A stretch of 64,000 nucleotides of DNA from positions 1-64,000 of the forward strand of contig NZ_JAIRBA010000009.1 of NCBI RefSeq assembly GCF_022008365.1. Direction: 5' to 3'. A program made the translations under genes and the position numbers. The notes below the pieces were generated by a model. It saw nothing but the letters and a program-made list of their open reading frames with translations, did no database searches and was not told the DNA's origin. This DNA comes from Aequorivita vitellina. Its GTDB lineage: Bacteria; Bacteroidota; Bacteroidia; Flavobacteriales; Flavobacteriaceae. Below are positions 1 to 64,000 of the stretch, piece after piece. Each line of letters opens with the position of its first letter. Position 1 is the first letter of the stretch.

Positions 1-90
1 ATAAACTTGTATTGAGAATTTTTGCAATTGCTAAAAGGGAGGAGCCTTTTGTAAAATTATCCAATTAAAAATTTGTTTTTAACTTAGAAT

Positions 91-186
91 GCTCAATAAC
101 CGTATTTCGACTTCGCTCAATAACCGTATTTCGACTTCGCTCAATAACCGTATTTCGACTTCGCTCAATAGCCTATTTTGGTTTTG
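91..186. repeat. 24-bp tandem repeat, REP-arm related
   Basis: Three perfect 24-bp units lie head to tail (91-114, 115-138, 139-162), followed by a degenerate fourth copy (163-186) and traces of a fifth. Each unit holds the core TTTCGACTTCGCTCAA, nearly identical to one arm of the palindrome at 30652-30691. Here only one arm is repeated, so no hairpin forms. The array sits just past the stop codon of the BatA-like gene. There are no variable spacers, so it is not a CRISPR array. Confidence 0.9.
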
Positions 187-195
187 CGCAATTAC

Positions 196-2178
196 CTAAT
201 TCGGCGTTATATTAATATTACGCTTTTTACTTGATCGCTGGGCGAAGTTGGAACGCAGAATAATCATTTCAAAAATTAAAAAGAGCAATGCAAAAATAGC
301 AAACCATTTCCAAAAACTGTTAATTGCATTCGCTTCGGTTAACGAATCAAAAAGTGCTTCCACCGAACTGTAAACTTCGGCACCTTCCCAATCTTCGGGA
401 TTTAAATACTGAAGATTGCTCTCGCTACGATCGTAATTATAACTTATATTTTCTAAAAGTTCGGCATCTTTCACAATTTCGTAATTGCCAGCTTTATTGG
501 GAGATTCAGTGGTGGTTAAAAGCACATAATTGGCTTTTGATTGCTGTAACGGAATAAATTGTACCGTGCTGTCTTTTATAGTCAAAATTTCGTCGGGCCC
601 TAATTTTACAGGTACTGCGATGGAATTTTGTTCGCCAATGGTGTAATACAAACGCGGCAAAGGCAAACTCTGCAATGCCATATTGTAAATTGTGGGCACC
701 ACTAAAGGCGAATTTTGAAAATTTGAGTTTTCGTTATTAATCGCTGCGGTAAACAAATAATTTTTGTTATTCTGAACTAAAAACGGCTGGTTGTCTTCAA
801 AGCCAATTGCGGGAGTGGCATTTGATGAAAGATTGTAAAACGAATGAACCTTTGGATATTGAAAATTTGCGACTTCTTTTTCAAAAACATCTTTAAACAG
901 CGGATGCGAGAAAACAATTTTTGTAATCTTCTTTTCTTGGGTTTTTTCTTCGGAAATAGTTCCCAAAGCCATCGTTAAAAGGAAGTTGTTATAACTGTTT
1001 AAATTTGCCTGCGATGACGGAATAACCAAAATACTGCCGCCTTCGTCACTAAAAGATTTGAGCGCGGTTGTAAGCGAGGCTGGAATTTCAGTTAACTCAT
1101 TGAGTACGATAAAATTTTGATCGGGAATTCCGTTATAATTCAGCGTTTTAAAAGTTTGCTGGGTAAATTGGAATTCTTCCTTTTCAAAAAGACGCTGCAA
1201 AAAGTTCCCGTCTGCTTCGTTTATAGCCAAAACCTTTATTTTTCCAGGTTTGTTGATGCTAAAAAACAAAGTATTATCGAAGGTAAGATTTGGATCGCTA
1301 AGCTCTAGTTTTCCTATAAATTCTTCGGCATTGTCAATATCAAAAGTAACTGTGCCGCTGGTGTTTTCGGAAAAGTTTACTGCAGTTTTCGCAACTAATT
1401 TTTCGTTGTTAAAAAGTGAAATTGGTGCTTCGGTAATTTCGCTGCTATTTTGTGCTTGCTGCGGAGCAGAAACCTTCACTTTAAGTTGTGTGATAGAAGC
1501 ATTTTTAGAAGCAATAAACACACTGTCAATTCCCACGTTTGAGGCTTTCACGGGTTTTAACTGCACTGCATCTACAATTAAATCTTCGGGAATAGGAGGG
1601 AAGGCCTCTTTCTGCTGAAAATCTGATAAATAAACCAATCGTTTTACAGTTCCTTTTTCATTTGAAAAAAGCTGATTGGCTTTCAACAGAACTTGATTCG
1701 GTGTTAGTTGATTTTGAGAATATTCAATGGAGAGCACTTCGCCTTTAAAATCTTGTGCGGAAACGCTTTTGCTTTCAGCATTGTTTGTAAACCAGCTTAT
1801 TTTTTCGGTGCCGCTAACTTTATCAAATAAATCCTGCAAAGCCCGCTCCAGGATGGCACCCTTGGCACCTTTAGCTTGCATGCTGAAAGAATTGTCTATA
1901 TAAACAACGGTTTCTTTTTGAGTTGTTAATGCATTTTTTGCAGCGGTAAAAGGTTGTGCGAAAGCTATAATTATACAAGCCATAGCCAGCAAACGCATTA
2001 ATAAAGTGAGCCATTTTTTAAGTTGCGAACTTTTCCGCGTTTGAATGGTTACTTTTTTAAGAAACGCAACATTGGTGAAATCTACTTTTTGGAAACGCCG
2101 AAGTTGAAAAAGATGAATAAATATGGGTATGAGCAGTAGGAAAAGGGCGTAAAGAATTTCTGGGTGTTTGAACTGCAT
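196..2178 (-). CDS. BatA/von Willebrand A-like membrane protein
   Basis: This 660-residue protein has the BatA N-terminal architecture: a hydrophobic segment at about residues 8-25, a basic stretch, and a second membrane segment at about 56-78. After it comes a von Willebrand A-like start, with a DxSxS metal-site motif at D95 (YIDNSFSM). A last membrane segment lies near residues 635-655 (WKWFAIFALLFLIFEMIIL). The large middle part is presumably periplasmic. Such proteins are common in Bacteroidetes, where related Bat genes cluster with MoxR ATPases, but no MoxR or other Bat gene is present here. The exact role is unknown; a part in envelope or stress functions is only inferred. A -7 element lies just upstream. 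Confidence 0.8.
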   Translation of the reverse strand: MQFKHPEILYALFLLLIPIFIHLFQLRRFQKVDFTNVAFLKKVTIQTRKSSQLKKWLTLLMRLLAMACIIIAFAQPFTAAKNALTTQKETVVYIDNSFSMQAKGAKGAILERALQDLFDKVSGTEKISWFTNNAESKSVSAQDFKGEVLSIEYSQNQLTPNQVLLKANQLFSNEKGTVKRLVYLSDFQQKEAFPPIPEDLIVDAVQLKPVKASNVGIDSVFIASKNASITQLKVKVSAPQQAQNSSEITEAPISLFNNEKLVAKTAVNFSENTSGTVTFDIDNAEEFIGKLELSDPNLTFDNTLFFSINKPGKIKVLAINEADGNFLQRLFEKEEFQFTQQTFKTLNYNGIPDQNFIVLNELTEIPASLTTALKSFSDEGGSILVIPSSQANLNSYNNFLLTMALGTISEEKTQEKKITKIVFSHPLFKDVFEKEVANFQYPKVHSFYNLSSNATPAIGFEDNQPFLVQNNKNYLFTAAINNENSNFQNSPLVVPTIYNMALQSLPLPRLYYTIGEQNSIAVPVKLGPDEILTIKDSTVQFIPLQQSKANYVLLTTTESPNKAGNYEIVKDAELLENISYNYDRSESNLQYLNPEDWEGAEVYSSVEALFDSLTEANAINSFWKWFAIFALLFLIFEMIILRSNFAQRSSKKRNINITPN

Positions 2179-2194
2179 TCCTATAAATATTGCC

Positions 2195-2202
2195 CAAAGA
2201 TA
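2195..2202 (-). promoter_or_regulatory. Bacteroidetes -7 promoter element
   Basis: On the minus strand this reads TATCTTTG, matching the TAnnTTTG -7 consensus of the Bacteroidetes primary sigma factor, 17 bases before the start of the BatA-like gene. No TTG -33 element is seen at the usual 19-base spacing. Confidence 0.45.
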
Positions 2203-2223
2203 AAAAATGCAATGTAATTATTG

Positions 2224-3420
2224 CTATTTCTGTATGGTAAAGGTGAAGGTACTCCCGCAATCTAGTTTAGATTCTAATGAAATTGTTCCGCCAAGCTTTG
2301 AAACTAAGCTTTTTACCGTAGCTAAACCAATGCCGGTTCCTTCCTTTCCATTGCGGTCTTTAATGCCGTTGGTCTTAAAAAGACTAAAAATCTCTTCCTG
2401 CACGCCAAGATCAATCCCCATTCCGTTGTCTTTTATAGCGAATTTGTGAAAATTCGGTTCTTCAATATAAGATACCGAAACCAAACGCTTTTCATTTAAA
2501 TTGTATTTTAAACTGTTATCAATTAAATTCAAGAAAATCTGGGTTAGGGCTACTTTGTTTACATTTTTTAAGACTCCCTCTTTTGGAAAGCTAAATTCTG
2601 TTTCCTCAGTTTTAAAAATTTCTTTTATATCTTCAAAAAATGTGGCAAGTACAATGTCTTCTTTTTGTGCTTCGAGTAAGACATCTGCTTTGTAAAAATT
2701 TAAAATACCGTTGATGTAATTTTTAAGTGTTAATGATGACTCTTCTATATATTTTAGGTACAATTCTGAATCTTCAGAGAGGTTTTGATTTTTTTCATCG
2801 TTTAGCAATCGGGTAAGCGAAATAATATTGGCCAACGGCGATTTTAAATCGTGTGATACTACGTGGGCAAAGCTGGTGAGCCTTTCGTTTCTTGACTGCA
2901 ATTCTTGTTGATATTCTATCAGCTTTTTGTTTTTTAAACGAAGTTCAAAAAGGTTGATCGTTTGTTTTCCTAAAGATTTTAAAGATGTAATTTGAATTTT
3001 AGTTAATTGTCTTGGCTTATAGTCGAAAATGCATAGAGTACCCAGTTTAAAACCGTTTTGGTTTACAAGGGGAACGCCTGCATAAAACCTGATTTTTTCG
3101 TCCAAAACCAGCGGATTATCGTAAAATCGATCGTCTTTGGTAGCATCTTCAACGATAAAAATTTCTGAATCTTCCATAATAGCATGGCCGCAGAATGAAA
3201 TATTGCGAGGCGATTGATTAAAATCCAATCCGAAATGTGATTTAAAATAATTGCGTTTGGAATCTAAAAGAGTAATTAATGAAATTGGCACCTCGCAGAT
3301 TGCAGCGATAAGGCTTGTTATATTATCAAAATCGTTCTCGGAAAGCGTATCGAGTAAATCATATTTTTTTAACTCGGCAATACGTGCTGCTTCGTTCTTG
3401 GGATATTCAGGAGAAATCAT
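2224..3420 (-). CDS. GAF-domain sensor histidine kinase
   Basis: The 398-residue protein has an N-terminal GAF domain (about 25-160) and no membrane segment, so it should sense a cytoplasmic ligand or redox signal. The dimerisation/phosphoacceptor domain holds H190 (VVSHDLKSPLAN). The ATP-binding domain shows an N box (LIDNSLKYN), a G1 box (DNGMGI) and a G2 box (GTGIGLAT). All key residues are present, so it should be active. It lies 70 bases downstream of a second kinase of the same architecture, with the phosphoacceptor at the same residue number; the two arose by tandem duplication. No response regulator gene is nearby, so the partner is unknown. Confidence 0.9.
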   Translation of the reverse strand: MISPEYPKNEAARIAELKKYDLLDTLSENDFDNITSLIAAICEVPISLITLLDSKRNYFKSHFGLDFNQSPRNISFCGHAIMEDSEIFIVEDATKDDRFYDNPLVLDEKIRFYAGVPLVNQNGFKLGTLCIFDYKPRQLTKIQITSLKSLGKQTINLFELRLKNKKLIEYQQELQSRNERLTSFAHVVSHDLKSPLANIISLTRLLNDEKNQNLSEDSELYLKYIEESSLTLKNYINGILNFYKADVLLEAQKEDIVLATFFEDIKEIFKTEETEFSFPKEGVLKNVNKVALTQIFLNLIDNSLKYNLNEKRLVSVSYIEEPNFHKFAIKDNGMGIDLGVQEEIFSLFKTNGIKDRNGKEGTGIGLATVKSLVSKLGGTISLESKLDCGSTFTFTIQK

Positions 3421-3490
3421 ACAAAGAAAATCGTGGTTTATGTAAGTTTAATCATTAAATGGCAGCCGCTGAGATTTTTAATATAATTTT

Positions 3491-4696
3491 TTAATTTAAT
3501 TTTTTAACACTAAATTTTACAGTAGTACCTTCCCCTAAAGTTGAAGTTACTTCTATTTTGCCCCCAAGTCTATTTACTAACTTTTTTACAGTGGAGAGCC
3601 CTATACCATTTCCTTTTTTTCCGTACCTATCTAAGGTGTTACTAGTAGCAAAAAGATTGAAAATTTGAGAAAGCTGTTCATTGTGGATTCCCATGCCGTT
3701 ATCGGTAATTGTAAAATAATACATTTCCTGTTTTTCGCTACAATCAATGTCTATTTTAATCTTTTCTTTGTCGTTGTATTTTAGACTATTTCCTACGAGA
3801 TTGAGTAAAATTTGCTCGAGGGCAACTTTATTTGCTTGCATTTCAATATTCTCCTCGGGAAGATTTATTTCGCAGTCTATATTTATATTTAATAGTTCTA
3901 TTATTTCTTCTATTAAATCTTGACTATCAAAAACTTCACTGCGCAACGCGGCGGTTTTATTGGTTTCATAATGCTCTAAAAGCCCCGTTATATATTCACT
4001 TAATGTAAACGAAGATTGTTTTATATAATCTAAATATTCTTTCCCTTGATTGTCTAAAAGTTTTCCGTATTTGCTGCGCAGCATATCTGAAGTAATAATC
4101 ATATTTGCCAGCGGCATTTTCATGTCGTGCGACACCACACCTGCAAAGGTTTTAAGTTCTTCGTTGCGCTCTTTTAATTCTGCTTGAACGTTGAGTAATA
4201 TTCTATTGTGTTTTCTGGCTTCAAACAAGTTTACAACTTGATAAGCCATAGCAATTAACGCCTTTTTTTGAGAGGTAGTTAGGGTACGTGGTTTGGTGTC
4301 AAAAACACAAAGTGTGCCTAGCGGATATCCTTCAGAATTTACCAAACGAACGCCGGCATAAAAAATGGAATTCATTTCAGTAACCAGCGGATTGTCTTTA
4401 AAACGCGGATCTTTTCGTGCGTCTTCTACAATAAAAATACTGCTTTCTTCCAAAATTGCGTGACCGCAAAAGGAAGTATCTCGTGGCGACTCATTAAACG
4501 AAAGTCCATAGTGAGATTTTAAAAAATTACGGTCGGCATCGAGCAGCGTAACCAAAGATATTGGAACATCACAAATATTCGCCGTTAAAGCGGTAATATT
4601 GTCAAAATCCTTTTCTGGTAAGGTATCCAGTAAGTGATATGAATGAAGCGCAGCTAATCGTTCCTGCTCGTCAACGGGAAATTTTGGTTTAATCAA
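3491..4696 (-). CDS. GAF-domain sensor histidine kinase (tandem paralogue)
   Basis: This 401-residue protein is closely similar to its downstream neighbour. It shares the N-terminal pattern (YxLLDTLxExDFDNIT), a GAF domain at about 25-160 with the conserved SFCGHAI and IFIVEDA segments, and the phosphoacceptor H190 (VVSHDMKMPLAN). The ATPase boxes are intact (LVGNSLKYND, DNGMGI, GNGIGLST). It has no membrane segment. Divergence between the copies is strongest in the linker between the H-box and the ATP-binding domain, and the GAF core is conserved, so the two may share a type of signal. Order and spacing suggest co-transcription, with this gene first. Confidence 0.9.
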   Translation of the reverse strand: MIKPKFPVDEQERLAALHSYHLLDTLPEKDFDNITALTANICDVPISLVTLLDADRNFLKSHYGLSFNESPRDTSFCGHAILEESSIFIVEDARKDPRFKDNPLVTEMNSIFYAGVRLVNSEGYPLGTLCVFDTKPRTLTTSQKKALIAMAYQVVNLFEARKHNRILLNVQAELKERNEELKTFAGVVSHDMKMPLANMIITSDMLRSKYGKLLDNQGKEYLDYIKQSSFTLSEYITGLLEHYETNKTAALRSEVFDSQDLIEEIIELLNINIDCEINLPEENIEMQANKVALEQILLNLVGNSLKYNDKEKIKIDIDCSEKQEMYYFTITDNGMGIHNEQLSQIFNLFATSNTLDRYGKKGNGIGLSTVKKLVNRLGGKIEVTSTLGEGTTVKFSVKKLN

Positions 4697-4849
4697 TGTT
4701 GTAATCTATTAAATTATAATCGGAAAGAGCTATTTTTTCAGGGTTTAGCGGTAAATGTACAACATTTTCGGTTGAAATGTTAAACATATAATATTTATGT
4801 GAAATGGATTATAATTTTACACAATAACGTTCATTTCATTGACAATAAT

Positions 4850-5614
4850 TTAAAAACTTTCAAAAACGCCTAATCCGAATAATGCAAAATCATATTTTAC
4901 TGGGTCTGCCGGATCCATTTTTCGCAAGGCATTGTCTAATTCAAACAAAGCTTTGGCATCATTTTGTTTTCTTTTTAAAAGATTTATTTTTCGCGCTACA
5001 TTGCCACTGTGCACATCTAGCGGACAGGAGAGTTGCGAAGGTGAAATGCTTTTCCAAATACCAAAATCTACTCCGGCATTATCGTTGCGAACCATCCACC
5101 GCAGGAACATATTTATACGTTTTGCCGCCGAATTTTTTAATGGATCGCTAATGTGTTTCTGTGTTCTGGCGGGGTGAGGCAGTTCAAAGAACGTTTTTTT
5201 GAAATGATGAATTGCGGGCTGCATCGAATTTTTTTCAGCATTTTTTTCGAATAAACGTTCTAGTCCGCCGTGATTTTTATAGATATTTTGAAGTGATTTT
5301 AAAAAATAAACGAGGTCGGTATCGTTAAATGTACGATGCACGAAACTTGAAAGGGAGTCTGCTTCATTTTCAGAAAAATTCATCACAAAATCATAGGGTG
5401 AATTCCCTAGCATTTCCATCAATCTATGTCCGTTGTTTATGATGCTTTTCCTATTTCCCCAAGCTATAGTAGCGATTAAAAAACCAGCGATTTCAATATC
5501 TTCCTTCAGGGAAAATAAATGCGGAATTTGAATTGGATCGGATTCAATAAAGTTTGGATTGTTGTAAACGCTAACTTTTTGGTCCAGAAATTCTTTTAAT
5601 TGGCTACTGTTCAT
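4850..5614 (-). CDS. DUF2400 / TIGR02757 family protein
   Basis: The protein belongs to the conserved TIGR02757 (DUF2400) family of Bacteroidetes and some other bacteria, whose function is not established. Recognisable segments are the early IEIAGFLIATIAWGNR block and the later RWMVRNDNAGVDFGIW and SQLSCPLDVHSGNVAR blocks. The open frame extends 18 codons further upstream, but that extension overlaps the end of the upstream ABC gene. The internal Met at 5614 (MNSSQLKEFLD) gives 254 residues, in line with family length as I recall it, so I choose that start. It lies 43 bases after the ABC ATPase and is probably co-transcribed with it. Confidence 0.85.
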   Translation of the reverse strand: MNSSQLKEFLDQKVSVYNNPNFIESDPIQIPHLFSLKEDIEIAGFLIATIAWGNRKSIINNGHRLMEMLGNSPYDFVMNFSENEADSLSSFVHRTFNDTDLVYFLKSLQNIYKNHGGLERLFEKNAEKNSMQPAIHHFKKTFFELPHPARTQKHISDPLKNSAAKRINMFLRWMVRNDNAGVDFGIWKSISPSQLSCPLDVHSGNVARKINLLKRKQNDAKALFELDNALRKMDPADPVKYDFALFGLGVFESF

Positions 5615-5657
5615 TATAAATATTTTCCGAAAAAATTGCCTGCCGTAAACAGTTTTT

Positions 5658-6317
5658 CTACTTGACAATTACTCCATCCTGCATAACCAACTTTCTATCG
5701 GCCATATCTGCAAGTTCTTCATTATGCGTAACAATTACAAAGGTTTGCCCAAACTCGTCACGTAGTTTAAAGAATAGGTTGTGTAGGTTTTCGGCGCTTT
5801 CAGTATCGAGATTTCCGCTGGGTTCATCGGCAAGAATTATTGCCGGATTATTAATTAGTGCACGTGCTACGGCAACGCGTTGTTGTTCGCCACCTGAAAG
5901 TTCGTTTGGTTTGTGGTTTTCTCTGTGCGAAAGTCCTAAAAAAGCGAGTAACTCCTTGGCTCTTTTGGTTGCTTCGGCTTTGGGCGTGTTTTTTATAAAA
6001 GCTGGAATGCAAACGTTTTCAAGCGCCGTAAATTCGGGCAGTAACTGATGAAACTGAAAAATAAACCCCAAGTTTTCATTTCTAAATTGCGCTAATTTTT
6101 TCCCCGAAAGGGTACCGATATTTATACCGTTTATAACCAATTTGCTTTTTAAAGGATCAAAAGCATCGAGGGTTCCCAAAATTTGCAATAACGTGGTTTT
6201 TCCTGCACCCGAGGCTCCAACTATAGATACAATTTCACTTTTTTTAATATGAAGATCTACGCCTTTTAATACGTGAAGATTGTCGTAGTATTTATGAATA
6301 TTTTGGGCCTCAATCAT
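5658..6317 (-). CDS. LolD-like ABC transporter ATP-binding protein
   Basis: This 219-residue stand-alone ATPase has Walker A ([11 protein letters not shown], about residues 34-44), the ABC signature [15 protein letters not shown], Walker B with the catalytic Glu ([12 protein letters not shown]) and the switch His (VTHNEE). Its subfamily is that of LolD/MacB/FtsE ATPases, which power lipoprotein release or membrane-protein extraction with a FtsX-like permease. No permease gene is adjacent, so its partner is elsewhere on the chromosome. A role in sorting lipoproteins to the outer membrane is likely from the family but not shown by context. Confidence 0.88.
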
Positions 6318-6404
6318 AGTAAAAATTTAAAGCGTGAAAGTACTATTTATAGTGCTATCATGCAATCTGATGGGCTATATTGTTTTTATTCAAACTTATG
6401 TGTC

Positions 6405-6412
6405 TATTTTTG
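6405..6412 (+). promoter_or_regulatory. -7 promoter element of folE
   Basis: TATTTTTG matches the Bacteroidetes -7 consensus, 25 bases before the folE start. A TTG at 6380-6382 gives a 22-base spacer, slightly longer than usual. Confidence 0.5.
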
Positions 6413-6437
6413 AATTGCAATTTTTAAACAAAAATCT

Positions 6438-7037
6438 ATGTCGTCATATAAATATTTTGAGGAGTACAATCAGCCAGTTACCGATAGTTTAGTTAAAAAC
6501 TACAATGATATTTTGGATAAAGTAGGAGAAGATGTTTCTCGGGAAGGAATATTAAAAACGCCCGAAAGAGCCGCAAAGGCAATCCAGTTTTTAACCTCGG
6601 GAAACTGTCAGGATCCTGCCGAAATTTTAAAATCGGCGATGTTCGCTGAATCGTATCACGATATGGTTGTAATAAAAGACATTGAATTATACTCTCTGTG
6701 CGAGCATCACATTTTGCCCTTTTTTGGCAAAGCACATATTGCTTACATTCCAGACGGGTATATTGTTGGGCTTAGTAAAATACCGCGAGTGGTAGATGTT
6801 TTTGCACGTAGATTGCAGGTACAGGAACGACTTACGCACGATATTTTGGAATGTATAAACAATACTTTAAAACCGAAGGGAGTAGCCGTAGTTATTGAAG
6901 CTTCGCATATGTGCATGATGATGCGCGGTGTACAAAAACAGAACAGCGTTACTACAACTTCTGGTTTCCGCGGACAGTTTGAAGCCATTGAAACACGAAG
7001 CGAATTTTTAAAATTAATAAGTCACGATTTGTCTTAG
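6438..7037 (+). CDS. folE: GTP cyclohydrolase I
   Basis: FolE converts GTP to 7,8-dihydroneopterin triphosphate, the first step of tetrahydrofolate (and pterin) synthesis, in the cytoplasm. The 199-residue length is normal for the single-domain enzyme. The zinc ligands are visible as C88 and H91 in [14 protein letters not shown] and C159 in [12 protein letters not shown], and the substrate-binding block [23 protein letters not shown] is intact. A good -7 promoter element precedes it. The following small gene starts 51 bases later on the same strand and may be co-transcribed up to the shared terminator at 7391-7418. Confidence 0.97.
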
Positions 7038-7088
7038 GTTTTTGGAATGTTTTTTGCAATTGTATTCGCGAAATAACACCGTAAAAGA

Positions 7089-7391
7089 ATGAATAACGAA
7101 AAATATAAATTACTACGAAAAGGAATTGTTTTCGATTTAATAGGAATGGCAACGATGGCTATTCCCGTAATTGGACCGTTTTTAGATTTAATTTGGGCGC
7201 CAATTGCAGCAAAAAAAATGACTGAAATGTATAAAGGCACCGAAGGAAAAGTAGCTTCGGTAATTGTGTTTCTCGAAGAAATACTTCCTATAACCGATAT
7301 AATTCCAACATTTACACTAATGTGGCTTTACACTTTTGTTTGGAAAAAACAGCCAACGCAACGAGCTATTAAAATACGAGTGAACGAATAA
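7089..7391 (+). CDS. Small conserved membrane protein
   Basis: The 100-residue product has two hydrophobic stretches, about residues 12-42 (DLIGMATMAIPVIGPFLDLIWAPIAA) and 59-88 (SVIVFLEEILPITDIIPTFTLMWLYTFVW), ending in a basic tail. Proteins like this occur in other Flavobacteriaceae, but I know no function. The coding assignment is supported by a sensible start, by codon use like its neighbours and by the Rho-independent terminator that begins at its stop codon. Confidence 0.75.
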   Translation: MNNEKYKLLRKGIVFDLIGMATMAIPVIGPFLDLIWAPIAAKKMTEMYKGTEGKVASVIVFLEEILPITDIIPTFTLMWLYTFVWKKQPTQRAIKIRVNE

Positions 7392-7418
7392 AAAAAGCCC
7401 CGATTGGGGCTTTTTTTA
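7391..7418. terminator. Bidirectional Rho-independent terminator
   Basis: The stem GCCCC/GGGGC (7397-7410, four-base loop) is flanked by A-tracts and T-tracts on both sides. It can end both the plus-strand folE unit and the convergent TonB-receptor unit, whose stop codon overlaps it. Confidence 0.9.
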
Positions 7419-9629
7419 GATTTCTAGTTTCAAGTTTACATTTATACTTCTTCCAATATTGAAAATACCATCGGGTTTAAATCGCGATAAATGCGAAACA
7501 TATTGTTTATCGGTTAAGTTTGTTCCATTGACACCTATTTTCAATAAAACTTTTTGAAGTTTGAAGCTGCTTTCTATCCCTGCACTTAATAATGAATACC
7601 CTGCAGTTCTCGTTTCAAAATTGCTGACGTTTTTTTGGTCGAAAGTGTTTTCAAGGGTAATAAAGGCCGAGCTTTTTTTGCGAGCTTTTCCATCTTCAAA
7701 TTCTACACGAAATGTATTCCGAACTGAATTTGCTGGAATTAATGGTAAAAATGCATCATTGCTTAACTTGCCAGTTACGGTTTCAAAACTGCTCTCCAAA
7801 TGCAACCAATCTAAAGGGTGTGGATGAAGATGAAAGCCTAATTCGCCGCCATAAAGCGCGGCATTATTCTGTAAATAATCATATACTGGTGTGTCGTCAA
7901 TTGTTTCATTGGTTGGCGACAGAAATATATAATCGTTAACAGCATTGTAAAAACCGTTTGCAAAAAATTCAATGTGTTCGTTTCTGTATTCCAAAGCAAC
8001 ATCGGTCTGGAAGTTATGTTCGTTTGTAAGATTGGCATTGCCGCGTTCGTATCTATTTGTGCCTTCGTGAACGCCGTTAGATGTTATCTCTGCCAAGTTT
8101 GGCGCTCGGAAACCACTCGCCAGATTTACACGGGCCGAAAAATTATCAATCAAATCTAGTTTTGCTCCTAAAGCCGCTGTAAAACTTGTAAAGGTTTTAT
8201 TGAATGCTGGAATAAAATTTTCATCCAGAGAATTGCGTGCCGCTTCACTTTCAATTTTTCGTGAATCGAAACGAATTCCGGCTTGCAAATCAACTTTTTC
8301 TAAATGGTAGTGCGAAGTTGCTAAAAGCCCAATATCGGTGGTTTTGGCATCGGGGATTAATATTTCTTCACCTTCATTTTTATTGTTTTGAAACATTCCC
8401 TGCAATCCAACAATAGTTTCAAAATTACCAATTTGTGGGAGGTGATATTTTACGTCGTAATTTAAAGTATTCAATTTAAGCCGAAGTGCCGCAAGGTTTG
8501 CTTCTTCTTCAAACTCGCGTCGATCGTTAAAAATATATCCGACTTTTACATCTAAACTAGATTTGTTGAAAAACAATGTATTGTCGAAACTTAAAATGTG
8601 GTTGTCAATTTCCTGAAAAGGAAGTTCCAATTCTTTTGAACGTGTTTGCTCTCCAATTTCTTCGGGAATACCAATGTTGGAACGGTTGTAATTATAACGA
8701 AGGGTCGATTTAAATTTGACGCCCGAATATTGCACCCCTGCTTTAAAATCCTTTTCATTAAAACGCGAATTGGTAACCCGGTAAGTAGCTCCCGATTGGT
8801 AATCGCTAAAGCTAGAGTAGGAGCCACGTGCTAAAAACTTCAACTTTTCACCCGAAGTTTTAATCCCCAAATTTGTTGCAGTTCCCAATGTATTTGTAAA
8901 ATAAGTACTGCTTAAATCGACGTTAGTTTCGTTAGAAAGTGCAAATTTTTCCGGATTTAAATAAAGTACGCCGCCAAGCGCATCACTTCCATAGAGCAGC
9001 GATGCGGGACCTTTTATAACCTCCACACTTTCAATTCCGGCTTCGTTAATTCCCAGTCCGTGTTCGTCGCCAAATTGTTGATTTTCTAAACGAACTCCCT
9101 GCGCATAAGTCACTACACGATTAGAACTTAGGCCGCGGATAACGGGCTTGCCAATGCCAGTTCCGGTGCTAATTACATTCACTCCTGCAATGTTGTTAAT
9201 GCCTTCGGCCAGTGTTACCGCTCCTGAGGCGTTCAACTCTTCGGTAGAAACCCGCTCTACTTTCATCACGTTGTCACTTTGCAGCTGGTGAAAAGGAGTT
9301 GAAATTATTACGGCTTCCATTTCTACTGCACTTTCTTGTAATTGAATGTTTTGGGTTACGCTAGCGTTGTTTGAAAAATATAGCTTTTTAGAAACTGTAG
9401 CAAAACCCAATGAAGAGAATACAACATTGTAACTTCCGTCTGGAATGTTCTGTATGTTATATTTGCCGTCAAAGTCTGCAACTGTTCCCTTTTCAAGTTG
9501 CGGTAGGTAGATGGTCGCGGAAACTGATTGGTTTGTGTTTTTTGAAATAATAGTACCCGTTAAGGAATTTTGTGAACTTGCTGCCATAGATACAATAAAT
9601 ACCGCAAGCAAGCATAATGAGTTTTTCAT
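7416..9629 (-). CDS. TonB-dependent outer-membrane receptor
   Basis: The 737-residue protein has a signal peptide (about 1-19), a carboxypeptidase-regulatory-like domain (about 22-100), a plug domain (about 110-225, with RGLSSNRVVTYAQG and VEVIKGPASLLYGSDALGG) and a 22-strand-type barrel ending in an aromatic/hydrophobic strand (NIGRSINVNLKLEI). It is not a SusC protein: there is no SusD partner, and the length is short. The plug resembles that of metal or siderophore receptors such as ZnuD. A His/Cys-rich secreted small protein is encoded directly upstream. Uptake of a transition metal (zinc or copper) is therefore plausible but is an inference. Confidence 0.92.
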   Translation of the reverse strand: MKNSLCLLAVFIVSMAASSQNSLTGTIISKNTNQSVSATIYLPQLEKGTVADFDGKYNIQNIPDGSYNVVFSSLGFATVSKKLYFSNNASVTQNIQLQESAVEMEAVIISTPFHQLQSDNVMKVERVSTEELNASGAVTLAEGINNIAGVNVISTGTGIGKPVIRGLSSNRVVTYAQGVRLENQQFGDEHGLGINEAGIESVEVIKGPASLLYGSDALGGVLYLNPEKFALSNETNVDLSSTYFTNTLGTATNLGIKTSGEKLKFLARGSYSSFSDYQSGATYRVTNSRFNEKDFKAGVQYSGVKFKSTLRYNYNRSNIGIPEEIGEQTRSKELELPFQEIDNHILSFDNTLFFNKSSLDVKVGYIFNDRREFEEEANLAALRLKLNTLNYDVKYHLPQIGNFETIVGLQGMFQNNKNEGEEILIPDAKTTDIGLLATSHYHLEKVDLQAGIRFDSRKIESEAARNSLDENFIPAFNKTFTSFTAALGAKLDLIDNFSARVNLASGFRAPNLAEITSNGVHEGTNRYERGNANLTNEHNFQTDVALEYRNEHIEFFANGFYNAVNDYIFLSPTNETIDDTPVYDYLQNNAALYGGELGFHLHPHPLDWLHLESSFETVTGKLSNDAFLPLIPANSVRNTFRVEFEDGKARKKSSAFITLENTFDQKNVSNFETRTAGYSLLSAGIESSFKLQKVLLKIGVNGTNLTDKQYVSHLSRFKPDGIFNIGRSINVNLKLEI

Positions 9630-9680
9630 GCTTTCTCGATTTTGAAAAATTATTTTTAATTTAAAGTAAACTGCTTAAAA

Positions 9681-10010
9681 TCAAGAAAATGACGGTGGCC
9701 CTCGTAGGAAATAATGTGTTGTGTTTAAACTGAATTCAGAAAGGAAATATTCAGTTTCTTCGCTTTTAAAAATGTGGAAAACCACAAATTCAGGAAGCTG
9801 TTGTGGTGTAAAATTAAATATTGAAAAGTGAAAATCGCAAATAGAGCAATCTAGTTGCTTTTCGTGCAGGTGGGTAGAAAGATCTGTACAGGCTTTGTGT
9901 TCGTGGCCGTCAAAAGTGTGCGCAAAATTTACAGCAGTAGGCAGCAGTAGTGCAACCGAAAAAATGGTTGCTGCTAAAATTTGCAATATTTCCTTTTTTA
10001 AAATCTTCAT
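9681..10010 (-). CDS. Small secreted His/Cys-rich protein (DUF2946-like)
   Basis: The 109-residue product has a basic N-terminus and one hydrophobic segment (about 8-30) that could be a signal peptide or anchor. After it comes a cluster of possible metal ligands: HTFDGHEH, a Cys, HLHEKQ and a CSIC motif followed by DFH. The C-terminus ends near RGPP, a hallmark I recall from similar small proteins encoded beside TonB-dependent receptors in Flavobacteria. Its ATG overlaps the stop of the upstream gene (ATGA), and the receptor follows 51 bases later. A periplasmic metal-binding accessory is likely, but no function is proven. Confidence 0.75.
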   Translation of the reverse strand: MKILKKEILQILAATIFSVALLLPTAVNFAHTFDGHEHKACTDLSTHLHEKQLDCSICDFHFSIFNFTPQQLPEFVVFHIFKSEETEYFLSEFSLNTTHYFLRGPPSFS

Positions 10011-10309
10011 TTTTTAAATAAAAAGCCCAAGCCCATACTGCGCAGCATTTTCTTTTCAAAGTTCCAAAAAAATTTGAATTCGCCAAATACCCAACCAAAA
10101 AAAACGAGAAGTACTTGATAAATTGGGAAGATAATTAAAATACGGAATGGCCAATAAATGTACCATCCCATTTCTTTTTTAACTTCTAAAAATTCTGAGA
10201 CGGGAGCCCCGAGTTTTGCTGCTGAACTTCCGGTTATTGCGAAAACCAGAAATATTATAAAAAGTTGGCCGTTGGTTTCTATTTTCCAACGTTCTTTAAG
10301 TTTTTTCAA
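10007..10309 (-). CDS. DUF6787-like small membrane protein (TTG start)
   Basis: The 100-residue protein has two hydrophobic regions (about 14-34 and 50-75), the second with the pattern YWPFRILIIFPIYQVLLVFFGWVFGE. It resembles the small Bacteroidetes family that I know as DUF6787, often found beside DUF6146 proteins; function unknown. The start is TTG, overlapping the TGA stop of the upstream gene (TTGA), so translation is probably coupled. No ATG lies near in frame, and the conserved MKKLKERW N-terminus begins at this TTG. It overlaps the next gene by ATGA. Confidence 0.7.
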   Translation of the reverse strand: MKKLKERWKIETNGQLFIIFLVFAITGSSAAKLGAPVSEFLEVKKEMGWYIYWPFRILIIFPIYQVLLVFFGWVFGEFKFFWNFEKKMLRSMGLGFLFKK

Positions 10310-10728
10310 TTTCGTCCTCCAATAAACCTTTGATTGTATTTTTCCTGAAAATACATAAAGTAGTTATACAATAGATAGTTTACTTCGTAGCCATAATCTA
10401 CTGCTGGATCATAGTTTATTTTTTCAGAATATAGATTACGAGAATACTGTGTTGGGTTTAAAACACGCGAATTGTATTCGGTTACAAATTGTCTGTTTTT
10501 CGATTCTAATTTCGCTTGTCCATAAAACCCGCGAGGTGGCTGCGAAATAAGCCACGAATCAAAACCTGGTTCAACTATTATTATTTCGTATTCTAAACTG
10601 TCGTTTGCTATTCGAATGGTGTCAGAATTAGCAATTTCAGACGAAGTATTGTTACTTATGGTTTTTGTTCCTGTACCACAACTAAAAATTGTGATGGACA
10701 GAACTGCTATAATTAAGAAGTGTTTCAT
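10306..10728 (-). CDS. DUF6146-like lipoprotein
   Basis: The 140-residue product begins with a lipoprotein signal peptide: MKHFLIIAVLSITIFSCG with a lipobox ending at C17. The mature part carries a conserved-looking block (YEIIIVEPGFDSWLISQPPRGFYGQ) followed by an aromatic segment (YGYEVNYLLYNYFMYFQEKYNQRF). I recognise this as the DUF6146 type; function unknown. It is the first gene of a four-gene unit running through the TonB receptor, linked by stop/start overlaps. Confidence 0.75.
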   Translation of the reverse strand: MKHFLIIAVLSITIFSCGTGTKTISNNTSSEIANSDTIRIANDSLEYEIIIVEPGFDSWLISQPPRGFYGQAKLESKNRQFVTEYNSRVLNPTQYSRNLYSEKINYDPAVDYGYEVNYLLYNYFMYFQEKYNQRFIGGRN

Positions 10729-10790
10729 CTATTTTAAATTTTTAAGATTTAAAGCTGTTTCCAGCAATTTTCAATCTAAACGAATTTTTG

Positions 10791-10798
10791 CAAAGTTA
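10791..10798 (-). promoter_or_regulatory. -7 promoter element of the DUF6146 operon
   Basis: On the minus strand this reads TAACTTTG, matching TAnnTTTG, about 63 bases before the lipoprotein start. No clear -33 TTG is present at the expected spacing. Confidence 0.45.
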
Positions 10799-10839
10799 AG
10801 GAATGTTATATGAAGCGCACCGCATTTAATAATCATTTA

Positions 10840-10871
10840 AAAAAAACCGCCTCTGAATATAAGTGGCGGTA
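10840..10871 (-). terminator. Rho-independent terminator after the DUF937 gene
   Basis: On the minus strand a stem ACCGCC/GGCGGT (10846-10851 with 10865-10870) is followed by eight T residues. It lies just downstream of the DUF937 stop codon. Confidence 0.85.
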
Positions 10872-10898
10872 CAATTTATTTATGACAAAATGATAGTT

Positions 10899-11534
10899 TT
10901 ATTTTCCGAAAAGTCCGCCGAGCATACCCCCAATTCCGCCTTTTTTCTTTTTACCACCAAGCACCATTCCGGCAATATCGTCAACAACGCTTCCGTCGCC
11001 ATCAGCATCTAATAGTGTTGTGAGTAGCGATTTGTCGTGATTGGTGTTTTTACCCATTACTGAACCTAAAAGATCACCGAGCCCATTTTCATCTACATTG
11101 TCTTTTCTTTTTTGGCTTCCCAAGATACCCATAATTATAGGAGCTGCCATTTGAATTATTTTGGCTACTGAGTTTGCATCTACACCGCTTATTTTACTAA
11201 TACCCTGCTGCACCTTTTGTTGATTGCCACCGAGAACATGGTTTAAAATACCAGCGCCATCATGCATTAAATTACTATCGGCACTTTTGCTTGCCAATAA
11301 ATCGCTCAATTGGTTTAAAATGGAACCGTCGTGTCGATTGTTTTCGAGGGCTGCGTTTAAGCTTTGAGCGCCTTGAGGTGTAGCGGCGTTTTTTTGCATT
11401 GCTCCTAAAATAACCGGTAAAGCCATGCTTAAAACATTTGCGGTTTTTTCGGGCGATTGACCAGTTTTTGCACTAGCAGCACCAACAAGTTGTTTGCCTG
11501 CATCACTACTAAGAAAATCTAAAATTGATGGCAT
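10899..11534 (-). CDS. DUF937 domain protein
   Basis: The 211-residue protein is alanine- and glycine-rich. It matches the DUF937 pattern: an N-terminal helix bundle (SSDAGKQLVGAASAKTGQSPEKTANVLSMALPVILGAM, about residues 9-47), a second similar repeat near 115-145 (VQQGISKISGVDANSVAKIIQMAAPIIMGIL) and a glycine/lysine-rich tail (GGKKKKGGIGGMLGGLFGK). A DADGDGSVVDD stretch near residue 175 looks like a calcium-binding loop. No signal peptide is seen. The function of the family is not established. Confidence 0.85.
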   Translation of the reverse strand: MPSILDFLSSDAGKQLVGAASAKTGQSPEKTANVLSMALPVILGAMQKNAATPQGAQSLNAALENNRHDGSILNQLSDLLASKSADSNLMHDGAGILNHVLGGNQQKVQQGISKISGVDANSVAKIIQMAAPIIMGILGSQKRKDNVDENGLGDLLGSVMGKNTNHDKSLLTTLLDADGDGSVVDDIAGMVLGGKKKKGGIGGMLGGLFGK

Positions 11535-11580
11535 AATATATTGTGAATTAATTTATTAGCTGACAAGGTAAAAAAAATAA

Positions 11581-12537
11581 TTAAGCTTTTTTCAGTAAAC
11601 TAATTATTTGCTCTGCAAGTTCGATTCCTATTCGGTCTTGTGCTTCGGTTGTTGCTGCGCCAATATGTGGGGTTAAAGAAATAGCATCATTCATTAAAAC
11701 TTTTATAGCTGGGCTAGGTTCATTTTCAAAAACATCGAGTGCGGCGAATGAAACCTTGCCAGTTTCAATGGCATCAATAAGTGCAACTTCATTTAAAATT
11801 CCGCCCCGAGCTGTATTAACGATTCCTACGCCATCTTTCATTTTTTCAATTTCCTCCTTTCCAATTAAATACCCTGTTTGCGAAGGCACGTGTAAGCTTA
11901 TAAAATCACTTTTTTTAATAAGTTTATCAATGGGTGCGGTTTTTATTTTTAACGTTACTTCTTGTCCATCGTAAAAGGTGAGGGTTATATCGGCTTCTCC
12001 CACTTGGTGATCGCTTGCAATTACTTTCATACCGCAACCAAGGGCAATTTTTGCTACTTGGCGCCCAATTCGGCCAAACCCAATAATTCCCAAAGTTTTT
12101 CCACGCAACTCACGGCCGGCGGCATAACTCTTCTTTAATTCTTTAAATTTTGTATCGCCATCTAGGGGCATGTTTCGGTTTGAATCGTGCAGAAAACGCA
12201 CGCCACCAAACAAATGCGCAAAAACTAATTCGGCTACAGATTCTGACGAAGCTGCTGGTGTATTTATAACATTTATGCCGTTTTCCAATGCATAATCTAC
12301 ATCTATATTGTCCATGCCAACGCCGCCGCGACCAATGATTTTTAACGACGGACAATTATCGATAATATTTTTTCGAACTTGTGTGGCGCTTCGCACTAAA
12401 ACTACATCTACTTGATGTTCGTTTATATAATTTTGAAGTTGTTCCTGTGCTACGTGAACCGTCAATACTTCAAAACCTGCAGCCGTAAGTGCATCTTTTC
12501 CGCTTTTTGAAATTCCGTCATTTGCTAATACTTTCAT
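11581..12537 (-). CDS. serA: D-3-phosphoglycerate dehydrogenase
   Basis: The enzyme oxidises 3-phosphoglycerate to 3-phosphohydroxypyruvate with NAD, the first step of serine synthesis. The 318-residue length is that of the short form, with no C-terminal ACT domain, so feedback by serine through an ACT domain is not expected. The Rossmann motif GIIGFGRIGRQVA, the catalytic-arginine block NTARGGILNE and the catalytic His in LTPHIGAATTEAQ are present. It lies 85 bases downstream of serC, the next enzyme in the pathway, which supports the substrate assignment within the broad 2-hydroxyacid dehydrogenase family. Confidence 0.92.
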   Translation of the reverse strand: MKVLANDGISKSGKDALTAAGFEVLTVHVAQEQLQNYINEHQVDVVLVRSATQVRKNIIDNCPSLKIIGRGGVGMDNIDVDYALENGINVINTPAASSESVAELVFAHLFGGVRFLHDSNRNMPLDGDTKFKELKKSYAAGRELRGKTLGIIGFGRIGRQVAKIALGCGMKVIASDHQVGEADITLTFYDGQEVTLKIKTAPIDKLIKKSDFISLHVPSQTGYLIGKEEIEKMKDGVGIVNTARGGILNEVALIDAIETGKVSFAALDVFENEPSPAIKVLMNDAISLTPHIGAATTEAQDRIGIELAEQIISLLKKA

Positions 12538-12622
12538 ATTTTTTGTTGCCTATAATTATTTTAAATTGTTGCGACGATTGTAAGCGTTATTCACTATTTC
12601 GCCATCGAAAATTAGGTTGCTT

Positions 12623-13690
12623 TTATGCGCCTTTTTCTACTGTTTGCATTACATCTACCAATACCTGCACACTTTCTAAAGGCAAAGCATTGTACATAGA
12701 AGCACGATACCCACCAATACTGCGATGGCCATTTATACCATTGATTCCGGCTTGTTTTAAGTGATCGTCAAAAGTTGCTTTTAAGCCGTCATTCTTTAAA
12801 TTAAAAGTGGCATTCATTTTTGAGCGATCTTCTTTTTTTGAAACAAAACCTTCAAAAAGTGCGTTCCTATCTATCTCAGAATAAAGAAGTGCTGCCTTTT
12901 CGTTGTTCACCTTTTCAATTGCCGAAATACCGCCCGAGTCTTTCAGCCACTGCATTGTTAACATAGAAACATACACCGAAAAGACGGGAGGAGTGTTAAA
13001 CATACTATCTTTGTCAAGATGTACTTTATAATTGAGCATAGATGGGATGGCGCGTGAAACTTTACCGAGAATTTCTTCTTTTATAACGACGAGCGTTGTT
13101 CCTGCTGGACCCATATTTTTTTGTGCTCCCGCATATATTAAACCAAATTTTGAAAAATCAAGCTGACGTGAAAAAATATCGCTGCTCATGTCGCAAACTA
13201 GCGGAATTTCAGTTTTAGGGAAATCCTGCATCTGTGTTCCGTAAATTGTATTATTGCTGGTACAGTGAAAGTAATCGGCATCTTTTGGGATGTTGTAATT
13301 TTTAGGAATAAAGTTGAAGTTTTCACTTTTAGAAGAAGCTACCTCAATTACTTCCCCCAGCATTTTTGCTTCTTTAATTGCCTTTTCGCTCCAAGTTCCC
13401 GTATTTAAATATGCCGCTTTCTTTTCTAAAAGATTGTAAGCAGTCATTAAAAACTGCATACTTGCGCCTCCTTGTAAAAATAGCGCTTTGTACCCTTTAT
13501 TTTGAAGTTGCAAGTGTACTAATGCTAAACTTTGTGCGGTCTCCATAACCTCAACAAAATCTTTACTTCGGTGTGAAATTTCAATTAATGAAAGGTTTAG
13601 ATTGTTGAAGTTTAATACGGCTTCGGCAGATTTTTGCAATACCGATTGCGGCAAAATGCAGGGTCCTGCACTAAAATTATGTTTCTTCAT
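12623..13690 (-). CDS. serC: Phosphoserine aminotransferase
   Basis: SerC is a PLP enzyme that transaminates 3-phosphohydroxypyruvate to 3-phosphoserine, and acts in pyridoxine synthesis in some bacteria. The 355-residue length is normal. The N-terminal HNFSAGPCILP block, the FLQGGAS phosphate-binding loop and the PLP-binding K191 in YAGAQKNMGPAGTTLV are all visible, as is the C-terminal GHRSIGGYRASMYNALP block. It is followed by serA in the same direction, forming a serine biosynthesis pair. Confidence 0.95.
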   Translation of the reverse strand: MKKHNFSAGPCILPQSVLQKSAEAVLNFNNLNLSLIEISHRSKDFVEVMETAQSLALVHLQLQNKGYKALFLQGGASMQFLMTAYNLLEKKAAYLNTGTWSEKAIKEAKMLGEVIEVASSKSENFNFIPKNYNIPKDADYFHCTSNNTIYGTQMQDFPKTEIPLVCDMSSDIFSRQLDFSKFGLIYAGAQKNMGPAGTTLVVIKEEILGKVSRAIPSMLNYKVHLDKDSMFNTPPVFSVYVSMLTMQWLKDSGGISAIEKVNNEKAALLYSEIDRNALFEGFVSKKEDRSKMNATFNLKNDGLKATFDDHLKQAGINGINGHRSIGGYRASMYNALPLESVQVLVDVMQTVEKGA

Positions 13691-13758
13691 TTCTTGGAAA
13701 TTTATAGTACAAAGATGTAAATAATGCCGCTAAAAAGTAGGAAATTATATTTTTTTTA

Positions 13759-14775
13759 TCAAGGAAGTTTCAACAGAAAATCAACGGTATCTACACCATC
13801 GGCATAATCCCAAAGTTCTGGATTTTGCGCTTTTCCGAAGGGAACTTCATTAGGAATACCTGCTTTTGAAACGATGCATTGAATATGCAATTCACTTTCT
13901 TTCAAATTCTTTTTCAGACTTTCCAACGAAGTATATTTTTCATAAAAAACCACCGAAATAGGCGAGGAGAAGCCATTGTCTTCTTTCAATAACATAAATT
14001 CGTTGTCTAATAACGGAAAGCTGTCCATTAAATAAACAGCTTTGTTGTAATCGTAATTATTAATGTATTTATTATTATTAATTATTTCTTTCCAGCTGAA
14101 CATAGCTTTAAAAAACGCTTCAAAATTGTAGTTTTCGGGAATGTAAATTTTTGAAACGTTACGGCAGCCAAGTCCAAAATACCGGAAAATATCGTTGGCG
14201 AGTTTGGTGAGTTCATCTTCGGTTTCATTTCCTGTTAAAACTGCAACTGAATTTCGGTTTTTGCGAATAATATTCGGGTATTTTCCAAAGTAATAATCAA
14301 AATAGCGCGCCGTGTTGTTACTTCCGGTGGCGATGACGGCATCAAAATTTTGCAGTCTTCCTTCGGTGAATTCAATTAAATTTTTGAATTTCGGTTCAAT
14401 TGAAATTAAATGGTTGGCGAGATAGGGCAGCAACGTTTTATCGTTTGAAGATAATTTTACCAACGCTTTGTTGCCCGTTATAAGTACCGATAGAAAATCG
14501 TGAAAACCAACCAAAGGCACATTTCCGGCCATAATAATTGCGACGATTTTTGATCGCTGTGCAGTGGTTTCTAAATTATAATTTGAAAGCCATTGTTTAA
14601 TATTTTCTTCGGAAAGCGCTTTTGCCCAGCTGTTGAGTGCAAAGTTTATATTATCCTGCGTGAACCAGCCATTTTCTGCTTCGGCTTTATTCAAAATTGG
14701 ATTGGATTCTGTATCAATTTCGCTTAGAAATTTCCCTAAATTGATAAAAGCGTTAATTCTGTCCTTTATTTGCAT
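13759..14775 (-). CDS. LuxC-type acyl-CoA reductase
   Basis: The protein (338 residues from the chosen start) matches the acyl-CoA reductase family (PF05893, LuxC-like), which makes fatty aldehydes from acyl-CoA with NADPH. Visible segments include IVAIIMAGNVPLVGFHDFL, VIATGSNNTARYFDYYFG and the catalytic Cys in FRYFGLGCRNVSKIYIP. The length is short next to about 480 for classical LuxC, as is usual for the Bacteroidetes version. The frame runs ten codons further upstream, but the Met at 14775 (MQIKDRINAF) leaves a proper intergenic gap to the divergent ferredoxin. There is no LuxE/LuxD or luciferase nearby, so bioluminescence is not implied. The physiological substrate is unknown. Confidence 0.85.
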   Translation of the reverse strand: MQIKDRINAFINLGKFLSEIDTESNPILNKAEAENGWFTQDNINFALNSWAKALSEENIKQWLSNYNLETTAQRSKIVAIIMAGNVPLVGFHDFLSVLITGNKALVKLSSNDKTLLPYLANHLISIEPKFKNLIEFTEGRLQNFDAVIATGSNNTARYFDYYFGKYPNIIRKNRNSVAVLTGNETEDELTKLANDIFRYFGLGCRNVSKIYIPENYNFEAFFKAMFSWKEIINNNKYINNYDYNKAVYLMDSFPLLDNEFMLLKEDNGFSSPISVVFYEKYTSLESLKKNLKESELHIQCIVSKAGIPNEVPFGKAQNPELWDYADGVDTVDFLLKLP

Positions 14776-14838
14776 ACTTCCTTTGGAGTTACCCTTAATA
14801 GGCATTAAATTTGTGCAAAGTTAGAAAAAGTAAATACC

Positions 14839-15189
14839 ATGGCAATTATAATAACAGATGAATGTATAAACTGCGGTGCTTGCGAGCCTGAATGCCCAAA
14901 TACCGCAATATATGAAGGTGCCGATGATTGGCGTTATGCCGATGGCACCGATTTGGAAGGCAATGTAGTCCTTCCGAATGGAAAACAAGTAGATGCAAAC
15001 GAAGCTCAAGAACCAATAAGTGACGAAATATATTTTATAGTAGCAGATAAATGTACCGAATGTAAAGGTTTTCACGATGAGCCGCAATGTGCCGCCGTTT
15101 GTCCTGTGGACTGCTGCGTGCCAGATGAAGACAACGTAGAAACCGATGAGGAATTACTGGCTAAGCAAGCATTTATGCACAAAGAGTAA
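14839..15189 (+). CDS. Two-cluster 4Fe-4S ferredoxin
   Basis: The 116-residue electron carrier has one cluster motif at C9, C12, C15 and C19 ([12 protein letters not shown]) and a second with an insertion ([22 protein letters not shown]). The long spacer between them (about residues 28-70) is typical of the Bacteroidetes version. It is cytoplasmic and low-potential. The gene is divergent from the acyl-CoA reductase with a gap of about 60 bases, a neighbourhood I recall from other Flavobacteria, and it ends at a strong terminator. The redox partner is not shown. Confidence 0.93.
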
Positions 15190-15211
15190 GGGTTTCTTAA
15201 TTCTTAAAATC

Positions 15212-15253
15212 AAAAATCGCCTCTTAAACATAAGTTTTAAGAGGCGATTTTCT
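15212..15253. terminator. Bidirectional Rho-independent terminator
   Basis: A long perfect stem (AAAATCGCCTCTTAAA pairing with TTTAAGAGGCGATTTT) with a short loop and flanking T-runs separates the convergent ferredoxin gene and the secreted-protein gene at 15281. Confidence 0.92.
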
Positions 15254-15280
15254 ATTATGGGGAGAATTTAAATTAATGGA

Positions 15281-15808
15281 CTATTTTTTAATGGCGCTAT
15301 CACTCGATATATGTAATTTATATACATCGGTTACAATTTCGCCTTTTTGAGAATCGTAACGTTCTACTACAAAATTTCCATTTTCATTAAAATATCCAAA
15401 AGAAGAATTTCCATCTCTAGACATTATATAATAGCCATTTTGCGAGGTTGGTTTTATAATCGCGTATTCTTCATTTGAAGCATTGTCTTTTACAGTCATT
15501 AATCTATAACCATCTTTATCCTTTTGGTTTAAAAACTGAAAACGGTTGCCGTCGTACCCGTAGCTAACTTCGGTATTTACCTTTGCGGGTTTCATAACCA
15601 CACTTTGGTTGGTTTGGTTAGCATCGCTATCGTCTAACTGAAGTACTTGCTTTTTCGTTTTAGTAACTGCTTTTGTTGAAACATCGGTACCTTTTTCACT
15701 AGTAACAGCGGTTTTGGTTACCACAGTTTCGGTTTTCTTATTTTTATTTTCTTGTGCAAAACCAGCTGTAAAAGCTGCTAATGCAATAATTAAAAGTGTC
15801 TTTTTCAT
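15281..15808 (-). CDS. Secreted hypothetical protein
   Basis: The 175-residue product starts with a clear signal peptide (MKKTLLIIALAAFTAGFAQ). A Lys/Thr/Val-rich low-complexity stretch follows (about 20-55), then the motif DANQTNQ. The C-terminal half (about 80-170) looks like short beta-strand repeats (GYDGNRFQFLNQKDKDGYRL, GYYIMSRDGNSSFGYFNENGNFVVERYD). It resembles the N-terminal part of the secreted protein encoded at 16053. Function unknown; probably periplasmic or surface-exposed. Confidence 0.75.
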   Translation of the reverse strand: MKKTLLIIALAAFTAGFAQENKNKKTETVVTKTAVTSEKGTDVSTKAVTKTKKQVLQLDDSDANQTNQSVVMKPAKVNTEVSYGYDGNRFQFLNQKDKDGYRLMTVKDNASNEEYAIIKPTSQNGYYIMSRDGNSSFGYFNENGNFVVERYDSQKGEIVTDVYKLHISSDSAIKK

Positions 15809-15848
15809 CTTATAGATTTTTAATAGTTGATCTTCATTTTTGTTAAAA

Positions 15849-15856
15849 CAAAGATA
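15849..15856 (-). promoter_or_regulatory. -7 promoter element
   Basis: On the minus strand TATCTTTG matches the -7 consensus, 40 bases before the start of the secreted protein at 15808. No -33 TTG is found at 19 bases. Confidence 0.45.
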
Positions 15857-16000
15857 TTCTTTGTAATAGTTAAAATGAAATATTAAATGGTAACTAATTC
15901 TTAAAATATTGCGTATAAATTGCTTTTTTAATAAAATATCTTAAAATTGAGGTGGTTTTTTTAATTTCCATTAAATCAACATCTTAAATTAGTCTTTATA

Positions 16001-16036
16001 AAAAAATCCATCTCGATTAACTGAGATGGATTTTTG
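16001..16036 (-). terminator. Rho-independent terminator
   Basis: The stem AATCCATCTC/GAGATGGATT (16005-16014 with 16023-16032) has T-tracts on both sides. It lies 17 bases past the stop of the secreted-protein gene at 16053. Confidence 0.85.
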
Positions 16037-16052
16037 CAAGCTATTAATTTTA

Positions 16053-16526
16053 TTAGTCTTTCTTTAGTTTAGACATCCCTTTTGGTCGCGATTCTAATTG
16101 GGCTTTTCTTTCAGCCAGTTCTTTTTGCATTTGGGCTTGCTTTGCCTCGTATTTTGCTTTTCTTTCTGCGGCCAATTCGGCTTGTTCTCTTTTGGAGGCT
16201 TCAAGTTGAGCTTGTGTTTTAGCTTTCTTTGCAGCGATCATGGCTTCATTGTTTTGGTCAATATTCACTTCGTTTACCAGTACTTTTTCGTCAGATTTTT
16301 TTTTAATCGCCTCTCTAAATTCTTGGTTGGTTTGATTGTTGTCTTTCACGATAACGGTACCGCTTTCGGTATCGGTTTTTTTTACTTCCTTTATTTTTAC
16401 ATCGCTGCCTTCTTTTGTAATTACGCGTTTTACAGTAGCTTCTTCTTTTACAGTTTTGTTTTCCTGAGCGTTTGTTGTAGTAATGGCTATTAATGCAATA
16501 GCAATACACATTATAATACGTTTCAT
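16053..16526 (-). CDS. Secreted coiled-coil hypothetical protein
   Basis: The 157-residue product has a signal peptide (MKRIIMCIAIALIAITTTNAQ). A Lys/Val/Thr-rich segment with the motif DNNQTNQ follows, then a long charged helix (about 85-150) rich in Ala, Lys, Glu and Gln (AKKAKTQAQLEASKREQAEL and on), which should form a coiled coil. Its N-terminal half is related to the adjacent secreted protein (the shared pattern is a signal peptide, T/V/K-rich repeats, GxDV and xNQTNQ). Function unknown; a periplasmic structural or chaperone-like role is only a guess. Confidence 0.72.
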   Translation of the reverse strand: MKRIIMCIAIALIAITTTNAQENKTVKEEATVKRVITKEGSDVKIKEVKKTDTESGTVIVKDNNQTNQEFREAIKKKSDEKVLVNEVNIDQNNEAMIAAKKAKTQAQLEASKREQAELAAERKAKYEAKQAQMQKELAERKAQLESRPKGMSKLKKD

Positions 16527-16662
16527 AATATTGGTTATTAAGGTTTATACGGTAAACATAGTGCGACAATCGTTAAGTTATTGTCAATTTTTAGTGAAAA
16601 AAACCCTAAACTTTTTATGAAAAGCATTTTAAAGCAAATACCGAAATTCTAGTTTGAAGATG

Positions 16663-16670
16663 TATATTTG
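16663..16670 (+). promoter_or_regulatory. -7 promoter element for ychF leader
   Basis: TATATTTG followed by CACC is a strong Bacteroidetes -7 element. The start codon of ychF lies about 180 bases downstream, which implies a long 5' leader. Confidence 0.55.
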
Positions 16671-16675
16671 CACCC

Positions 16676-16852
16676 TTTTAAAATATTACTAGATAAAAAG
16701 ATGAAAATATTTAAGGCATAGGACGATAAAACGAAGGTTTTAAGATTAATTTCTTTTTTGAAATTGATTTTTTAAATAAAAAATAGGTCCTTCGTATTAT
16801 GTCATCCTGTCCCAAGTCATTTTAAATTTAACAAGGATTATAAATCATAAAT
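16676..16852 (+). promoter_or_regulatory. Structured ychF leader with possible leader peptide
   Basis: Downstream of the putative promoter is a 6-codon reading frame (16701-16721, MKIFKA then TAG). It is followed at once by a foldable region: CGAAGG (16733-16738) can pair with CCTTCG, supported by flanking GGACGA/TCATCC with one mismatch. Inside, GATTAATTTC pairs with GAAATTGATT (two G-U pairs) around a six-T loop. No function is known; an attenuating leader or a small RNA is possible. Confidence 0.35.
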
Positions 16853-17947
16853 ATGAAAGCAGGTATCGTAGGATTGCCAAATGTTGGAAAATCCACTCTA
16901 TTTAATTGTTTATCGAATGCAAAGGCACAGAGTGCAAATTTTCCGTTCTGTACAATTGAACCAAATATTGGGGTAGTAAATGTTCCGGATAAGCGTTTAT
17001 TAAAATTAGAAGAATTAGTAAAACCAGAACGCGTACTTCCCGCCACAGTTGAAATTGTTGATATTGCTGGTCTTGTAAAAGGCGCGAGTAAAGGCGAAGG
17101 TTTAGGCAATCAATTTTTGAGTAATATCCGTGAAACAGATGCTATTCTTCACGTATTGCGTTGTTTTGATGACGATAATATAGTTCACGTCGATGGTAAT
17201 GTAAACCCCATTCGCGATAAAGAAACAATAGATATTGAACTTCAATTGAAAGATTTAGAGACAGTAGATAAAAAACTTGAAAAAGTAAAACGCGCTGCCA
17301 GAACGGGGAATAAAGAAGCTCAAAAAGAAGAGGCTGCTTTACTAAAAGTGAAATCGGGACTTGAAGCCGGTATTTCTGTGCGGGCAATAGATTTATCTGC
17401 CGAAGAGCGCGAAGAATTTATTGTAGATTCACAATTTATAACAGACAAACCAGTACTCTATGTTTGTAATGTTGATGAAGGTTCTGCCGCAACTGGAAAC
17501 GCCTATGTTGAAAAAGTGAAAGAAGCTGTCGCGAATGAAAATGCTGAGGTTTTGGTATTGGCAGTTGGCACCGAAGCAGATATTACAGAATTAGATACTT
17601 TTGAAGAACGCCAAATGTTTTTGGAAGATTTGGGCCTCGACGAAGCTGGTTCTGCAAAACTAATTCGCAGCGCTTACAAATTATTAAACCTTCAAACCTA
17701 TTTTACGGCAGGTGTAAAAGAAGTGAGAGCTTGGACAATTCCTGTTGGAGCTACTGCACCGCAAGCTGCTGGGGTAATCCACACAGATTTTGAAAAAGGA
17801 TTTATCCGCGCTGAGGTTATTAAATATGACGATTTTGTAACCTACGGTAGTGAAGCAAAAGTGAAAGAAGCAGGAAAAATGGGCGTTGAAGGGAAGGAGT
17901 ATATCGTTAAAGATGGCGATGTAATGCACTTCCGGTTTAACGTGTAA
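16853..17947 (+). CDS. ychF: Redox-regulated ribosome-associated ATPase YchF
   Basis: YchF is an Obg-family P-loop protein that prefers ATP, binds ribosomes and modulates stress responses in other bacteria. The 364-residue length is standard. The P-loop [12 protein letters not shown] (about 8-19) and G3 [20 protein letters not shown] are present. The G4 region reads NVDE instead of NKxD, the feature that explains ATP preference. The C-terminal TGS domain (about 280-364) begins near [17 protein letters not shown] and ends [11 protein letters not shown]. It has its own promoter and a long leader. Confidence 0.97.
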
Positions 17948-17970
17948 ATAGATATATAGATATGAGACTT

Positions 17971-18012
17971 TAGATGTGAGATTTGAGACGGTAATCTCAC
18001 ATCTCACATCTA
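17971..18012. terminator. Inverted repeat between convergent genes
   Basis: TAGATGTGAGATT (17971-17983) pairs with a 3' arm made of overlapping AATCTCACAT and CTCACATCTA segments. The arm carries a small direct duplication (ATCTCAC), so two registers are possible. The minus-strand PAP2 stop codon lies inside the right end. It probably acts as a terminator for both genes, although the T-tract is weak. Confidence 0.55.
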
Positions 18013-18966
18013 AAAAGTATATCTAAAAGCCATTCCGTTATAGCTATCTCCATTAAAGTTAGTTCCAGAACTGGGATAAATATCTATATTTTCCATTTTC
18101 TTTTTGTGAAGTTCGGGTATTAAAATTCCGGTTCCGGCACCTAAAACATACCCTAGTAGAACATCGGTTAAAAAATGTTGACCAGCTTCAATTCTTAAAA
18201 CTCCAACTGCAGCTGGAAGTGCTGCTGCACCAGTCCAAATTAGTGCTTTTCCTTTTCCATTGGGGTTAAAATCGCTGTAAGCTTTTGCTGCAAAAAAGGT
18301 TGCGGTAGCCGTAGCAGCTACGTGACCCGAATAAAAAGACCGCTGTCCGTTATTTTTAAACCGTCTTTCTTCACTTGTGTTGCCACTATTGTCATAAACA
18401 TAAGGTCTGCTTCGGTCTATTAAGCCAGCGGAGATTGAATAAATAGCAGCTGTAGTAGCCAAACTTTCAAGATACAAACCTAAATATTGCCCCGTGTGGT
18501 TATTAACTTCATCGTCTAAAAGCAAGACGAAGGGTGCGGCAAATGAAAGCGCAAAGGGAATATCGCTATATTCATTTGTAGTTTTATTATGTTTTCCTGC
18601 TACCCATTGGTCTAGAAAATTTATTTTATCTATTTCTTTTTGAAGGCTAACGTCATCTAAAAATTTAGGGCGTTCAGAAAGTGGCATATCATCCTTGTTC
18701 TGAATTAAAATTAGTCCATAAGCGCTAGCTCCTAAAGCTGCGCCAGTCCAAATTCCATCGCGAACCCATTGCCATTCGTAGGGTGAGCCATTTTTTTGTT
18801 TATTAAAAATAGACGTGTTTTTCACCAAATAATTTACCGAGTTAGTAGATTCCGGTTGATAGGAATTAGATTCGATATTACTAATAGTAGTGGAATTTTT
18901 AAATGATTGCTGTGCATAAAATGTAGTACACGCAAATAGTGCGAAAAGTAAGATGGTTTTTTTCAT
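18010..18966 (-). CDS. PAP2-family membrane phosphatase
   Basis: The 318-residue protein has a signal peptide (MKKTILLFALFACTTFYAQ) and several hydrophobic segments from about residue 70 on. The three PAP2 motifs are present: RSRPYVYD (KxxxxxxRP type), FYSGH (PSGH type) and a final RIEAGQHFLTDVLLGYVLG (SRxxxxxHxxxD type). It should dephosphorylate a lipid phosphate such as phosphatidic acid or undecaprenyl pyrophosphate on the periplasmic side. The exact substrate cannot be told from sequence. The gene is monocistronic. Confidence 0.88.
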   Translation of the reverse strand: MKKTILLFALFACTTFYAQQSFKNSTTISNIESNSYQPESTNSVNYLVKNTSIFNKQKNGSPYEWQWVRDGIWTGAALGASAYGLILIQNKDDMPLSERPKFLDDVSLQKEIDKINFLDQWVAGKHNKTTNEYSDIPFALSFAAPFVLLLDDEVNNHTGQYLGLYLESLATTAAIYSISAGLIDRSRPYVYDNSGNTSEERRFKNNGQRSFYSGHVAATATATFFAAKAYSDFNPNGKGKALIWTGAAALPAAVGVLRIEAGQHFLTDVLLGYVLGAGTGILIPELHKKKMENIDIYPSSGTNFNGDSYNGMAFRYTF

Positions 18967-19054
18967 ATACTGATAAAGATATCAGTTTGACTATTCGCGC
19001 AAATTTCATTTAACGTTTCATTAAAATGAATTTATCGTTCCTTTTAGAAAAATG

Positions 19055-19345
19055 CTATTCGTACAAACGCAATTTTTTCTGAAGCAAATCCATTTCTTTT
19101 TCAAGTTTGTGCATACGTTTAAGCATTTCTTTTATGGCGTCTAAACCTTCAAAATTAATACCTAAGTCGTGATGGAGTCTAAACATTCTTTCAATTTCTG
19201 AAATGTCCTGCTCATCAATATATAGGTCGTTTTGCTTTTCTTCAAAAGCTATAAGGCCAAACTCGTGCAGTCTTTCTACAAACGCATCTTCAATTTGTGA
19301 AACTTTGCAGTAGTGTCTTACTAATATGTATTTTTCTCGTGCCAT
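19055..19345 (-). CDS. cbpM: Chaperone modulator CbpM
   Basis: The 96-residue protein resembles CbpM, a MerR-like helix-turn-helix fold that binds the J-domain of CbpA and limits its activity. The MerR-like middle is visible (FVERLHEFGLIAFEEKQNDLYIDEQDISEIERMFRLHHDLGINFEGL), and the C-terminus is a coiled coil (MLKRMHKLEKEMDLLQKKLR). Its ATG overlaps the cbpA stop (TAATG), so the two are translationally coupled, as expected for an antagonist pair. Confidence 0.9.
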   Translation of the reverse strand: MAREKYILVRHYCKVSQIEDAFVERLHEFGLIAFEEKQNDLYIDEQDISEIERMFRLHHDLGINFEGLDAIKEMLKRMHKLEKEMDLLQKKLRLYE

Positions 19346-20259
19346 TATCTCAGTTTTGAAAGTTCAGTAAACAGTTCTTTTTCTTTTTCAGAAAGATTTT
19401 TAGGAAGTGTAATTTTATAAGTAATGTATAGGTCCCCGTGTTGATTTTCCTTTTTATACTTCGGTAAACCTTTGCCTTTCAGTTTTACTTTTGTGTCGTT
19501 TTGGGTTTCTGGTTTTACTTTTAACTTTACTTTTCCGGTAAGTGTATCAGCGGTAATTTCGCCACCGAGAAGGGCTGTATAAAGAGAAATTTCTTTCGTT
19601 GAATACAGATCGCTTTCCAGACGCTTAAATTGTGTATTGTTGAAAATTTCAAAAGTAATATACAAATCGCCTTTGGGGCCACCCTGCATTCCTTCGCCGC
19701 CGTAACCCTTAATTTTAATAGTTTGCCCATCCTCAACCCCAGCAGGAATTGTAAGTCTAATTTTTTTGTCGCCAATACTTATGGTTTGTTTTTGGCTTTC
19801 TAAAACATCTGTAAGGTTGAGTCTAAGTGTTGCGTTTAAATCTTGTCCTTTAAACTGCGCTGTTTGTCTTCTGCCACCACCGCTAAAACCGCCACCGCCG
19901 CCAAACATAGACTCAAAAAAGTCTGAAAACTGACTCTCATCAAAACCTTGACCGCCGCTACTGTAGGTTCTCTGTCCGCCGAAGCCTTGCGCTCTTTGTT
20001 GTTTTTTGGCTTCTTCAAAAGCATCGGCATGCTGCCAATCTTTTCCGTATTGGTCGTATTTTTTACGTTTATCTGGGTCGCTCAACACTTCGTTGGCCTC
20101 GTTAACTTGCTGGAATTTTTGTTGTGCAGCAGTATCATTCGGATTTAAATCTGGATGAAATTTTCGCGCTAATTTGCGGTATGCTTTTTTAATATCTGCC
20201 GTAGTTGCGCTTTTGTTTAAGCCAAGAACTTTGTAATAATCTATAAATTCCATTGCCAT
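19345..20259 (-). CDS. cbpA: DnaJ-like co-chaperone CbpA
   Basis: The 304-residue J-protein has an N-terminal J domain (about 5-72) with the HPD motif in RKFHPDLNP, which stimulates DnaK ATPase. A Gly/Phe/Gln-rich linker follows (about 85-130, [19 protein letters not shown] and [10 protein letters not shown]), then the C-terminal substrate-binding domains (about 140-300, with [20 protein letters not shown]). There is no zinc-finger domain, which separates it from DnaJ. It is first in the cbpA-cbpM unit. An alternative Met two codons in would give [11 protein letters not shown]. Confidence 0.93.
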
Positions 20260-20532
20260 TTTTTATTTGTGCTATGAAGTTAAAAAAACTAATTTAACAC
20301 AACAATTACTTTGCTCATTCTTCACAAAAGTTTAGCAAACCCACTTCCAATTGTTTTAAAAACTTACTATCATTAGATTAGATTTCGTCAAAATTAATCT
20401 ATTTATTGGTGCTTTTTTGCCACTGCAATAATTACTAACAATATCTGTTGTTTTATTGTTAATTACTTTCTCAAGTATTGGTTTCACAAGTGCTCCCGTA
20501 TATTTATATTAGCAACCCTACATTAAATCTTT

Positions 20533-22383
20533 ATGGCCGAAACACAATATACCGAAGACAATATACGCTCGCTCGATTGGAAGGAACACATCCGTATGCG
20601 CCCGGGTATGTACATCGGGAAACTCGGCGATGGCTCGTCACCCGATGATGGTATCTATATCCTTCTAAAAGAGGTGATTGATAACTGTATAGACGAATTT
20701 GTAATGGGCGCAGGAAAAACCATCGAAGTGCGCATTAAAGACAAGGAAGTGAAAGTGCGCGATTACGGTCGTGGTATTCCGCTGGGGAAAGTGGTTGATG
20801 TAGTTTCAAAGATGAATACCGGTGGTAAGTACGATAGCCGCGCGTTTAAAAAATCGGTTGGACTAAATGGAGTGGGTACCAAAGCGGTTAACGCACTTTC
20901 GGCGTTTTTTAAAGTTGAATCTGTTCGTGACCAACAAATAAAAGCAGCCGAATTTTCTTTAGGTGAATTAACAAACGATGTGGCCGTTGAGGAAACTTCC
21001 AAAAGAAAAGGTACGAAAGTAGTTTTTATTCCGGACGAAAGCATCTTCAAAAACTTTAAGTACCGCACAGAATATGTGCAAAAAATGCTAAAAAACTACG
21101 TTTATCTCAATCCGGGATTAACGATAGATTTTAATGGCGAAAAGTTTTATTCTGAAAATGGTTTAAAGGATCTTTTAAAAGAAACAATTTCTGAAGAAGA
21201 CAGCGCGTATCCAATAATTCACTTGAGAGGTGATGATATTGAAGTTGCCCTTACACATAGTAAAACGCAATATAGCGAAGAATATCACAGCTTTGTAAAC
21301 GGACAAAATACTACACAAGGAGGAACACACTTAGCTGCTTTTCGCGAAGCTTTGGTAAAAACAATTCGTGAGTTTTACAATAAAAATTACGATGCTAGCG
21401 ATGTGCGAAAATCTATTGTTTCGGCAATAAGCATTAAAGTAATGGAACCCGTTTTTGAGAGCCAAACTAAAACAAAACTTGGCTCCACCGATATGGGCGG
21501 CGATTTACCAACGGTGCGAACATTTATTAACGATTTTGTAAAAACAAATCTCGACAATTATCTTCATAAAAACCCTGAAACGGCAGACGCCATTCAGCGT
21601 AAAATCGTTCAGGCAGAACGTGAGCGCAAAGAATTAAGCGGCATCCGGAAATTAGCAAAAGATCGTGCTAAAAAAGCAAGCCTTCACAACAAAAAGTTAC
21701 GTGATTGTCGCGTGCATTTGGGAGATGTAAAGAACAACCGAAATCTTGAGTCAACTCTGTTTATTACCGAGGGAGACTCGGCAAGTGGTAGTATTACCAA
21801 AAGTCGCGATGTAAATACGCAGGCTGTTTTTTCACTTCGTGGGAAACCGTTAAACACCTACGGAATGACCAAAAAGATTGTTTATGAAAACGAAGAGTTC
21901 AATCTTTTGCAAGCTGCCCTAAACATTGAAGATTCAATGGAAGATTTGCGGTATAACAACATTGTAATCGCTACCGATGCCGATGTAGACGGTATGCACA
22001 TTCGGTTATTGTTAATTACCTTTTTTCTTCAATTTTTTCCTGAATTGATAAAAGAAGGGCATTTGTATATTTTGCAAACGCCATTGTTCCGCGTTCGGAA
22101 TAAAAAAGAAACTATTTATTGCTATTCCGAAGAAGAAAGAGTGGCTGCAATAGAAAAGTTAAAACCGAAACCCGAAATAACGCGATTTAAAGGTTTGGGT
22201 GAAATTTCGCCAGATGAGTTTGTGCATTTTATTGGGAACGATATTCGTTTAGACCCCGTAATGCTGGATAAGTCGATGAGTATCGAAGAATTACTCTCGT
22301 TCTATATGGGAAAAAACACCCCCGATAGACAGGAGTTTATTATTGATAATTTGAAGGTGGAGTTGGATAGGGTAGAGGAATAA
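20533..22383 (+). CDS. parE: DNA topoisomerase IV subunit B
   Basis: ParE is the ATPase subunit of the enzyme that unlinks daughter chromosomes. The 616-residue length fits ParE better than GyrB. The GHKL ATP-binding pocket ([39 protein letters not shown]) is at about 20-125. The Toprim domain has EGDSASGS at about 414-421 and [13 protein letters not shown] near 485. It ends with a short tail ([12 protein letters not shown]). parC lies 167 bases downstream in the same direction, supporting topoisomerase IV. Confidence 0.95.
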
Positions 22384-22394
22384 ATAATGTAGGT

Positions 22395-22410
22395 TCGCGA
22401 TTTATCGCGA
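22395..22410. repeat. Small palindrome
   Basis: TCGCGA-TTTA-TCGCGA forms a perfect 6-bp hairpin 11 bases after the parE stop. It looks like one of the short intergenic palindromes scattered in Flavobacteria. Confidence 0.6.
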
Positions 22411-22438
22411 GCATTCCGAAAAATAAACCTTTGCGAAT

Positions 22439-22516
22439 CTCTGTGAAACCTCTGCGCAACTCTGCGAAATAGTTATAACACAGAGTTACACGAAGAACCA
22501 CAGAGTTTCACAGAGA
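22439..22516. repeat. Long imperfect palindrome between parE and parC
   Basis: TCTCTGTGAAACCTCTG pairs with CAGAGTTTCACAGAGA (one bulged C). Inside, AACTCTG pairs with CAGAGTT, giving a large branched or stepped hairpin. CACAGAG-rich repeats of this kind are common dispersed elements. It is transcribed between the two topoisomerase genes and could affect relative expression. Confidence 0.75.
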
Positions 22517-22550
22517 AAAAAAATAAAAATAAAGAATACAGAATATAAAA

Positions 22551-25214
22551 ATGAGTGACGAACTCGACAATAACGAAGAACAAGAAATAACGGGCCCCGA
22601 CTATTTGGGTGTTAACGACGATACTTCTGGCGATACTATAAAAAAAGTAACCGGAATGTATCGCGATTGGTTTTTAGATTACGCCAGTTACGTAATTCTA
22701 GAACGCGCCGTGCCCGCTATTGAGGACGGTTTTAAGCCAGTTCAGCGCCGCATTATGCAATCGATGAAAGATTTGGATGACGGGCGGTACAACAAAGTTG
22801 CGAATATTGTTGGGCATACCATGCAATACCATCCGCACGGGGATGCCAGTATTGCCGATGCAATGGTGCAAATTGGTCAAAAAGATTTATTGATCGATAC
22901 GCAGGGTAACTGGGGAAATATTTTAACCGGTGACAGCGCTGCGGCTTCGCGATATATTGAAGCAAGGCTTTCAAAGTTTGCTCTGGATGTTCTTTATAAT
23001 CCAAAGATTACCAAATGGCAAGCATCTTATGACGGGCGTCGAAAAGAGCCAATTAATCTGCCCGTAAAATTTCCGTTGTTGTTAAATCAAGGGGGTGAAG
23101 GGATTGCTGTAGGACTTTCAACTAAAATTCTTCCACATAACTTTATCGAATTAATTGACGCTTCGATTAAACATTTGCAAGGGAAAAAGTTTAAAATCTA
23201 CCCAGATTTTCCAACTGGAGGTTTAATCGATATTGCGGACTACAACGATGGTATGCGCGGCGGAAAAATTCGCAGTCGTGCGCGAATCAATCATCTCGAA
23301 AAGAACAAATTAGTTATTACCGAAATTCCTTTTGGAACAAATACTTCGTCATTAATTGATTCAATTCTAAAGGCGAACGACAAAGGAAAAATCAAAATCA
23401 AAAAAATTGAAGACAATACCGCTGCCGAGGTAGAAATCCAAATTCATTTACCAAGCGGTATTTCCCCCGATAAAACCATTGATGCGCTGTATGCATTTAC
23501 GGCCTGCGAAACTTCAATTTCGCCTTTGGGTTGTGTAATCGAAGATAACAAACCGCTTTTTGTTGGGGTTTCAGAAATGTTAAGAAGAAGTACAGATCGT
23601 ACCGTTCAGCTTTTAAAACAAGAGTTGCAAATACAACTCGACGAATTGGAAGCACAGTGGCATTTTGCCTCGCTTGAGCGAATTTTTATTGAAAATAGAA
23701 TCTATCGCGATATTGAAGAAGAAGAAACCTGGGAAGGCGTTATTGCAGCGATAGACAAAGGATTAAAACCACATACAGCACATTTAAAACGCGCCGTAAC
23801 CGAAGAAGATATTGTGCGTTTAACCGAAATTCGCATTAAAAGAATTTCAAAATTCGATATTGATAAAGCGCAGCAAAAGATTGATGCTTTGGAAGATAGC
23901 ATTGCTCAAATAAAGCATCACTTGGAGCACTTAATTGAATATGCGATAGATTATTTTAAAAGGTTGAAAAAAGATTACGGAGAAGGCAAGGAGCGTAAAA
24001 CCGAAATTAGAACCTTTGAAGATATTGAGGCGACAAAAGTTGTAATCCGCAACACCAAACTTTACGTAAACCGCGCCGAAGGTTTTGTGGGCACTAGCCT
24101 AAAACGCGACGAATATGTTACCGATTGTAGCGATATAGACGATATTATTGTTTTTACCGAAGATGGTACCATGATGGTCACCAAGGTAGATTCTAAAACT
24201 TTTGTAGGTAAAAACATTATTCACGTTGCCGTCTTTAAAAAGAAAGACAAACGTACTATTTACAATATGATTTATCGCGATGGCAAACGCGGGGCAAATT
24301 ATGTAAAACGTTTTGCCGTTACTTCAACTACGCGCGATAGGGAGTACGACATGACCAATGGCACAAAAGGCTCAAAAGTGCTATATTTTACAGCCAATCC
24401 AAACGGTGAAGCCGAAATTGTTTCGGTTTACTTGCGCCAAACAGGAAGCATTAAAAAGCTTAAATTCGATTTAGACTTCGCCGATCAATTGGTAAAAGGA
24501 CGAAATTCAAAGGGAAATATTGTTACCAAATATCCTATTCGAAAAATTGAATTAAAAGAAAAAGGTCTTTCCACTTTAAAACCCCGAAAAATATGGTTTG
24601 ATGACTCGGTACAACGTTTAAATGTTGATGAGCGCGGAGAGCTTTTAGGCGAATTTAGAAAAGAAGACAGATTGTTAATTGTAAACCAAAAGGGAGTTGT
24701 AAAAACCGTGGTGCCAGATATCCAACTTCGTTTTGACGATGATATAATCATTTTGGAAAAGTGGGAGCCTAAAAAACCATTGAGTGCCATTTATTGGGAA
24801 GGAGAAAAAGAGTTGTTTTACGTAAAACGCTTTTTAATTGAAAACCCAGACAAGGAGGAAACCATTATTACCGATCACCCAAATTCCTATCTCGAAAAAA
24901 TATTTACCGATTACCGCCCAATGGCCGAAGTTGTATTTGCCAAAAAAAGAGGGCAGGAGCGTGAGGAAAATTTAGAAGTGAATCTCGAGGAATTTATTGC
25001 TGTAAAAGGCATAAACGCAATGGGGAATCAACTTACCAAAGAAAAAGTTTTAGAAATAAACACCAAAGAACCCTTGGCTTACGAGCCGCCAGCTCCCGTT
25101 CAGCCTAAAGAAATTGACGTGGTAGATGAAGAGGATGTGGCTTCGAAAAACAAAGATTCGGAAGCTGAAGATAATTCAAAAACAGATGAAGGCGGACAGG
25201 GGTTATTGTTTTAA
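22551..25214 (+). CDS. parC: DNA topoisomerase IV subunit A
   Basis: ParC is the cleavage/religation subunit partnering ParE. The 887-residue protein starts with an acidic tail (about 1-30), then the winged-helix domain (ERAVPAIEDGFKPVQRRIMQSM). The catalytic Tyr lies in AAASRYIEARLS (about residue 132). The tower and coiled-coil region follows (about 380-480), then a C-terminal beta-pinwheel-like domain (about 500-790) and an acidic, Lys/Asp-rich end (VDEEDVASKNKDSEAEDNSK). The quinolone-pocket region HPHGDASIADAMV is intact. Confidence 0.95.
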   Translation: MSDELDNNEEQEITGPDYLGVNDDTSGDTIKKVTGMYRDWFLDYASYVILERAVPAIEDGFKPVQRRIMQSMKDLDDGRYNKVANIVGHTMQYHPHGDASIADAMVQIGQKDLLIDTQGNWGNILTGDSAAASRYIEARLSKFALDVLYNPKITKWQASYDGRRKEPINLPVKFPLLLNQGGEGIAVGLSTKILPHNFIELIDASIKHLQGKKFKIYPDFPTGGLIDIADYNDGMRGGKIRSRARINHLEKNKLVITEIPFGTNTSSLIDSILKANDKGKIKIKKIEDNTAAEVEIQIHLPSGISPDKTIDALYAFTACETSISPLGCVIEDNKPLFVGVSEMLRRSTDRTVQLLKQELQIQLDELEAQWHFASLERIFIENRIYRDIEEEETWEGVIAAIDKGLKPHTAHLKRAVTEEDIVRLTEIRIKRISKFDIDKAQQKIDALEDSIAQIKHHLEHLIEYAIDYFKRLKKDYGEGKERKTEIRTFEDIEATKVVIRNTKLYVNRAEGFVGTSLKRDEYVTDCSDIDDIIVFTEDGTMMVTKVDSKTFVGKNIIHVAVFKKKDKRTIYNMIYRDGKRGANYVKRFAVTSTTRDREYDMTNGTKGSKVLYFTANPNGEAEIVSVYLRQTGSIKKLKFDLDFADQLVKGRNSKGNIVTKYPIRKIELKEKGLSTLKPRKIWFDDSVQRLNVDERGELLGEFRKEDRLLIVNQKGVVKTVVPDIQLRFDDDIIILEKWEPKKPLSAIYWEGEKELFYVKRFLIENPDKEETIITDHPNSYLEKIFTDYRPMAEVVFAKKRGQEREENLEVNLEEFIAVKGINAMGNQLTKEKVLEINTKEPLAYEPPAPVQPKEIDVVDEEDVASKNKDSEAEDNSKTDEGGQGLLF

Positions 25215-25215
25215 G

Positions 25216-26338
25216 TTACTGTTTTATTAGCTTTTTTGTTATACTCCCAAGATCAGTCTTTACTTTGAAGAAATATAATCCAGTAGAAAGTTCATCAATG
25301 ATAATTCTTGAGAGCCCCATATTCAATTTTCCTGTTTTTAGATTTTTTCCGTTTAAATCTAATATTGCGTATTCCGCTGGTTTGCTGAAAGAAACAGTCA
25401 ACGTACTCTTTGATGGGTTAGGGTAGATAAGCAGTTGCTCCCTTTCATAAGATAAAACGCTTAGTGCATCGCACTCTGCCTCGTTGTTTACAAAGGTGGT
25501 AAATGGGTCTATATACCAATCGTCCAAATAAGAGGCGCTTGCATCATCAACAATCACACATTTTAGGGCATTGGTCCCAGTAACGTTTATGCCGTTCATG
25601 TTTGCATTGTTGCCATTGCGAATGTCAAGAAAATCTAATGGAAAATTGTAGGGGGCTAAAAAACTGATTAAATTTTGGTTATGTGATAAATCCAAACTAA
25701 TTATATTATTTTCCCCAACATTTAAATATGTTAAATCTCTATTATTTGATACGTTTAACTCACTTAGATTGTTTCCAGATGCAATGAGGAAGTTTAAATT
25801 TTCATTTTGATTTACATCTAATGAAAATAAATTATTAAAATTGCAATCCAAATAAGTCAACAAGTGAGCTTGTGAAACATCCAAATTGGTTAATTGATTT
25901 TCAAAGCAATAAATTTCAATCAGGTATTCGCTATTAAGGATTAGATTATTTAATTCATTATTCTGACAATTTAAATATTTTAAATTTATATTTGAACTCA
26001 AATCCAATGAGGATAAGTTATTGTATGCAACAAACAACGTTCTCTAATAAGAGATTTGCAGAAAGATCAACTGTGGCTATATTATTAAAACTCGCATCTA
26101 GATTTTCTAGGGAAATAAAATCCTCTATACCTGTAATATCAGTAATGTTCCCATTAAAAGGAAGAACTAAGTCTATGACATTTTCAATATTTGCAGTGAG
26201 CACCTGTCCATTCCCAGGTACTCCATCACCCATACCGTTGGCTTCCAAAAAATTTTCAAAATTGGGGTCTGGCACAGCAGTATATTGCGCATAGGTTATG
26301 GCAGGGAAAAACAATATTAATAAGAACAAATTTTTCAT
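25216..26338 (-). pseudogene. Frameshifted LRR protein with T9SS sorting domain
   Basis: Two overlapping frames form one broken gene. The first (26338 to 26018) encodes a signal peptide, then AVPDPNFENFLEANGMGDG and the first repeat, and runs to LLLENVVCCIQ-stop. The second frame (to 25216) continues with the leucine-rich repeats (LKYLNCQNNELNNL and others, about 21-residue period), a DDASASYLDDWY block and a C-terminal T9SS type-A sorting domain (YPNPSKSTLTVSF ... GLYFFKVKTDLGSITKKL). The intact paralogue at 31830 runs through this junction without a break. The span is 1123 bases; removing one base near 26038-26040 restores a 373-residue frame against 376 in the paralogue. A real mutation, a phase-variation event or a sequencing error would all fit. 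Confidence 0.85.
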
Positions 26339-26363
26339 TTTGAGAATTTTGAATGCTGCATTT

Positions 26364-26371
26364 CAAATATA
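26364..26371 (-). promoter_or_regulatory. -7 element of the frameshifted LRR gene
   Basis: On the minus strand TATATTTG matches the -7 consensus, 25 bases before the start of the frameshifted LRR gene, so the gene may still be transcribed. Confidence 0.45.
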
Positions 26372-26458
26372 AGTATTTATCAAACAAGAATTTACCCCCC
26401 GATGTTGCTACTGATAAATTATTTCTTCAGAAATATCCTCTTTGAGCTACCAAACCTT

Positions 26459-26488
26459 TTGATTTTCAAAAGAAAAACACTATTTTTG
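26459..26488 (+). promoter_or_regulatory. rpsA promoter
   Basis: TTG (26459-26461), exactly 19 bases, then TATTTTTG (26481-26488): a full match to the Bacteroidetes -33/-7 consensus. Transcription should start near 26493, giving a leader of about 165 bases to rpsA. Confidence 0.8.
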
Positions 26489-26657
26489 CACCCCTCTTAG
26501 CGACGAGGCAAGAATAAGAGGAATTAAAACAAAACAAAATCAATCCCTTCTGTGGGATAGTCGCAGTAAATTCTTGTAACAGCGCAGAATACAAAGCGTT
26601 TGAAATTAGCGGTTTTCGCAATGTTGAAAATTTAAAATTTCAAACACAATTTAACAA
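26489..26657 (+). promoter_or_regulatory. Structured leader of rpsA
   Basis: Three hairpins are visible in the leader. CCTCTTA (26493-26499) pairs with TAAGAGG (26515-26521) right at the expected RNA 5' end; ATCCC/GGGAT lies at 26543-26558; and GTTTGAAAT (26598-26606) pairs perfectly with ATTTCAAAC (26637-26645), enclosing a GCG/CGC hairpin. The last helix ends 12 bases before the ATG. The arrangement suits autogenous control by S1, which is known in E. coli, but this is inference. Confidence 0.5.
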
Positions 26658-28508
26658 ATGGCTGATAAAGCAAAAAAAGAAGAAGTGCAGGTAGAAGATA
26701 CTGCATCTCAAAACGAGGTAGCTACAAAACCTCAAAAAGAAGTTTCTCTTAAAGAGAGCAATCCTGAAAAATTTCTTGAAGAATTTAACTGGCACAACTA
26801 CGAAGAAGGTATAGACCCTATCGACGATGGAAAGCTAGAAGAATTCGAAAAGTTAGTAGCAGATAATTTCGTTGACACACTAGATGACGAGGTTGTTGAA
26901 GGGGAAGTAGTTTATATTACAGACCGTGACGCAATTATCGACATTAACGCGAAGAGTGAAGGTGTTGTTTCGTTAAACGAATTCCGTTACAATCCAGATT
27001 TAAAAGTTGGAGACAAAGTAGAAGTATTGATCGACGTTCGTGAGGACAGTACAGGTCAACTTATTCTTAGCCACCGTAAAGCAAGAACTATTAAGGCTTG
27101 GGATCGCGTAAATGCAGCTCACGACGAAGGTACTATTGTAAACGGTTACGTAAAATGCCGCACAAAAGGTGGTATGATTGTAGACGTATTTGGAATTGAA
27201 GCATTCTTGCCAGGTTCGCAAATTGACGTTAAGCCAATTCGCGACTACGATGTTTACGTTGGTAAAACAATGGAATTTAAAGTTGTTAAAATCAACCACG
27301 AATTTAAAAACGTTGTTGTTTCGCATAAAGCGCTTATTGAAGCAGATATCGAAGAACAGAAAAAAGAAATCATTGGCCAACTTGAAAAAGGTCAAGTACT
27401 TGAAGGTGTTGTTAAAAACATCACTTCTTACGGAGTATTTGTTGATCTTGGTGGTGTTGATGGACTTGTTCACATTACAGACCTTTCTTGGTCACGTATC
27501 AACCACCCGAATGAGATCGTTGAGCTTGATCAAAAATTAAACGTTGTAATTCTTGATTTCGATGAAGATAAAACACGTATCCAATTAGGTCTTAAGCAAT
27601 TAAACCCACACCCATGGGAAGCTCTTGGAGAAGAGTTGAAAGTAGGTGATAAAGTAAAAGGTAAAGTAGTTGTTATTGCAGATTACGGTGCATTTATTGA
27701 AGTTGCTGAAGGTGTTGAAGGTTTAATCCACGTTAGCGAAATGTCTTGGTCTACGCACTTACGTAGCGCACAAGATTTTGTAAATGTTGGTGACGAGGTT
27801 GAAGCGGTTATCCTTACAATGGACAAGGAAGAGCGAAAAATGAGCCTTGGTATTAAGCAAATGACTCCAGACCCATGGACAGATATTACTACTAAATACC
27901 CAGTTGGTTCACGCCACAAAGGTATTGTACGTAACTTCACAAACTTTGGTGTTTTTGTTGAATTAGAAGAAGGAATTGATGGTCTTATCTACATAAGCGA
28001 TCTTTCTTGGACTAAGAAAATTAAGCACCCAAGCGAGTTTACCAATATTGGTGACGAACTTGAAGTTGTTGTATTAGAATTAGATGTTGAAGGTCGTAAG
28101 TTAAGTTTAGGACACAAACAAACTGAAGAAAACCCTTGGGATAAATACGAAGCTGAATTCGCAGTTGGAACTAAGCACACAGCTACTATTGACGAAGTAG
28201 TAGACAAAGGTGCAACTATTAAGTTCAACGATGATATTGTAGCATTTGTACCAAGCCGTCACCTTGAAAAAGAAGATGGTTCTATGTTGAAGAAAGGTGA
28301 TGAAGCAGAATTCCAAATTATTGAATTCAACAAAGAATTCAAAAAAGTGGTTGCTTCACATATGGTAATTCACAAAGAAGAAGAAGCGAAAATTGTTAAG
28401 GAAGCTGTGAAAAAACAAACAGCTGCCGATGCAGAAGCAAAACCAACTCTTGGTGATGCAAACTCTGCGTTACAAGCGCTTAAAGACAAAATGGACGGTA
28501 AAAAATAA
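26658..28508 (+). CDS. rpsA: 30S ribosomal protein S1
   Basis: S1 binds mRNA on the 30S subunit and helps unfold and load it. The 616-residue protein has a charged N-terminal region (about 1-70) and six S1/OB domains. The clearest are the third to fifth (GVVKNITSYGVFVDLGGVDGLVHITDLSW near 250, GKVVVIADYGAFIEVAEGVEGLIHVSEMSW near 335, GIVRNFTNFGVFVELEEGIDGLIYISDLSW near 420). The C-terminus is Lys-rich. Codon use looks more biased than in the neighbours, as expected for a highly expressed gene. It has a consensus promoter, a structured leader and a double terminator. Confidence 0.97.
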   Translation: MADKAKKEEVQVEDTASQNEVATKPQKEVSLKESNPEKFLEEFNWHNYEEGIDPIDDGKLEEFEKLVADNFVDTLDDEVVEGEVVYITDRDAIIDINAKSEGVVSLNEFRYNPDLKVGDKVEVLIDVREDSTGQLILSHRKARTIKAWDRVNAAHDEGTIVNGYVKCRTKGGMIVDVFGIEAFLPGSQIDVKPIRDYDVYVGKTMEFKVVKINHEFKNVVVSHKALIEADIEEQKKEIIGQLEKGQVLEGVVKNITSYGVFVDLGGVDGLVHITDLSWSRINHPNEIVELDQKLNVVILDFDEDKTRIQLGLKQLNPHPWEALGEELKVGDKVKGKVVVIADYGAFIEVAEGVEGLIHVSEMSWSTHLRSAQDFVNVGDEVEAVILTMDKEERKMSLGIKQMTPDPWTDITTKYPVGSRHKGIVRNFTNFGVFVELEEGIDGLIYISDLSWTKKIKHPSEFTNIGDELEVVVLELDVEGRKLSLGHKQTEENPWDKYEAEFAVGTKHTATIDEVVDKGATIKFNDDIVAFVPSRHLEKEDGSMLKKGDEAEFQIIEFNKEFKKVVASHMVIHKEEEAKIVKEAVKKQTAADAEAKPTLGDANSALQALKDKMDGKK

Positions 28509-28517
28509 TCGCTCATT

Positions 28518-28580
28518 GCCGCAAATGCGGTGATCTTTTTAGATAACTAAAAGCCTTTCGGAAACGGAGGGCTTTTTTAT
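28518..28580 (+). terminator. Double terminator after rpsA
   Basis: The first hairpin, CCGC-AAAT-GCGG (28519-28530), is followed by a short T-run. The second, AAGCCTTTC pairing with GGAGGGCTT (28551-28573, two G-U pairs), is followed by a T-tract and is the stronger terminator. Confidence 0.85.
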
Positions 28581-28678
28581 TATACATTTTTTAACGCTTC
28601 GATTCTCACCGAAACGCTGCGAAATGGCTCGATTTAAATCAATTTTAAAAATCTTCACAATTCAATCCTAAAAAATTG

Positions 28679-28686
28679 TATTTTTG
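28679..28686 (+). promoter_or_regulatory. -7 promoter element of pyrR-pyrB
   Basis: TATTTTTG matches the consensus. It lies inside the upstream extension of the pyrR frame, which argues that translation starts at 28715 rather than further upstream. Confidence 0.6.
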
Positions 28687-28714
28687 CTCTCTGAATCTAA
28701 TTCAGAACTTCACT

Positions 28715-29254
28715 ATGAGCCAAAAAGTGTTACTAAACGCAACCGAGATAAACATTGCGCTTAACCGTTTGGCTTGCCAATTGATTGAAAAACACGACGA
28801 TTTTTCCAAAACCGTACTTATCGGTATACAACCGCGAGGTGTCTTTTTAGCAGAAAGACTTAAAACGTTGCTTGAAACCGATTACAAAATCAAGAATATA
28901 AAACTTGGGTATTTGGATATTACTTTCTTCCGCGACGATTTCCGTAGAAGTGAAAAACCGTTGGAAGCTAATAAAACCAAAATAAATTTTATAGTTGAAG
29001 ACAAGAATGTGGTTTTTATAGACGATGTGCTTTTCACCGGAAGAAGTATTCGCTCGGCATTAACCGCGGTGCAATCCTTCGGAAGACCGTTAGAAATAGA
29101 GTTGCTAACGCTAATTGACCGTCGCTTTAGCCGTCATTTGCCCATACAGCCCGATTATCGCGGTAGACAAGTAGATGCCATCAATGGCGAAAAGGTTAAA
29201 GTATGTTGGAAAGAGAATGATGGGGAAGATGCTGTTTACCTTGTTAAAAATTGA
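28715..29254 (+). CDS. pyrR: PyrR-type regulator / uracil phosphoribosyltransferase
   Basis: The protein (179 residues) is a type I phosphoribosyltransferase with the PRPP-binding motif VVFIDDVLFTGRSIRSAL (about residues 95-112). It also has the PyrR-specific N-terminal VLLNATEINIALNRLACQLIEKH and TVLIGIQPRGVFLAERL. PyrR can bind pyr mRNA and make UMP from uracil. The start at 28715 (MSQKVLLNA) is chosen because the longer frame begins inside the promoter. pyrB follows 59 bases later. I see no classical PyrR anti-terminator stem in this stretch, so RNA control here is unproven. Confidence 0.93.
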   Translation: MSQKVLLNATEINIALNRLACQLIEKHDDFSKTVLIGIQPRGVFLAERLKTLLETDYKIKNIKLGYLDITFFRDDFRRSEKPLEANKTKINFIVEDKNVVFIDDVLFTGRSIRSALTAVQSFGRPLEIELLTLIDRRFSRHLPIQPDYRGRQVDAINGEKVKVCWKENDGEDAVYLVKN

Positions 29255-29313
29255 AGAAGAAGAACCAACAACCAACAACTGATAACAGATAACCGAAAAC
29301 TGAAAACCAAAGA

Positions 29314-30255
29314 ATGGAACTAAGTGTAAACCACTTACTAGGGATTAAATACATTACCGAAGCCGATATACAACTCATCTTCGAAACGGCAGATCATTTT
29401 AAAGAAATCATCAATCGGCCCATTAAAAAGGTGCCTTCCCTTCGCGACATAACTATTGCCAATCTTTTTTTCGAAAATAGCACCCGCACAAAACTATCTT
29501 TTGAACTTGCGGAAAAACGACTCTCTGCAGACGTAATTAATTTTGCATCTTCCAGCTCATCGGTTGCTAAAGGCGAAACGTTAATTGATACCGTAAACAA
29601 TATTCTTTCAATGAAGGTAGATATGGTTGTTATGCGGCACCCAAATCCTGGCGCGGGCGTGTTTCTTTCAAAACACGTAAATGCAAGTATCGTTAACGCG
29701 GGTGATGGGGCGCACGAACATCCAACCCAAGCTTTATTAGATGCTTATTCTATTCGCGAAAAATTAGGAGATGTGGCTGGTAAAAAAGTGGTTATTGTAG
29801 GAGATATTCTTCATTCACGCGTTGCATTGTCTAATATATTTGCACTTCAAAAACTTGGAGCAAAGGTTAAGGTTTGTGGCCCTAAAACATTAATTCCTAA
29901 GTATATAGAAAAACTTAATGTGGGTGTTGAAACCAATCTTCGCAACGCGTTGGAATGGTGCGATGTAGCAAATATGCTTCGGGTGCAAAACGAACGAATG
30001 GACATTAGTTATTTCCCAACAACGAGAGAATATACACAGCAATTCGGACTCAATAAAGCAATTCTCGATTCTTTAGATAAAGAAATTGTAGTAATGCACC
30101 CTGGTCCAATTAATCGCGGGGTTGAAATTACAAGCGATGTGGCAGATAGCAAACAGTCCATCATTTTAGAACAAGTACAAAACGGTGTGGCCGTACGTAT
30201 GGCGGTAATCTATTTATTAGCCTCAAAAATAAAGCACTCCGAAGTTATTAATTAA
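29314..30255 (+). CDS. pyrB: Aspartate carbamoyltransferase catalytic subunit
   Basis: PyrB condenses carbamoyl phosphate and aspartate to carbamoyl-aspartate in pyrimidine synthesis. The 313-residue length is normal. The carbamoyl-phosphate motif FENSTRTKLSFELA (about 50-63), the 80s-loop SSSSSVAKGETL, HPTQALLDAYSI and the C-terminal VMHPGPINRGVEI are all intact. No pyrI regulatory subunit lies nearby, so it is probably the unregulated catalytic type. It is in a unit with pyrR. Confidence 0.97.
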   Translation: MELSVNHLLGIKYITEADIQLIFETADHFKEIINRPIKKVPSLRDITIANLFFENSTRTKLSFELAEKRLSADVINFASSSSSVAKGETLIDTVNNILSMKVDMVVMRHPNPGAGVFLSKHVNASIVNAGDGAHEHPTQALLDAYSIREKLGDVAGKKVVIVGDILHSRVALSNIFALQKLGAKVKVCGPKTLIPKYIEKLNVGVETNLRNALEWCDVANMLRVQNERMDISYFPTTREYTQQFGLNKAILDSLDKEIVVMHPGPINRGVEITSDVADSKQSIILEQVQNGVAVRMAVIYLLASKIKHSEVIN

Positions 30256-30261
30256 AAGAGA

Positions 30262-30281
30262 TACCCCGTCACGGCGGGGAT
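30262..30281. repeat. Small GC hairpin after pyrB
   Basis: CCCCG (30264-30268) pairs with CGGGG (30275-30279) in the 32-base gap between pyrB and the next gene. There is no T-tract, so it is more likely a short dispersed palindrome or an RNA-stability element than a terminator. Confidence 0.5.
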
Positions 30282-30287
30282 AATATT

Positions 30288-30623
30288 ATGAAAATTGAGA
30301 ATCATCCAAATTACGTGGTCCTTGAGGATGAAAAGGACGATATAAAAGACTTTGCTTCGTTTATCGAATCGCAAATTCCTACAAAGTATAAAGGTCAAAA
30401 CGTGGTTTTAAACCTTTTAAAATACCAATCGCTTGAGCTACCACAATTATTAAAGTTTCTTAAAACTTCCAACCTACATCGAAAAACAAAACATTCCTTC
30501 GTAATAGTGAATGACGCCATAGACATTGACGATGTGCCTTTTGAAATGATTGTAGTGCCTACGCTTCAAGAAGCTGAAGACATTATTGAGATGGAAGAAA
30601 TAGAACGCGATTTGGGGTTTTAG
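30288..30623 (+). CDS. Small STAS-like conserved protein
   Basis: The 111-residue soluble protein has alternating strand/helix pattern (NVVLNLLKYQSLELPQLLKFLKTSNLHRKTKHSFVIVND) that suggests a STAS-like fold. The acidic tail ends EDIIEMEEIERDLGF. It lies between pyrB and rnz, and I recall the same small gene upstream of ribonuclease Z in other Flavobacteria. No function is known, and no phosphorylatable STAS Ser can be assigned safely. Confidence 0.7.
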   Translation: MKIENHPNYVVLEDEKDDIKDFASFIESQIPTKYKGQNVVLNLLKYQSLELPQLLKFLKTSNLHRKTKHSFVIVNDAIDIDDVPFEMIVVPTLQEAEDIIEMEEIERDLGF

Positions 30624-30651
30624 CTGGAATCCATATTAAAAAGCTTGTCGT

Positions 30652-30691
30652 TTCGACTCCGCTCAACGACCGCACCCTGAGCGGAGCCGAA
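30652..30691. repeat. REP-like palindrome
   Basis: TTCGACTCCGCTCA (30652-30665) pairs with TGAGCGGAGCCGAA (30678-30691) with one mismatch and a 12-base loop. It is the typical dispersed palindrome of Flavobacteria, related to the tandem units at 91-186 and to the element at 43484-43526. It lies just before the rnz start. Confidence 0.85.
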
Positions 30692-30714
30692 GGGTAAACC
30701 TTAAATTCTAAATT

Positions 30715-31620
30715 TTGAAATTAACAATCCTCGGATGTCATTCTGCAACACCAACAGCCAAAGCGCACCCCACGGCGCAGGTTTTGGAAATGAAGGGACA
30801 CTTATTTTTAATTGATTGTGGCGAAGGCACACAAATGCAGCTACGAAAATACAGGATTAAGTTTTCGCGAATAAAGCATATTTTTATTTCACATTTGCAC
30901 GGCGATCATTTTTTTGGCTTGCCGGGACTTATCTCTACTTTTCTGCTTTTGGGAAGAGAAGCCGAATTACACATTTATGGTCCAAAAGGTATAAAGGAAG
31001 CTATTTTACTTCTTCTAAAATTAGGGAAATCGTACACCAATTACCCGCTCTATTTTCACGAGTTGGAAGAAACCACGCCCCAACTCATTTTTGAAGATGA
31101 TAAAGTTACAGTAGAAACTATCCCGTTGGATCACAGGGTTTATACCAATGGATTTCTTTTTAAAGAAAAGCCGGACGACCGAAAATTAGATGTTGAAATA
31201 GCCCGAAAACTCAATATAGATTTAAGTTATTACAACAAAATAAAACAAGGTTTTGATGTTGAGAATAGGGAGGGCAAACTAATTTCTAATAAAGAAATAA
31301 CTTTTGATCCGCCACCGCCAAAGAGCTACGCTTATTGCAGCGATACGGCCTATTACCCCGAAATAGTGCCGCAAATTGAAAATGCGACAGTTTTATACCA
31401 CGAATCTACTTTTCTGGAAGAACACCACCATCTTTGCGATAAAACCAAGCACAGTACTGCAAAAGAGGCTGGAGTGATTGCCAGAAAGGCAAAGGTTGGA
31501 ACTTTAATACTCGGTCACTATTCTGGGCGTTACGGCGATTTGGAGCTTTTTCGAAAGGAGGCGCAGGAAGTTTTTGAAAATGTGGAATTGGCAGAGGATG
31601 GGAGGGTAATTGCGCTGTAA
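30715..31620 (+). CDS. rnz: Ribonuclease Z (TTG start)
   Basis: Ribonuclease Z is a metallo-beta-lactamase-fold endonuclease that matures tRNA 3' ends. The 301-residue protein has the metal motif HLHGDHFFGLPG (about residues 61-72), DTAYYPE, the HEST motif (YHESTFLEEHH) and a final His block (LILGHYSGRYGD). The start codon is TTG. The conserved N-terminus MKLTILGCHSATP begins exactly there, and there is no in-frame ATG before residue 26, which makes the TTG start convincing. Confidence 0.95.
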   Translation: MKLTILGCHSATPTAKAHPTAQVLEMKGHLFLIDCGEGTQMQLRKYRIKFSRIKHIFISHLHGDHFFGLPGLISTFLLLGREAELHIYGPKGIKEAILLLLKLGKSYTNYPLYFHELEETTPQLIFEDDKVTVETIPLDHRVYTNGFLFKEKPDDRKLDVEIARKLNIDLSYYNKIKQGFDVENREGKLISNKEITFDPPPPKSYAYCSDTAYYPEIVPQIENATVLYHESTFLEEHHHLCDKTKHSTAKEAGVIARKAKVGTLILGHYSGRYGDLELFRKEAQEVFENVELAEDGRVIAL

Positions 31621-31723
31621 GTATAATTTTTTAATCAATTTATTATTTTTAATACAAATATTTTGTTAAACTTATAGTGTTGTTTTATCATTTCGAGTTT
31701 TTGATCAGAAAAATTTTTTTGCT

Positions 31724-31810
31724 ATGAAAAAAACACTACTAACCATTTGCGCGATTTCTCTTTTAACATTTATGATAACAACGAGATTATTATCAAACAA
31801 ATTCTGGTAG
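31724..31810 (+). pseudogene. Signal-peptide-only micro-ORF, possible gene remnant
   Basis: An ATG opens a 28-codon frame that reads like a bare signal peptide (MKKTLLTICAISLLTFMIT) followed by a short basic tail and TAG. It lies 19 bases before the LRR gene. It could be the stump of a deleted secreted-protein gene or a tiny membrane peptide. Confidence 0.4.
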
Positions 31811-31829
31811 ATCGTTAAAAATAGTGATT

Positions 31830-32957
31830 ATGAAAAAAGCAACACTCTTTTTCTTATTCCTGGCCACAACAATGGTTTGTTATCCTCAATATACAGCGGT
31901 GCCCGACCCCAACTTAGAAGATTTTTTAGAAGCCAACGGCATGGGTGATGGTGTACCGGGTAATGGGCTGGTGCTTACCGCAAATATTGAAAATGTTACA
32001 GAATTAGTTCTTCCTTTTAATGGTAATATTACGGATATAACTGGTGTTGAGGATTTTATTTCCTTAGAGTATCTTGACGCGAGTTTTAATGGTATAAGCA
32101 GTGTAGACTTTTCACATAATAATCAGCTAAAAACACTAATATTTGCATTTAATCCATTGTTAGAATTAGACGTTTCCATGAATGTAAATTTGGAATATTT
32201 AAATTGTCAAAGCAATCAATTGACCAGTTTACTACTTAATAGCGAAAATCTTGTACATATTGATTGTTTTGAAAATCACTTAACTGTATTAGATTTAGCA
32301 AATTTACCAGCATTGATTGAATTGAATTGTAATGAAAATCAAATTTCAGCATTAGACCTGTCTCAAAACCTACTTTTACAGAAACTTTCTTGTGCTGCAA
32401 ACGATTTAAGTTTATTGGACACAACGAACAACGCCGCTCTTTTTTATTTACTATGTGGTTACAACAATATAGAGAGTTTAGATTTAACTCAAAATCCTGC
32501 ACTAACACTCTTATTGGCTCCCTTTATGCCCCCATTAAATCATCTAGATCTACGCAACGGCAATAATGAAAATATAGGCTCCTTCAATGTATATGGCACA
32601 GATAACCTACAATGTATATTTGTGGACGATGCCAGCGCTACCTATCTTGACGATTGGTATAAAGACCCATTTACAACATTTGTAAATAATGAGGCGGAAT
32701 GTGATGCTTTGGGAAATCAAGAATTTGTTATGGCGCCATTCAAGATTTTTCCCAATCCAGCAAAAACCTATTTTAATATTTCGTCGAAAGTAGAAGGTGA
32801 GTACTCATTGATTTCCGTTCAGGGTAAAATAGTGCGTTCAGGCACTCTGAATATCGGGCTATCCAGAATTCCAGTTGATGGACTTTTAAGTGGGCTTTAT
32901 TTTTTAAGGGTTATAACAGCAAATGGTACTGCAATCCAAAAAATAGTAGTGGAATAG
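31830..32957 (+). CDS. LRR protein with T9SS type-A sorting domain
   Basis: The 375-residue secreted protein has a signal peptide (about 1-19, MKKATLFFLFLATTMVCYPQ), an N-terminal cap (AVPDPNLEDFLEANGMGDGVPGNG) and about nine leucine-rich repeats of near 21 residues with the pattern LxxLxCxxNxLxxLDLSxN. A DDASATYLDDWY block follows, then a C-terminal type IX sorting domain (FPNPAKTYFNISS ... GLYFLRVITANGTAIQKIVV). It should be exported by the T9SS and attached to or released from the cell surface. A GTG two codons upstream is possible, but the ATG gives the normal signal peptide. It is the intact inverted paralogue of the broken gene at 25216. Confidence 0.9.
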   Translation: MKKATLFFLFLATTMVCYPQYTAVPDPNLEDFLEANGMGDGVPGNGLVLTANIENVTELVLPFNGNITDITGVEDFISLEYLDASFNGISSVDFSHNNQLKTLIFAFNPLLELDVSMNVNLEYLNCQSNQLTSLLLNSENLVHIDCFENHLTVLDLANLPALIELNCNENQISALDLSQNLLLQKLSCAANDLSLLDTTNNAALFYLLCGYNNIESLDLTQNPALTLLLAPFMPPLNHLDLRNGNNENIGSFNVYGTDNLQCIFVDDASATYLDDWYKDPFTTFVNNEAECDALGNQEFVMAPFKIFPNPAKTYFNISSKVEGEYSLISVQGKIVRSGTLNIGLSRIPVDGLLSGLYFLRVITANGTAIQKIVVE

Positions 32958-33102
32958 TTTAAAAAAAGATAATTCGTTTTTAGCTCCACTTCAATCTTGA
33001 TTTCAATTTCTCTTCAATTTCAACCGTAATTTTAATACATATTTAATATCCCACTGTTTTATAGCTTCGTTAAAACCCTTAACTTGCGTTAAAACTCAAA
33101 CC

Positions 33103-33747
33103 ATGGCCGAAAAGCTTTACAGCTACCGAAAATCATACGAAAAAGACGAACTTTCCAAAACATCGGTTGATGAAAACCCGATGCAACAATTCCGTACATG
33201 GTTTTTTGAAGTGAAGGATAGTGGCGGTGTAGATGAAGTAAATGCCATGACCATTTCAACAATTGGCACCGATGGTTTTCCTAAAGGGCGCGTAGTTCTT
33301 TTAAAAAAATACGACGAATACGGTTTCTATTTTTACACCAATTACAACAGCGAAAAAGGCAAATCAATTAGCAATAACAACAAAGTTTCGCTTTCCTTCT
33401 TTTGGCCAAATATGGAGCGACAAATCATAATTAAAGGAATTGCTGAAAGAACTTCGGAAGCAGATTCAACTAATTATTTTCATTCCCGTCCAAAGGGAAG
33501 CCAGTTGGGGGCTGCTGTTTCGCATCAAAGTGAAGTTGTAGCTTCCCGAGAGGTTTTGGAAAAAAACTTAGCCGAATTAGAAAAAAAATACAAAAATATA
33601 GAAGTGCCAAAACCCGATGATTGGGGTGGTTTTCTTGTAAAACCCATTTCAATTGAATTCTGGCAAGGACGACCCAATAGGCTTCACGATAGAATTCGAT
33701 ATACTTTAAAAAATGATACTTGGCTAATTGAAAGATTGGCGCCTTAA
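33103..33747 (+). CDS. pdxH: Pyridoxamine 5'-phosphate oxidase
   Basis: PdxH uses FMN and oxygen to make pyridoxal 5'-phosphate from the pyridoxine or pyridoxamine phosphates. The 214-residue length is standard. The FMN-binding core (NAMTISTIGTDGFPKGRVVLLKKYDEYGFYFYTNY, about 47-81), FFWPNMERQIIIKG and the C-terminal signature IEFWQGRPNRLHDRIRY are all intact. It appears as a single gene, 52 bases before sixA. Confidence 0.97.
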   Translation: MAEKLYSYRKSYEKDELSKTSVDENPMQQFRTWFFEVKDSGGVDEVNAMTISTIGTDGFPKGRVVLLKKYDEYGFYFYTNYNSEKGKSISNNNKVSLSFFWPNMERQIIIKGIAERTSEADSTNYFHSRPKGSQLGAAVSHQSEVVASREVLEKNLAELEKKYKNIEVPKPDDWGGFLVKPISIEFWQGRPNRLHDRIRYTLKNDTWLIERLAP

Positions 33748-33799
33748 AATTTGCTGACTTTCAAATTAACATATTTACGAATCCCCAATTAACAAAACA

Positions 33800-34285
33800 A
33801 TGAAAACACTATACTTAGTCCGCCACGCAAAATCATCTTGGAAATACGATGTAGACGATCACAAACGTCCTTTAAAAGGTAGGGGAGAACGCGATGGGCA
33901 ATTGGTTTCAAAAAAAGTTTCGAAAGAAATTGAGCCACCGCAAAAAATAATTAGCAGCGATGCTACCAGAGCGCTTTCAACAGCACATTTTTTTAAAGAT
34001 GCCCTAAAAGTAGCAGATGCAAATTTTGAAACCAATCACGATTTGTATGATTTTAGTGGTCAAAACGTAATGCGTATTATTAAATCGCTGCCAGATACCT
34101 TAGATAAAGTTATGATTGTGGGCCATAACCACGCTTTTACTTCCGTCGCAAATATGTTGGGCGACCATTACATAGACAACGTTCCCACGTGTGGTTTCGT
34201 AATGCTTGCGTTTAACGAAAAGAAATGGAGCGAAATAACTACGGGTAAAACCGTTAAAACAATTTTCCCACGGGATCTTAAATAA
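33800..34285 (+). CDS. sixA: SixA-like histidine phosphatase
   Basis: The 161-residue protein is a small member of the histidine phosphatase family with the RHG-type motif YLVRHAKSSW (catalytic His at residue 9) and the second His in VMIVGHNHAFTSVANML. SixA in E. coli removes phosphate from His-phosphorylated proteins. It overlaps the ppk1 start (TAATG) and so is translationally coupled to it. In this place it may instead act on a small phosphorylated metabolite linked to polyphosphate. Confidence 0.85.
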   Translation: MKTLYLVRHAKSSWKYDVDDHKRPLKGRGERDGQLVSKKVSKEIEPPQKIISSDATRALSTAHFFKDALKVADANFETNHDLYDFSGQNVMRIIKSLPDTLDKVMIVGHNHAFTSVANMLGDHYIDNVPTCGFVMLAFNEKKWSEITTGKTVKTIFPRDLK

Positions 34286-36381
34286 TGATTGAAAAAGTAG
34301 ATAAACATACCCAACAACGCAATATATACACAAATAGAGAATTAAGCTGGTTGCAGTTTAACGCACGTGTGTTACAAGAAGCGAAGGATAAAAAGCTCCC
34401 TTTAATTGAAAGACTTCGGTTTTTGGGAATTTTTTCGAATAACTTAGACGAGTTTTTCAAAGTGCGTTACGCAACCATTAAACGTATTGTGGAAGCCGGA
34501 AAGTTGGGACGCAGCTTTTTGGGTGGTATTTCGGCTCAAGATCTCTTAGAGGTAATTACGAAAACCGTTATTGAACAACAAGCCCATAGTTTAAATATTC
34601 TGAGCGATATTCAAAAAGAACTTCGCAAGGAAAACATTTTTATTATAAACGAAACCGAAATAACGCCAGACCAAAGTAAGTTTATTTCGGAATATTTCAC
34701 TAGAAATGTCAGCCCCGCCATGATGACTATAATGATTGGGGAATTGGAAGAATTTCCAAGCCTGCGCGATAGTGCGGCATACCTGGCCGTAACAATGGTC
34801 ATGAGCAAAGATGACGACACCTTTGAAGCAAAGCACAATTATGCACTTATAGAAATTCCGAGAACTATAGACCGTTTTGTGGTGCTGCCGCCACAGGGAG
34901 AAAAGCAATATGTTATAATTCTGGACGACCTCATTCGCCATTGCTTGCACAATATTTTTAGCATTTTTAAATATGAAACCATTTCGGCGCATATGATTAA
35001 AATAACCCGCGACGCCGAACTAGATATAGACAGCGATTTAAGCCGAAGTTTTATTGAAAAAATTTCAAAAAGCGTTAAAAACCGAAGCACGGGCGATCCC
35101 GTTCGCTTTGTTTACGACAAAAGCATCGATAAGAAAACCCTGCAATTTTTACTGGACAAAATGGGGATTGATAAAACCGACAGTATAATTCCTGGCGGGC
35201 GTTATCATAACAGACGCGATTATATGGATTTTCCGCGCTTGGGAAGACCCGATCTTCAATATGAAAACAAAGAACCATTGCCCATTCCAGGGCTGAGTTT
35301 ACAGGGTAATCTGTTCGATAAAATTGTGGAGAAAGATTATTTGCTGCACGCGCCCTATCAAACATTCGCGTATGTTATTAAATTTTTGCGCGAGGCCGCA
35401 TTAGACCCGAAAGTAAAATCGATTAAAATAACTATCTATCGCTTAGCAGAAGTTTCGCACATCGCCAGTTCGCTTATTAATGCCAAGAAAAACGGAAAAG
35501 ATGTAACCGTACAAATAGAATTGCAAGCCCGTTTTGATGAAGAAGCAAACATTAAATATGCCGAATTATTACAAAGTGAAGACATTCGTTTAATTTTCGG
35601 AGTAAAAGGATTAAAAGTACATTGTAAAGCGTGTTTGGTAGAACGTATTGAAAACAAAAAAACAGTGCGATACGGAATTTTAAGCACCGGAAACTTTAAC
35701 GAAACCACCGCACGTCTTTACACCGATTACACACTTTTTACGGCAGACCAGAAAATCTGCAAAGAAATAAAAAAGGTGTTTGAGTTTTTTGAAGTAAATT
35801 ATTTAGTGCGCAATTACCAGCATTTAATAGTTTCGCCACACTACACCCGAAAAGCCATTTACCACTTAATAGATGCCGAAATAAAAAATAAAAAAGCTGG
35901 ATTACCAAGCGGTATTAAACTGAAACTTAACAGTCTGTCTGATTATAAAATGATCGATAAATTATATGAAGCAAGTCGAGCTGGAGTAAAGATAAAAATG
36001 ATTGTTCGCGGTATTTGTTGCTTAATTCCCGGCGTTAAAGGGATGAGCGAAAATATTGAAGCCATAAGTATCGTAGGAAAACTTTTAGAACATCCGCGGT
36101 TGTTTATCTTTGAAAATGCAGGCGACCCAAAAGTATATATTTCTTCGGCAGATTTTATGGGAAGAAATTTAGACAACAGAGTAGAAATTTCCTGCCCCAT
36201 TTATGATGCCGATATTAAGAAAGAAATACTTGAAAATTTTGAAATTGGTTGGAGCGATAACGTAAAAGCACGTGTAATAAGTATTAAAAATGATAATGCC
36301 TATTTAAAAAATAACAAGCCCCCCGTGCGCTCCCAATTCAAAATGTATGATTATTATTTAAATAAACTTGAAGTACACTAA
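34285..36381 (+). CDS. ppk1: Polyphosphate kinase 1
   Basis: PPK1 makes inorganic polyphosphate from ATP. The 698-residue length is normal. The N-terminal domain begins NRELSWLQFNARVL, and the head domain contains the ATP-binding KFLREAALDPKVKSIKITIYR. The phosphorylated-His region KVHCKACLVER is near residue 445, followed by GILSTGNFNETTARLYTDYTLFTAD. A second conserved block RGICCLIPGVKGMSENI and the C-terminal SADFMGRNLDNRVEI are present. It lies between sixA and ppx in one overlapping unit. Confidence 0.96.
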   Translation: MIEKVDKHTQQRNIYTNRELSWLQFNARVLQEAKDKKLPLIERLRFLGIFSNNLDEFFKVRYATIKRIVEAGKLGRSFLGGISAQDLLEVITKTVIEQQAHSLNILSDIQKELRKENIFIINETEITPDQSKFISEYFTRNVSPAMMTIMIGELEEFPSLRDSAAYLAVTMVMSKDDDTFEAKHNYALIEIPRTIDRFVVLPPQGEKQYVIILDDLIRHCLHNIFSIFKYETISAHMIKITRDAELDIDSDLSRSFIEKISKSVKNRSTGDPVRFVYDKSIDKKTLQFLLDKMGIDKTDSIIPGGRYHNRRDYMDFPRLGRPDLQYENKEPLPIPGLSLQGNLFDKIVEKDYLLHAPYQTFAYVIKFLREAALDPKVKSIKITIYRLAEVSHIASSLINAKKNGKDVTVQIELQARFDEEANIKYAELLQSEDIRLIFGVKGLKVHCKACLVERIENKKTVRYGILSTGNFNETTARLYTDYTLFTADQKICKEIKKVFEFFEVNYLVRNYQHLIVSPHYTRKAIYHLIDAEIKNKKAGLPSGIKLKLNSLSDYKMIDKLYEASRAGVKIKMIVRGICCLIPGVKGMSENIEAISIVGKLLEHPRLFIFENAGDPKVYISSADFMGRNLDNRVEISCPIYDADIKKEILENFEIGWSDNVKARVISIKNDNAYLKNNKPPVRSQFKMYDYYLNKLEVH

Positions 36382-37294
36382 TTTGTTAAACATTGAAAAA
36401 TACGGCGCTGTAGATATTGGCAGTAACGCCATACGACTTTTAGTTGTTTCTGTAATTGAGCAGAACGGAAAAGATACACTATTTAAAAAAACCTCGTTGG
36501 TGCGGGTGCCCATTCGTTTGGGAGCAGAAGTTTTTCTCAACGGAAAAATCTCAGAAGCTAGTGCAAACAGAATGATTGATGCTATGCAAGCGTTTAGCCT
36601 GCTAATGAAAACCCACAATGTAAAACGGTTTAGAGCTTGTGCTACCTCAGCAATGCGCGAGGCGGCTAATGGGCTCCAAGTTGCTGAAACAATTAAAGCC
36701 AAAAGCGGTATAAATATAAATATAATTGACGGTAAAGAAGAAGCAAACATCATAGCCTCTACAAACTTAAAAAGCATAATTGAAGCAGAAAAAGTCTCGC
36801 TGTATGTAGATGTGGGTGGGGGTAGTACGGAGTTTACTTTATTTGCCAATGGAAAAACGTTGAGTTCTCAAAGTTTTAAACTAGGCACCGTAAGGTTGCT
36901 GGAAGGTCTTGTTGAAGAATCTATCTGGGATGACATGGAACTATGGATAAAAAAAGAAACCAAAGATTTAAAAGGAATTTCACTAATTGGCAGTGGCGGA
37001 AACATCAATACTATATTTAAAAAGAGTGGTAAAAAAATAGGGAAGCCGCTGAGCTACTTTTATCTTTCTTCGTATTATGAGTTAATAAAATCCCTCTCCT
37101 ATGAAGAACGCATCACCGAACTAGATATGAATCCAGATAGGGCAGATGTTGTTATTCCTGCAACTCGCATCTATTTATCTGCTATGAAATGGAGTAAAGC
37201 TAAAAATATATTTGTTCCTAAAATTGGACTAAGTGACGGTATTGTTCGCAGCCTTTACAATGAAAAGGTTGCTGCCTCCCAAAAACATATTTAA
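36368..37294 (+). CDS. Ppx/GppA-type exopolyphosphatase
   Basis: The 308-residue protein of the actin-like Ppx/GppA family degrades polyphosphate or pppGpp. Phosphate-1 is GAVDIGSNAIRLLVV (about 13-27), the catalytic region is IDGKEEANIIA, and phosphate-2 is YVDVGGGSTEFTLF. No C-terminal HD domain is present, so it is the short form. The start is non-ATG: either the TTG at 36368, which overlaps the ppk1 end, or the TTG at 36383 just after the ppk1 stop. The position after ppk1 supports polyphosphate turnover. Confidence 0.88.
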   Translation: MKYTNLLNIEKYGAVDIGSNAIRLLVVSVIEQNGKDTLFKKTSLVRVPIRLGAEVFLNGKISEASANRMIDAMQAFSLLMKTHNVKRFRACATSAMREAANGLQVAETIKAKSGININIIDGKEEANIIASTNLKSIIEAEKVSLYVDVGGGSTEFTLFANGKTLSSQSFKLGTVRLLEGLVEESIWDDMELWIKKETKDLKGISLIGSGGNINTIFKKSGKKIGKPLSYFYLSSYYELIKSLSYEERITELDMNPDRADVVIPATRIYLSAMKWSKAKNIFVPKIGLSDGIVRSLYNEKVAASQKHI

Positions 37295-37745
37295 GCAATT
37301 CACCTAAACCACAGTAAAATTTTATACAATCGCCAAGATTTATATAAGCAAACTTTACAAAAGTGATGATGCACTGTATCAACATTGTAAAGAGATGTTT
37401 TCTATATGATAAAAAGGGGAAAGTTATTGGTCCGATATTTTAAAAAAGAGGTGCAAAATTTATAAAATATACAACGGTCCCAAACGGATTTAAATTGACT
37501 TTTCTATGCCCAGAGTTTATAGTGCAAAAAAATTAAAACCAGCCAAACCAAAGGGATAAAGTTGATTTCAATACACCGAATGACTTAAATATTCTTTAGC
37601 TTTGTTTACAATTTGTTTCGAGGAGTAATTCTACTTTTAACCGTTTTATGAATATCACTTGCGTAACATTTTTTTCAAAATAAATTTAAGGATAAGGCTA
37701 TTTTAATCATTCAATTTTCGCTTTAAAATTCAAAATAATTCGATT
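37295..37745. other. 451-base gap without recognised gene
   Basis: I find no credible coding frame, tRNA or clear hairpin. A TAGCTTTG element at 37597-37604 could be a -7 promoter for the downstream gene, with a leader of about 140 bases. The stretch is AT-rich with stop codons in all frames, and could be the remains of a decayed gene. Confidence 0.4.
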
Positions 37746-39353
37746 ATGAGAATTCAATTTTTTGTTATATCGACTGCCTCGTTACTAATTTCGTTTGCCT
37801 TGGCTTATTTTTTAAATCCCAATTGGTACGTCTTTTTCGGAATCGTTTTAATACTGACAATTGTGGGATACTACGATGTATTTCAAACACGACATACCAT
37901 CATGCGAAACTATCCTTTACTTGGAAGATTGCGGTATGTGTTAGAAGAATTACGTCCAAAAATGTATCAGTATTTTATTGAATCTGATATAGATGGCCGC
38001 CCTTTTAATCGCGTAGATCGCTCTACGGTTTATCAACGCGCAAAAGGTGTTCGCGACACCATTCCATTTGGAACCCAACTAGATCTTTATTCCGAAGGTT
38101 ACGAATGGATTTGCCATTCTATCGCGCCAAAACCTTTTATTACCTTAAATCATGATCCGCGTGTATTAATAGGAAATAAGGATTGTAAACATCCGTATTC
38201 TGCTAGTATATTAAATATTTCGGCTATGAGTTTTGGAGCTATAAGTGCCAATGCCGTTAAAGCTTTGAATGCCGGTGCTAAAATTGGCAATTTTGCACAT
38301 AATACGGGCGAAGGTGGATTGAGCGATCATCATTTGGCTGAAGGAGGCGATTTAATTTGGCAAATTGGAACAGCATATTTTGGTTGCCGAACCGAAGATG
38401 GGAAATTCAACCCCGAACTTTTTGCTGTAAAAGCAAAAAATACAAACGTAAAAATGATTGAGCTTAAAATATCTCAAGGTGCAAAACCTGGGCATGGTGG
38501 TATTTTACCAGCCGAGAAAAACTCTGAGGAAATTGCTAAAATCAGACATATTATTCCGTTTACCAAAGTAGAATCGCCGCCATATCATTCTGCTTTTAAC
38601 ACACCATTAGAAATGGTGAAGTTTATTGAAACATTAAGGAATCTATCGGGTGGAAAACCAATTGGCTTTAAGCTGTGCATTGGTTATAAAAGTGAATTTA
38701 TATCCATTTGTCAAGCCATGGTAGAATTAGATATTTACCCAGATTACATAGCTGTAGATGGTGGCGAAGGAGGAACCGGAGCTGCACCGCCAGAATTCAG
38801 TAATTATGTAGGCGCTCCACTGATTGATGGACTGGATTTTGTGCACAACATTCTTAGAGGGATGGGAATTCGGCAGCATATTAAAATTATTGCCTCGGGT
38901 AAAATTAGCTCTGCTTTTCATATTGCGCGTGCAATTGCTTTGGGAGCCGATGCGTGTTATCAAGCTCGCGCAATGATGTTGTCTATTGGTTGTATTCAAG
39001 CCTTGCTTTGCAACACAAATAAATGTCCGGTCGGAATTACAACGCAAGACCCTAAACTAACGGTAGGCTTGGTTCCGGAAGATAAAAAAGTACGTGTTGC
39101 CAATTATCACGAAAAAACAATTAAAAATTTTGTTGAACTTTTGGGCGCTTCTGGTTTAGATGAATCAAAAAACCTGACACGCTCACATATCTATCGTCGC
39201 ATTTCGCTCAATGATATGATTACTTATGAAGAACTATTTCCATCCATAAAACCTGGTTCGATGCGCAACGGTGAAATTCCGAAAAAATATGAATTAGACT
39301 TCGCATTTGCCGATAAAACACGCTGGGGAATTCATCCAGAAGTAGAATTTTAA
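37746..39353 (+). CDS. FMN-binding glutamate-synthase-family protein
   Basis: The 535-residue protein has two N-terminal hydrophobic segments (about 4-22 and 28-45), so it is probably membrane-anchored. A GltB-type FMN/iron-sulfur central domain follows. Recognisable parts are SAMSFGAISANAVKALNAGAKIGNFAHNTGEGG, KISQGAKPGHGGILP, YIAVDGGEGGTGAAPPEFS and the cysteine region QALLCNTNKCPVG. It lacks the glutaminase and C-terminal domains of true glutamate synthase, so it probably is a related flavoprotein whose electron partner and substrate are unknown. It is monocistronic. Confidence 0.88.
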   Translation: MRIQFFVISTASLLISFALAYFLNPNWYVFFGIVLILTIVGYYDVFQTRHTIMRNYPLLGRLRYVLEELRPKMYQYFIESDIDGRPFNRVDRSTVYQRAKGVRDTIPFGTQLDLYSEGYEWICHSIAPKPFITLNHDPRVLIGNKDCKHPYSASILNISAMSFGAISANAVKALNAGAKIGNFAHNTGEGGLSDHHLAEGGDLIWQIGTAYFGCRTEDGKFNPELFAVKAKNTNVKMIELKISQGAKPGHGGILPAEKNSEEIAKIRHIIPFTKVESPPYHSAFNTPLEMVKFIETLRNLSGGKPIGFKLCIGYKSEFISICQAMVELDIYPDYIAVDGGEGGTGAAPPEFSNYVGAPLIDGLDFVHNILRGMGIRQHIKIIASGKISSAFHIARAIALGADACYQARAMMLSIGCIQALLCNTNKCPVGITTQDPKLTVGLVPEDKKVRVANYHEKTIKNFVELLGASGLDESKNLTRSHIYRRISLNDMITYEELFPSIKPGSMRNGEIPKKYELDFAFADKTRWGIHPEVEF

Positions 39354-39407
39354 AATATCGCGCCCTATTTTTTGAACGCGCATTGTTTCAAAATACAATC
39401 GGCTGTT

Positions 39408-39866
39408 TCACCTTTTTTTCAAATTTCGAATACCTTCATAAACTACAATACTGACGGCATTAGCTAGGTTTAAACTTCGAATGTGAGGGCTGAAAATAGG
39501 TATTGTATAAACTGAATTTAAATTTTCTTCCACTAGATTTTTGGATAAACCAACCGATTCTTTTCCGAAGATTAAAAACATATCGTCTGTGTAATCAATG
39601 GCTGTATAATCTTGACTGCCATGACTGGAAAGATATGCAAATTGCTTTCCTTTATTTTTTAAAAAAAAGTCTTCAATATTTTCATAAATAAAGAGTGAAA
39701 CATGCTGCCAATAATCTAATCCAGCTCTTTTTACGCGCTTGTCATTTAATTCGAAACCAAACGGTTTTACCAAGTGTAAAGTTGATCCAGACGCTAAACT
39801 TAATCTTCCTATATTACCTGTATTCGTAGGAATTTCTGGTTCAATTAATACAATATTGAATGCCAT
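39408..39866 (-). CDS. trmL: tRNA (cytidine(34)-2'-O)-methyltransferase
   Basis: TrmL is a small SPOUT methyltransferase that adds 2'-O-methyl to the wobble base of leucine tRNAs. The 152-residue length matches. N-terminal VLIEPEIPTNTGNIGRL and the knot region LIFGKESVGLSKNLVEENLNSVYTIPIFSPHIRSLNLANAVSIVVYE show the conserved pattern, with the S-adenosyl-methionine-binding motif ending SLNLANAV. It appears monocistronic, convergent with the glutamate-synthase-like gene. Confidence 0.93.
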   Translation of the reverse strand: MAFNIVLIEPEIPTNTGNIGRLSLASGSTLHLVKPFGFELNDKRVKRAGLDYWQHVSLFIYENIEDFFLKNKGKQFAYLSSHGSQDYTAIDYTDDMFLIFGKESVGLSKNLVEENLNSVYTIPIFSPHIRSLNLANAVSIVVYEGIRNLKKR

Positions 39867-39928
39867 TTTCTATTATTTTATTTCTTGATATTTCTATGTA
39901 AAACAAATATGTAAGTAATCTCTAATTG

Positions 39929-40072
39929 CTATTTTCCAAATTGCTTTTCTAGATAGATGAAAAATTCAAATTTCCACACATTATAATCGTGCCCCGAAAT
40001 AAATTCCTTGAATTCTACTTGTATGTTTTTCGACTTCCACGTAATGTCAAAATTACGTTTTAAATCAGAAAC
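39929..40072 (-). pseudogene. C-terminal remnant of an alpha/beta-hydrolase esterase
   Basis: A short open stretch encodes NFDITWKSKNIQVEFKEFISGHDYNVWKFEF, which resembles the C-terminal end of putative esterases (Fes/EstA type), including the catalytic His context (GHDYxxW). The rest of the enzyme is missing: the frame upstream runs into the neighbouring membrane-protein gene, and the GxSxG nucleophile region is absent. It may be the residue of a deletion that joined the flanking genes. The length of the true remnant is uncertain. Confidence 0.45.
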
Positions 40073-40434
40073 TATCCTTTTTTCTGCAAAATGTAAAATA
40101 TGACTCCGCCTAAGAAATAACACACCACATCCCAAATATCTGCCGTGTAACGATGCGATTGCTTCGGCAAATAATATTCAAAAGCGACTGAAAATAGAAC
40201 AACCAAACTTAAGATTGTAAAAATATTAAGTCGAATGGTTTTGTCTTTTTTAACACACCATACGCCGTGCAAACACACGGTAGCCACCAGCGGAATGGTT
40301 AGAAAATCATTGAGATGATGAAAAACCCAGGTGGCCTGAATGCCCGAAAAATATTTTAAACTCTGTACGTAAAAAAACACAACCAAAGAGAGCAAAGCGT
40401 ACAAATGCAATATTTTTAAAGGAAGCGGCCGCAT
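40072..40434 (-). CDS. Small VanZ-like or hypothetical membrane protein
   Basis: From the Met at 40434 the product is 120 residues with four likely membrane segments (LHLYALLSLVVFFYVQSL, LNDFLTIPLVATVCLHGVW, LNIFTILSLVVLFSVAFEYY, DIWDVVCYFLGGVIFYIL). The last parts (PKQSHRYTADIWDVVCYFLGG) recall the small magnesium-citrate/VanZ-like family, although I cannot assign it. The start is chosen because it overlaps the upstream stop (TAATG); the longer frame runs through the neighbouring gene. The stop lies next to the esterase remnant, so the 3' end may have been altered. Confidence 0.65.
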   Translation of the reverse strand: MRPLPLKILHLYALLSLVVFFYVQSLKYFSGIQATWVFHHLNDFLTIPLVATVCLHGVWCVKKDKTIRLNIFTILSLVVLFSVAFEYYLPKQSHRYTADIWDVVCYFLGGVIFYILQKKG

Positions 40435-40709
40435 TATATAAATAGGAGAGAAATTAACCATACAATTATACCGCCAATGAACATAACGACCATCCAAACC
40501 GAACGCAAGACAAAATAAGTACCGCGAACGAGCCAAAATCTATTTGTTTTCCACCTTTCAGAAAATGACTTTTCTGTTTCAACCTTAGCTTCGTAAACAG
40601 TTTCGGGTTCTGTTTTTAATACGTTATTTTTAGAAGTCGATACAGCATCGGTATGCTCTAAAATGGAATTTTTAGGCTCAAGGTTTGCATCGTCTTTTCG
40701 CTGGGTCAT
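40434..40709 (-). CDS. Small single-span membrane protein
   Basis: From the Met at 40709 the product is 91 residues with an acidic/polar N-terminus (about 1-55) and a C-terminal membrane segment (LVRGTYFVLRSVWMVVMFIGGIIVWLISLLFI). A TTG five codons upstream is also possible. The gene is coupled to the next membrane protein by a TAATG overlap. Function unknown. Confidence 0.6.
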   Translation of the reverse strand: MTQRKDDANLEPKNSILEHTDAVSTSKNNVLKTEPETVYEAKVETEKSFSERWKTNRFWLVRGTYFVLRSVWMVVMFIGGIIVWLISLLFI

Positions 40710-40824
40710 AACTACTATTTTCAACTTGCGAAAATACGATTTATTACCGTGATAACGAACGAAACCCTTATTTTACAAGACGTTTAACAATTTTATACAA
40801 TGTAGATTTATGAAAGTTTAGTTT

Positions 40825-41436
40825 CTATTTTCTCTTAAAACTACAAAACAAAAAATTCTGAAATGTATCAAAAGGAGTTTTGTGGTCTTCGGTTAGGCAG
40901 CTAATTTTTTCAAACGTATCTATAAATTCTGCAGTTAATTTTTCTTGGCTGTATTGTGTTATTTCGAGGCCGCTGCATTTTAGTGGGCCATTTTCTGAAA
41001 ACGTTCCTATTACCAAAAATCCTTTTACAGCGTTAGTAACTATTTCCTTGTATTTTTCAATTTGTTTTGGGGTTGTTAAAAAATGAAAAGTAGCTCTGTC
41101 GTGCCAAAGATCGTACTCGGTTGCAGGTTTAAAGGTTGTAATGTCGCATACAATCCAAGTAACTTTTTTTGCTTTATCGCCGAGTCTTTTTTGTGCCTTT
41201 TCAAGCGCTTTTGCCGAAATATCGAGCACAGTTATATTTTCAAAGCCTTCGTCCAGCAAAGAGTCCACGAGTTTACTGTCGCCACCACCAATGTCTATAA
41301 TTTTGGCAGTTTTATCCAATTTAAATGAATGGACGAAATCCAATGAAGTTTTCGGAATCTCCTGGGTCCAACTTACTTGTTCGGGGGTCTTGGTTTCGTA
41401 AACTGTTTCCCAATGGGTCTTTTGGTCTGTTTGCAT
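40825..41436 (-). CDS. Class I SAM-dependent methyltransferase
   Basis: The 203-residue protein has the class I methyltransferase fold with the motif I glycine loop AKIIDIGGGDSKLVDSLLDEGF (about 39-60), an acidic motif II (ITVLDISAKALEKA) and motif III/IV (VTWIVCDITTF). It starts with HWETVYETKTPEQVSWTQ, a pattern of the small methyltransferases related to thiopurine or TehB-type enzymes. The substrate cannot be assigned. It is cytoplasmic and monocistronic. Confidence 0.85.
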   Translation of the reverse strand: MQTDQKTHWETVYETKTPEQVSWTQEIPKTSLDFVHSFKLDKTAKIIDIGGGDSKLVDSLLDEGFENITVLDISAKALEKAQKRLGDKAKKVTWIVCDITTFKPATEYDLWHDRATFHFLTTPKQIEKYKEIVTNAVKGFLVIGTFSENGPLKCSGLEITQYSQEKLTAEFIDTFEKISCLTEDHKTPFDTFQNFLFCSFKRK

Positions 41437-41510
41437 TTTCTGATTGTTAAATGTAAGATATATTACGTAAAAACTAATTTCACAATAAAACCTTGTGTAA
41501 TTTGCCCACT

Positions 41511-42806
41511 TTAAAGATTTTTCTTCACTTCATTCAATTCTTCTTCTTTCATCTGTGCGCCAATAAATGGAATTTTCGGCGCTAAAAAGTACCCCGTTAA
41601 ACTCGCAAAAAGTATGGGAATAAAATATGTGAACCCCGTAAGTGTTGCCAGTAGAATAGTGGTACTCATGGGGGTTCGAGTTACGCAAGCGTTTATTGCA
41701 GCCATACAACTCACAATTGTTAACGAAAGGCTGATTGATGGAAAAATTGTGTGAATAAGTAATCCGAGCGCCGTGCCACAGAAAAACAACGGAATAATAA
41801 ATCCGCCACGCCAACCGGAAGTTACCGTAATGGCGATTGCAATTATTTTAAATATCAAAACGCCAATTAAGAATTGTACCGTACCATTTTCCTGTAATAG
41901 TTCGTTAATTTCAAAATGGCTGAAATACCTTGTAAGTGGAATATAAAAAGCGATGGTTCCCAGTAAAATTCCACCAATTAGTGTTTTAATGTAAATAGGG
42001 GTTTTTAATTTTCCGAAGAGATTTTTAAAAAATTTAGTGCAAAAAATAAATCCCCAACCAACTACAGTTGCAATTACCGCAAAAAAGAAAGCCCATCCAA
42101 AATCGAAAAATGTCTCCATTTCATAGGCGGGTAAATTCCACATGGGACCCAAACCAAGCTGTACGATTATTGCAAAAATAATATAACTAAATCCACTGGC
42201 TACCAGTGCTGGTATTATTGCTTGATAGTATTCCACAGCGTGTTTGTGATGGAGTATTTCTAAAGAAAAAAGGCTTCCTCCCAAAGGTGCACCAAAGAGC
42301 GCTGTAAACCCTGAAGCCATTCCTGCAATGCTTAGCGAACGCAATTCTTCACCTTTTAATCTTAAAATTTTACCCATCCAACTTCCGGTGGAACCAGTAA
42401 CCTGAACCAACGGCGATTCTGGACCTAAACTACCGCCCGAAGCAACACAAAGCAACGACGAAAGTATCATAGACGGGTTGTTTTTGGGGTCTAACTTTCC
42501 CTTATTAAAACGGATGTTGTTTACTATTAGCTGCATTTCGCCCGGATCGCCAATAAAATAAATTATTAAACCTGCCAAAAGTCCAGAGATTGCCATTACT
42601 GGAATAACGAGCCAGCCTTCATATCCACCCAAGAATTCGGTAAGGAGCATCAGCACAATCCAGTACAAACCTGAAATAAGCCCGCCAATTAATCCTAAAA
42701 TGGCCCAAAGAATAAACATTCTACTAAAAACAAACGGATTAAACCGGATAGGCTGATCCAGAATGTCTGTGTATTTTACGAGCTTTCTTCTGCGTTTTAA
42801 TTTCAT
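41511..42806 (-). CDS. ClC-type chloride channel/antiporter
   Basis: The 431-residue integral membrane protein has about ten hydrophobic helices and ClC signatures. GGSLGPESPLVQVTG (about 124-138) corresponds to the GREGP selectivity loop and keeps the gating Glu (E130). SGWRGGFIIPLFFCGTALG matches the GxFxP loop. No C-terminal CBS domains are present. It should carry chloride, possibly fluoride or another anion, in exchange for protons; the ion is not determined by sequence. Confidence 0.9.
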   Translation of the reverse strand: MKLKRRRKLVKYTDILDQPIRFNPFVFSRMFILWAILGLIGGLISGLYWIVLMLLTEFLGGYEGWLVIPVMAISGLLAGLIIYFIGDPGEMQLIVNNIRFNKGKLDPKNNPSMILSSLLCVASGGSLGPESPLVQVTGSTGSWMGKILRLKGEELRSLSIAGMASGFTALFGAPLGGSLFSLEILHHKHAVEYYQAIIPALVASGFSYIIFAIIVQLGLGPMWNLPAYEMETFFDFGWAFFFAVIATVVGWGFIFCTKFFKNLFGKLKTPIYIKTLIGGILLGTIAFYIPLTRYFSHFEINELLQENGTVQFLIGVLIFKIIAIAITVTSGWRGGFIIPLFFCGTALGLLIHTIFPSISLSLTIVSCMAAINACVTRTPMSTTILLATLTGFTYFIPILFASLTGYFLAPKIPFIGAQMKEEELNEVKKNL

Positions 42807-42865
42807 AATGGTAGCTTAAAAATAAAGCCTATAATTCAATATATATCTAATGAGGGATTTATCAC

Positions 42866-43447
42866 TTACCCGTGAATAGATTGATGTTTGCCGAGATCTT
42901 TCATTACTTCAGCCTCAAAGGCAAGAAGATCGTTCCATTTTTGATCAACTTCCTTTCTATCGCCGTATTGGCGCGCAAAACCGAGAAACATGGTGTAGTG
43001 ATTTGCTTCGCTAACCATTAGTTTTCGGTAAAATTCAGCGAGTTCTTTGTCTTCCAATTCTTCGCTTAACAGTCGGAAACGCTCGCAGCTGCGGGCTTCA
43101 ATTAATGCGGCGTATAATAAACGGTGAACAAGCTGAGTGGTTCTACTACCTCCTTTTGGAAAGAATTGTACAATTTGTAAAACATACTCATCTTTTCGGT
43201 CGCGGCCCAAAACCCAGCCGTTTTCTAAAATTTTATCGTGAACCATTTTAAAATGACTTATTTCTTCTTTCACCAAAGCAATCATTTCCTGAATAAGTTC
43301 AGTGTATTCTGGAAAACTCACAATTAGCGAAACCGCAGTGGAAGCGGCTTTTTGTTCGCACCAAGCGTGATCGGTAAGAATGTCTTCTATGTTTTTTTCA
43401 ACAATATTTACCCAGCGTGGGTCTGTGGGAAGTTTTAAGCCTAGCAT
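42866..43447 (-). CDS. miaE: tRNA-(ms2io6A) hydroxylase
   Basis: MiaE hydroxylates the isopentenyl side chain of the hypermodified A37 in tRNA with a di-iron centre. The 193-residue length is standard. Carboxylate/His ligands of the ferritin-like fold are visible in IVSFPEYTELIQEMIALVKEEISHFKMVH (E-x-x-H), LIEARSCERFRLLSE and KLMVSEANHYTMFL (E-x-x-H). It lies between the ClC gene and dnaX, all on the minus strand. Confidence 0.93.
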   Translation of the reverse strand: MLGLKLPTDPRWVNIVEKNIEDILTDHAWCEQKAASTAVSLIVSFPEYTELIQEMIALVKEEISHFKMVHDKILENGWVLGRDRKDEYVLQIVQFFPKGGSRTTQLVHRLLYAALIEARSCERFRLLSEELEDKELAEFYRKLMVSEANHYTMFLGFARQYGDRKEVDQKWNDLLAFEAEVMKDLGKHQSIHG

Positions 43448-43483
43448 AATGGTTTCAAGTTTTTACTGAACAAATAGCGGTTG

Positions 43484-43526
43484 TTGAGTGGAGCCAAAAT
43501 GACTGTTGTGACTTCAGCTCCGCTCA
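43484..43526. repeat. REP-like palindrome
   Basis: TGAGTGGAGC (43485-43494) pairs with GCTCCGCTCA (43517-43526) with one G-U pair. The right arm matches the family of the element at 30652-30691. It lies between miaE and dnaX. Confidence 0.7.
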
Positions 43527-43539
43527 GTCACCGAATTGA

Positions 43540-45411
43540 TTAAATGTCTAAATCAAATTCCTGCCGTAGTTTTTCAATTAGCGGATTCATTTCTTTCAAT
43601 TTGTCAAATTTTTCACGTGTGGTATAAGCGTATTTTTTTTCCGCAGTTTCATTTACGGTAATGTCTAAATCTATGTCGTAATTCTGAAGTTTTTCACGTA
43701 AAAAACCCAGTAATTCATACTTGGCACGCTCCACTTCGGTCTTTATTGTTTGGTTTGGAAATTCGAGATGAATGATGGAACCTTCCAGTTTTGGAACTCC
43801 CATCGTTAAATGTGAGAGCAGGTTGTATTTTCCATCGCTTTCAACATTTGTAGTATATTCTGCCCATACTGCTTGCATTTCATCTTCAGAAAAATCGTTA
43901 AAAGGAAGGTTTTCGGCATCGGGTTGGTTTGCGACTATTTCCTCTTTTATTTCCTGCTTTTTCTGAATGCTTTTAAGTGAAAGTGCAGATACCTTCTTTG
44001 CATTGCGTTCTGCTAAAATTTGCGGCCGTTCAATTACTTTTTCGGCCTTATTTCCCGATGGATTTCCTTGGTTATCATATGGTTTAGTTGCAATTTCGGA
44101 AGAATTACGATTTGAAGCATTGCTTCCGTTTGAAATTTCATCGGAAGGTTCAGCAAGGTTTCTTTTTTTAGCTTCAACTTCAATTTCAACTTCAGTTTCA
44201 ATTTCAACTGGTTTTGGAGTAATACTTCCCGCAGAAGTAACTCTTTCCGAAGTAAATTCTTCACTCTTAAAATGGGAGGGAGGGATTACGAAACGATTAG
44301 AATCCCTGATTGCTAGACTTCCTCCTTCGCGAGAATTAGGGTTTTTTTTTTCTCCCTGAAAAGTCAGAGAAGCAAGCTGCATTAAGCAAAGTTCAACTAA
44401 AAGTCGTTGGTTTTGGCTGTTTTTATATTTTAGGTCGCAGCTGTTTGCAATATCTATTGCTTCAACTAAAAACTGCGTTGTAGTTTTTTGCGACTGTTCA
44501 AAATACATTGATTTTACTTGTTCGCCAACTTCCAAAAGTTCAATGGTTGCTTGGTTTTTACAAACCATTAAATCGCGGAAGTGGGAGGCAAGACCCATGA
44601 TAAAATGATGCCCGTCAAAACCTTTTGAAAGAATGTTGTTATAAGTAACTAAAACCTGCGGAATGTTGTTTTCAAGAAGTAAATCGGTAATTTGAAAGTA
44701 CCAAGTGTAATCCAGCACATTCAGGTTTTCAGTTACGGCTTGACGGGTAAGGTTTTTACCAGCAAAACTTACAACTCTGTCAAAAATGGAAAGTGCGTCA
44801 CGCAAGGCACCATCTGCCTTTTGGGCGATAATGTGCAGGGCGTCGTCTTCGGCTTCAATGTTTTCGGCTTTTGCTACTTCGGCTAAATGTTCTTTTATAT
44901 CGCGAACGCCAATTCGTCTAAAATCGAAAATTTGGCAACGCGAAAGTATGGTAGGTATTATTTTGTGTTTTTCAGTAGTCGCCAAAATAAAAATGGCGTG
45001 TTTTGGTGGTTCTTCCAAAGTTTTTAGAAAGGCGTTGAAAGCTGCTGAAGACAGCATATGCACCTCATCAATAATATAAACTTTGTATTTTCCTACCTGT
45101 GGTGGGATGCGAACTTGATCAATCAAATTCCGGATATCGTCTACCGAGTTGTTGGATGCGGCATCTAATTCAAAAATATTGAATGCGAAGTCTTCATCTT
45201 CCTTTTCGGTACCGTCTTGATTTATTTTTTTGGCAAGGATACGTGCGCAGGTTGTTTTGCCAACCCCACGTGGCCCCGTAAAAAGTAAAGCTTGGGCAAG
45301 GTGGTTGTTTTCTATGGCGTTTTCCAAAGTATTGGTAATGGCCTGTTGCCCAACTACGTCTTTAAAAACGGCGGGGCGGTACTTTCTGGCAGATACAATA
45401 AAGTGTTCCAT
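43540..45411 (-). CDS. dnaX: DNA polymerase III subunit gamma/tau
   Basis: DnaX is the motor of the clamp loader. The 623-residue protein has Walker A (LFTGPRGVGKTTCARILAKK, about 43-62), Walker B (YKVYIIDEVHMLS), sensor 1 (FILATTEKHKIIPTILSRCQIFD) and sensor 2 regions. A Lys/Glu/Ser-rich hinge follows (about 370-500), then a C-terminal tau-like domain (about 505-623). The four-Cys zinc module normally found between Walker A and the FELDAASN block is absent: the stretch reads KINQDGTEKEDEDFAFNIFELDAASN. The hinge contains a Glu/Val repeat (VEIETEVEIEVEAKKR). Confidence 0.95.
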   Translation of the reverse strand: MEHFIVSARKYRPAVFKDVVGQQAITNTLENAIENNHLAQALLFTGPRGVGKTTCARILAKKINQDGTEKEDEDFAFNIFELDAASNNSVDDIRNLIDQVRIPPQVGKYKVYIIDEVHMLSSAAFNAFLKTLEEPPKHAIFILATTEKHKIIPTILSRCQIFDFRRIGVRDIKEHLAEVAKAENIEAEDDALHIIAQKADGALRDALSIFDRVVSFAGKNLTRQAVTENLNVLDYTWYFQITDLLLENNIPQVLVTYNNILSKGFDGHHFIMGLASHFRDLMVCKNQATIELLEVGEQVKSMYFEQSQKTTTQFLVEAIDIANSCDLKYKNSQNQRLLVELCLMQLASLTFQGEKKNPNSREGGSLAIRDSNRFVIPPSHFKSEEFTSERVTSAGSITPKPVEIETEVEIEVEAKKRNLAEPSDEISNGSNASNRNSSEIATKPYDNQGNPSGNKAEKVIERPQILAERNAKKVSALSLKSIQKKQEIKEEIVANQPDAENLPFNDFSEDEMQAVWAEYTTNVESDGKYNLLSHLTMGVPKLEGSIIHLEFPNQTIKTEVERAKYELLGFLREKLQNYDIDLDITVNETAEKKYAYTTREKFDKLKEMNPLIEKLRQEFDLDI

Positions 45412-45421
45412 AGTGCGGAAG

Positions 45422-45429
45422 CAAATATA
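45422..45429 (-). promoter_or_regulatory. -7 promoter element of dnaX
   Basis: On the minus strand TATATTTG matches the -7 consensus, only 10 bases before the dnaX start, implying a near-leaderless mRNA. There is no -33 TTG at the expected place. Confidence 0.4.
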
Positions 45430-45493
45430 AAGATGTACAACGGGTTTTAAAAAAATAGACGCTCGTATTTTACCAAATTTATTAACATTAACG

Positions 45494-45501
45494 TACTTTT
45501 G
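45494..45501 (+). promoter_or_regulatory. -7 promoter element of rnpB
   Basis: TACTTTTG matches TAnnTTTG and ends about four bases before the inferred 5' end of the RNase P RNA, the right spacing for a -7 element. Confidence 0.6.
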
Positions 45502-45504
45502 CGA

Positions 45505-45847
45505 CGCAGGCCGCCTTATCGCTGAGACCCTTGCTTTTGCGAGGGTTTAAGAGGAAAGTCCGGGCACCAAAGGGAAGCATAGCGGCTAACAGCCGTCGGG
45601 ATCCCCGCTTACGCGAGGATTTCAGGACAAGTGCAACAGAAAGAATGTACAGGTAATGCTGTAGTGAAATCAGGTAAACTCTATGCGGTGAAATGCCACG
45701 TAAACCTGTGACCCGATAGCTATCGGGAGAGGGTTCCCGCCCGATGCAGGAGGGTAGGCAGATTGAGCGTGTGGGTAACTGCACGTCTAGATAAATGATA
45801 AGGTGCCGAACTAGTTTCGGTAACAGAACCCGGCTTATAGGCCTGCT
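45505..45847 (+). ncRNA. rnpB: RNase P RNA (class A)
   Basis: This catalytic RNA processes tRNA 5' ends. The conserved core is unmistakable: GAGGAAAGTCCGGGC (5' half of P4), ACAAGTGCAACAGAAA, the GGGTAGGCAG region and ACAGAACCCGGCTTAT (3' half of P4). P1 forms from GCAGGCC (45506-45512) and GGCCTGC (45840-45846); the following T-run acts as terminator. A protein frame through this region on the minus strand is not real. Two peripheral arms carry palindromes (GATCCCCGCTTACGCGAGGA near 45600-45619 and CCCGATAGCTATCGGG near 45713-45728) that look like dispersed repeats. Confidence 0.97.
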
Positions 45848-45851
45848 TTTT

Positions 45852-46241
45852 TTATAGCTTCGTTTGGGCTATGATTTCTAACATCCAATCTTTAGCAGCG
45901 CTCAATTTTTTAAAGGTTTGAAAGGGTATATGTATAAAGAATTTTTCAAAATTTGCTATTTCCAAGGTTCTTTGACTTTTATAAACTATCGCAAACGCTA
46001 CTAAGTGTGGAATCTGTCTAGTATATGACTTTGGCGATAAATTTCTGGAATAATCGTTTACCCTATTAGATATATAACCGAAAGATTGGTCTCCATAAAA
46101 TTGTGATGCTAATTCTTGAATTTTAGCGACATACTCCTCATCCAGGGTAATGCCTTCGGCTGGGGTAGCAATCATATAGGTTTTGTAGAATTCAATTTTT
46201 ACAAATTTTAATTCTATTAATTCTACCGGAAGTTCAAACAT
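45852..46241 (-). CDS. Small conserved hypothetical protein
   Basis: The 129-residue soluble protein has a repeated strand/helix pattern (ELIELKFVKIEFYKTYMIAT, LVAFAIVYKSQRTLEIANFEKFFIHIPFQTFKKLSAAKDWM). This suggests a STAS/SpoIIAA-like fold, but I do not recognise the family. The gene overlaps nothing and lies just upstream-opposed to rnpB, 8 bases after rsmD on the same strand. Function unknown. Confidence 0.65.
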   Translation of the reverse strand: MFELPVELIELKFVKIEFYKTYMIATPAEGITLDEEYVAKIQELASQFYGDQSFGYISNRVNDYSRNLSPKSYTRQIPHLVAFAIVYKSQRTLEIANFEKFFIHIPFQTFKKLSAAKDWMLEIIAQTKL

Positions 46242-46249
46242 ACTACAAG

Positions 46250-46783
46250 TTACACAAAAAAGCTGAAAACGTTTCCACCGTATTTTCTCGCTTCGCTAAA
46301 GTTTGGTAAAGTAGAAAGGTCATTCTGTTTGGCGTGCTCAATTATTAAAAGTCCATCTTCATTTAAAAGATTTTTTTCGGCAACCTTAGAAACAATTTCT
46401 TCTAATTGTGAAGCGGTAAATTCATAAGGTGGGTCGGCAAAAATAACATCGTATTTACCCGAGACTTTTTCTAAATATTTGCCAACGTCTGTTTTTATAG
46501 CTGTTATGGGGAAGGTGAATTCTTCTGAAATTTTATTAATGTATTGCACACATCCTAGATGCGCATCAACCGCCGTTATGTGTGGCACGCCGCGCGAGGC
46601 AAATTCAAAACTAATATTTCCTGTTCCCGAAAAAAGATCTAATACTGAAAGTTCATCAAAAAAATAACGGACTCTTAAAATATTAAAAAGTGCTTCCTTT
46701 GCAAAATCGGTAGTAGGGCGAACTGGCAAATTTTTTGGAGCGGTTAATCTTCTTCCTTTGTGTGTGCCTGAAATTATTCGCAT
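46250..46783 (-). CDS. rsmD: 16S rRNA (guanine-N2)-methyltransferase RsmD
   Basis: RsmD methylates G966 of 16S rRNA with S-adenosyl-methionine. The 177-residue length is standard. The N-terminus MRIISGTHKGRRLTAP, motif I LDLFSGTGNISFEFASRG, and the catalytic DPPY motif (FADPPYEFTASQLEEI) are all intact. Its ATG overlaps the stop of DUF3822 (TAATG). Confidence 0.95.
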   Translation of the reverse strand: MRIISGTHKGRRLTAPKNLPVRPTTDFAKEALFNILRVRYFFDELSVLDLFSGTGNISFEFASRGVPHITAVDAHLGCVQYINKISEEFTFPITAIKTDVGKYLEKVSGKYDVIFADPPYEFTASQLEEIVSKVAEKNLLNEDGLLIIEHAKQNDLSTLPNFSEARKYGGNVFSFFV

Positions 46784-47604
46784 TATTGTGCATTTTTTAA
46801 AATGAAATGATTGTGGGCTTTATCAGTACCTAATTGGTAGTTGCTGTACTTGGTAGCATCTAAAAATTCGAGGTTGCGAATATACGTGTATGCAATTTTG
46901 TAATATTCATCTTCTTTGTCAATTTCTCCAAAAAGTATTACTGGAAGCGTATCTGGGTTTAAGTGGAGTTGTTCTAAGCAAAAAAGCGTGTAATATATAA
47001 AATCTTCGGGGGTTTTATATTGAAAGCTGTTGCAGAGTTGCAATTCGCCATTTTTTAAAATAATACAGTCGAAATTGTTTTTCTGAAAATGTAAAAACAT
47101 TTTTGGAAGTGAATAGTTCTCTTTTTCGAGTAGGGTTTTTAGCATTACAGAAACGGAGTGATAGTAGCTGAAAGAACCGTATTTTTCGAAAAAAAAGTTA
47201 TTGATATTCATAAACGGGATATAGACAACAACAATGTTTTTGAGTTCAATAACATCGTGTGCCATATAATCATTAGCCAAAATCTTAGAGTTAAACTTTA
47301 AGTATTCGCTTGCCTTTGTTTCGTCAAACAGAGGAGCAGGTATTACACTGTAAATGGGCGAGCTATATACAACTGTTACTTGGGCAAAGTTTGTGTTTAG
47401 TTCGGCATTATTATACATAACAGCTTCAATGTCCATCAATATTTCTTCGGGTGTCGTGCTGTGATCAAGACTTTTTTCAACAAAAAATATAGGGTCTTCA
47501 CTTGCAGGATTAGTCACCAAAAAAGAAAGCCCGTTCAAAGAAACTTGAACGGACAGTCTATTATGTACTTTGTTTTGTATGTTAGTTGACTTTTGCAGCA
47601 TCAT
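46783..47604 (-). CDS. DUF3822 family protein
   Basis: The 273-residue protein belongs to the Bacteroidetes DUF3822 family. Recognisable parts are NRLSVQVSLNGLSFLVTN (about 18-35) and FDCIILKNGELQLCNSFQYKTPEDFIYYTLFCLEQL (about 185-220). These strand/turn/strand patterns suggest an ASKHA (actin/GspL/PilM-like) fold, but this is my reading, not an established assignment. Its N-terminus overlaps the preceding gene by 23 bases and its stop couples to rsmD. Confidence 0.75.
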   Translation of the reverse strand: MMLQKSTNIQNKVHNRLSVQVSLNGLSFLVTNPASEDPIFFVEKSLDHSTTPEEILMDIEAVMYNNAELNTNFAQVTVVYSSPIYSVIPAPLFDETKASEYLKFNSKILANDYMAHDVIELKNIVVVYIPFMNINNFFFEKYGSFSYYHSVSVMLKTLLEKENYSLPKMFLHFQKNNFDCIILKNGELQLCNSFQYKTPEDFIYYTLFCLEQLHLNPDTLPVILFGEIDKEDEYYKIAYTYIRNLEFLDATKYSNYQLGTDKAHNHFILKNAQ

Positions 47605-48244
47605 AAATTTTGGGCCAGTTTCCAGAAGTATTTACTTCTTCTAGCGAGCCTACTTTAATATCGGGGCCATTAACACCATCAACAGATTGAACTTGAAGTT
47701 CTTGGGCTATTAAATCTGGATCTTGATCTGCCAAGATTACTTTTTTAGAAACTTTTGCTTCAAAAACTGAATAAGACACATCGTTTTTCTCAATTTTACC
47801 AGCTTTTAATTCAAATTTGGCATCAGTGTCCTCAACGGGAACATTCATCATAGTTTTATATCTATCGGTTCCGCCAAACAACGAATCTCTAACAGGTGTA
47901 AAACCTAATGTATCTATCAATGATTCTTCTATGAAATATCCTTTGTCAATCCCATAAGCTTTATTTTTAGCAACATCGGCATAACTGGTATCGCGGCGTT
48001 GTGTTCGTGCAAATTTGGCCGTGTCGATAAAACGCACCAAACTGTCCCAATCGCCAGTAAAACTACCGGTAATTTCTTTGTGGGCAAGCTCTGCGGCCTG
48101 TATATCTTTCAAATTTTTAATTACTTTGGCGTAGCGAGCCTCTTTAACTTTATTGAACTCAACTGGGCCCATTACCGAGTTATATAGCTTCCAACCAAGG
48201 AAGATGATGACAATCCAAAGAACAATCTGAATTACTAATTTCAT
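47582..48244 (-). CDS. Pilin-like or single-span conserved protein
   Basis: The 220-residue protein has an N-terminal membrane segment (IQIVLWIVIIFLGWKLY) followed by a long amphipathic helix (VEFNKVKEARYAKVIKNLKDIQAAELAHKEITGSFTGDWDSLVRFI) and a beta-rich C-terminal half. This membrane-plus-helix layout resembles a pseudopilin, but there is no prepilin leader. It is coupled to DUF3822 by a 23-base overlap. Function unknown. Confidence 0.65.
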   Translation of the reverse strand: MKLVIQIVLWIVIIFLGWKLYNSVMGPVEFNKVKEARYAKVIKNLKDIQAAELAHKEITGSFTGDWDSLVRFIDTAKFARTQRRDTSYADVAKNKAYGIDKGYFIEESLIDTLGFTPVRDSLFGGTDRYKTMMNVPVEDTDAKFELKAGKIEKNDVSYSVFEAKVSKKVILADQDPDLIAQELQVQSVDGVNGPDIKVGSLEEVNTSGNWPKIYDAAKVN

Positions 48245-48372
48245 TATTGATATTATTTAAGTGTTGATTTTACTAAAAGGTCTATCGCAAATCTACAATT
48301 TTTTTTTGTTCACAAAAGTATATTGCGAAAAAATCATACCTATCTTTAAACCCTCATAGTTAGCAGCAAATA

Positions 48373-49794
48373 ATGAATGTATCAGAATTTTACAGTTTTT
48401 TAAAAAATGATTTTCCGCATAAAACCACCACAACGCAGGATATTGCGCTCCAACTTTTGGCAAAATTTGTGCTGAGCTCCAACAAAAATGAAACGTTTTT
48501 ATTGAAAGGATATGCTGGAACGGGGAAGACAACCATCGTGGGGGCATTGGTAAAAAACTTGTCTAAAATTAAAAAGCGCTCTGTACTACTGGCCCCCACC
48601 GGAAGAGCAGCAAAGGTAATTAGCAACTATTCAAAAAAACAGGCGTTTACAATTCATAAAAAAATATATTTTCCAAAACGTGAAAAAGGCGCTGTGTCTT
48701 TTTCGCTTCAACAAAATAAACATCGCGACACTATTTTTATTGTAGATGAAGCTTCGATGATTCCCGATATAAATCAAGACTCCAGATTGTTTGAAAACGG
48801 TTCATTGTTAGACGATTTAATGCAATATGTGTACAGCGGAAATAACTGTAAATTACTTTTAATTGGCGATTCGGCTCAATTACCGCCCGTACATTTGGAT
48901 ATTAGCCCAGCCTTAGATGCGGCTTTACTCGAAAATCAATATAACCGTGAAGTTATAAAGTTAGAGCTAAATGAAGTGGTGCGGCAACAAATAGACAGCG
49001 GTATATTAGAAAATGCAACCCTAATTAGGGAGCGATTGGATGATGAACTCTATGAAGCATTTAAATTTTCTGGCATTAATTTTCCCGACATTATTCGGCC
49101 GGTCGATGGACAGGAAATTATGGACGCAATTAACGATAGTTACTCGGCCTTGGGGAACGAAGACACGGTAATTATTGTTCGTTCAAACAAGAGAGCTAAT
49201 CTGTACAATCAAAGCATTCGAGAACGTATTCTTTTTCAGGAATCGGAACTTTCATCGGGCGATTATTTAATGGTCGTGAAGAATAATTACTTTTGGGTAG
49301 ATAATACAAGCGAAGCTGGTTTTGTTGCCAATGGCGATATTGTAGAGATTCTGGAAATTTTTGCATTTAAAGAATTGTACGGTTTTCGTTTTGCTGAAGT
49401 AAAATTGCGAATGGTAGATTACCCAAATATGAAACCTTTGGAAACCGTGCTACTTTTAGACACGCTTACTTCCGAAACTCCATCACTTACTTATGACGAT
49501 TCAAATAAATTGTACCAGGAAGTTATGAAGGATTATGCAACTGAAAAATCGAAGTACAAAAAATTTCTGGCCGTAAAAAACAATAAATACTTTAACGCGC
49601 TTCAAGTGAAATTCAGTTATGCTATAACGTGTCATAAATCGCAAGGAGGGCAGTGGAATACAGTTTTTGTGGAACAACCTTACTTACCCAACGGTATAGA
49701 TAGAGAATACCTGCGATGGCTTTACACAGCCATTACGCGTGCGCAAGAAAAGCTATATTTAATAGGATTTAAAGATGAATTTTTTAGAGAATAA
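48373..49794 (+). CDS. RecD-like DNA helicase
   Basis: The 473-residue superfamily 1 ATPase has Walker A (LLKGYAGTGKTTIVGAL, about 44-60), motif Ia (LLAPTGRAAKVISNYS), Walker B (IFIVDEASMIPD) and motif III (LLIGDSAQLPPV). The final motifs read ITCHKSQGGQWNTVFV and WLYTAITRAQEKLYLIG. It is a single-module helicase, shorter than RecD of RecBCD, and no RecB/RecC is nearby. A role in DNA repair or replication-fork processing is likely from the family, but the exact substrate is not known. Confidence 0.9.
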   Translation: MNVSEFYSFLKNDFPHKTTTTQDIALQLLAKFVLSSNKNETFLLKGYAGTGKTTIVGALVKNLSKIKKRSVLLAPTGRAAKVISNYSKKQAFTIHKKIYFPKREKGAVSFSLQQNKHRDTIFIVDEASMIPDINQDSRLFENGSLLDDLMQYVYSGNNCKLLLIGDSAQLPPVHLDISPALDAALLENQYNREVIKLELNEVVRQQIDSGILENATLIRERLDDELYEAFKFSGINFPDIIRPVDGQEIMDAINDSYSALGNEDTVIIVRSNKRANLYNQSIRERILFQESELSSGDYLMVVKNNYFWVDNTSEAGFVANGDIVEILEIFAFKELYGFRFAEVKLRMVDYPNMKPLETVLLLDTLTSETPSLTYDDSNKLYQEVMKDYATEKSKYKKFLAVKNNKYFNALQVKFSYAITCHKSQGGQWNTVFVEQPYLPNGIDREYLRWLYTAITRAQEKLYLIGFKDEFFRE

Positions 49795-49829
49795 TGTAGC
49801 GAGATTAGATAGACAGATAAATCTTCGTG

Positions 49830-49848
49830 CAAGGTTTTAAAAACCTTG
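49830..49848. repeat. Short palindrome
   Basis: CAAGGTTT (49830-49837) pairs with AAACCTTG (49841-49848) in the gap between the helicase and the next gene; another typical dispersed Bacteroidetes palindrome. No T-tract follows. Confidence 0.6.
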
Positions 49849-49870
49849 TAGGTTTAACACTAAGTGAATT

Positions 49871-50449
49871 ATGCAAACCTTCAATGTAATATTAAGTATT
49901 TTCTTAGGTATTGGTCTCGCTGCGGCGGTGGGTTTTCGCGTGTTTTTACCGTTATTAATTTTGAGTTTGGCAGGTTATTTCAATGTAATTCCGTTGAACG
50001 AAAGCTGGCAATGGATTGGTAGTCTTCCGGCCGTAATTACAATGGCTGTGGCAACGGTAGTTGAAATTTTTGGGTATTATATTCCGTGGTTTGATAATTT
50101 ACTGGATACAATTGCGTTACCATTGGCAACTTTGGCAGGTACCGCAATAATGGTTGCAACCGTTACAGATTTAAGCCCGGGTGTTACTTGGACCTTGGCA
50201 ATTATTGCAGGCGGAGGAACTGCAGCAACAATAAAAGGCAATACTACTGCAGCCAGAATAACCTCAAGTACCACTACCGGTGGTTTTGCAAACCCCGTAT
50301 TAACTACTGTAGAAACGGGCACTTCAATTGTAATGGCGGTGGCTTCTATCTTTGTTCCTATTATTGCCTTTGTTTTAGTGTTATTTCTTTTTTTCGTAAT
50401 ATTTAGATTTTATAAAAAGCTTCGTAAAAAAGACGCCCCAAGAACATAA
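49871..50449 (+). CDS. DUF4126 membrane protein
   Basis: The 192-residue protein matches the DUF4126 pattern, with four to five membrane segments and small-residue-rich loops (LSIFLGIGLAAAVGFRVFLPLLILSLAGYF, TVTDLSPGVTWTLAIIAGGGTAATIKG, SSTTTGGFANPVLTTVETG). The C-terminus is basic (RFYKKLRKKDAPRT). It is probably an inner-membrane protein; function unknown. It precedes the Kdo fusion gene by 36 bases and may share its transcript. Confidence 0.8.
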   Translation: MQTFNVILSIFLGIGLAAAVGFRVFLPLLILSLAGYFNVIPLNESWQWIGSLPAVITMAVATVVEIFGYYIPWFDNLLDTIALPLATLAGTAIMVATVTDLSPGVTWTLAIIAGGGTAATIKGNTTAARITSSTTTGGFANPVLTTVETGTSIVMAVASIFVPIIAFVLVLFLFFVIFRFYKKLRKKDAPRT

Positions 50450-50455
50450 TCTTCT

Positions 50456-50463
50456 TATTTTTG
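50456..50463 (+). promoter_or_regulatory. -7 promoter element of the Kdo fusion gene
   Basis: TATTTTTG is a consensus -7 element 22 bases before the TTG start of the fusion gene. No -33 TTG lies at 19 bases, so it is a candidate only. Confidence 0.5.
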
Positions 50464-50485
50464 AATTCAATTTAAAAACTTCGAC

Positions 50486-52315
50486 TTGAAAATAATAGCA
50501 ATGATTCCCGCGCGTTACGGTGCATCGCGTTTTCCTGGAAAATTGATGCAAGATTTAGCAGGCAAACCTGTAATAGTACGTACTTACGAAGCTGCAAAAG
50601 CCACCAATCTCTTTGATGAGGTTTTTGTAGTTACTGATAGCGACATAATTTTCAAAGAAATAGAAGCCTTTGGTGGAAAGGCAATCATGAGCCAAAAAGA
50701 ACACGATTGCGGTAGCGACCGCATTGCCGAAGCCGTTGAAAACTTAGATGTAGATATAGTGGTAAACGTTCAGGGCGACGAACCATTTACCAGTAGAGAA
50801 GGACTGGAAAAAGTGTTGGCAGTGTTTAATGAACCAGATGCTGCTAAAATTGACTTAGCTTCACTAATGACCGAAATCCACGACTGGAAAGAGATTAGCG
50901 ACCCAAACTGTGTAAAGGTTATTGTAGATAAAGACAATTTTGCTCTGTATTTTTCGCGCTCGCCTATTCCATATCCGCGCGATAAAAATGTAGCACTTCA
51001 ATATTATAAACACAAAGGTATCTACGCCTTCAGAAAGCAAGCGATAATGGATTTTTACCGTTTGCCAATGCGTTCATTGGAAGCTGTAGAAAAGATTGAA
51101 TGCATCCGATATCTGGAATACGGGAAAAATATTAAAATGGTGGTATCTAACACTACAGGCGTTGAAATAGACACGCCCGAAGATCTTGCCAGAGCCAATA
51201 GATTACTAAAAGATAAGTCTGAAGATACCGTCAACAATAAGTTTCGTAATTTTCCTATGGTTCCGAAAGTGGTTTTTGGCGAAGGGTGTTTTGATCAACT
51301 GAGCACAATTCTCACTTCCCAAAAGCAGGAAAAAGCACCATTTATTTATTTGGTGGACGATACTTTTAAAAATAACACGCAATTTTTAGATAGAATTAAT
51401 CTTCGATTTAACGACAAGTTGCTATTTGTTTCGGCAGATGAAGAACCCAAAACGAGACAGGTTGATGAAATGGTTAAAAACATTAAAACCGAATTTACGT
51501 ATTTGCCATCGGGTATAATTGGCATTGGAGGAGGAACAGTAATGGATTTGGCAAAAGCGGTAGCCATTATGCTCAATAATAAAGGAAGCGCTGCAGATTA
51601 TCAAGGTTGGGATTTGGTGAAGAAAAAAGCAGTGTACCACGTAGGAATTCCAACTATTTCGGGAACAGGCGCCGAAGTTTCTCGTACAACCGTACTTACA
51701 GGCCCTGTGCGAAAACTGGGTATTAACAGCGATTTTACTCCTTTTGATCAAGTGGTTCTTGATCCGCAGCTTACCAAAGGCGTTCCAAAAAACCAGTGGT
51801 TCTTTACTGGCATGGATTGTTTTATTCACTGTGTTGAATCTTTAAATGGCACTTTTTTAAACGCTTTTAGCCAGAGTTATGGCGAAAAAGCGTACGAGCT
51901 TTGTTTAGAGATTTTTCTTGGCGATTCACTTTCTGAAGAAGAATCGCGCGCCAAACTTATGATGGCTTCGTGGCATGGTGGAATGAGTATTGCATATTCG
52001 CAAGTAGGAGTGGCGCACGCAATGAGCTATGGCCTTGGTTACGTTTTAGGAACCAAACACGGAGTAGGCAATTGTATTGTTTTTCAGCATTTAAAGGAAT
52101 TTTACCCCAAAGATGTGGCTTTGTTTGAACAAATGGTAGCCAAACACAACATTCAAATTCCGCAAGGAATATGTAAAGATCTTACTTCGGATCAAATGGA
52201 CACGATGATTACAGTAGCTTTAGGAATGGTTCCACTTTGGGAAAATGCACTTGGCACTAATTGGCAAGAGGTGATAACTCCAGAAAAACTAAAAGCGCTG
52301 TATTTAAAAATGTAG
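50486..52315 (+). CDS. kdsB: Fused CMP-Kdo synthetase / Kdo 8-oxidase-type dehydrogenase
   Basis: One frame of 609 residues joins two enzymes. Residues 1 to about 243 are KdsB ([19 protein letters not shown] start, [30 protein letters not shown]), which activates Kdo with CTP. Residues about 253-609 are an iron-dependent alcohol dehydrogenase of the KdnB type ([14 protein letters not shown], the NAD loop [15 protein letters not shown], metal ligands in [21 protein letters not shown] and GTKHGVGNC). KdnB of Shewanella oxidises C8 of Kdo on the way to 8-amino-Kdo. A short linker ([12 protein letters not shown]) joins them. The start is TTG. The aminotransferase KdnA is not in the window. Both halves look intact. 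Confidence 0.93.
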
Positions 52316-52332
52316 CAAACCCCACACGAATT

Positions 52333-52884
52333 ATGGGACTTACAAAATTTATTTTTGAAAAAGTAATGGGATGGAAAATTGAAGGTTCTTTTGACCCTAC
52401 GGTTAAGAAGGCTGTTATAATTGTTGTTCCGCATACCAGTTGGCACGATTTCTATTTGGGGTTATTTACACGACGCCTAACTAAAGTTAAAATTAATTAC
52501 ATTGCTAAAAAAGAACTTTTTGTGTGGCCTATTGGGTGGTATTTTCGATGGACTGGCGGCGTTAAATTAGATAGGACCCCCGGGCAGAATAAAGTTGAAG
52601 CAATTGCCGAGTTGTTTAATGACAAAGAAGAATTTCGATTGGCACTTTCTCCCGAAGGTACGCGTAAAAAAGTTGCAACTTGGAAGACGGGTTTTTATTA
52701 TATGGCTTTAGCAGCCAAAGTGCCTATAATTTGCGTAGCATTTAATTATGGATCAAAAAAAATAAGTATAGGCAATCCTTTTTTTCCAAGTGGAGACATT
52801 GCATCAGATATACCAAAACTTCGTTCGTTTTACAAGGGTGTTATTGGAAAAAATAAAGCGTATTCCTATGATATTGAAATGTAA
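52333..52884 (+). CDS. 1-acylglycerol-3-phosphate-type acyltransferase
   Basis: The protein (183 residues from the Met at 52333) has the PlsC-type acyltransferase motif with a His and Asp (VVPHTSWHDFYLGLF; the HxxxxD pattern is present) and later LSPEGTRKKVATWKTGFYYMA (the EGTR motif). It probably acylates a lipid or lysophospholipid at the membrane. The frame extends 24 codons further upstream into the fusion gene; the later Met gives a proper start 17 bases after the fusion stop. It follows the Kdo gene directly, so a lipid-A-related role is possible but unproven. Confidence 0.85.
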   Translation: MGLTKFIFEKVMGWKIEGSFDPTVKKAVIIVVPHTSWHDFYLGLFTRRLTKVKINYIAKKELFVWPIGWYFRWTGGVKLDRTPGQNKVEAIAELFNDKEEFRLALSPEGTRKKVATWKTGFYYMALAAKVPIICVAFNYGSKKISIGNPFFPSGDIASDIPKLRSFYKGVIGKNKAYSYDIEM

Positions 52885-52996
52885 ATTTTCGTCTCGCGCC
52901 CAATCATTAATTTGTTGTTAAATATTAGTTAAGCATTCAAAAAATGTGGCATTATTTTGAATCTTAATATTAATTATGCATAAAAAATATAAAACT

Positions 52997-54028
52997 ATGA
53001 AACGATTAAAATACTTAATTCCAATTCTTGCCTTGGCACTTACAGTGGTGTCTTGCAGTAGCGATGATGAAACCGGTGGTGGAGGGGAGCCAACTCCAGT
53101 AGCGATTTTGGCAAATCTATACGCTACGAGTAACACGAGTACTGCAATTCAGTCGTATGATTTTACACCAAACGGTATTGTACTGCGTTCCTTAATGACC
53201 AGTTCAGAAGATAATGAAGGAGTTTATTACGACGAAGATACCAGTGAACTGGTTGTGGCTTCCCGGTCGCAATCTGTAATTAATACGTATTCAAATATCG
53301 ATAATGTAAATAGCGGTAATAATCTAAGCCTATTTCTTTCTAGCGATACAGTTTTAGAAAGTCCTCGCGATATTGCTGTAAAAGACGATGTTTATATTGT
53401 TTCAGACAATGCAGACCTCGATAATAATCCCGATACAGATGAAGGCCGGTTTTTTATTTTTACGCGAGATAATTCAGGATATACTTTGCGAAATATTGTT
53501 ACCGTAAATTATGCCGTTTGGGGAATAGAACTAATAGGCAACGATCTGTATTCAGTAGTTGATAAAACAGGTGATATAGCAGTTTTTAAAAGTTTTATTG
53601 CAACTTATACTACAGATGTTACCGCAACTCCAGATAAACAAATAACTATTGAAGGTATTACCCGCACACACGGAATTACCGAAGACGATGGTTTTGTGGT
53701 ACTAACAGATATTGGAGACGCATCAAATGATGGTGATGGAGGTTTTCATTTTATAAATGGATTTATCACTAAATTTAATGCAACTCCAAATGGTGGTACA
53801 TTAAGTTTTGCCGGTAATCAAGTGCGAGTATCGGGTAGGTTAACTGAACTTGGCAACCCAGTGTCGGTAGAATACGATAGTCCAAGCCAGACTGTATTTA
53901 TTGCAGAACGCGCAAACGAAGGCGGTAAAATTCTTTTCTTTAATGAAATTGGAGCAGGTGGAAACTTAGTACCAAGTTTAAGTTCGCCATACGCAGGAGC
54001 CTCATCTTTATATTTTATTGATAGATAA
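52997..54028 (+). CDS. Surface-type lipoprotein, beta-propeller-like
   Basis: The 343-residue product starts with a lipoprotein signal (MKRLKYLIPILALALTVVSC), followed after the lipid Cys by SSDDETGGGGEP, an acidic/glycine stretch resembling the export signal of surface lipoproteins in Flavobacteria. The rest contains regularly spaced short repeats typical of a beta-propeller (ESPRDIAVKDDVYIVSDNAD, GITRTHGITEDDGFVVLTD, GNPVSVEYDSPSQTVFIAERA). Function unknown; it may bind a carbohydrate or protein on the surface. The Met at 52997 gives the normal signal peptide; an upstream Met is also in frame. Confidence 0.8.
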   Translation: MKRLKYLIPILALALTVVSCSSDDETGGGGEPTPVAILANLYATSNTSTAIQSYDFTPNGIVLRSLMTSSEDNEGVYYDEDTSELVVASRSQSVINTYSNIDNVNSGNNLSLFLSSDTVLESPRDIAVKDDVYIVSDNADLDNNPDTDEGRFFIFTRDNSGYTLRNIVTVNYAVWGIELIGNDLYSVVDKTGDIAVFKSFIATYTTDVTATPDKQITIEGITRTHGITEDDGFVVLTDIGDASNDGDGGFHFINGFITKFNATPNGGTLSFAGNQVRVSGRLTELGNPVSVEYDSPSQTVFIAERANEGGKILFFNEIGAGGNLVPSLSSPYAGASSLYFIDR

Positions 54029-54047
54029 AAATTAGTTTCTTATTATA

Positions 54048-54079
54048 TAAAAAAAGCCACCTATTACGGGTGGCTTTTT
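54048..54079. terminator. Bidirectional Rho-independent terminator
   Basis: AAAAAGCCACC pairs with GGTGGCTTTTT (54051-54079, loop TATTAC), with A and T runs on both sides. It separates the lipoprotein gene and the convergent YebC gene. Confidence 0.9.
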
Positions 54080-54098
54080 ATATTTTTTGAAATTCTTT

Positions 54099-54824
54099 TT
54101 ATTCTTCTTCAGAAGATTCTTCCATGGTATGATAGACATTTTGCACATCGTCATCTTCTTCTATTTTTTCTAAAAGTTTGTCAACATCTGCAGCTTCTTC
54201 AGCTGTTAATTTTTTTGTTACCTGCGGAATACGTTCAAAGCCTGAAGAAAGTATTTCAATATTTTTTTCTTCTAAATACGATTGAATAGCACCAAAACTT
54301 TCAAATGGAGCGTAGATTAAAATTCCGTCTTCATCTTCAAAAATCTCCTCAACGCCGTGGTCTATTAACTCTAATTCTAATTCTTCAATATCCAAGCCTT
54401 CTGGGTTTATTCTAAAATTACAGGTATGGTCAAACATAAACGACACAGATCCAGAAGTACCCAAGCTACCATCACATTTATTAAAATAACTGCGAATATT
54501 TGCAACAGTACGCGTGTTATTATCTGTCGCCGTTTCAATTAAAATTGCAATTCCGTGTGGGGCATAACCTTCAAAAAGAACTTCTTTATAATCGCCCAAA
54601 CTCTTGTCGCTTGCACGTTTTATAGCGCGCTCCACATTGTCTTTAGGCATGTTTACAGCCTTCGCATTTTGAATTACAGCACGTAACCTAGAATTAGAAT
54701 CAGGGTCTGGTCCGCCTTCTTTCACAGCCATTACAATGTCTTTTCCAATACGTGTGAATGCTTTAGACATTGCAGACCAACGCTTCATTTTTCTTGCTTT
54801 TCTAAATTCGAAAGCTCTTCCCAT
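54099..54824 (-). CDS. yebC: YebC/PmpR family DNA-binding regulator
   Basis: The 241-residue protein starts MGRAFEFRKARKMKRWSAMSKAFTRIGKDIVMAVKEGGPDPDSNSRLR, the family N-terminal domain. Other hallmarks are MPKDNVERAIKRASDK, the middle domain YAPHGIAILIETATDNNTRTVANIRSYFNKCDGSLG and a Glu-rich C-terminus (EEDDDVQNVYHTMEESSEEE). YebC-type proteins bind DNA and/or ribosomes and affect expression of various genes, including translation of proline stretches in some species. The target here is unknown. Confidence 0.92.
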   Translation of the reverse strand: MGRAFEFRKARKMKRWSAMSKAFTRIGKDIVMAVKEGGPDPDSNSRLRAVIQNAKAVNMPKDNVERAIKRASDKSLGDYKEVLFEGYAPHGIAILIETATDNNTRTVANIRSYFNKCDGSLGTSGSVSFMFDHTCNFRINPEGLDIEELELELIDHGVEEIFEDEDGILIYAPFESFGAIQSYLEEKNIEILSSGFERIPQVTKKLTAEEAADVDKLLEKIEEDDDVQNVYHTMEESSEEE

Positions 54825-54946
54825 ATTTATAATGATTTTGGTGAATTTTTCTTCCGCAATAGAAATAAACCGTCTCTATTTCTGTTGCAGACGAATGGTT
54901 TTTTAGTTATTGCAAATTTAAAAATTTGACTGGCATATCAAATTAA

Positions 54947-55228
54947 CTAACCTATAAGTTTATCTATAATCTGCGCCAATTCAAAATCTTTTTCTGTAAC
55001 TCCATCTGCATCGTGGGTGGAAAGATATATTTCAAGTGAATTATATACATTGCTCCACTCCGGGTGATGTTGCATTTTTTCGGCTTCAAAGGCAATTCGC
55101 GTCATTGCTGAAAAGGCTTCTTTAAAATCTTCAAACTCAAAAATAGTGTGTAATGCACCTTCGTGGTATTCCCAACCTTCAAATGCTTTCAATTTGTCGT
55201 TTATTTGTTTTTCAGTTAATGCTTTCAT
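54947..55228 (-). CDS. phhB: Pterin-4a-carbinolamine dehydratase
   Basis: The 93-residue protein matches PCD/DCoH, which dehydrates 4a-hydroxytetrahydrobiopterin and recycles pterin cofactor for aromatic-amino-acid hydroxylases. Active-site His residues are in KMQHHPEWSNVYNSLEIYLSTHDADGVTEKDFELA. No phenylalanine hydroxylase lies in this window. The start is a normal ATG. Confidence 0.93.
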   Translation of the reverse strand: MKALTEKQINDKLKAFEGWEYHEGALHTIFEFEDFKEAFSAMTRIAFEAEKMQHHPEWSNVYNSLEIYLSTHDADGVTEKDFELAQIIDKLIG

Positions 55229-55269
55229 GGTGTGTGGGTTTTTTAATTGAGGCGCAATGTCTTGCGTAT

Positions 55270-56127
55270 CTACTTAATTGATATAATTTCTTCGTTTAAA
55301 CTACATTCTTCAATAACTTGTGCTACCGTAATTTGATGTTGATTTGGCAATTTGTTTCCCTTCGGAAGTATTGCATTATATCTATCTTCATTACTGCTAA
55401 ATACACTTTTAAAGATAGGCATTTTATCGCCAATTTTAGCTGTAATTTCTCTAAAAAGATCTTCGTGATGCACCATATCTTTGCTCGCTAAATGAAAAAT
55501 TCCGACCAAAGTCTGGTTGATTATATAATGAATTTGTTGACAAACTTTATTAATAGTTGTGGCAGTAATTACCAAATTTGGAAACACCTCAAAAGTAGCT
55601 TGATGGCGAATGCACTGCCGTAAATGTAGTATTTGAGGCGAATTAATTCCCAAAACAATTGGGAGGCGTAAAATTGCCGTTTGTGAGGGAATAATTTCTA
55701 ACAATAACTTTTCAACTGAAATTTTAAATTTTCCCGAAACTGAAACGGCTAATGTTGGATCGCTTTCATACGAAGGAAGTTTAAATTGCCCATCAAATAC
55801 TTCTGAGGAAGAAATATAAAGTACCAAACAACTCGCATTAAGCAAGGCGTAATTTACAATTTGTTGATGCGCTTCAAACTGGCTTTTAGAATCGCCCTTT
55901 ATAGCCGAAATTATAATAGTGGGCTTAATTTTATTCAGCAATAAAAACATGGAATCTTCTTCAGCACAGAAATTATGAAAAACATGATTTTCTGCGAATG
56001 CTCCGTATTGTTTGCAATAGGTACAATGCACTTCAAAATAGGGAAGCAGTTCTTTGTAAATAGCATTGCCAATAAAGCCGCTGCCACCCAAAATTAAAAT
56101 GCGTTGTTTTTCCAATTTTTTTATCAT
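55270..56127 (-). CDS. NAD(P)-binding sugar-reductase-like protein (RmlD type)
   Basis: The 285-residue protein has an N-terminal Rossmann loop (KQRILILGGSGFIGNAIYKEL, about 6-26) and RmlD-type features (SSSEVFDGQFKLPSYESDPTLAVSVSGKFKISVEKLL, residues near 105-140), close to dTDP-4-dehydrorhamnose reductase or a related epimerase. The frame continues 44 codons upstream into the glutaminase gene; the Met at 56127 gives the proper start, 20 bases after the glutaminase stop. Its substrate is unknown. It is the last gene of a gcvT-glsA unit. Confidence 0.8.
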   Translation of the reverse strand: MIKKLEKQRILILGGSGFIGNAIYKELLPYFEVHCTYCKQYGAFAENHVFHNFCAEEDSMFLLLNKIKPTIIISAIKGDSKSQFEAHQQIVNYALLNASCLVLYISSSEVFDGQFKLPSYESDPTLAVSVSGKFKISVEKLLLEIIPSQTAILRLPIVLGINSPQILHLRQCIRHQATFEVFPNLVITATTINKVCQQIHYIINQTLVGIFHLASKDMVHHEDLFREITAKIGDKMPIFKSVFSSNEDRYNAILPKGNKLPNQHQITVAQVIEECSLNEEIISIK

Positions 56128-56147
56128 TAAACTCTTTTCCGAAATAT

Positions 56148-57062
56148 TTAAAAAATGGACAATTTTGTTTTTGTAGTAAAGTGTTCCAACGCCTTCATTC
56201 CCAAGTATGAATTGCCTTGCGGATTCAAAGCCGGCGCCCAAGTTGCAATGGTAAAGCAATGCGGTAAAAGTGCTACAATGCCGCCACCAACACCACTTTT
56301 TCCGGGTAAACCTACTTCAAAAGCAAATTCGCCAGCCTCGTCATAAAATCCGCAGGTTAACATAATTGCGTTTATACGTTTAACTTGGCTAGCGGTTAAA
56401 TGTTGTATGTTTTTTAAACATTTTCCCTTATTGGCATAAACAAAAAAAGCATTGGTAAGCTGCCTACAATCCATCATAATAGAACATTGATGAAAATAAA
56501 AATCCAATACATCTTCAACATTATTATGCAGGTTGCCGTATGATTTTAAAAGATTGGCCGCAGCATAATTATTGTAACCATTTAATCTTTCCGATTCGGC
56601 AACTTTTTCGTTAAATGAAATAGTATTGTCGTGTGCTAAATTGCGTACAAAATCTAAAAAATCTTTCTTCGGATTTTTTAAATTAGAAAGCAGAATATCT
56701 GCAACCACAATGGCTCCCGAATTAATTAGCGGATTTCTGGGAATGCCATTTTCTAATTCTAAAAGTGAAAGATGATTGAATGGGTTACCCGAAGGTTCCA
56801 CATCCATACGTTCCCACAAATGGTTTCCCACAAGTTGAAATGCTTTTGTGAGCGAAAGCACTTTTGAAATACTTTGAATAGATAACTTTTCCGAAGCATC
56901 GCCAACCGAAAAATTTTCACCGGTAATTAACTGTAAGTGAATTCCGAATTTTTCTTTTGGAACATTGGCCAATTCGGGAATATATGAAGCAACTTCACCA
57001 GTATCTTTAACACTGTTTAGCGATTGATGAATTTCCTCTAATATTGCTTGATAATCTAGCAT
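56148..57062 (-). CDS. glsA: Glutaminase A
   Basis: Glutaminase converts glutamine to glutamate and ammonia with a serine-type beta-lactamase-like fold. The 304-residue length is standard. The S64-x-x-K67 catalytic pair lies in SIQSISKVLSL. Conserved blocks include EPSGNPFNHLSLLE, PRNPLINSGAIVVAD, the YNNYAAANLLKSYGN Tyr/Asn region and GLPGKSGVGGGIVALLP. It overlaps the gcvT stop (TAATG). Confidence 0.95.
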   Translation of the reverse strand: MLDYQAILEEIHQSLNSVKDTGEVASYIPELANVPKEKFGIHLQLITGENFSVGDASEKLSIQSISKVLSLTKAFQLVGNHLWERMDVEPSGNPFNHLSLLELENGIPRNPLINSGAIVVADILLSNLKNPKKDFLDFVRNLAHDNTISFNEKVAESERLNGYNNYAAANLLKSYGNLHNNVEDVLDFYFHQCSIMMDCRQLTNAFFVYANKGKCLKNIQHLTASQVKRINAIMLTCGFYDEAGEFAFEVGLPGKSGVGGGIVALLPHCFTIATWAPALNPQGNSYLGMKALEHFTTKTKLSIF

Positions 57063-58144
57063 TAGCCTTTGTAAAACGGTGTTTTTACAATTGTTGCTGC
57101 AACAGGCTTATTTCTAATTTGAATAAATATTTCGGTGCCGGGAGCGCTGTTTTCTACTGTTACGTATCCTAATCCTATGGCCTTGCCTAAAGATGGCGCC
57201 ATGGTGCCACTGGTTACAATTCCAATATTATTTCCGTCTTTGTCAACAATTTCGTAATCGTGGCGCGGTATGCCGCGTTCGGTTAATTCAAAACCGATGA
57301 GTTTTCTTTTAACGCCTTCTTCTTTTTGTTTTTTCAGATTTTCAGAATTCACAAAATCTTTGGTGAATTTTGTAATCCAGCCCAAACCAGCCTCCAAAGG
57401 CGACGTAGTTTCATCAATATCGTTGCCGTAAAGACAGAAGCCCATTTCTAGTCGCAATGTGTCGCGAGCAGCAAGACCAATTGGCTTTATTCCAAAATCT
57501 GCTCCAGCTTCCATCACTTTGTTCCAAACTTGCTCTACTTCGTTGTTTTTACAGTAAATTTCAAAACCGCCACTTCCGGTGTATCCGGTTGCACTAATAA
57601 TTACGTGCTCGATTCCAGCAAAATCTGAAACTTTAAAATGATAAAATTTTATAGCGCTTAAATCTTCAGAAGTTAAAGATTGCATAGCTTCAATAGCTTT
57701 TGGACCTTGAATTGCAAGTAGCGAATAATCATCAGAAAGATTACGCAATGCCGCGCCCATAGTATTGTATTTTGAAATCCACGCCCAGTCTTTATCAATA
57801 TTAGACGCGTTTACTACCAACAACCATTTTTCATCTTCAATTCTGTAAACAATTAAATCGTCCACGATTCCGCCAGTTTCATTAGGAAAACAACTGTATT
57901 GTGCTTGGCCAACAGCCACTTTTGAAGCGTCGTTGCTGCATACTTTTTGAATTAAATCTATAGCGTTTGGACCAGAAACTAAAAATTCGCCCATATGCGA
58001 AACGTCAAAAACGCCCACTGCTTTGCGAACGGTTTCGTGTTCTGCGTTTACGCCTTCGTACGAAACGGGCATATTAAAACCTGCGTAAGGAACCATTTTG
58101 GCGCCCAATTGCTCGTGAATATGTGTAAGTGCTATGTTTTTCAT
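57062..58144 (-). CDS. gcvT: Aminomethyltransferase (glycine cleavage T protein)
   Basis: GcvT transfers the methylene group from H-protein-bound aminomethyl to tetrahydrofolate, releasing ammonia. The 360-residue length is normal. The folate-binding region ([28 protein letters not shown], about 44-71), the CLPNE-type loop ([20 protein letters not shown]) and the catalytic-Asp region are present, and the [14 protein letters not shown]-type block reads [14 protein letters not shown]. gcvH and gcvP are elsewhere. It is first of a unit with glsA and the reductase. Confidence 0.95.
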
Positions 58145-58220
58145 AGTTTAAAGGTTTGCTTATTAGACTCGTATCGGCAACTTCGAGTCTTGGTTTAGTA
58201 ATATTTTTATCGATTATTTT

Positions 58221-58257
58221 AACGAATGTATCGTTTAGCAAATGTATCATATTCGTT
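58221..58257. promoter_or_regulatory. Operator-like sequence upstream of the succinate-semialdehyde dehydrogenase gene
   Basis: AACGAAT (58221-58227) and ATTCGTT (58251-58257) are inverted around a pair of direct repeats AATGTATC (58225-58232 and 58241-58248, 16-base period). It sits between the divergent gcvT and dehydrogenase genes. A two-site operator is possible, but no regulator is adjacent. Confidence 0.3.
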
Positions 58258-58365
58258 TAAAGGTAACGAAAGTTTGCAGGGTTTATTTTCAACATTCGCT
58301 TCGTTAAAATCATCTTAATCGGAGGCATTTTTACCAATGTTTTCAATACTTTTAAAAGAAAAACC

Positions 58366-59727
58366 ATGGCCACAACCACTTCGCTTAATCCGTATACGGG
58401 CACAGCATTAAATTCCTATAAAAATCACACAATAAAGGAAGTTTCTAAAATAATTGACAAAGCAGATAAACGCTTTTACAGTTGGCGTGAAACCACTTTT
58501 TCTGAGCGGAAAAAACTTATGCTTGCGGCGGCTTCGGAATTAAAGAAGAATAAAAAAGAATATGCCGAAATAATTACTTTGGAAATGGGGAAACCAATTT
58601 CACAAGCCATCGCCGAAGTTGAAAAATGTGCCTGGGTTTGCGAATATTACGCCGAAAACGCGGCACAGCAACTAGAAAATGAAGTGATAAAAACCGATGC
58701 CCATAAAAGTTATGTTAGTTACGAGCCGTTGGGAGTTGTTTTGGCAATAATGCCTTGGAATTATCCATTTTGGCAAGTATTTAGGTTTGCTGCTCCCGCG
58801 TTAATGGCGGGAAATATAGGGGTTTTGAAACACGCATCAAATGTTTTTGGCAGCGCTTTAAATATTGAAAAAGTTTTTAAACGTGCAGGTTTTCCGGAGA
58901 ATTGCTTTACAACTTTATTAATAGGAAGCGATGCCGTGGAAGCTATAATTGAAAATGAAAAAGTAAAAGCGGTAACCCTTACCGGAAGCGGGCCAGCTGG
59001 ATCCTCCGTAGCTTCCATTGCTGGGAAAAACATAAAAAAGACAGTTTTAGAATTGGGCGGAAGTAATGCTCTGGTTGTACTAAAAGATTGCGATATTGAT
59101 AAAACTATTGAAATCTGCGTGCAAGCGCGTTTTCAGAATACGGGGCAGAGTTGCATTGCAGGAAAACGGTTGATTATTGATGAATCCATTTCGGAAGAAT
59201 TCATTGAAAAAATGCTTGTAAATGTTCTTGAACTTAAGAGCGGCGACCCAATGGATAAAGATACCTTTATTGGCACTTTGGCACGTGAAGACCTTGCGAA
59301 AGATATAGAAAATCAAGTGAACGATTCTATTAAAGCTGGCGCAAAATTAGAAATAGGAGGGAAGCGACAAGGCGCCTATTTTGAGCCGACAATCTTAACA
59401 AACGTCACTAAAAATATGCCAGTTTTTAACGAAGAAACTTTTGGTCCCGCACTGTCTGTAACAACTTTTAAAAATGTGGAAGAAGCAATTGAGCTTTCAA
59501 ACTTTTCAAAATTCGGATTAGGGGTTTCGCTCTTTACAAAAGATACTGAAGCGGCTGAGAAGCTTGCTCTTCAATTTAATGAAGGCGCGGTTTTTATAAA
59601 TGAATTAGTAAAAAGCGATCCGCGATTACCTTTTGGTGGCATTAAAAATAGCGGCTATGGTAGAGAATTGAGTGAACACGGCATTCGTGAATTTGTAAAT
59701 AGAAAAACGGTTTTTATTAATAAATAG
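58366..59727 (+). CDS. Succinate-semialdehyde dehydrogenase (aldehyde dehydrogenase)
   Basis: The 453-residue aldehyde dehydrogenase has the NAD-binding block (LGVVLAIMPWNYPFWQVFRFAAPALMAGN, about 121-149), the Gly loop TLTGSGPAGSSVASIAG, the catalytic Glu in LELGGSNALVVL and the catalytic Cys in QNTGQSCIAGKRLI. The pattern and length suit the NAD(P)-dependent succinate-semialdehyde dehydrogenase group, which feeds succinate to the TCA cycle. Substrate specificity is an inference from family. Confidence 0.88.
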   Translation: MATTTSLNPYTGTALNSYKNHTIKEVSKIIDKADKRFYSWRETTFSERKKLMLAAASELKKNKKEYAEIITLEMGKPISQAIAEVEKCAWVCEYYAENAAQQLENEVIKTDAHKSYVSYEPLGVVLAIMPWNYPFWQVFRFAAPALMAGNIGVLKHASNVFGSALNIEKVFKRAGFPENCFTTLLIGSDAVEAIIENEKVKAVTLTGSGPAGSSVASIAGKNIKKTVLELGGSNALVVLKDCDIDKTIEICVQARFQNTGQSCIAGKRLIIDESISEEFIEKMLVNVLELKSGDPMDKDTFIGTLAREDLAKDIENQVNDSIKAGAKLEIGGKRQGAYFEPTILTNVTKNMPVFNEETFGPALSVTTFKNVEEAIELSNFSKFGLGVSLFTKDTEAAEKLALQFNEGAVFINELVKSDPRLPFGGIKNSGYGRELSEHGIREFVNRKTVFINK

Positions 59728-59774
59728 GTGAAAGTTGAACAAGCTAGCAACTAACTTTTAAATAATTTTAAACT

Positions 59775-60164
59775 ATGAATTTTCACACACGAAAATGGAT
59801 AAAACCCGAAGATTTAAACCCTAATGAAACACTATTTGGAGGAAGGCTACTGCAATGGATTGACGAAGAAGCCGCGCTTTATGCAATTATTCAACTTGAA
59901 AATCCGCGAACGGTAACAAAGTTTATAAGTGAAATAAATTTTAGAAGCTCTGCAAAAAAAGGCGATATTATTGAAATAGGAATTGATACAATTGGATTCG
60001 GAAATACGTCAATAACGCTTTGTTGCGAGGTACGAAATAAAATGACCCGCGAAGTTATAATTAGCATCGATAAAATAATAATGGTTGGTTTGGGTGAAGA
60101 TGGAAAACCGTGCAAACACGGCAAAACAAAAAAAGAATTTGTAAAAGACCGTTTGGCCAAATAA
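59775..60164 (+). CDS. Hotdog-fold acyl-CoA thioesterase
   Basis: The 129-residue hotdog protein has the pattern LNPNETLFGGRLLQWIDEEAALYAIIQLENPRTVTKFISEINFRSSAKKGDIIEIGI. It has the Asp/Glu of the active-site region (WIDEEAAL) and a Lys-rich C-terminus. It resembles short acyl-CoA thioesterases of the YciA group, which hydrolyse acyl-CoA to free fatty acids. It follows the dehydrogenase by 47 bases and may be in its transcript. Confidence 0.88.
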   Translation: MNFHTRKWIKPEDLNPNETLFGGRLLQWIDEEAALYAIIQLENPRTVTKFISEINFRSSAKKGDIIEIGIDTIGFGNTSITLCCEVRNKMTREVIISIDKIIMVGLGEDGKPCKHGKTKKEFVKDRLAK

Positions 60165-60166
60165 AA

Positions 60167-61429
60167 TCAGGCTAGCGATTTAAAATCTTTCCCAGTTGGT
60201 AATTCAAATACTTCTAAGTCAAAGAAAGGTGTTGCTGCCAATAAATGGTCAAAAATATCTGCTTGAATGTGTTCGTAATTTACCCAGCGTTTGTCTTTGC
60301 TAAAACAGTAAATTTCAATTGGTAAGCCTTTTTCGGTTGGTTCCAAATGTCTCACCATTAACGCCAAATCTTTATTAATGGCAGTATTTTCATTTAAAAA
60401 AGCATCAATATAATATCTAAAAACCCCAAGATTTGTTTGGTTTCGACCATTGATTTGAACTTCTTTATTTGCTTCGGTTAAGCGGTTAAATTTATCAATA
60501 TCTCTTTGTCTGTGTTCAATATAAGGTTTTATAAGTGAGATTTTTTTCAATTGTTCCAAATCTTCTTCCGATAGAAATTTTATGGACGACTGTTTTATAT
60601 AAATAGAGCGTTTAATTCTTCTTCCGCCGCTATCCTGCATTCCGCGCCAGTTTTGAAAAGAATCGGCAATTAAACTATAGGTAGGAATGGTTGTAAAGGT
60701 ATTGTCCCAGTTTTGCACGCGTACTGTGGCGAGATTTATTTCGGTTACAAAGCCGTCTGCGCCAAATTTGCTAAAGGTTATCCAGTCGCCAATACGCACA
60801 ATATCGTTAACCGAAACTTGAATACTGGCCACAAAACCCAAAATAGTATCCTTAAAAATAAGTAAAACTACTGCAGACGCGGCCCCTAAAGTTGCAAGGC
60901 TCGTTACCGAATAGCCCGTAAGTAAATTAATTATAAAAAATATGCCAATACCCCAGGCAAAAATCATCATTACCTGCACATAACTTTCCAGCGGCTTATC
61001 GCCGTAGCGTTCGCTTTCTTCCATAAAATTACGTGTGGTACGCAAGATACTTCTGAAAATAAGAACGAAAAGAACTACAGAATATACTTTGGCAGCAATA
61101 AGCAACAGCCCAATTACCAAAGGCGATTCCATAAAAATAATTGGTATGAGATACCAAATGATTGTTAAAGGTACTAAGTGAGCAATATACTTTGGAAAAT
61201 TGCTCTGTATTAAATAATCGTCAAAAGTGGAGATGGTTTTATTGCTAAAAGCCTTAAAAACTTGTATTATGGTTTTTCTAAAAATAACATCTAAAATAGC
61301 GACGGCTATTAAAATTATAATAGAATTAACTACCACATTTATAAAGACCGCCCAACCATAACCCATGCCTTCATTAACTAAATAATCTTGAAGAATACAA
61401 CTATATGCTTGTAGGGTTTCGGCGTTCAT
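60167..61429 (-). CDS. Mechanosensitive channel, MscS/YbdG type
   Basis: The 420-residue channel has four or five N-terminal membrane segments (about 20-45, 75-95, 100-125, 150-170), then a pore helix/Gly-Ala-rich region (TSLATLGAASAVVLLIFKDTILGFVASIQVSVNDIVRIGDWI) and the cytoplasmic beta domain (WDNTFTTIPTYSLIADSFQNW). The longer C-terminal region (about 290-420) suits the YbdG subfamily, which helps with osmotic shock. Its start overlaps the DUF3817 stop (TAATG). Confidence 0.9.
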   Translation of the reverse strand: MNAETLQAYSCILQDYLVNEGMGYGWAVFINVVVNSIIILIAVAILDVIFRKTIIQVFKAFSNKTISTFDDYLIQSNFPKYIAHLVPLTIIWYLIPIIFMESPLVIGLLLIAAKVYSVVLFVLIFRSILRTTRNFMEESERYGDKPLESYVQVMMIFAWGIGIFFIINLLTGYSVTSLATLGAASAVVLLIFKDTILGFVASIQVSVNDIVRIGDWITFSKFGADGFVTEINLATVRVQNWDNTFTTIPTYSLIADSFQNWRGMQDSGGRRIKRSIYIKQSSIKFLSEEDLEQLKKISLIKPYIEHRQRDIDKFNRLTEANKEVQINGRNQTNLGVFRYYIDAFLNENTAINKDLALMVRHLEPTEKGLPIEIYCFSKDKRWVNYEHIQADIFDHLLAATPFFDLEVFELPTGKDFKSLA

Positions 61430-61707
61430 TATAGGTATTTACGTTCTACATAAAAAGGTCCAAAAGGCAATATAGAACACATTACTACAATCAACAGATC
61501 TGTAACAGACCAATTTAATTTTTTATACATATAAAGTGCGCCGCCAACGTAGAGCACAAATAAAACACCGTGTGCCATCCCAACAATTTGCACCATTTGT
61601 GGCATGTGCCAAATATATTTTAATGGCATTGCTATTCCTAAAAGTACCAGAAACGAAATCGCTTCCAAAGTGCTAATAAATCTAAATGTTTTTACTGAAA
61701 GTTCCAC
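61429..61707 (-). CDS. DUF3817 membrane protein
   Basis: The 92-residue protein has three membrane segments (FISTLEAISFLVLLGIAMPL, MVQIVGMAHGVLFVLYVGGALYM, VTDLLIVVMCSILPFGPFYVE) and the DUF3817 C-terminal signature FGPFYVERKYL. Function unknown. It is coupled by TAATG to the MscS-type channel gene that follows. Confidence 0.85.
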   Translation of the reverse strand: MELSVKTFRFISTLEAISFLVLLGIAMPLKYIWHMPQMVQIVGMAHGVLFVLYVGGALYMYKKLNWSVTDLLIVVMCSILPFGPFYVERKYL

Positions 61708-61724
61708 TGTAAATATTTTTTTGG

Positions 61725-61732
61725 CAAAGATA
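61725..61732 (-). promoter_or_regulatory. -7 promoter element of the DUF3817/MscS unit
   Basis: On the minus strand TATCTTTG matches the -7 consensus, 18 bases before the DUF3817 start. There is no -33 TTG at the usual spacing. Confidence 0.45.
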
Positions 61733-61819
61733 CAAGTTGCAATTGGTCCCGCTACACTTTAAGGATAATTTATACTTTAAATTATTTTATACAGAATTAC
61801 TATCTTTAAAAGAAAAAAT

Positions 61820-62743
61820 ATGCTTTTACTATTACAAACCCCAACCGAAACTATCCATGAGTCTCTTGAGAATTACTACGCTGAATTTTTAAAAGTATTA
61901 CCCCGAATTGCCCTGGCACTTTTAGTAATAATCTTGGGTGTTTTGTTGGCACAATTGCTCACCAATTTTTACAAAAGACGTTTTCAGCAAAAATCTGAAG
62001 ACCCATTAATGTCGAAATTTTTGGCACAGGCCGTAAAAATTATATTAATAATTATTGCAATTATGTTAGCTTTAAAAGTTGCAGGATTGGACGGAATAGC
62101 CACAGGTTTGCTAACTGCCGTTGGCGGCGGCGCTATTATTTTGGGTTTTGCCTTTCAGGATATTGGAAAGAATTTTTTAGCGGGAATTATTTTAGCTTTC
62201 AATAGACCATTTAATATTAACGATACCATAAAGGTTGATGATATTTTTGGAAAGGTAAAGGAATTGAGTTTTCGGTATTCTCACATTAAAACTTTTGATG
62301 GGCGTGATATTTACATTCCGAATAGCGATGTGCTTACCAAACCCGTTGAAAATTATACCGCCGATGGTTTTTACAGAGTAGATTTTACCGTTGGCATTGG
62401 TTACGAAGACGATATTGTGGCCGCAAAAAAGGTTATTCAAGAAATTATAGATGCAAATGACGAATTAATACGCGATAAAGAGCACGAAAACTTTGTAATT
62501 GAAGACGAATTAGCGGCAAGCACCGTAAATTTGAAAGTCTTCTTTTGGGTGGATACACTCGATTATCGCAGGGCTTCCCGAGTTTTGCGAGGTTTGGTTA
62601 TTCGGCAGGTTAAAGAAGAACTTTTTAAAAGAGGGTTTAATTTACCGGCAGACATTAAGGAGCTTAAAATTTATGGAACCGAGGATGCTATTCCTATTAA
62701 ATTCAGAAATAGTCCGGAGTTTGCAAAAGAAGAAAAGCAATAA
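61820..62743 (+). CDS. Small mechanosensitive channel MscS
   Basis: The 307-residue channel has three N-terminal membrane helices (about 20-45, 65-90, 95-130). The pore helix GLLTAVGGGAIILGFAFQDIGKNFLAGIILAF has the Ala/Gly packing typical of MscS, followed by the beta domain (DTIKVDDIFGKVKEL, DGRDIYIPNSDVLTKPVENY) and an alpha/beta C-terminal domain. It is the standard small form that opens on osmotic downshock. It is divergent from the YbdG-type channel. Confidence 0.93.
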   Translation: MLLLLQTPTETIHESLENYYAEFLKVLPRIALALLVIILGVLLAQLLTNFYKRRFQQKSEDPLMSKFLAQAVKIILIIIAIMLALKVAGLDGIATGLLTAVGGGAIILGFAFQDIGKNFLAGIILAFNRPFNINDTIKVDDIFGKVKELSFRYSHIKTFDGRDIYIPNSDVLTKPVENYTADGFYRVDFTVGIGYEDDIVAAKKVIQEIIDANDELIRDKEHENFVIEDELAASTVNLKVFFWVDTLDYRRASRVLRGLVIRQVKEELFKRGFNLPADIKELKIYGTEDAIPIKFRNSPEFAKEEKQ

Positions 62744-62800
62744 ATGCTGCCACCTCAGTGTCTTCGCAGTAAATTTGAAACGCAGAAGCGTAGAGAACCA

Positions 62801-63415
62801 TTATTCACAGGGCAACGGAGTGTTTAATGTTTTATAGCTCCAATTTTTTCGAAAACTAAAATGCCACCATTCAGTGCGGATCGTGTTAAAGCCAAATTTT
62901 CGCATGCCTTCAAAAAGCAGCTTTCGGTTGGCTAATATTTCTTTTGAAAAATTGAAATTGTCAATATGCGCTTCTTTTCCAAAGTAGTCGTAATCGCTAC
63001 CCATTTCAACGTAACAACCCTCTAAAGTTTCCAACCTAATATCTACCGCTGCACCTTTATTGTGCACGGAACCATTGCCGTACGGATTGCCAACGTAGGT
63101 AGGTCGTGGAACTTTTGCCCACATTTTTTTCTGCACATCCAACGGGCGGTAGCAATCGTATATTTTTATGCGGTAGCCTCTTTCGCAAAAGTATTGGTTT
63201 GCTTGTAAAAGAGCTTCGGCTACTTCGGGGCGAAGTAAACATTCGGCACAATCGTACAGTGTTTCACCTATAAAATTGTTGGGGGTTGCGTACCGTATTT
63301 CGTATCCAAATTCTGTTGAAAGGTCCTTCAAATTTACAAGCGTGTCTTGCGAATTTACTTCGGAAGAAAAACTCAAGAATAGCAACGCGGAGAGGAGAAT
63401 TGAAGGTAGTTTCAT
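62801..63415 (-). CDS. M15 D-Ala-D-Ala dipeptidase (VanX-like)
   Basis: The 204-residue secreted enzyme has a signal peptide (MKLPSILLSALLFLSFSSEVNSQ). The zinc motifs of M15 peptidases are intact: the SxHxxGxAxD pattern in GNGSVHNKGAAVDIRL, and the final EWWHF. C35-C38-like cysteines near YDCAECL are an extra feature. It cleaves D-Ala-D-Ala dipeptides in the periplasm, a step in peptidoglycan recycling; in this genus-type context glycopeptide resistance is not implied, as no vanA/H genes are nearby. Confidence 0.9.
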   Translation of the reverse strand: MKLPSILLSALLFLSFSSEVNSQDTLVNLKDLSTEFGYEIRYATPNNFIGETLYDCAECLLRPEVAEALLQANQYFCERGYRIKIYDCYRPLDVQKKMWAKVPRPTYVGNPYGNGSVHNKGAAVDIRLETLEGCYVEMGSDYDYFGKEAHIDNFNFSKEILANRKLLFEGMRKFGFNTIRTEWWHFSFRKNWSYKTLNTPLPCE

Positions 63416-63461
63416 ACTTCAAATTTAAGTAGAATTTAATAACATTCGCAATCACTATTTG

Positions 63462-63469
63462 TAACTTTG
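63462..63469 (+). promoter_or_regulatory. -7 promoter element of the SDR gene
   Basis: TAACTTTG matches the -7 consensus, 16 bases before the SDR start. No clear -33 TTG lies at 19 bases. Confidence 0.45.
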
Positions 63470-63485
63470 GGAAAAACGAAAAAAC

Positions 63486-64000
63486 ATGAATGATTTAGGA
63501 AAAAAATCCGCACTCATTACAGGCGGTACAAAAGGAATTGGTTTTGGAATAGCCGAAGCAATGATGAAAGTAGGTATTAACGTGGCCATTACTGGAAGAA
63601 CCAAAGAAACAGCCGAAGCAGCGGCTAAAAAGTTAAATGCGAACGGAAACGATAGGGCACAAGCTATAGGCTTAGAAGCCGATGTGCGCAATTACGAGAG
63701 TCAACAAAAAGCGGTAAAGGATGCGGTTGGGCAATTTGGCAATTTAGATATTGTGATTGCAAATGCGGGGCTTGGCCATTTTGGTTCTGTAGATGAGCTT
63801 ACTATTGAGCAGTGGAACGAAACAATTGACACAAATCTCTCTGGGCCTTTTTATACCTTAAAAGCCAGCGTAGATCAATTGAAGAAAAACCAAGGGTATT
63901 TTATAAGTATATCCAGTTTGGCGGGTACTAACTTCTTTAAAGGTGGAAGCGCGTATAATGCCAGTAAGTTTGGATTAACGGGTTTTACGCAAGCGGCAAT
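63486..64000 (+). CDS. Short-chain dehydrogenase/reductase (truncated by the window end)
   Basis: The first 171 codons of a SDR enzyme are visible. The N-terminal NAD(P) motif is ITGGTKGIGFGIAEAM (glycine-rich TGxxxGIG), and NAG lies in VIANAGLGHFG. Active-site Ser (ISSLAGTN) and the YxxxK pair (YNASK) are present. The rest lies beyond the window. It resembles FabG-like 3-oxoacyl reductases, but the substrate cannot be told. Confidence 0.85.
   Translation, partial: MNDLGKKSALITGGTKGIGFGIAEAMMKVGINVAITGRTKETAEAAAKKLNANGNDRAQAIGLEADVRNYESQQKAVKDAVGQFGNLDIVIANAGLGHFGSVDELTIEQWNETIDTNLSGPFYTLKASVDQLKKNQGYFISISSLAGTNFFKGGSAYNASKFGLTGFTQAA

Follow-up and report, generated by a model that had tools for sequence, protein, structure and literature searches.

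The sugar chain of LPS is usually anchored through Kdo. In the Shewanella pathway for its 8-amino form (8-amino-Kdo, Kdo8N), free Kdo is oxidised by KdnB and aminated by KdnA before it is activated by KdsB, and the KdnB and KdnA enzymes of S. oneidensis (PDB 5k8c and 5k8b) were reportedly described by Gattis et al. in 2013. The function of KdnB and its assignment to subfamily FeADH3 (cd08184) of the iron-containing (type III) alcohol dehydrogenases are the subject of a passage in PMC5125639, and Kdo8N is presented as a Shewanella trait in the pertinent parts of a review (PMC3210612) and of a research paper (PMC6357163). Extracts from two further papers mention kdnB as annotated in a Leptospira strain (PMC8510873) and an 8-amino-Kdo cytidylyltransferase as annotated in a Pseudoalteromonas strain (PMC9966250). 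For KdsB of A. aeolicus, D219 and D95 are named in an extract from PMC3149649 as binding the catalytic Mg. Among the matches listed from the open-licence literature, none dealt with kdnAB or Kdo8N in Bacteroidota or with a KdsB-KdnB fusion, which is weak evidence of absence. The enzymes of the pathway are already known; the fusion described here and its wide setting are new.

The locus investigated lies in the window, i.e. the whole stretch of 64,000 nucleotides that was analysed. It resembles the S. oneidensis pathway in having close KdnB and KdnA homologues by sequence and a KdnB fold, with the genes clustered with kdsB in some relatives; it differs in that KdsB and KdnB form one polypeptide, kdnA is located on another contig and the host is a flavobacterium. 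With the KdsB proteins of E. coli (3k8d) and A. aeolicus (2y6p) it shares the fold, the motif of the catalytic Asp pair and the model TIGR00466, but it carries an oxidase fused C-terminally and, unlike E. coli KdsB, has Glu instead of Gly two residues before the catalytic Asp. FeADH3 (cd08184) provides the best matches and the same conserved Asp-His-His-His set, whereas here the domain is the C-terminal half of a nucleotidyltransferase. The fusion gene quite probably encodes a bifunctional enzyme acting in the Kdo8N branch of LPS synthesis; this estimate refers to the pathway role and leaves the re-tuning of KdsB aside.

The kdsB-kdnB fusion gene

As claimed in the preliminary description, KdsB and KdnB with their key motifs were found in one frame, which is uninterrupted and contains no stop codon between its ends. 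The features of this region are as follows.

50486..52315, + strand: kdsB-kdnB fusion gene, a single open frame of 609 aa with a TTG start and a TAG stop at 52313-52315
51206..51247, + strand: inter-domain junction, residues 241-254, with low pLDDT and high amino-acid change
52333..52884, + strand: downstream gene of a PlsC-type acyltransferase (PF01553, E 3.2e-13), the in-frame ATG at 52333 being taken as its start

A PlsC-like gene, the likeness being judged by eye, followed kdnB in 11 of the 14 listed loci. The source genome (G000) comprises 3.63 Mb and is 99.79% complete. Searches at E up to 0.001 revealed no second KdnB in it and no second KdsB of strength, the one other KdsB match being weak (26.6 bits, 38%). 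Among named relatives, those closest to the KdnB half belong to Aequorivita (up to 88% identity), so that the source organism is presumably an Aequorivita or a very close neighbour of this genus.

In the structure model (mean pLDDT 79.1, pTM 0.63), pLDDT was below 50 over residues 241-258, and parts of the KdsB half were also of low confidence, so that the placement of one domain relative to the other is left unfixed by the model. The junction changed more in amino acids than either domain in all seven comparisons.

The KdsB half and residue 227

The N-terminal half is, by homology, a KdsB of the CMP-Kdo synthetase type, and CTP-dependent activation of Kdo or Kdo8N is predicted for it.

50486..51205, + strand: KdsB (CMP-Kdo synthetase-type) domain, residues 1-240, identified by PF02348, TIGR00466 and PDB KdsB chains (sequence and fold); the boundary at residue 240 is our choice
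51164..51166, + strand: codon of Glu227, two positions ahead of the catalytic Asp229, found by column comparisons; a role in Kdo8N recognition is proposed for it
51170..51172, + strand: codon of Asp229, taken from its IDTPED motif to correspond to D219, the Mg-A ligand in A. aeolicus KdsB

In Pfam, CTP_transf_3 (PF02348) covered residues 4-216 (E 1.6e-50). When the whole protein was compared with NCBIfam, it scored 198.8 bits with TIGR00466 (kdsB; cutoff 155.2) and also passed the cutoffs of the KdsB models NF003952 and NF009905; the scores for the KdsB model NF003948 (191, cutoff 281) and for NF003950 (232.6, cutoff 234) were below cutoff. Both residues of the catalytic Asp pair, D98 (QGDEP) and D229 (IDTPED), are present and nearly invariant in the alignment.

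All 80 KdsB sequences of KdnB-positive members of the family had Glu at position 227, a row counting as positive when KdnB was present in the locus, with KdnA checked for the window's genome and for G005. Among family genomes with neither kdnA nor kdnB, the best 30 of 50 genomes made loci, of which 28 were used, and L186 and L208 were dropped from this comparison for their weak KdnB matches; the 28 showed Gly in 23 and Glu in five. A further 16 such rows all had Gly, raising the totals to 39 Gly and five Glu in the 44 (28 + 16) genomes compared out of 95. Gly also occupies this position in KdsB of E. coli, Y. pestis and V. cholerae. For the class set, 39 of 50 KdnB-positive genomes outside the family were taken, 38 of them with KdsB, together with 41 KdnB-negative genomes, 35 with KdsB and 34 used; G311, whose match reached only to residue 195, was left out. 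The 38 positive genomes had Cys in 25, Glu in six, Pro in three, Ser in three and Gly in one, and the 34 negative genomes had Ser in 17, Ala in 10, Gly in five, and Pro and Asn in one each. Thus, Cys or Glu was found in 31/38 KdnB-positive vs 0/34 KdnB-negative genomes, a grouping of Glu with Cys that was chosen after the data had been seen. Two of the 38 genomes possessed a second KdsB-like copy with Ala at this position; second copies (L275, L312) were left out of the KdsB tree test and of the class-set ranking.

When alignment columns were ranked by their separation of KdnB-positive from KdnB-negative genomes, column 227 came first and column 142 second in the family set, and column 142 came first and column 227 second of 245 in the class set. 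Residue 142 of KdsB (50909-50911), which separates the two groups in both comparisons, was Glu in 31 of the 32 KdnB-positive rows outside the family that lack Glu227.

As a perfect marker, residue 227 was rejected, since exceptions occurred both ways. Five family genomes (L180, L182, L183, L187 and L188) carried the set Thr102/Lys177/Glu227 with kdnA and kdnB undetected, and seven of the 38 KdnB-positive genomes outside the family had Pro, Ser or Gly. The five Glu227 exceptions would reflect either a recent loss or another route to an amino sugar. Once relatedness was counted on the KdsB tree, in which the KdnB-positive family rows had been thinned to 26 with the window included, three independent pairs were available on well-supported branches, of which none to two agreed and none disagreed, and the association was not significant.

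The raw association suggests that KdsB may have been re-tuned for 8-amino-Kdo via residue 227, and we regard this as a good lead. In a variant of the proposed role, the KdsB half would be a general CMP-Kdo synthetase that accepts Kdo and Kdo8N alike, giving a mixed LPS and leaving co-expression as the only use of the fusion. This variant is compatible with the five genomes that have Glu227 without detected kdnAB, with the lack of significance on the tree and with the passing of the TIGR00466 cutoff, and the fusion gene, as the sole KdsB-like gene of strength in the genome, must supply any CMP-Kdo needed. It is nevertheless the less likely choice in our judgement, since Glu227, and elsewhere Cys227, track kdnB in the raw counts.

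The KdnB half and kdnA

The C-terminal half is a close relative of Shewanella KdnB, and oxidation of Kdo at C8 is predicted for it.

51248..52312, + strand: KdnB-type domain (Kdo 8-oxidase, iron-containing alcohol dehydrogenase fold), residues 255-609, identified by the match to 5k8c (E 6.6e-129) and by Foldseek
51815..51829, + strand: DxxxH half of the expected metal site, Asp444 and His448, nearly invariant in the alignment
52016..52060, + strand: rest of the expected metal site, His511 and His525, nearly invariant in the alignment
G000:C44:65477-66667, - strand: kdnA, 397 aa, on another contig than the fusion gene (5k8b, E 2.6e-154)

In Pfam, Fe-ADH covered residues 261-427 (E 6e-27) and ADH_Fe_C residues 441-542. 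Following the Asp-His-His-His motif of the iron-containing alcohol dehydrogenases, we take D444, H448, H511 and H525 to be the metal ligands. Against PDB, the KdnB half matched the S. denitrificans protein 3rf7 with E 7.5e-132 and S. oneidensis KdnB (5k8c) as listed above, the next chain following at 3.1e-26. Foldseek gave a TM-score of 0.92 by target length to both 5k8c and 3rf7.

Kdo oxidised by KdnB would require an aminotransferase, which the preliminary description had expected to be supplied elsewhere, naming the absence of kdnA from the genome as an argument against its reading. PF01041 was found at 11 places in the source genome, and two of these were compared with PDB. One is kdnA, which does lie on another contig; its protein matched S. 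oneidensis KdnA far better than the next PDB chain (1.2e-53) and was the only match to itself in the source genome at E 1e-100. The other, the DegT protein L084, was rejected as KdnA, its best match being 1o61.

Of 299 family genomes, 202 contained KdnB (E up to 1e-20), 193 KdnA (E up to 1e-100) and 291 KdsB. KdnA and KdnB occurred together in 191, KdnB only in 11 (four of them weak), KdnA only in two and neither in 95, giving a Fisher p of 1.6e-62 for their co-occurrence with relatedness ignored. In 11 loci picked for kdsB near kdnB, gene order was inspected; kdnA was situated within about 3 kb of kdnB in eight (L075, L335, L337, L338, L339, L340, L341 and L344) and was absent from the stretch in the other three (L336, L342 and L343). 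The source genome, in which kdsB and kdnB are fused and kdnA is on another contig, has relatives with all three genes clustered: L075 and L335 showed kdnA-kdsB-kdnB in a row and L339 the order kdnA-kdsB-HAD-kdnB. The stretch of L337 and L338 presumably also carries kdsA-, kdsC- and transaldolase-like genes, as named by motif.

Iron-containing alcohol dehydrogenases act on many alcohols, and given this wide range the C-terminal half could act on another substrate (CMP-Kdo or an unrelated alcohol), the link with Kdo8N then being coincidental. We hold this to be very improbable, since the KdnB match is about 100 orders of magnitude better than that of any other iron-containing alcohol dehydrogenase in PDB, kdnA co-occurs and often clusters with kdnB, and kdnB is fused to kdsB in most of the loci scored below.

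Two further observations were made on these gene sets. A HAD-type hydrolase gene encoding about 230 aa was situated between kdsB and kdnB in L053 (L053:3237-3935), to which the profile PF00702 was applied, and likewise in L060, L066, L071, L079 and L339. In L150 (G074:C53:245128-246312), the kdnA match contained one in-frame TAA; this genome carries the fused gene.

Distribution and history of the fusion

From 116 loci, 114 (window included) were scored, L044 and L076 being left out with KdsB absent from the stretch; 82 were fused and 32 split. The loci were mostly chosen as best matches to the window protein, so that the fused share is biased upward and cannot be carried over to the family as a whole. 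Of the 114 rows, 104 were different sequences. In the subset of 80 named loci, 52 were fused, 26 split and two unscored. In a tree of the 114 KdsB+KdnB rows (quick search, no bootstrap), the 82 fused rows and seven split rows formed one clade with an SH-aLRT of 97, and the fused/split label needed two changes. These are read as one origin of the fusion and one later re-splitting, although change counts alone give no direction. Several independent fusions had been expected from the differing junction lengths; this was rejected, as the tree needs only two changes. A single origin within the family, by the joining of adjacent kdsB and kdnB genes, is therefore proposed.

Both domains are under purifying selection, with dN/dS between 0.013 and 0.065 in six of 14 domain comparisons and dS saturated in the other eight; these values are rough, since dS was near saturation throughout. 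The preliminary description had also named a frame error, with a stop between the domains, as a possible objection; none was detected, and the frame was open in all 82 fused loci. An artefact of frame or assembly joining adjacent genes, for which the split neighbours of relatives might speak, can be dismissed for practical purposes in view of these 82 of 114 open fused frames, the independent assemblies that contradict it and the purifying selection.

Among the matches listed, at least 32 family genomes, of 202 KdnB-positive genomes in all, had an open frame of at least 600 aa, and the same 32 genomes with fused-size frames were obtained from the KdnB side and from the KdsB side. The fusion is not peculiar to the source organism but common to a whole clade within the family. 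In the class, KdnB was found at E 1e-60 in 53 of 345 genomes, and no fusion was seen outside the family, the frames of 50 KdnB-positive class genomes (359-430 aa) being too short. The presence of fused-size frames in only part of the KdnB-positive genomes, together with the one re-split clade, indicates that the fusion is dispensable for the pathway.

Proposed pathway and its possible spread

On the points that the analysis covered, the interpretation given in the preliminary description is supported. In the proposed role, free Kdo would first be oxidised at C8 by the C-terminal KdnB half and then aminated at this carbon by KdnA, which is encoded separately (G000:C44). The amino sugar would be activated with CTP to CMP-Kdo8N by the KdsB half at the N-terminus, which may have been re-tuned for it. 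A Kdo transferase, for which a gene was found in the source genome (PF04413, E 2.2e-44), would then place Kdo8N on lipid A. Channelling straight from KdnB to KdsB, as considered in the preliminary description, is unlikely: KdnA acts between these two steps, and a direct hand-over would skip amination; co-production or an assembly of the three enzymes is likelier. The fusion would mainly couple the amounts and the location of the first and the last enzyme. Its simplest benefit would be equal production of both, and a complex with KdnA is possible.

The pathway genes were present in about two-thirds of the related genomes covered, an indication that Kdo8N, which is known chiefly from Shewanella, may occur widely. 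In a broader reading, which we put forward as tentative and rate slightly below even chances, Kdo8N would not be special to Shewanella: in most Flavobacteriaceae, and in further Bacteroidia, it would be the usual sugar linking lipid A and core. Their KdsB proteins would have become CMP-Kdo8N synthetases by one active-site change, in which Gly, Ser or Ala gave way to Glu in one lineage and to Cys in a second, and the fusion would be one lineage's lock on this switch. The most interesting consequence is the prediction of Kdo8N synthesis in many Bacteroidota, which the fusion and residue 227 make directly testable. If it is true, a large proportion of the Bacteroidota, marine and other, would bear an amino group at the Kdo position, with a bearing on the charge of the outer membrane, on chemical tests for Kdo and on the recognition of LPS.

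Published LPS structures of two flavobacteria speak in part against such a wide spread. The backbone of Arenibacter certesii, solved in 2005, is not named as a case of Kdo8N in the pertinent parts of PMC3210612 and PMC4052302, and for Capnocytophaga canimorsus one Kdo is given in a passage of PMC3342949. Either species could, however, lack kdnAB, since 95 of the 299 family genomes are without both genes. Kdo-8-phosphate has been studied in a flavobacterium, the amino form being unmentioned in the relevant extract of that paper (PMC9478572).

Mobile elements were also searched with KdnB. No match was obtained on plasmids at E 1e-60. A viral contig of 98 kb from IMG/VR (L210:3986-8712) contained a KdnB-like iron-containing alcohol dehydrogenase with 40% identity. 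It is followed by what we take, from their motifs, to be a DegT aminotransferase-like protein of 399 aa and a PseG-like protein of 335 aa, and this set is perhaps a sugar-amination cassette carried by a phage.
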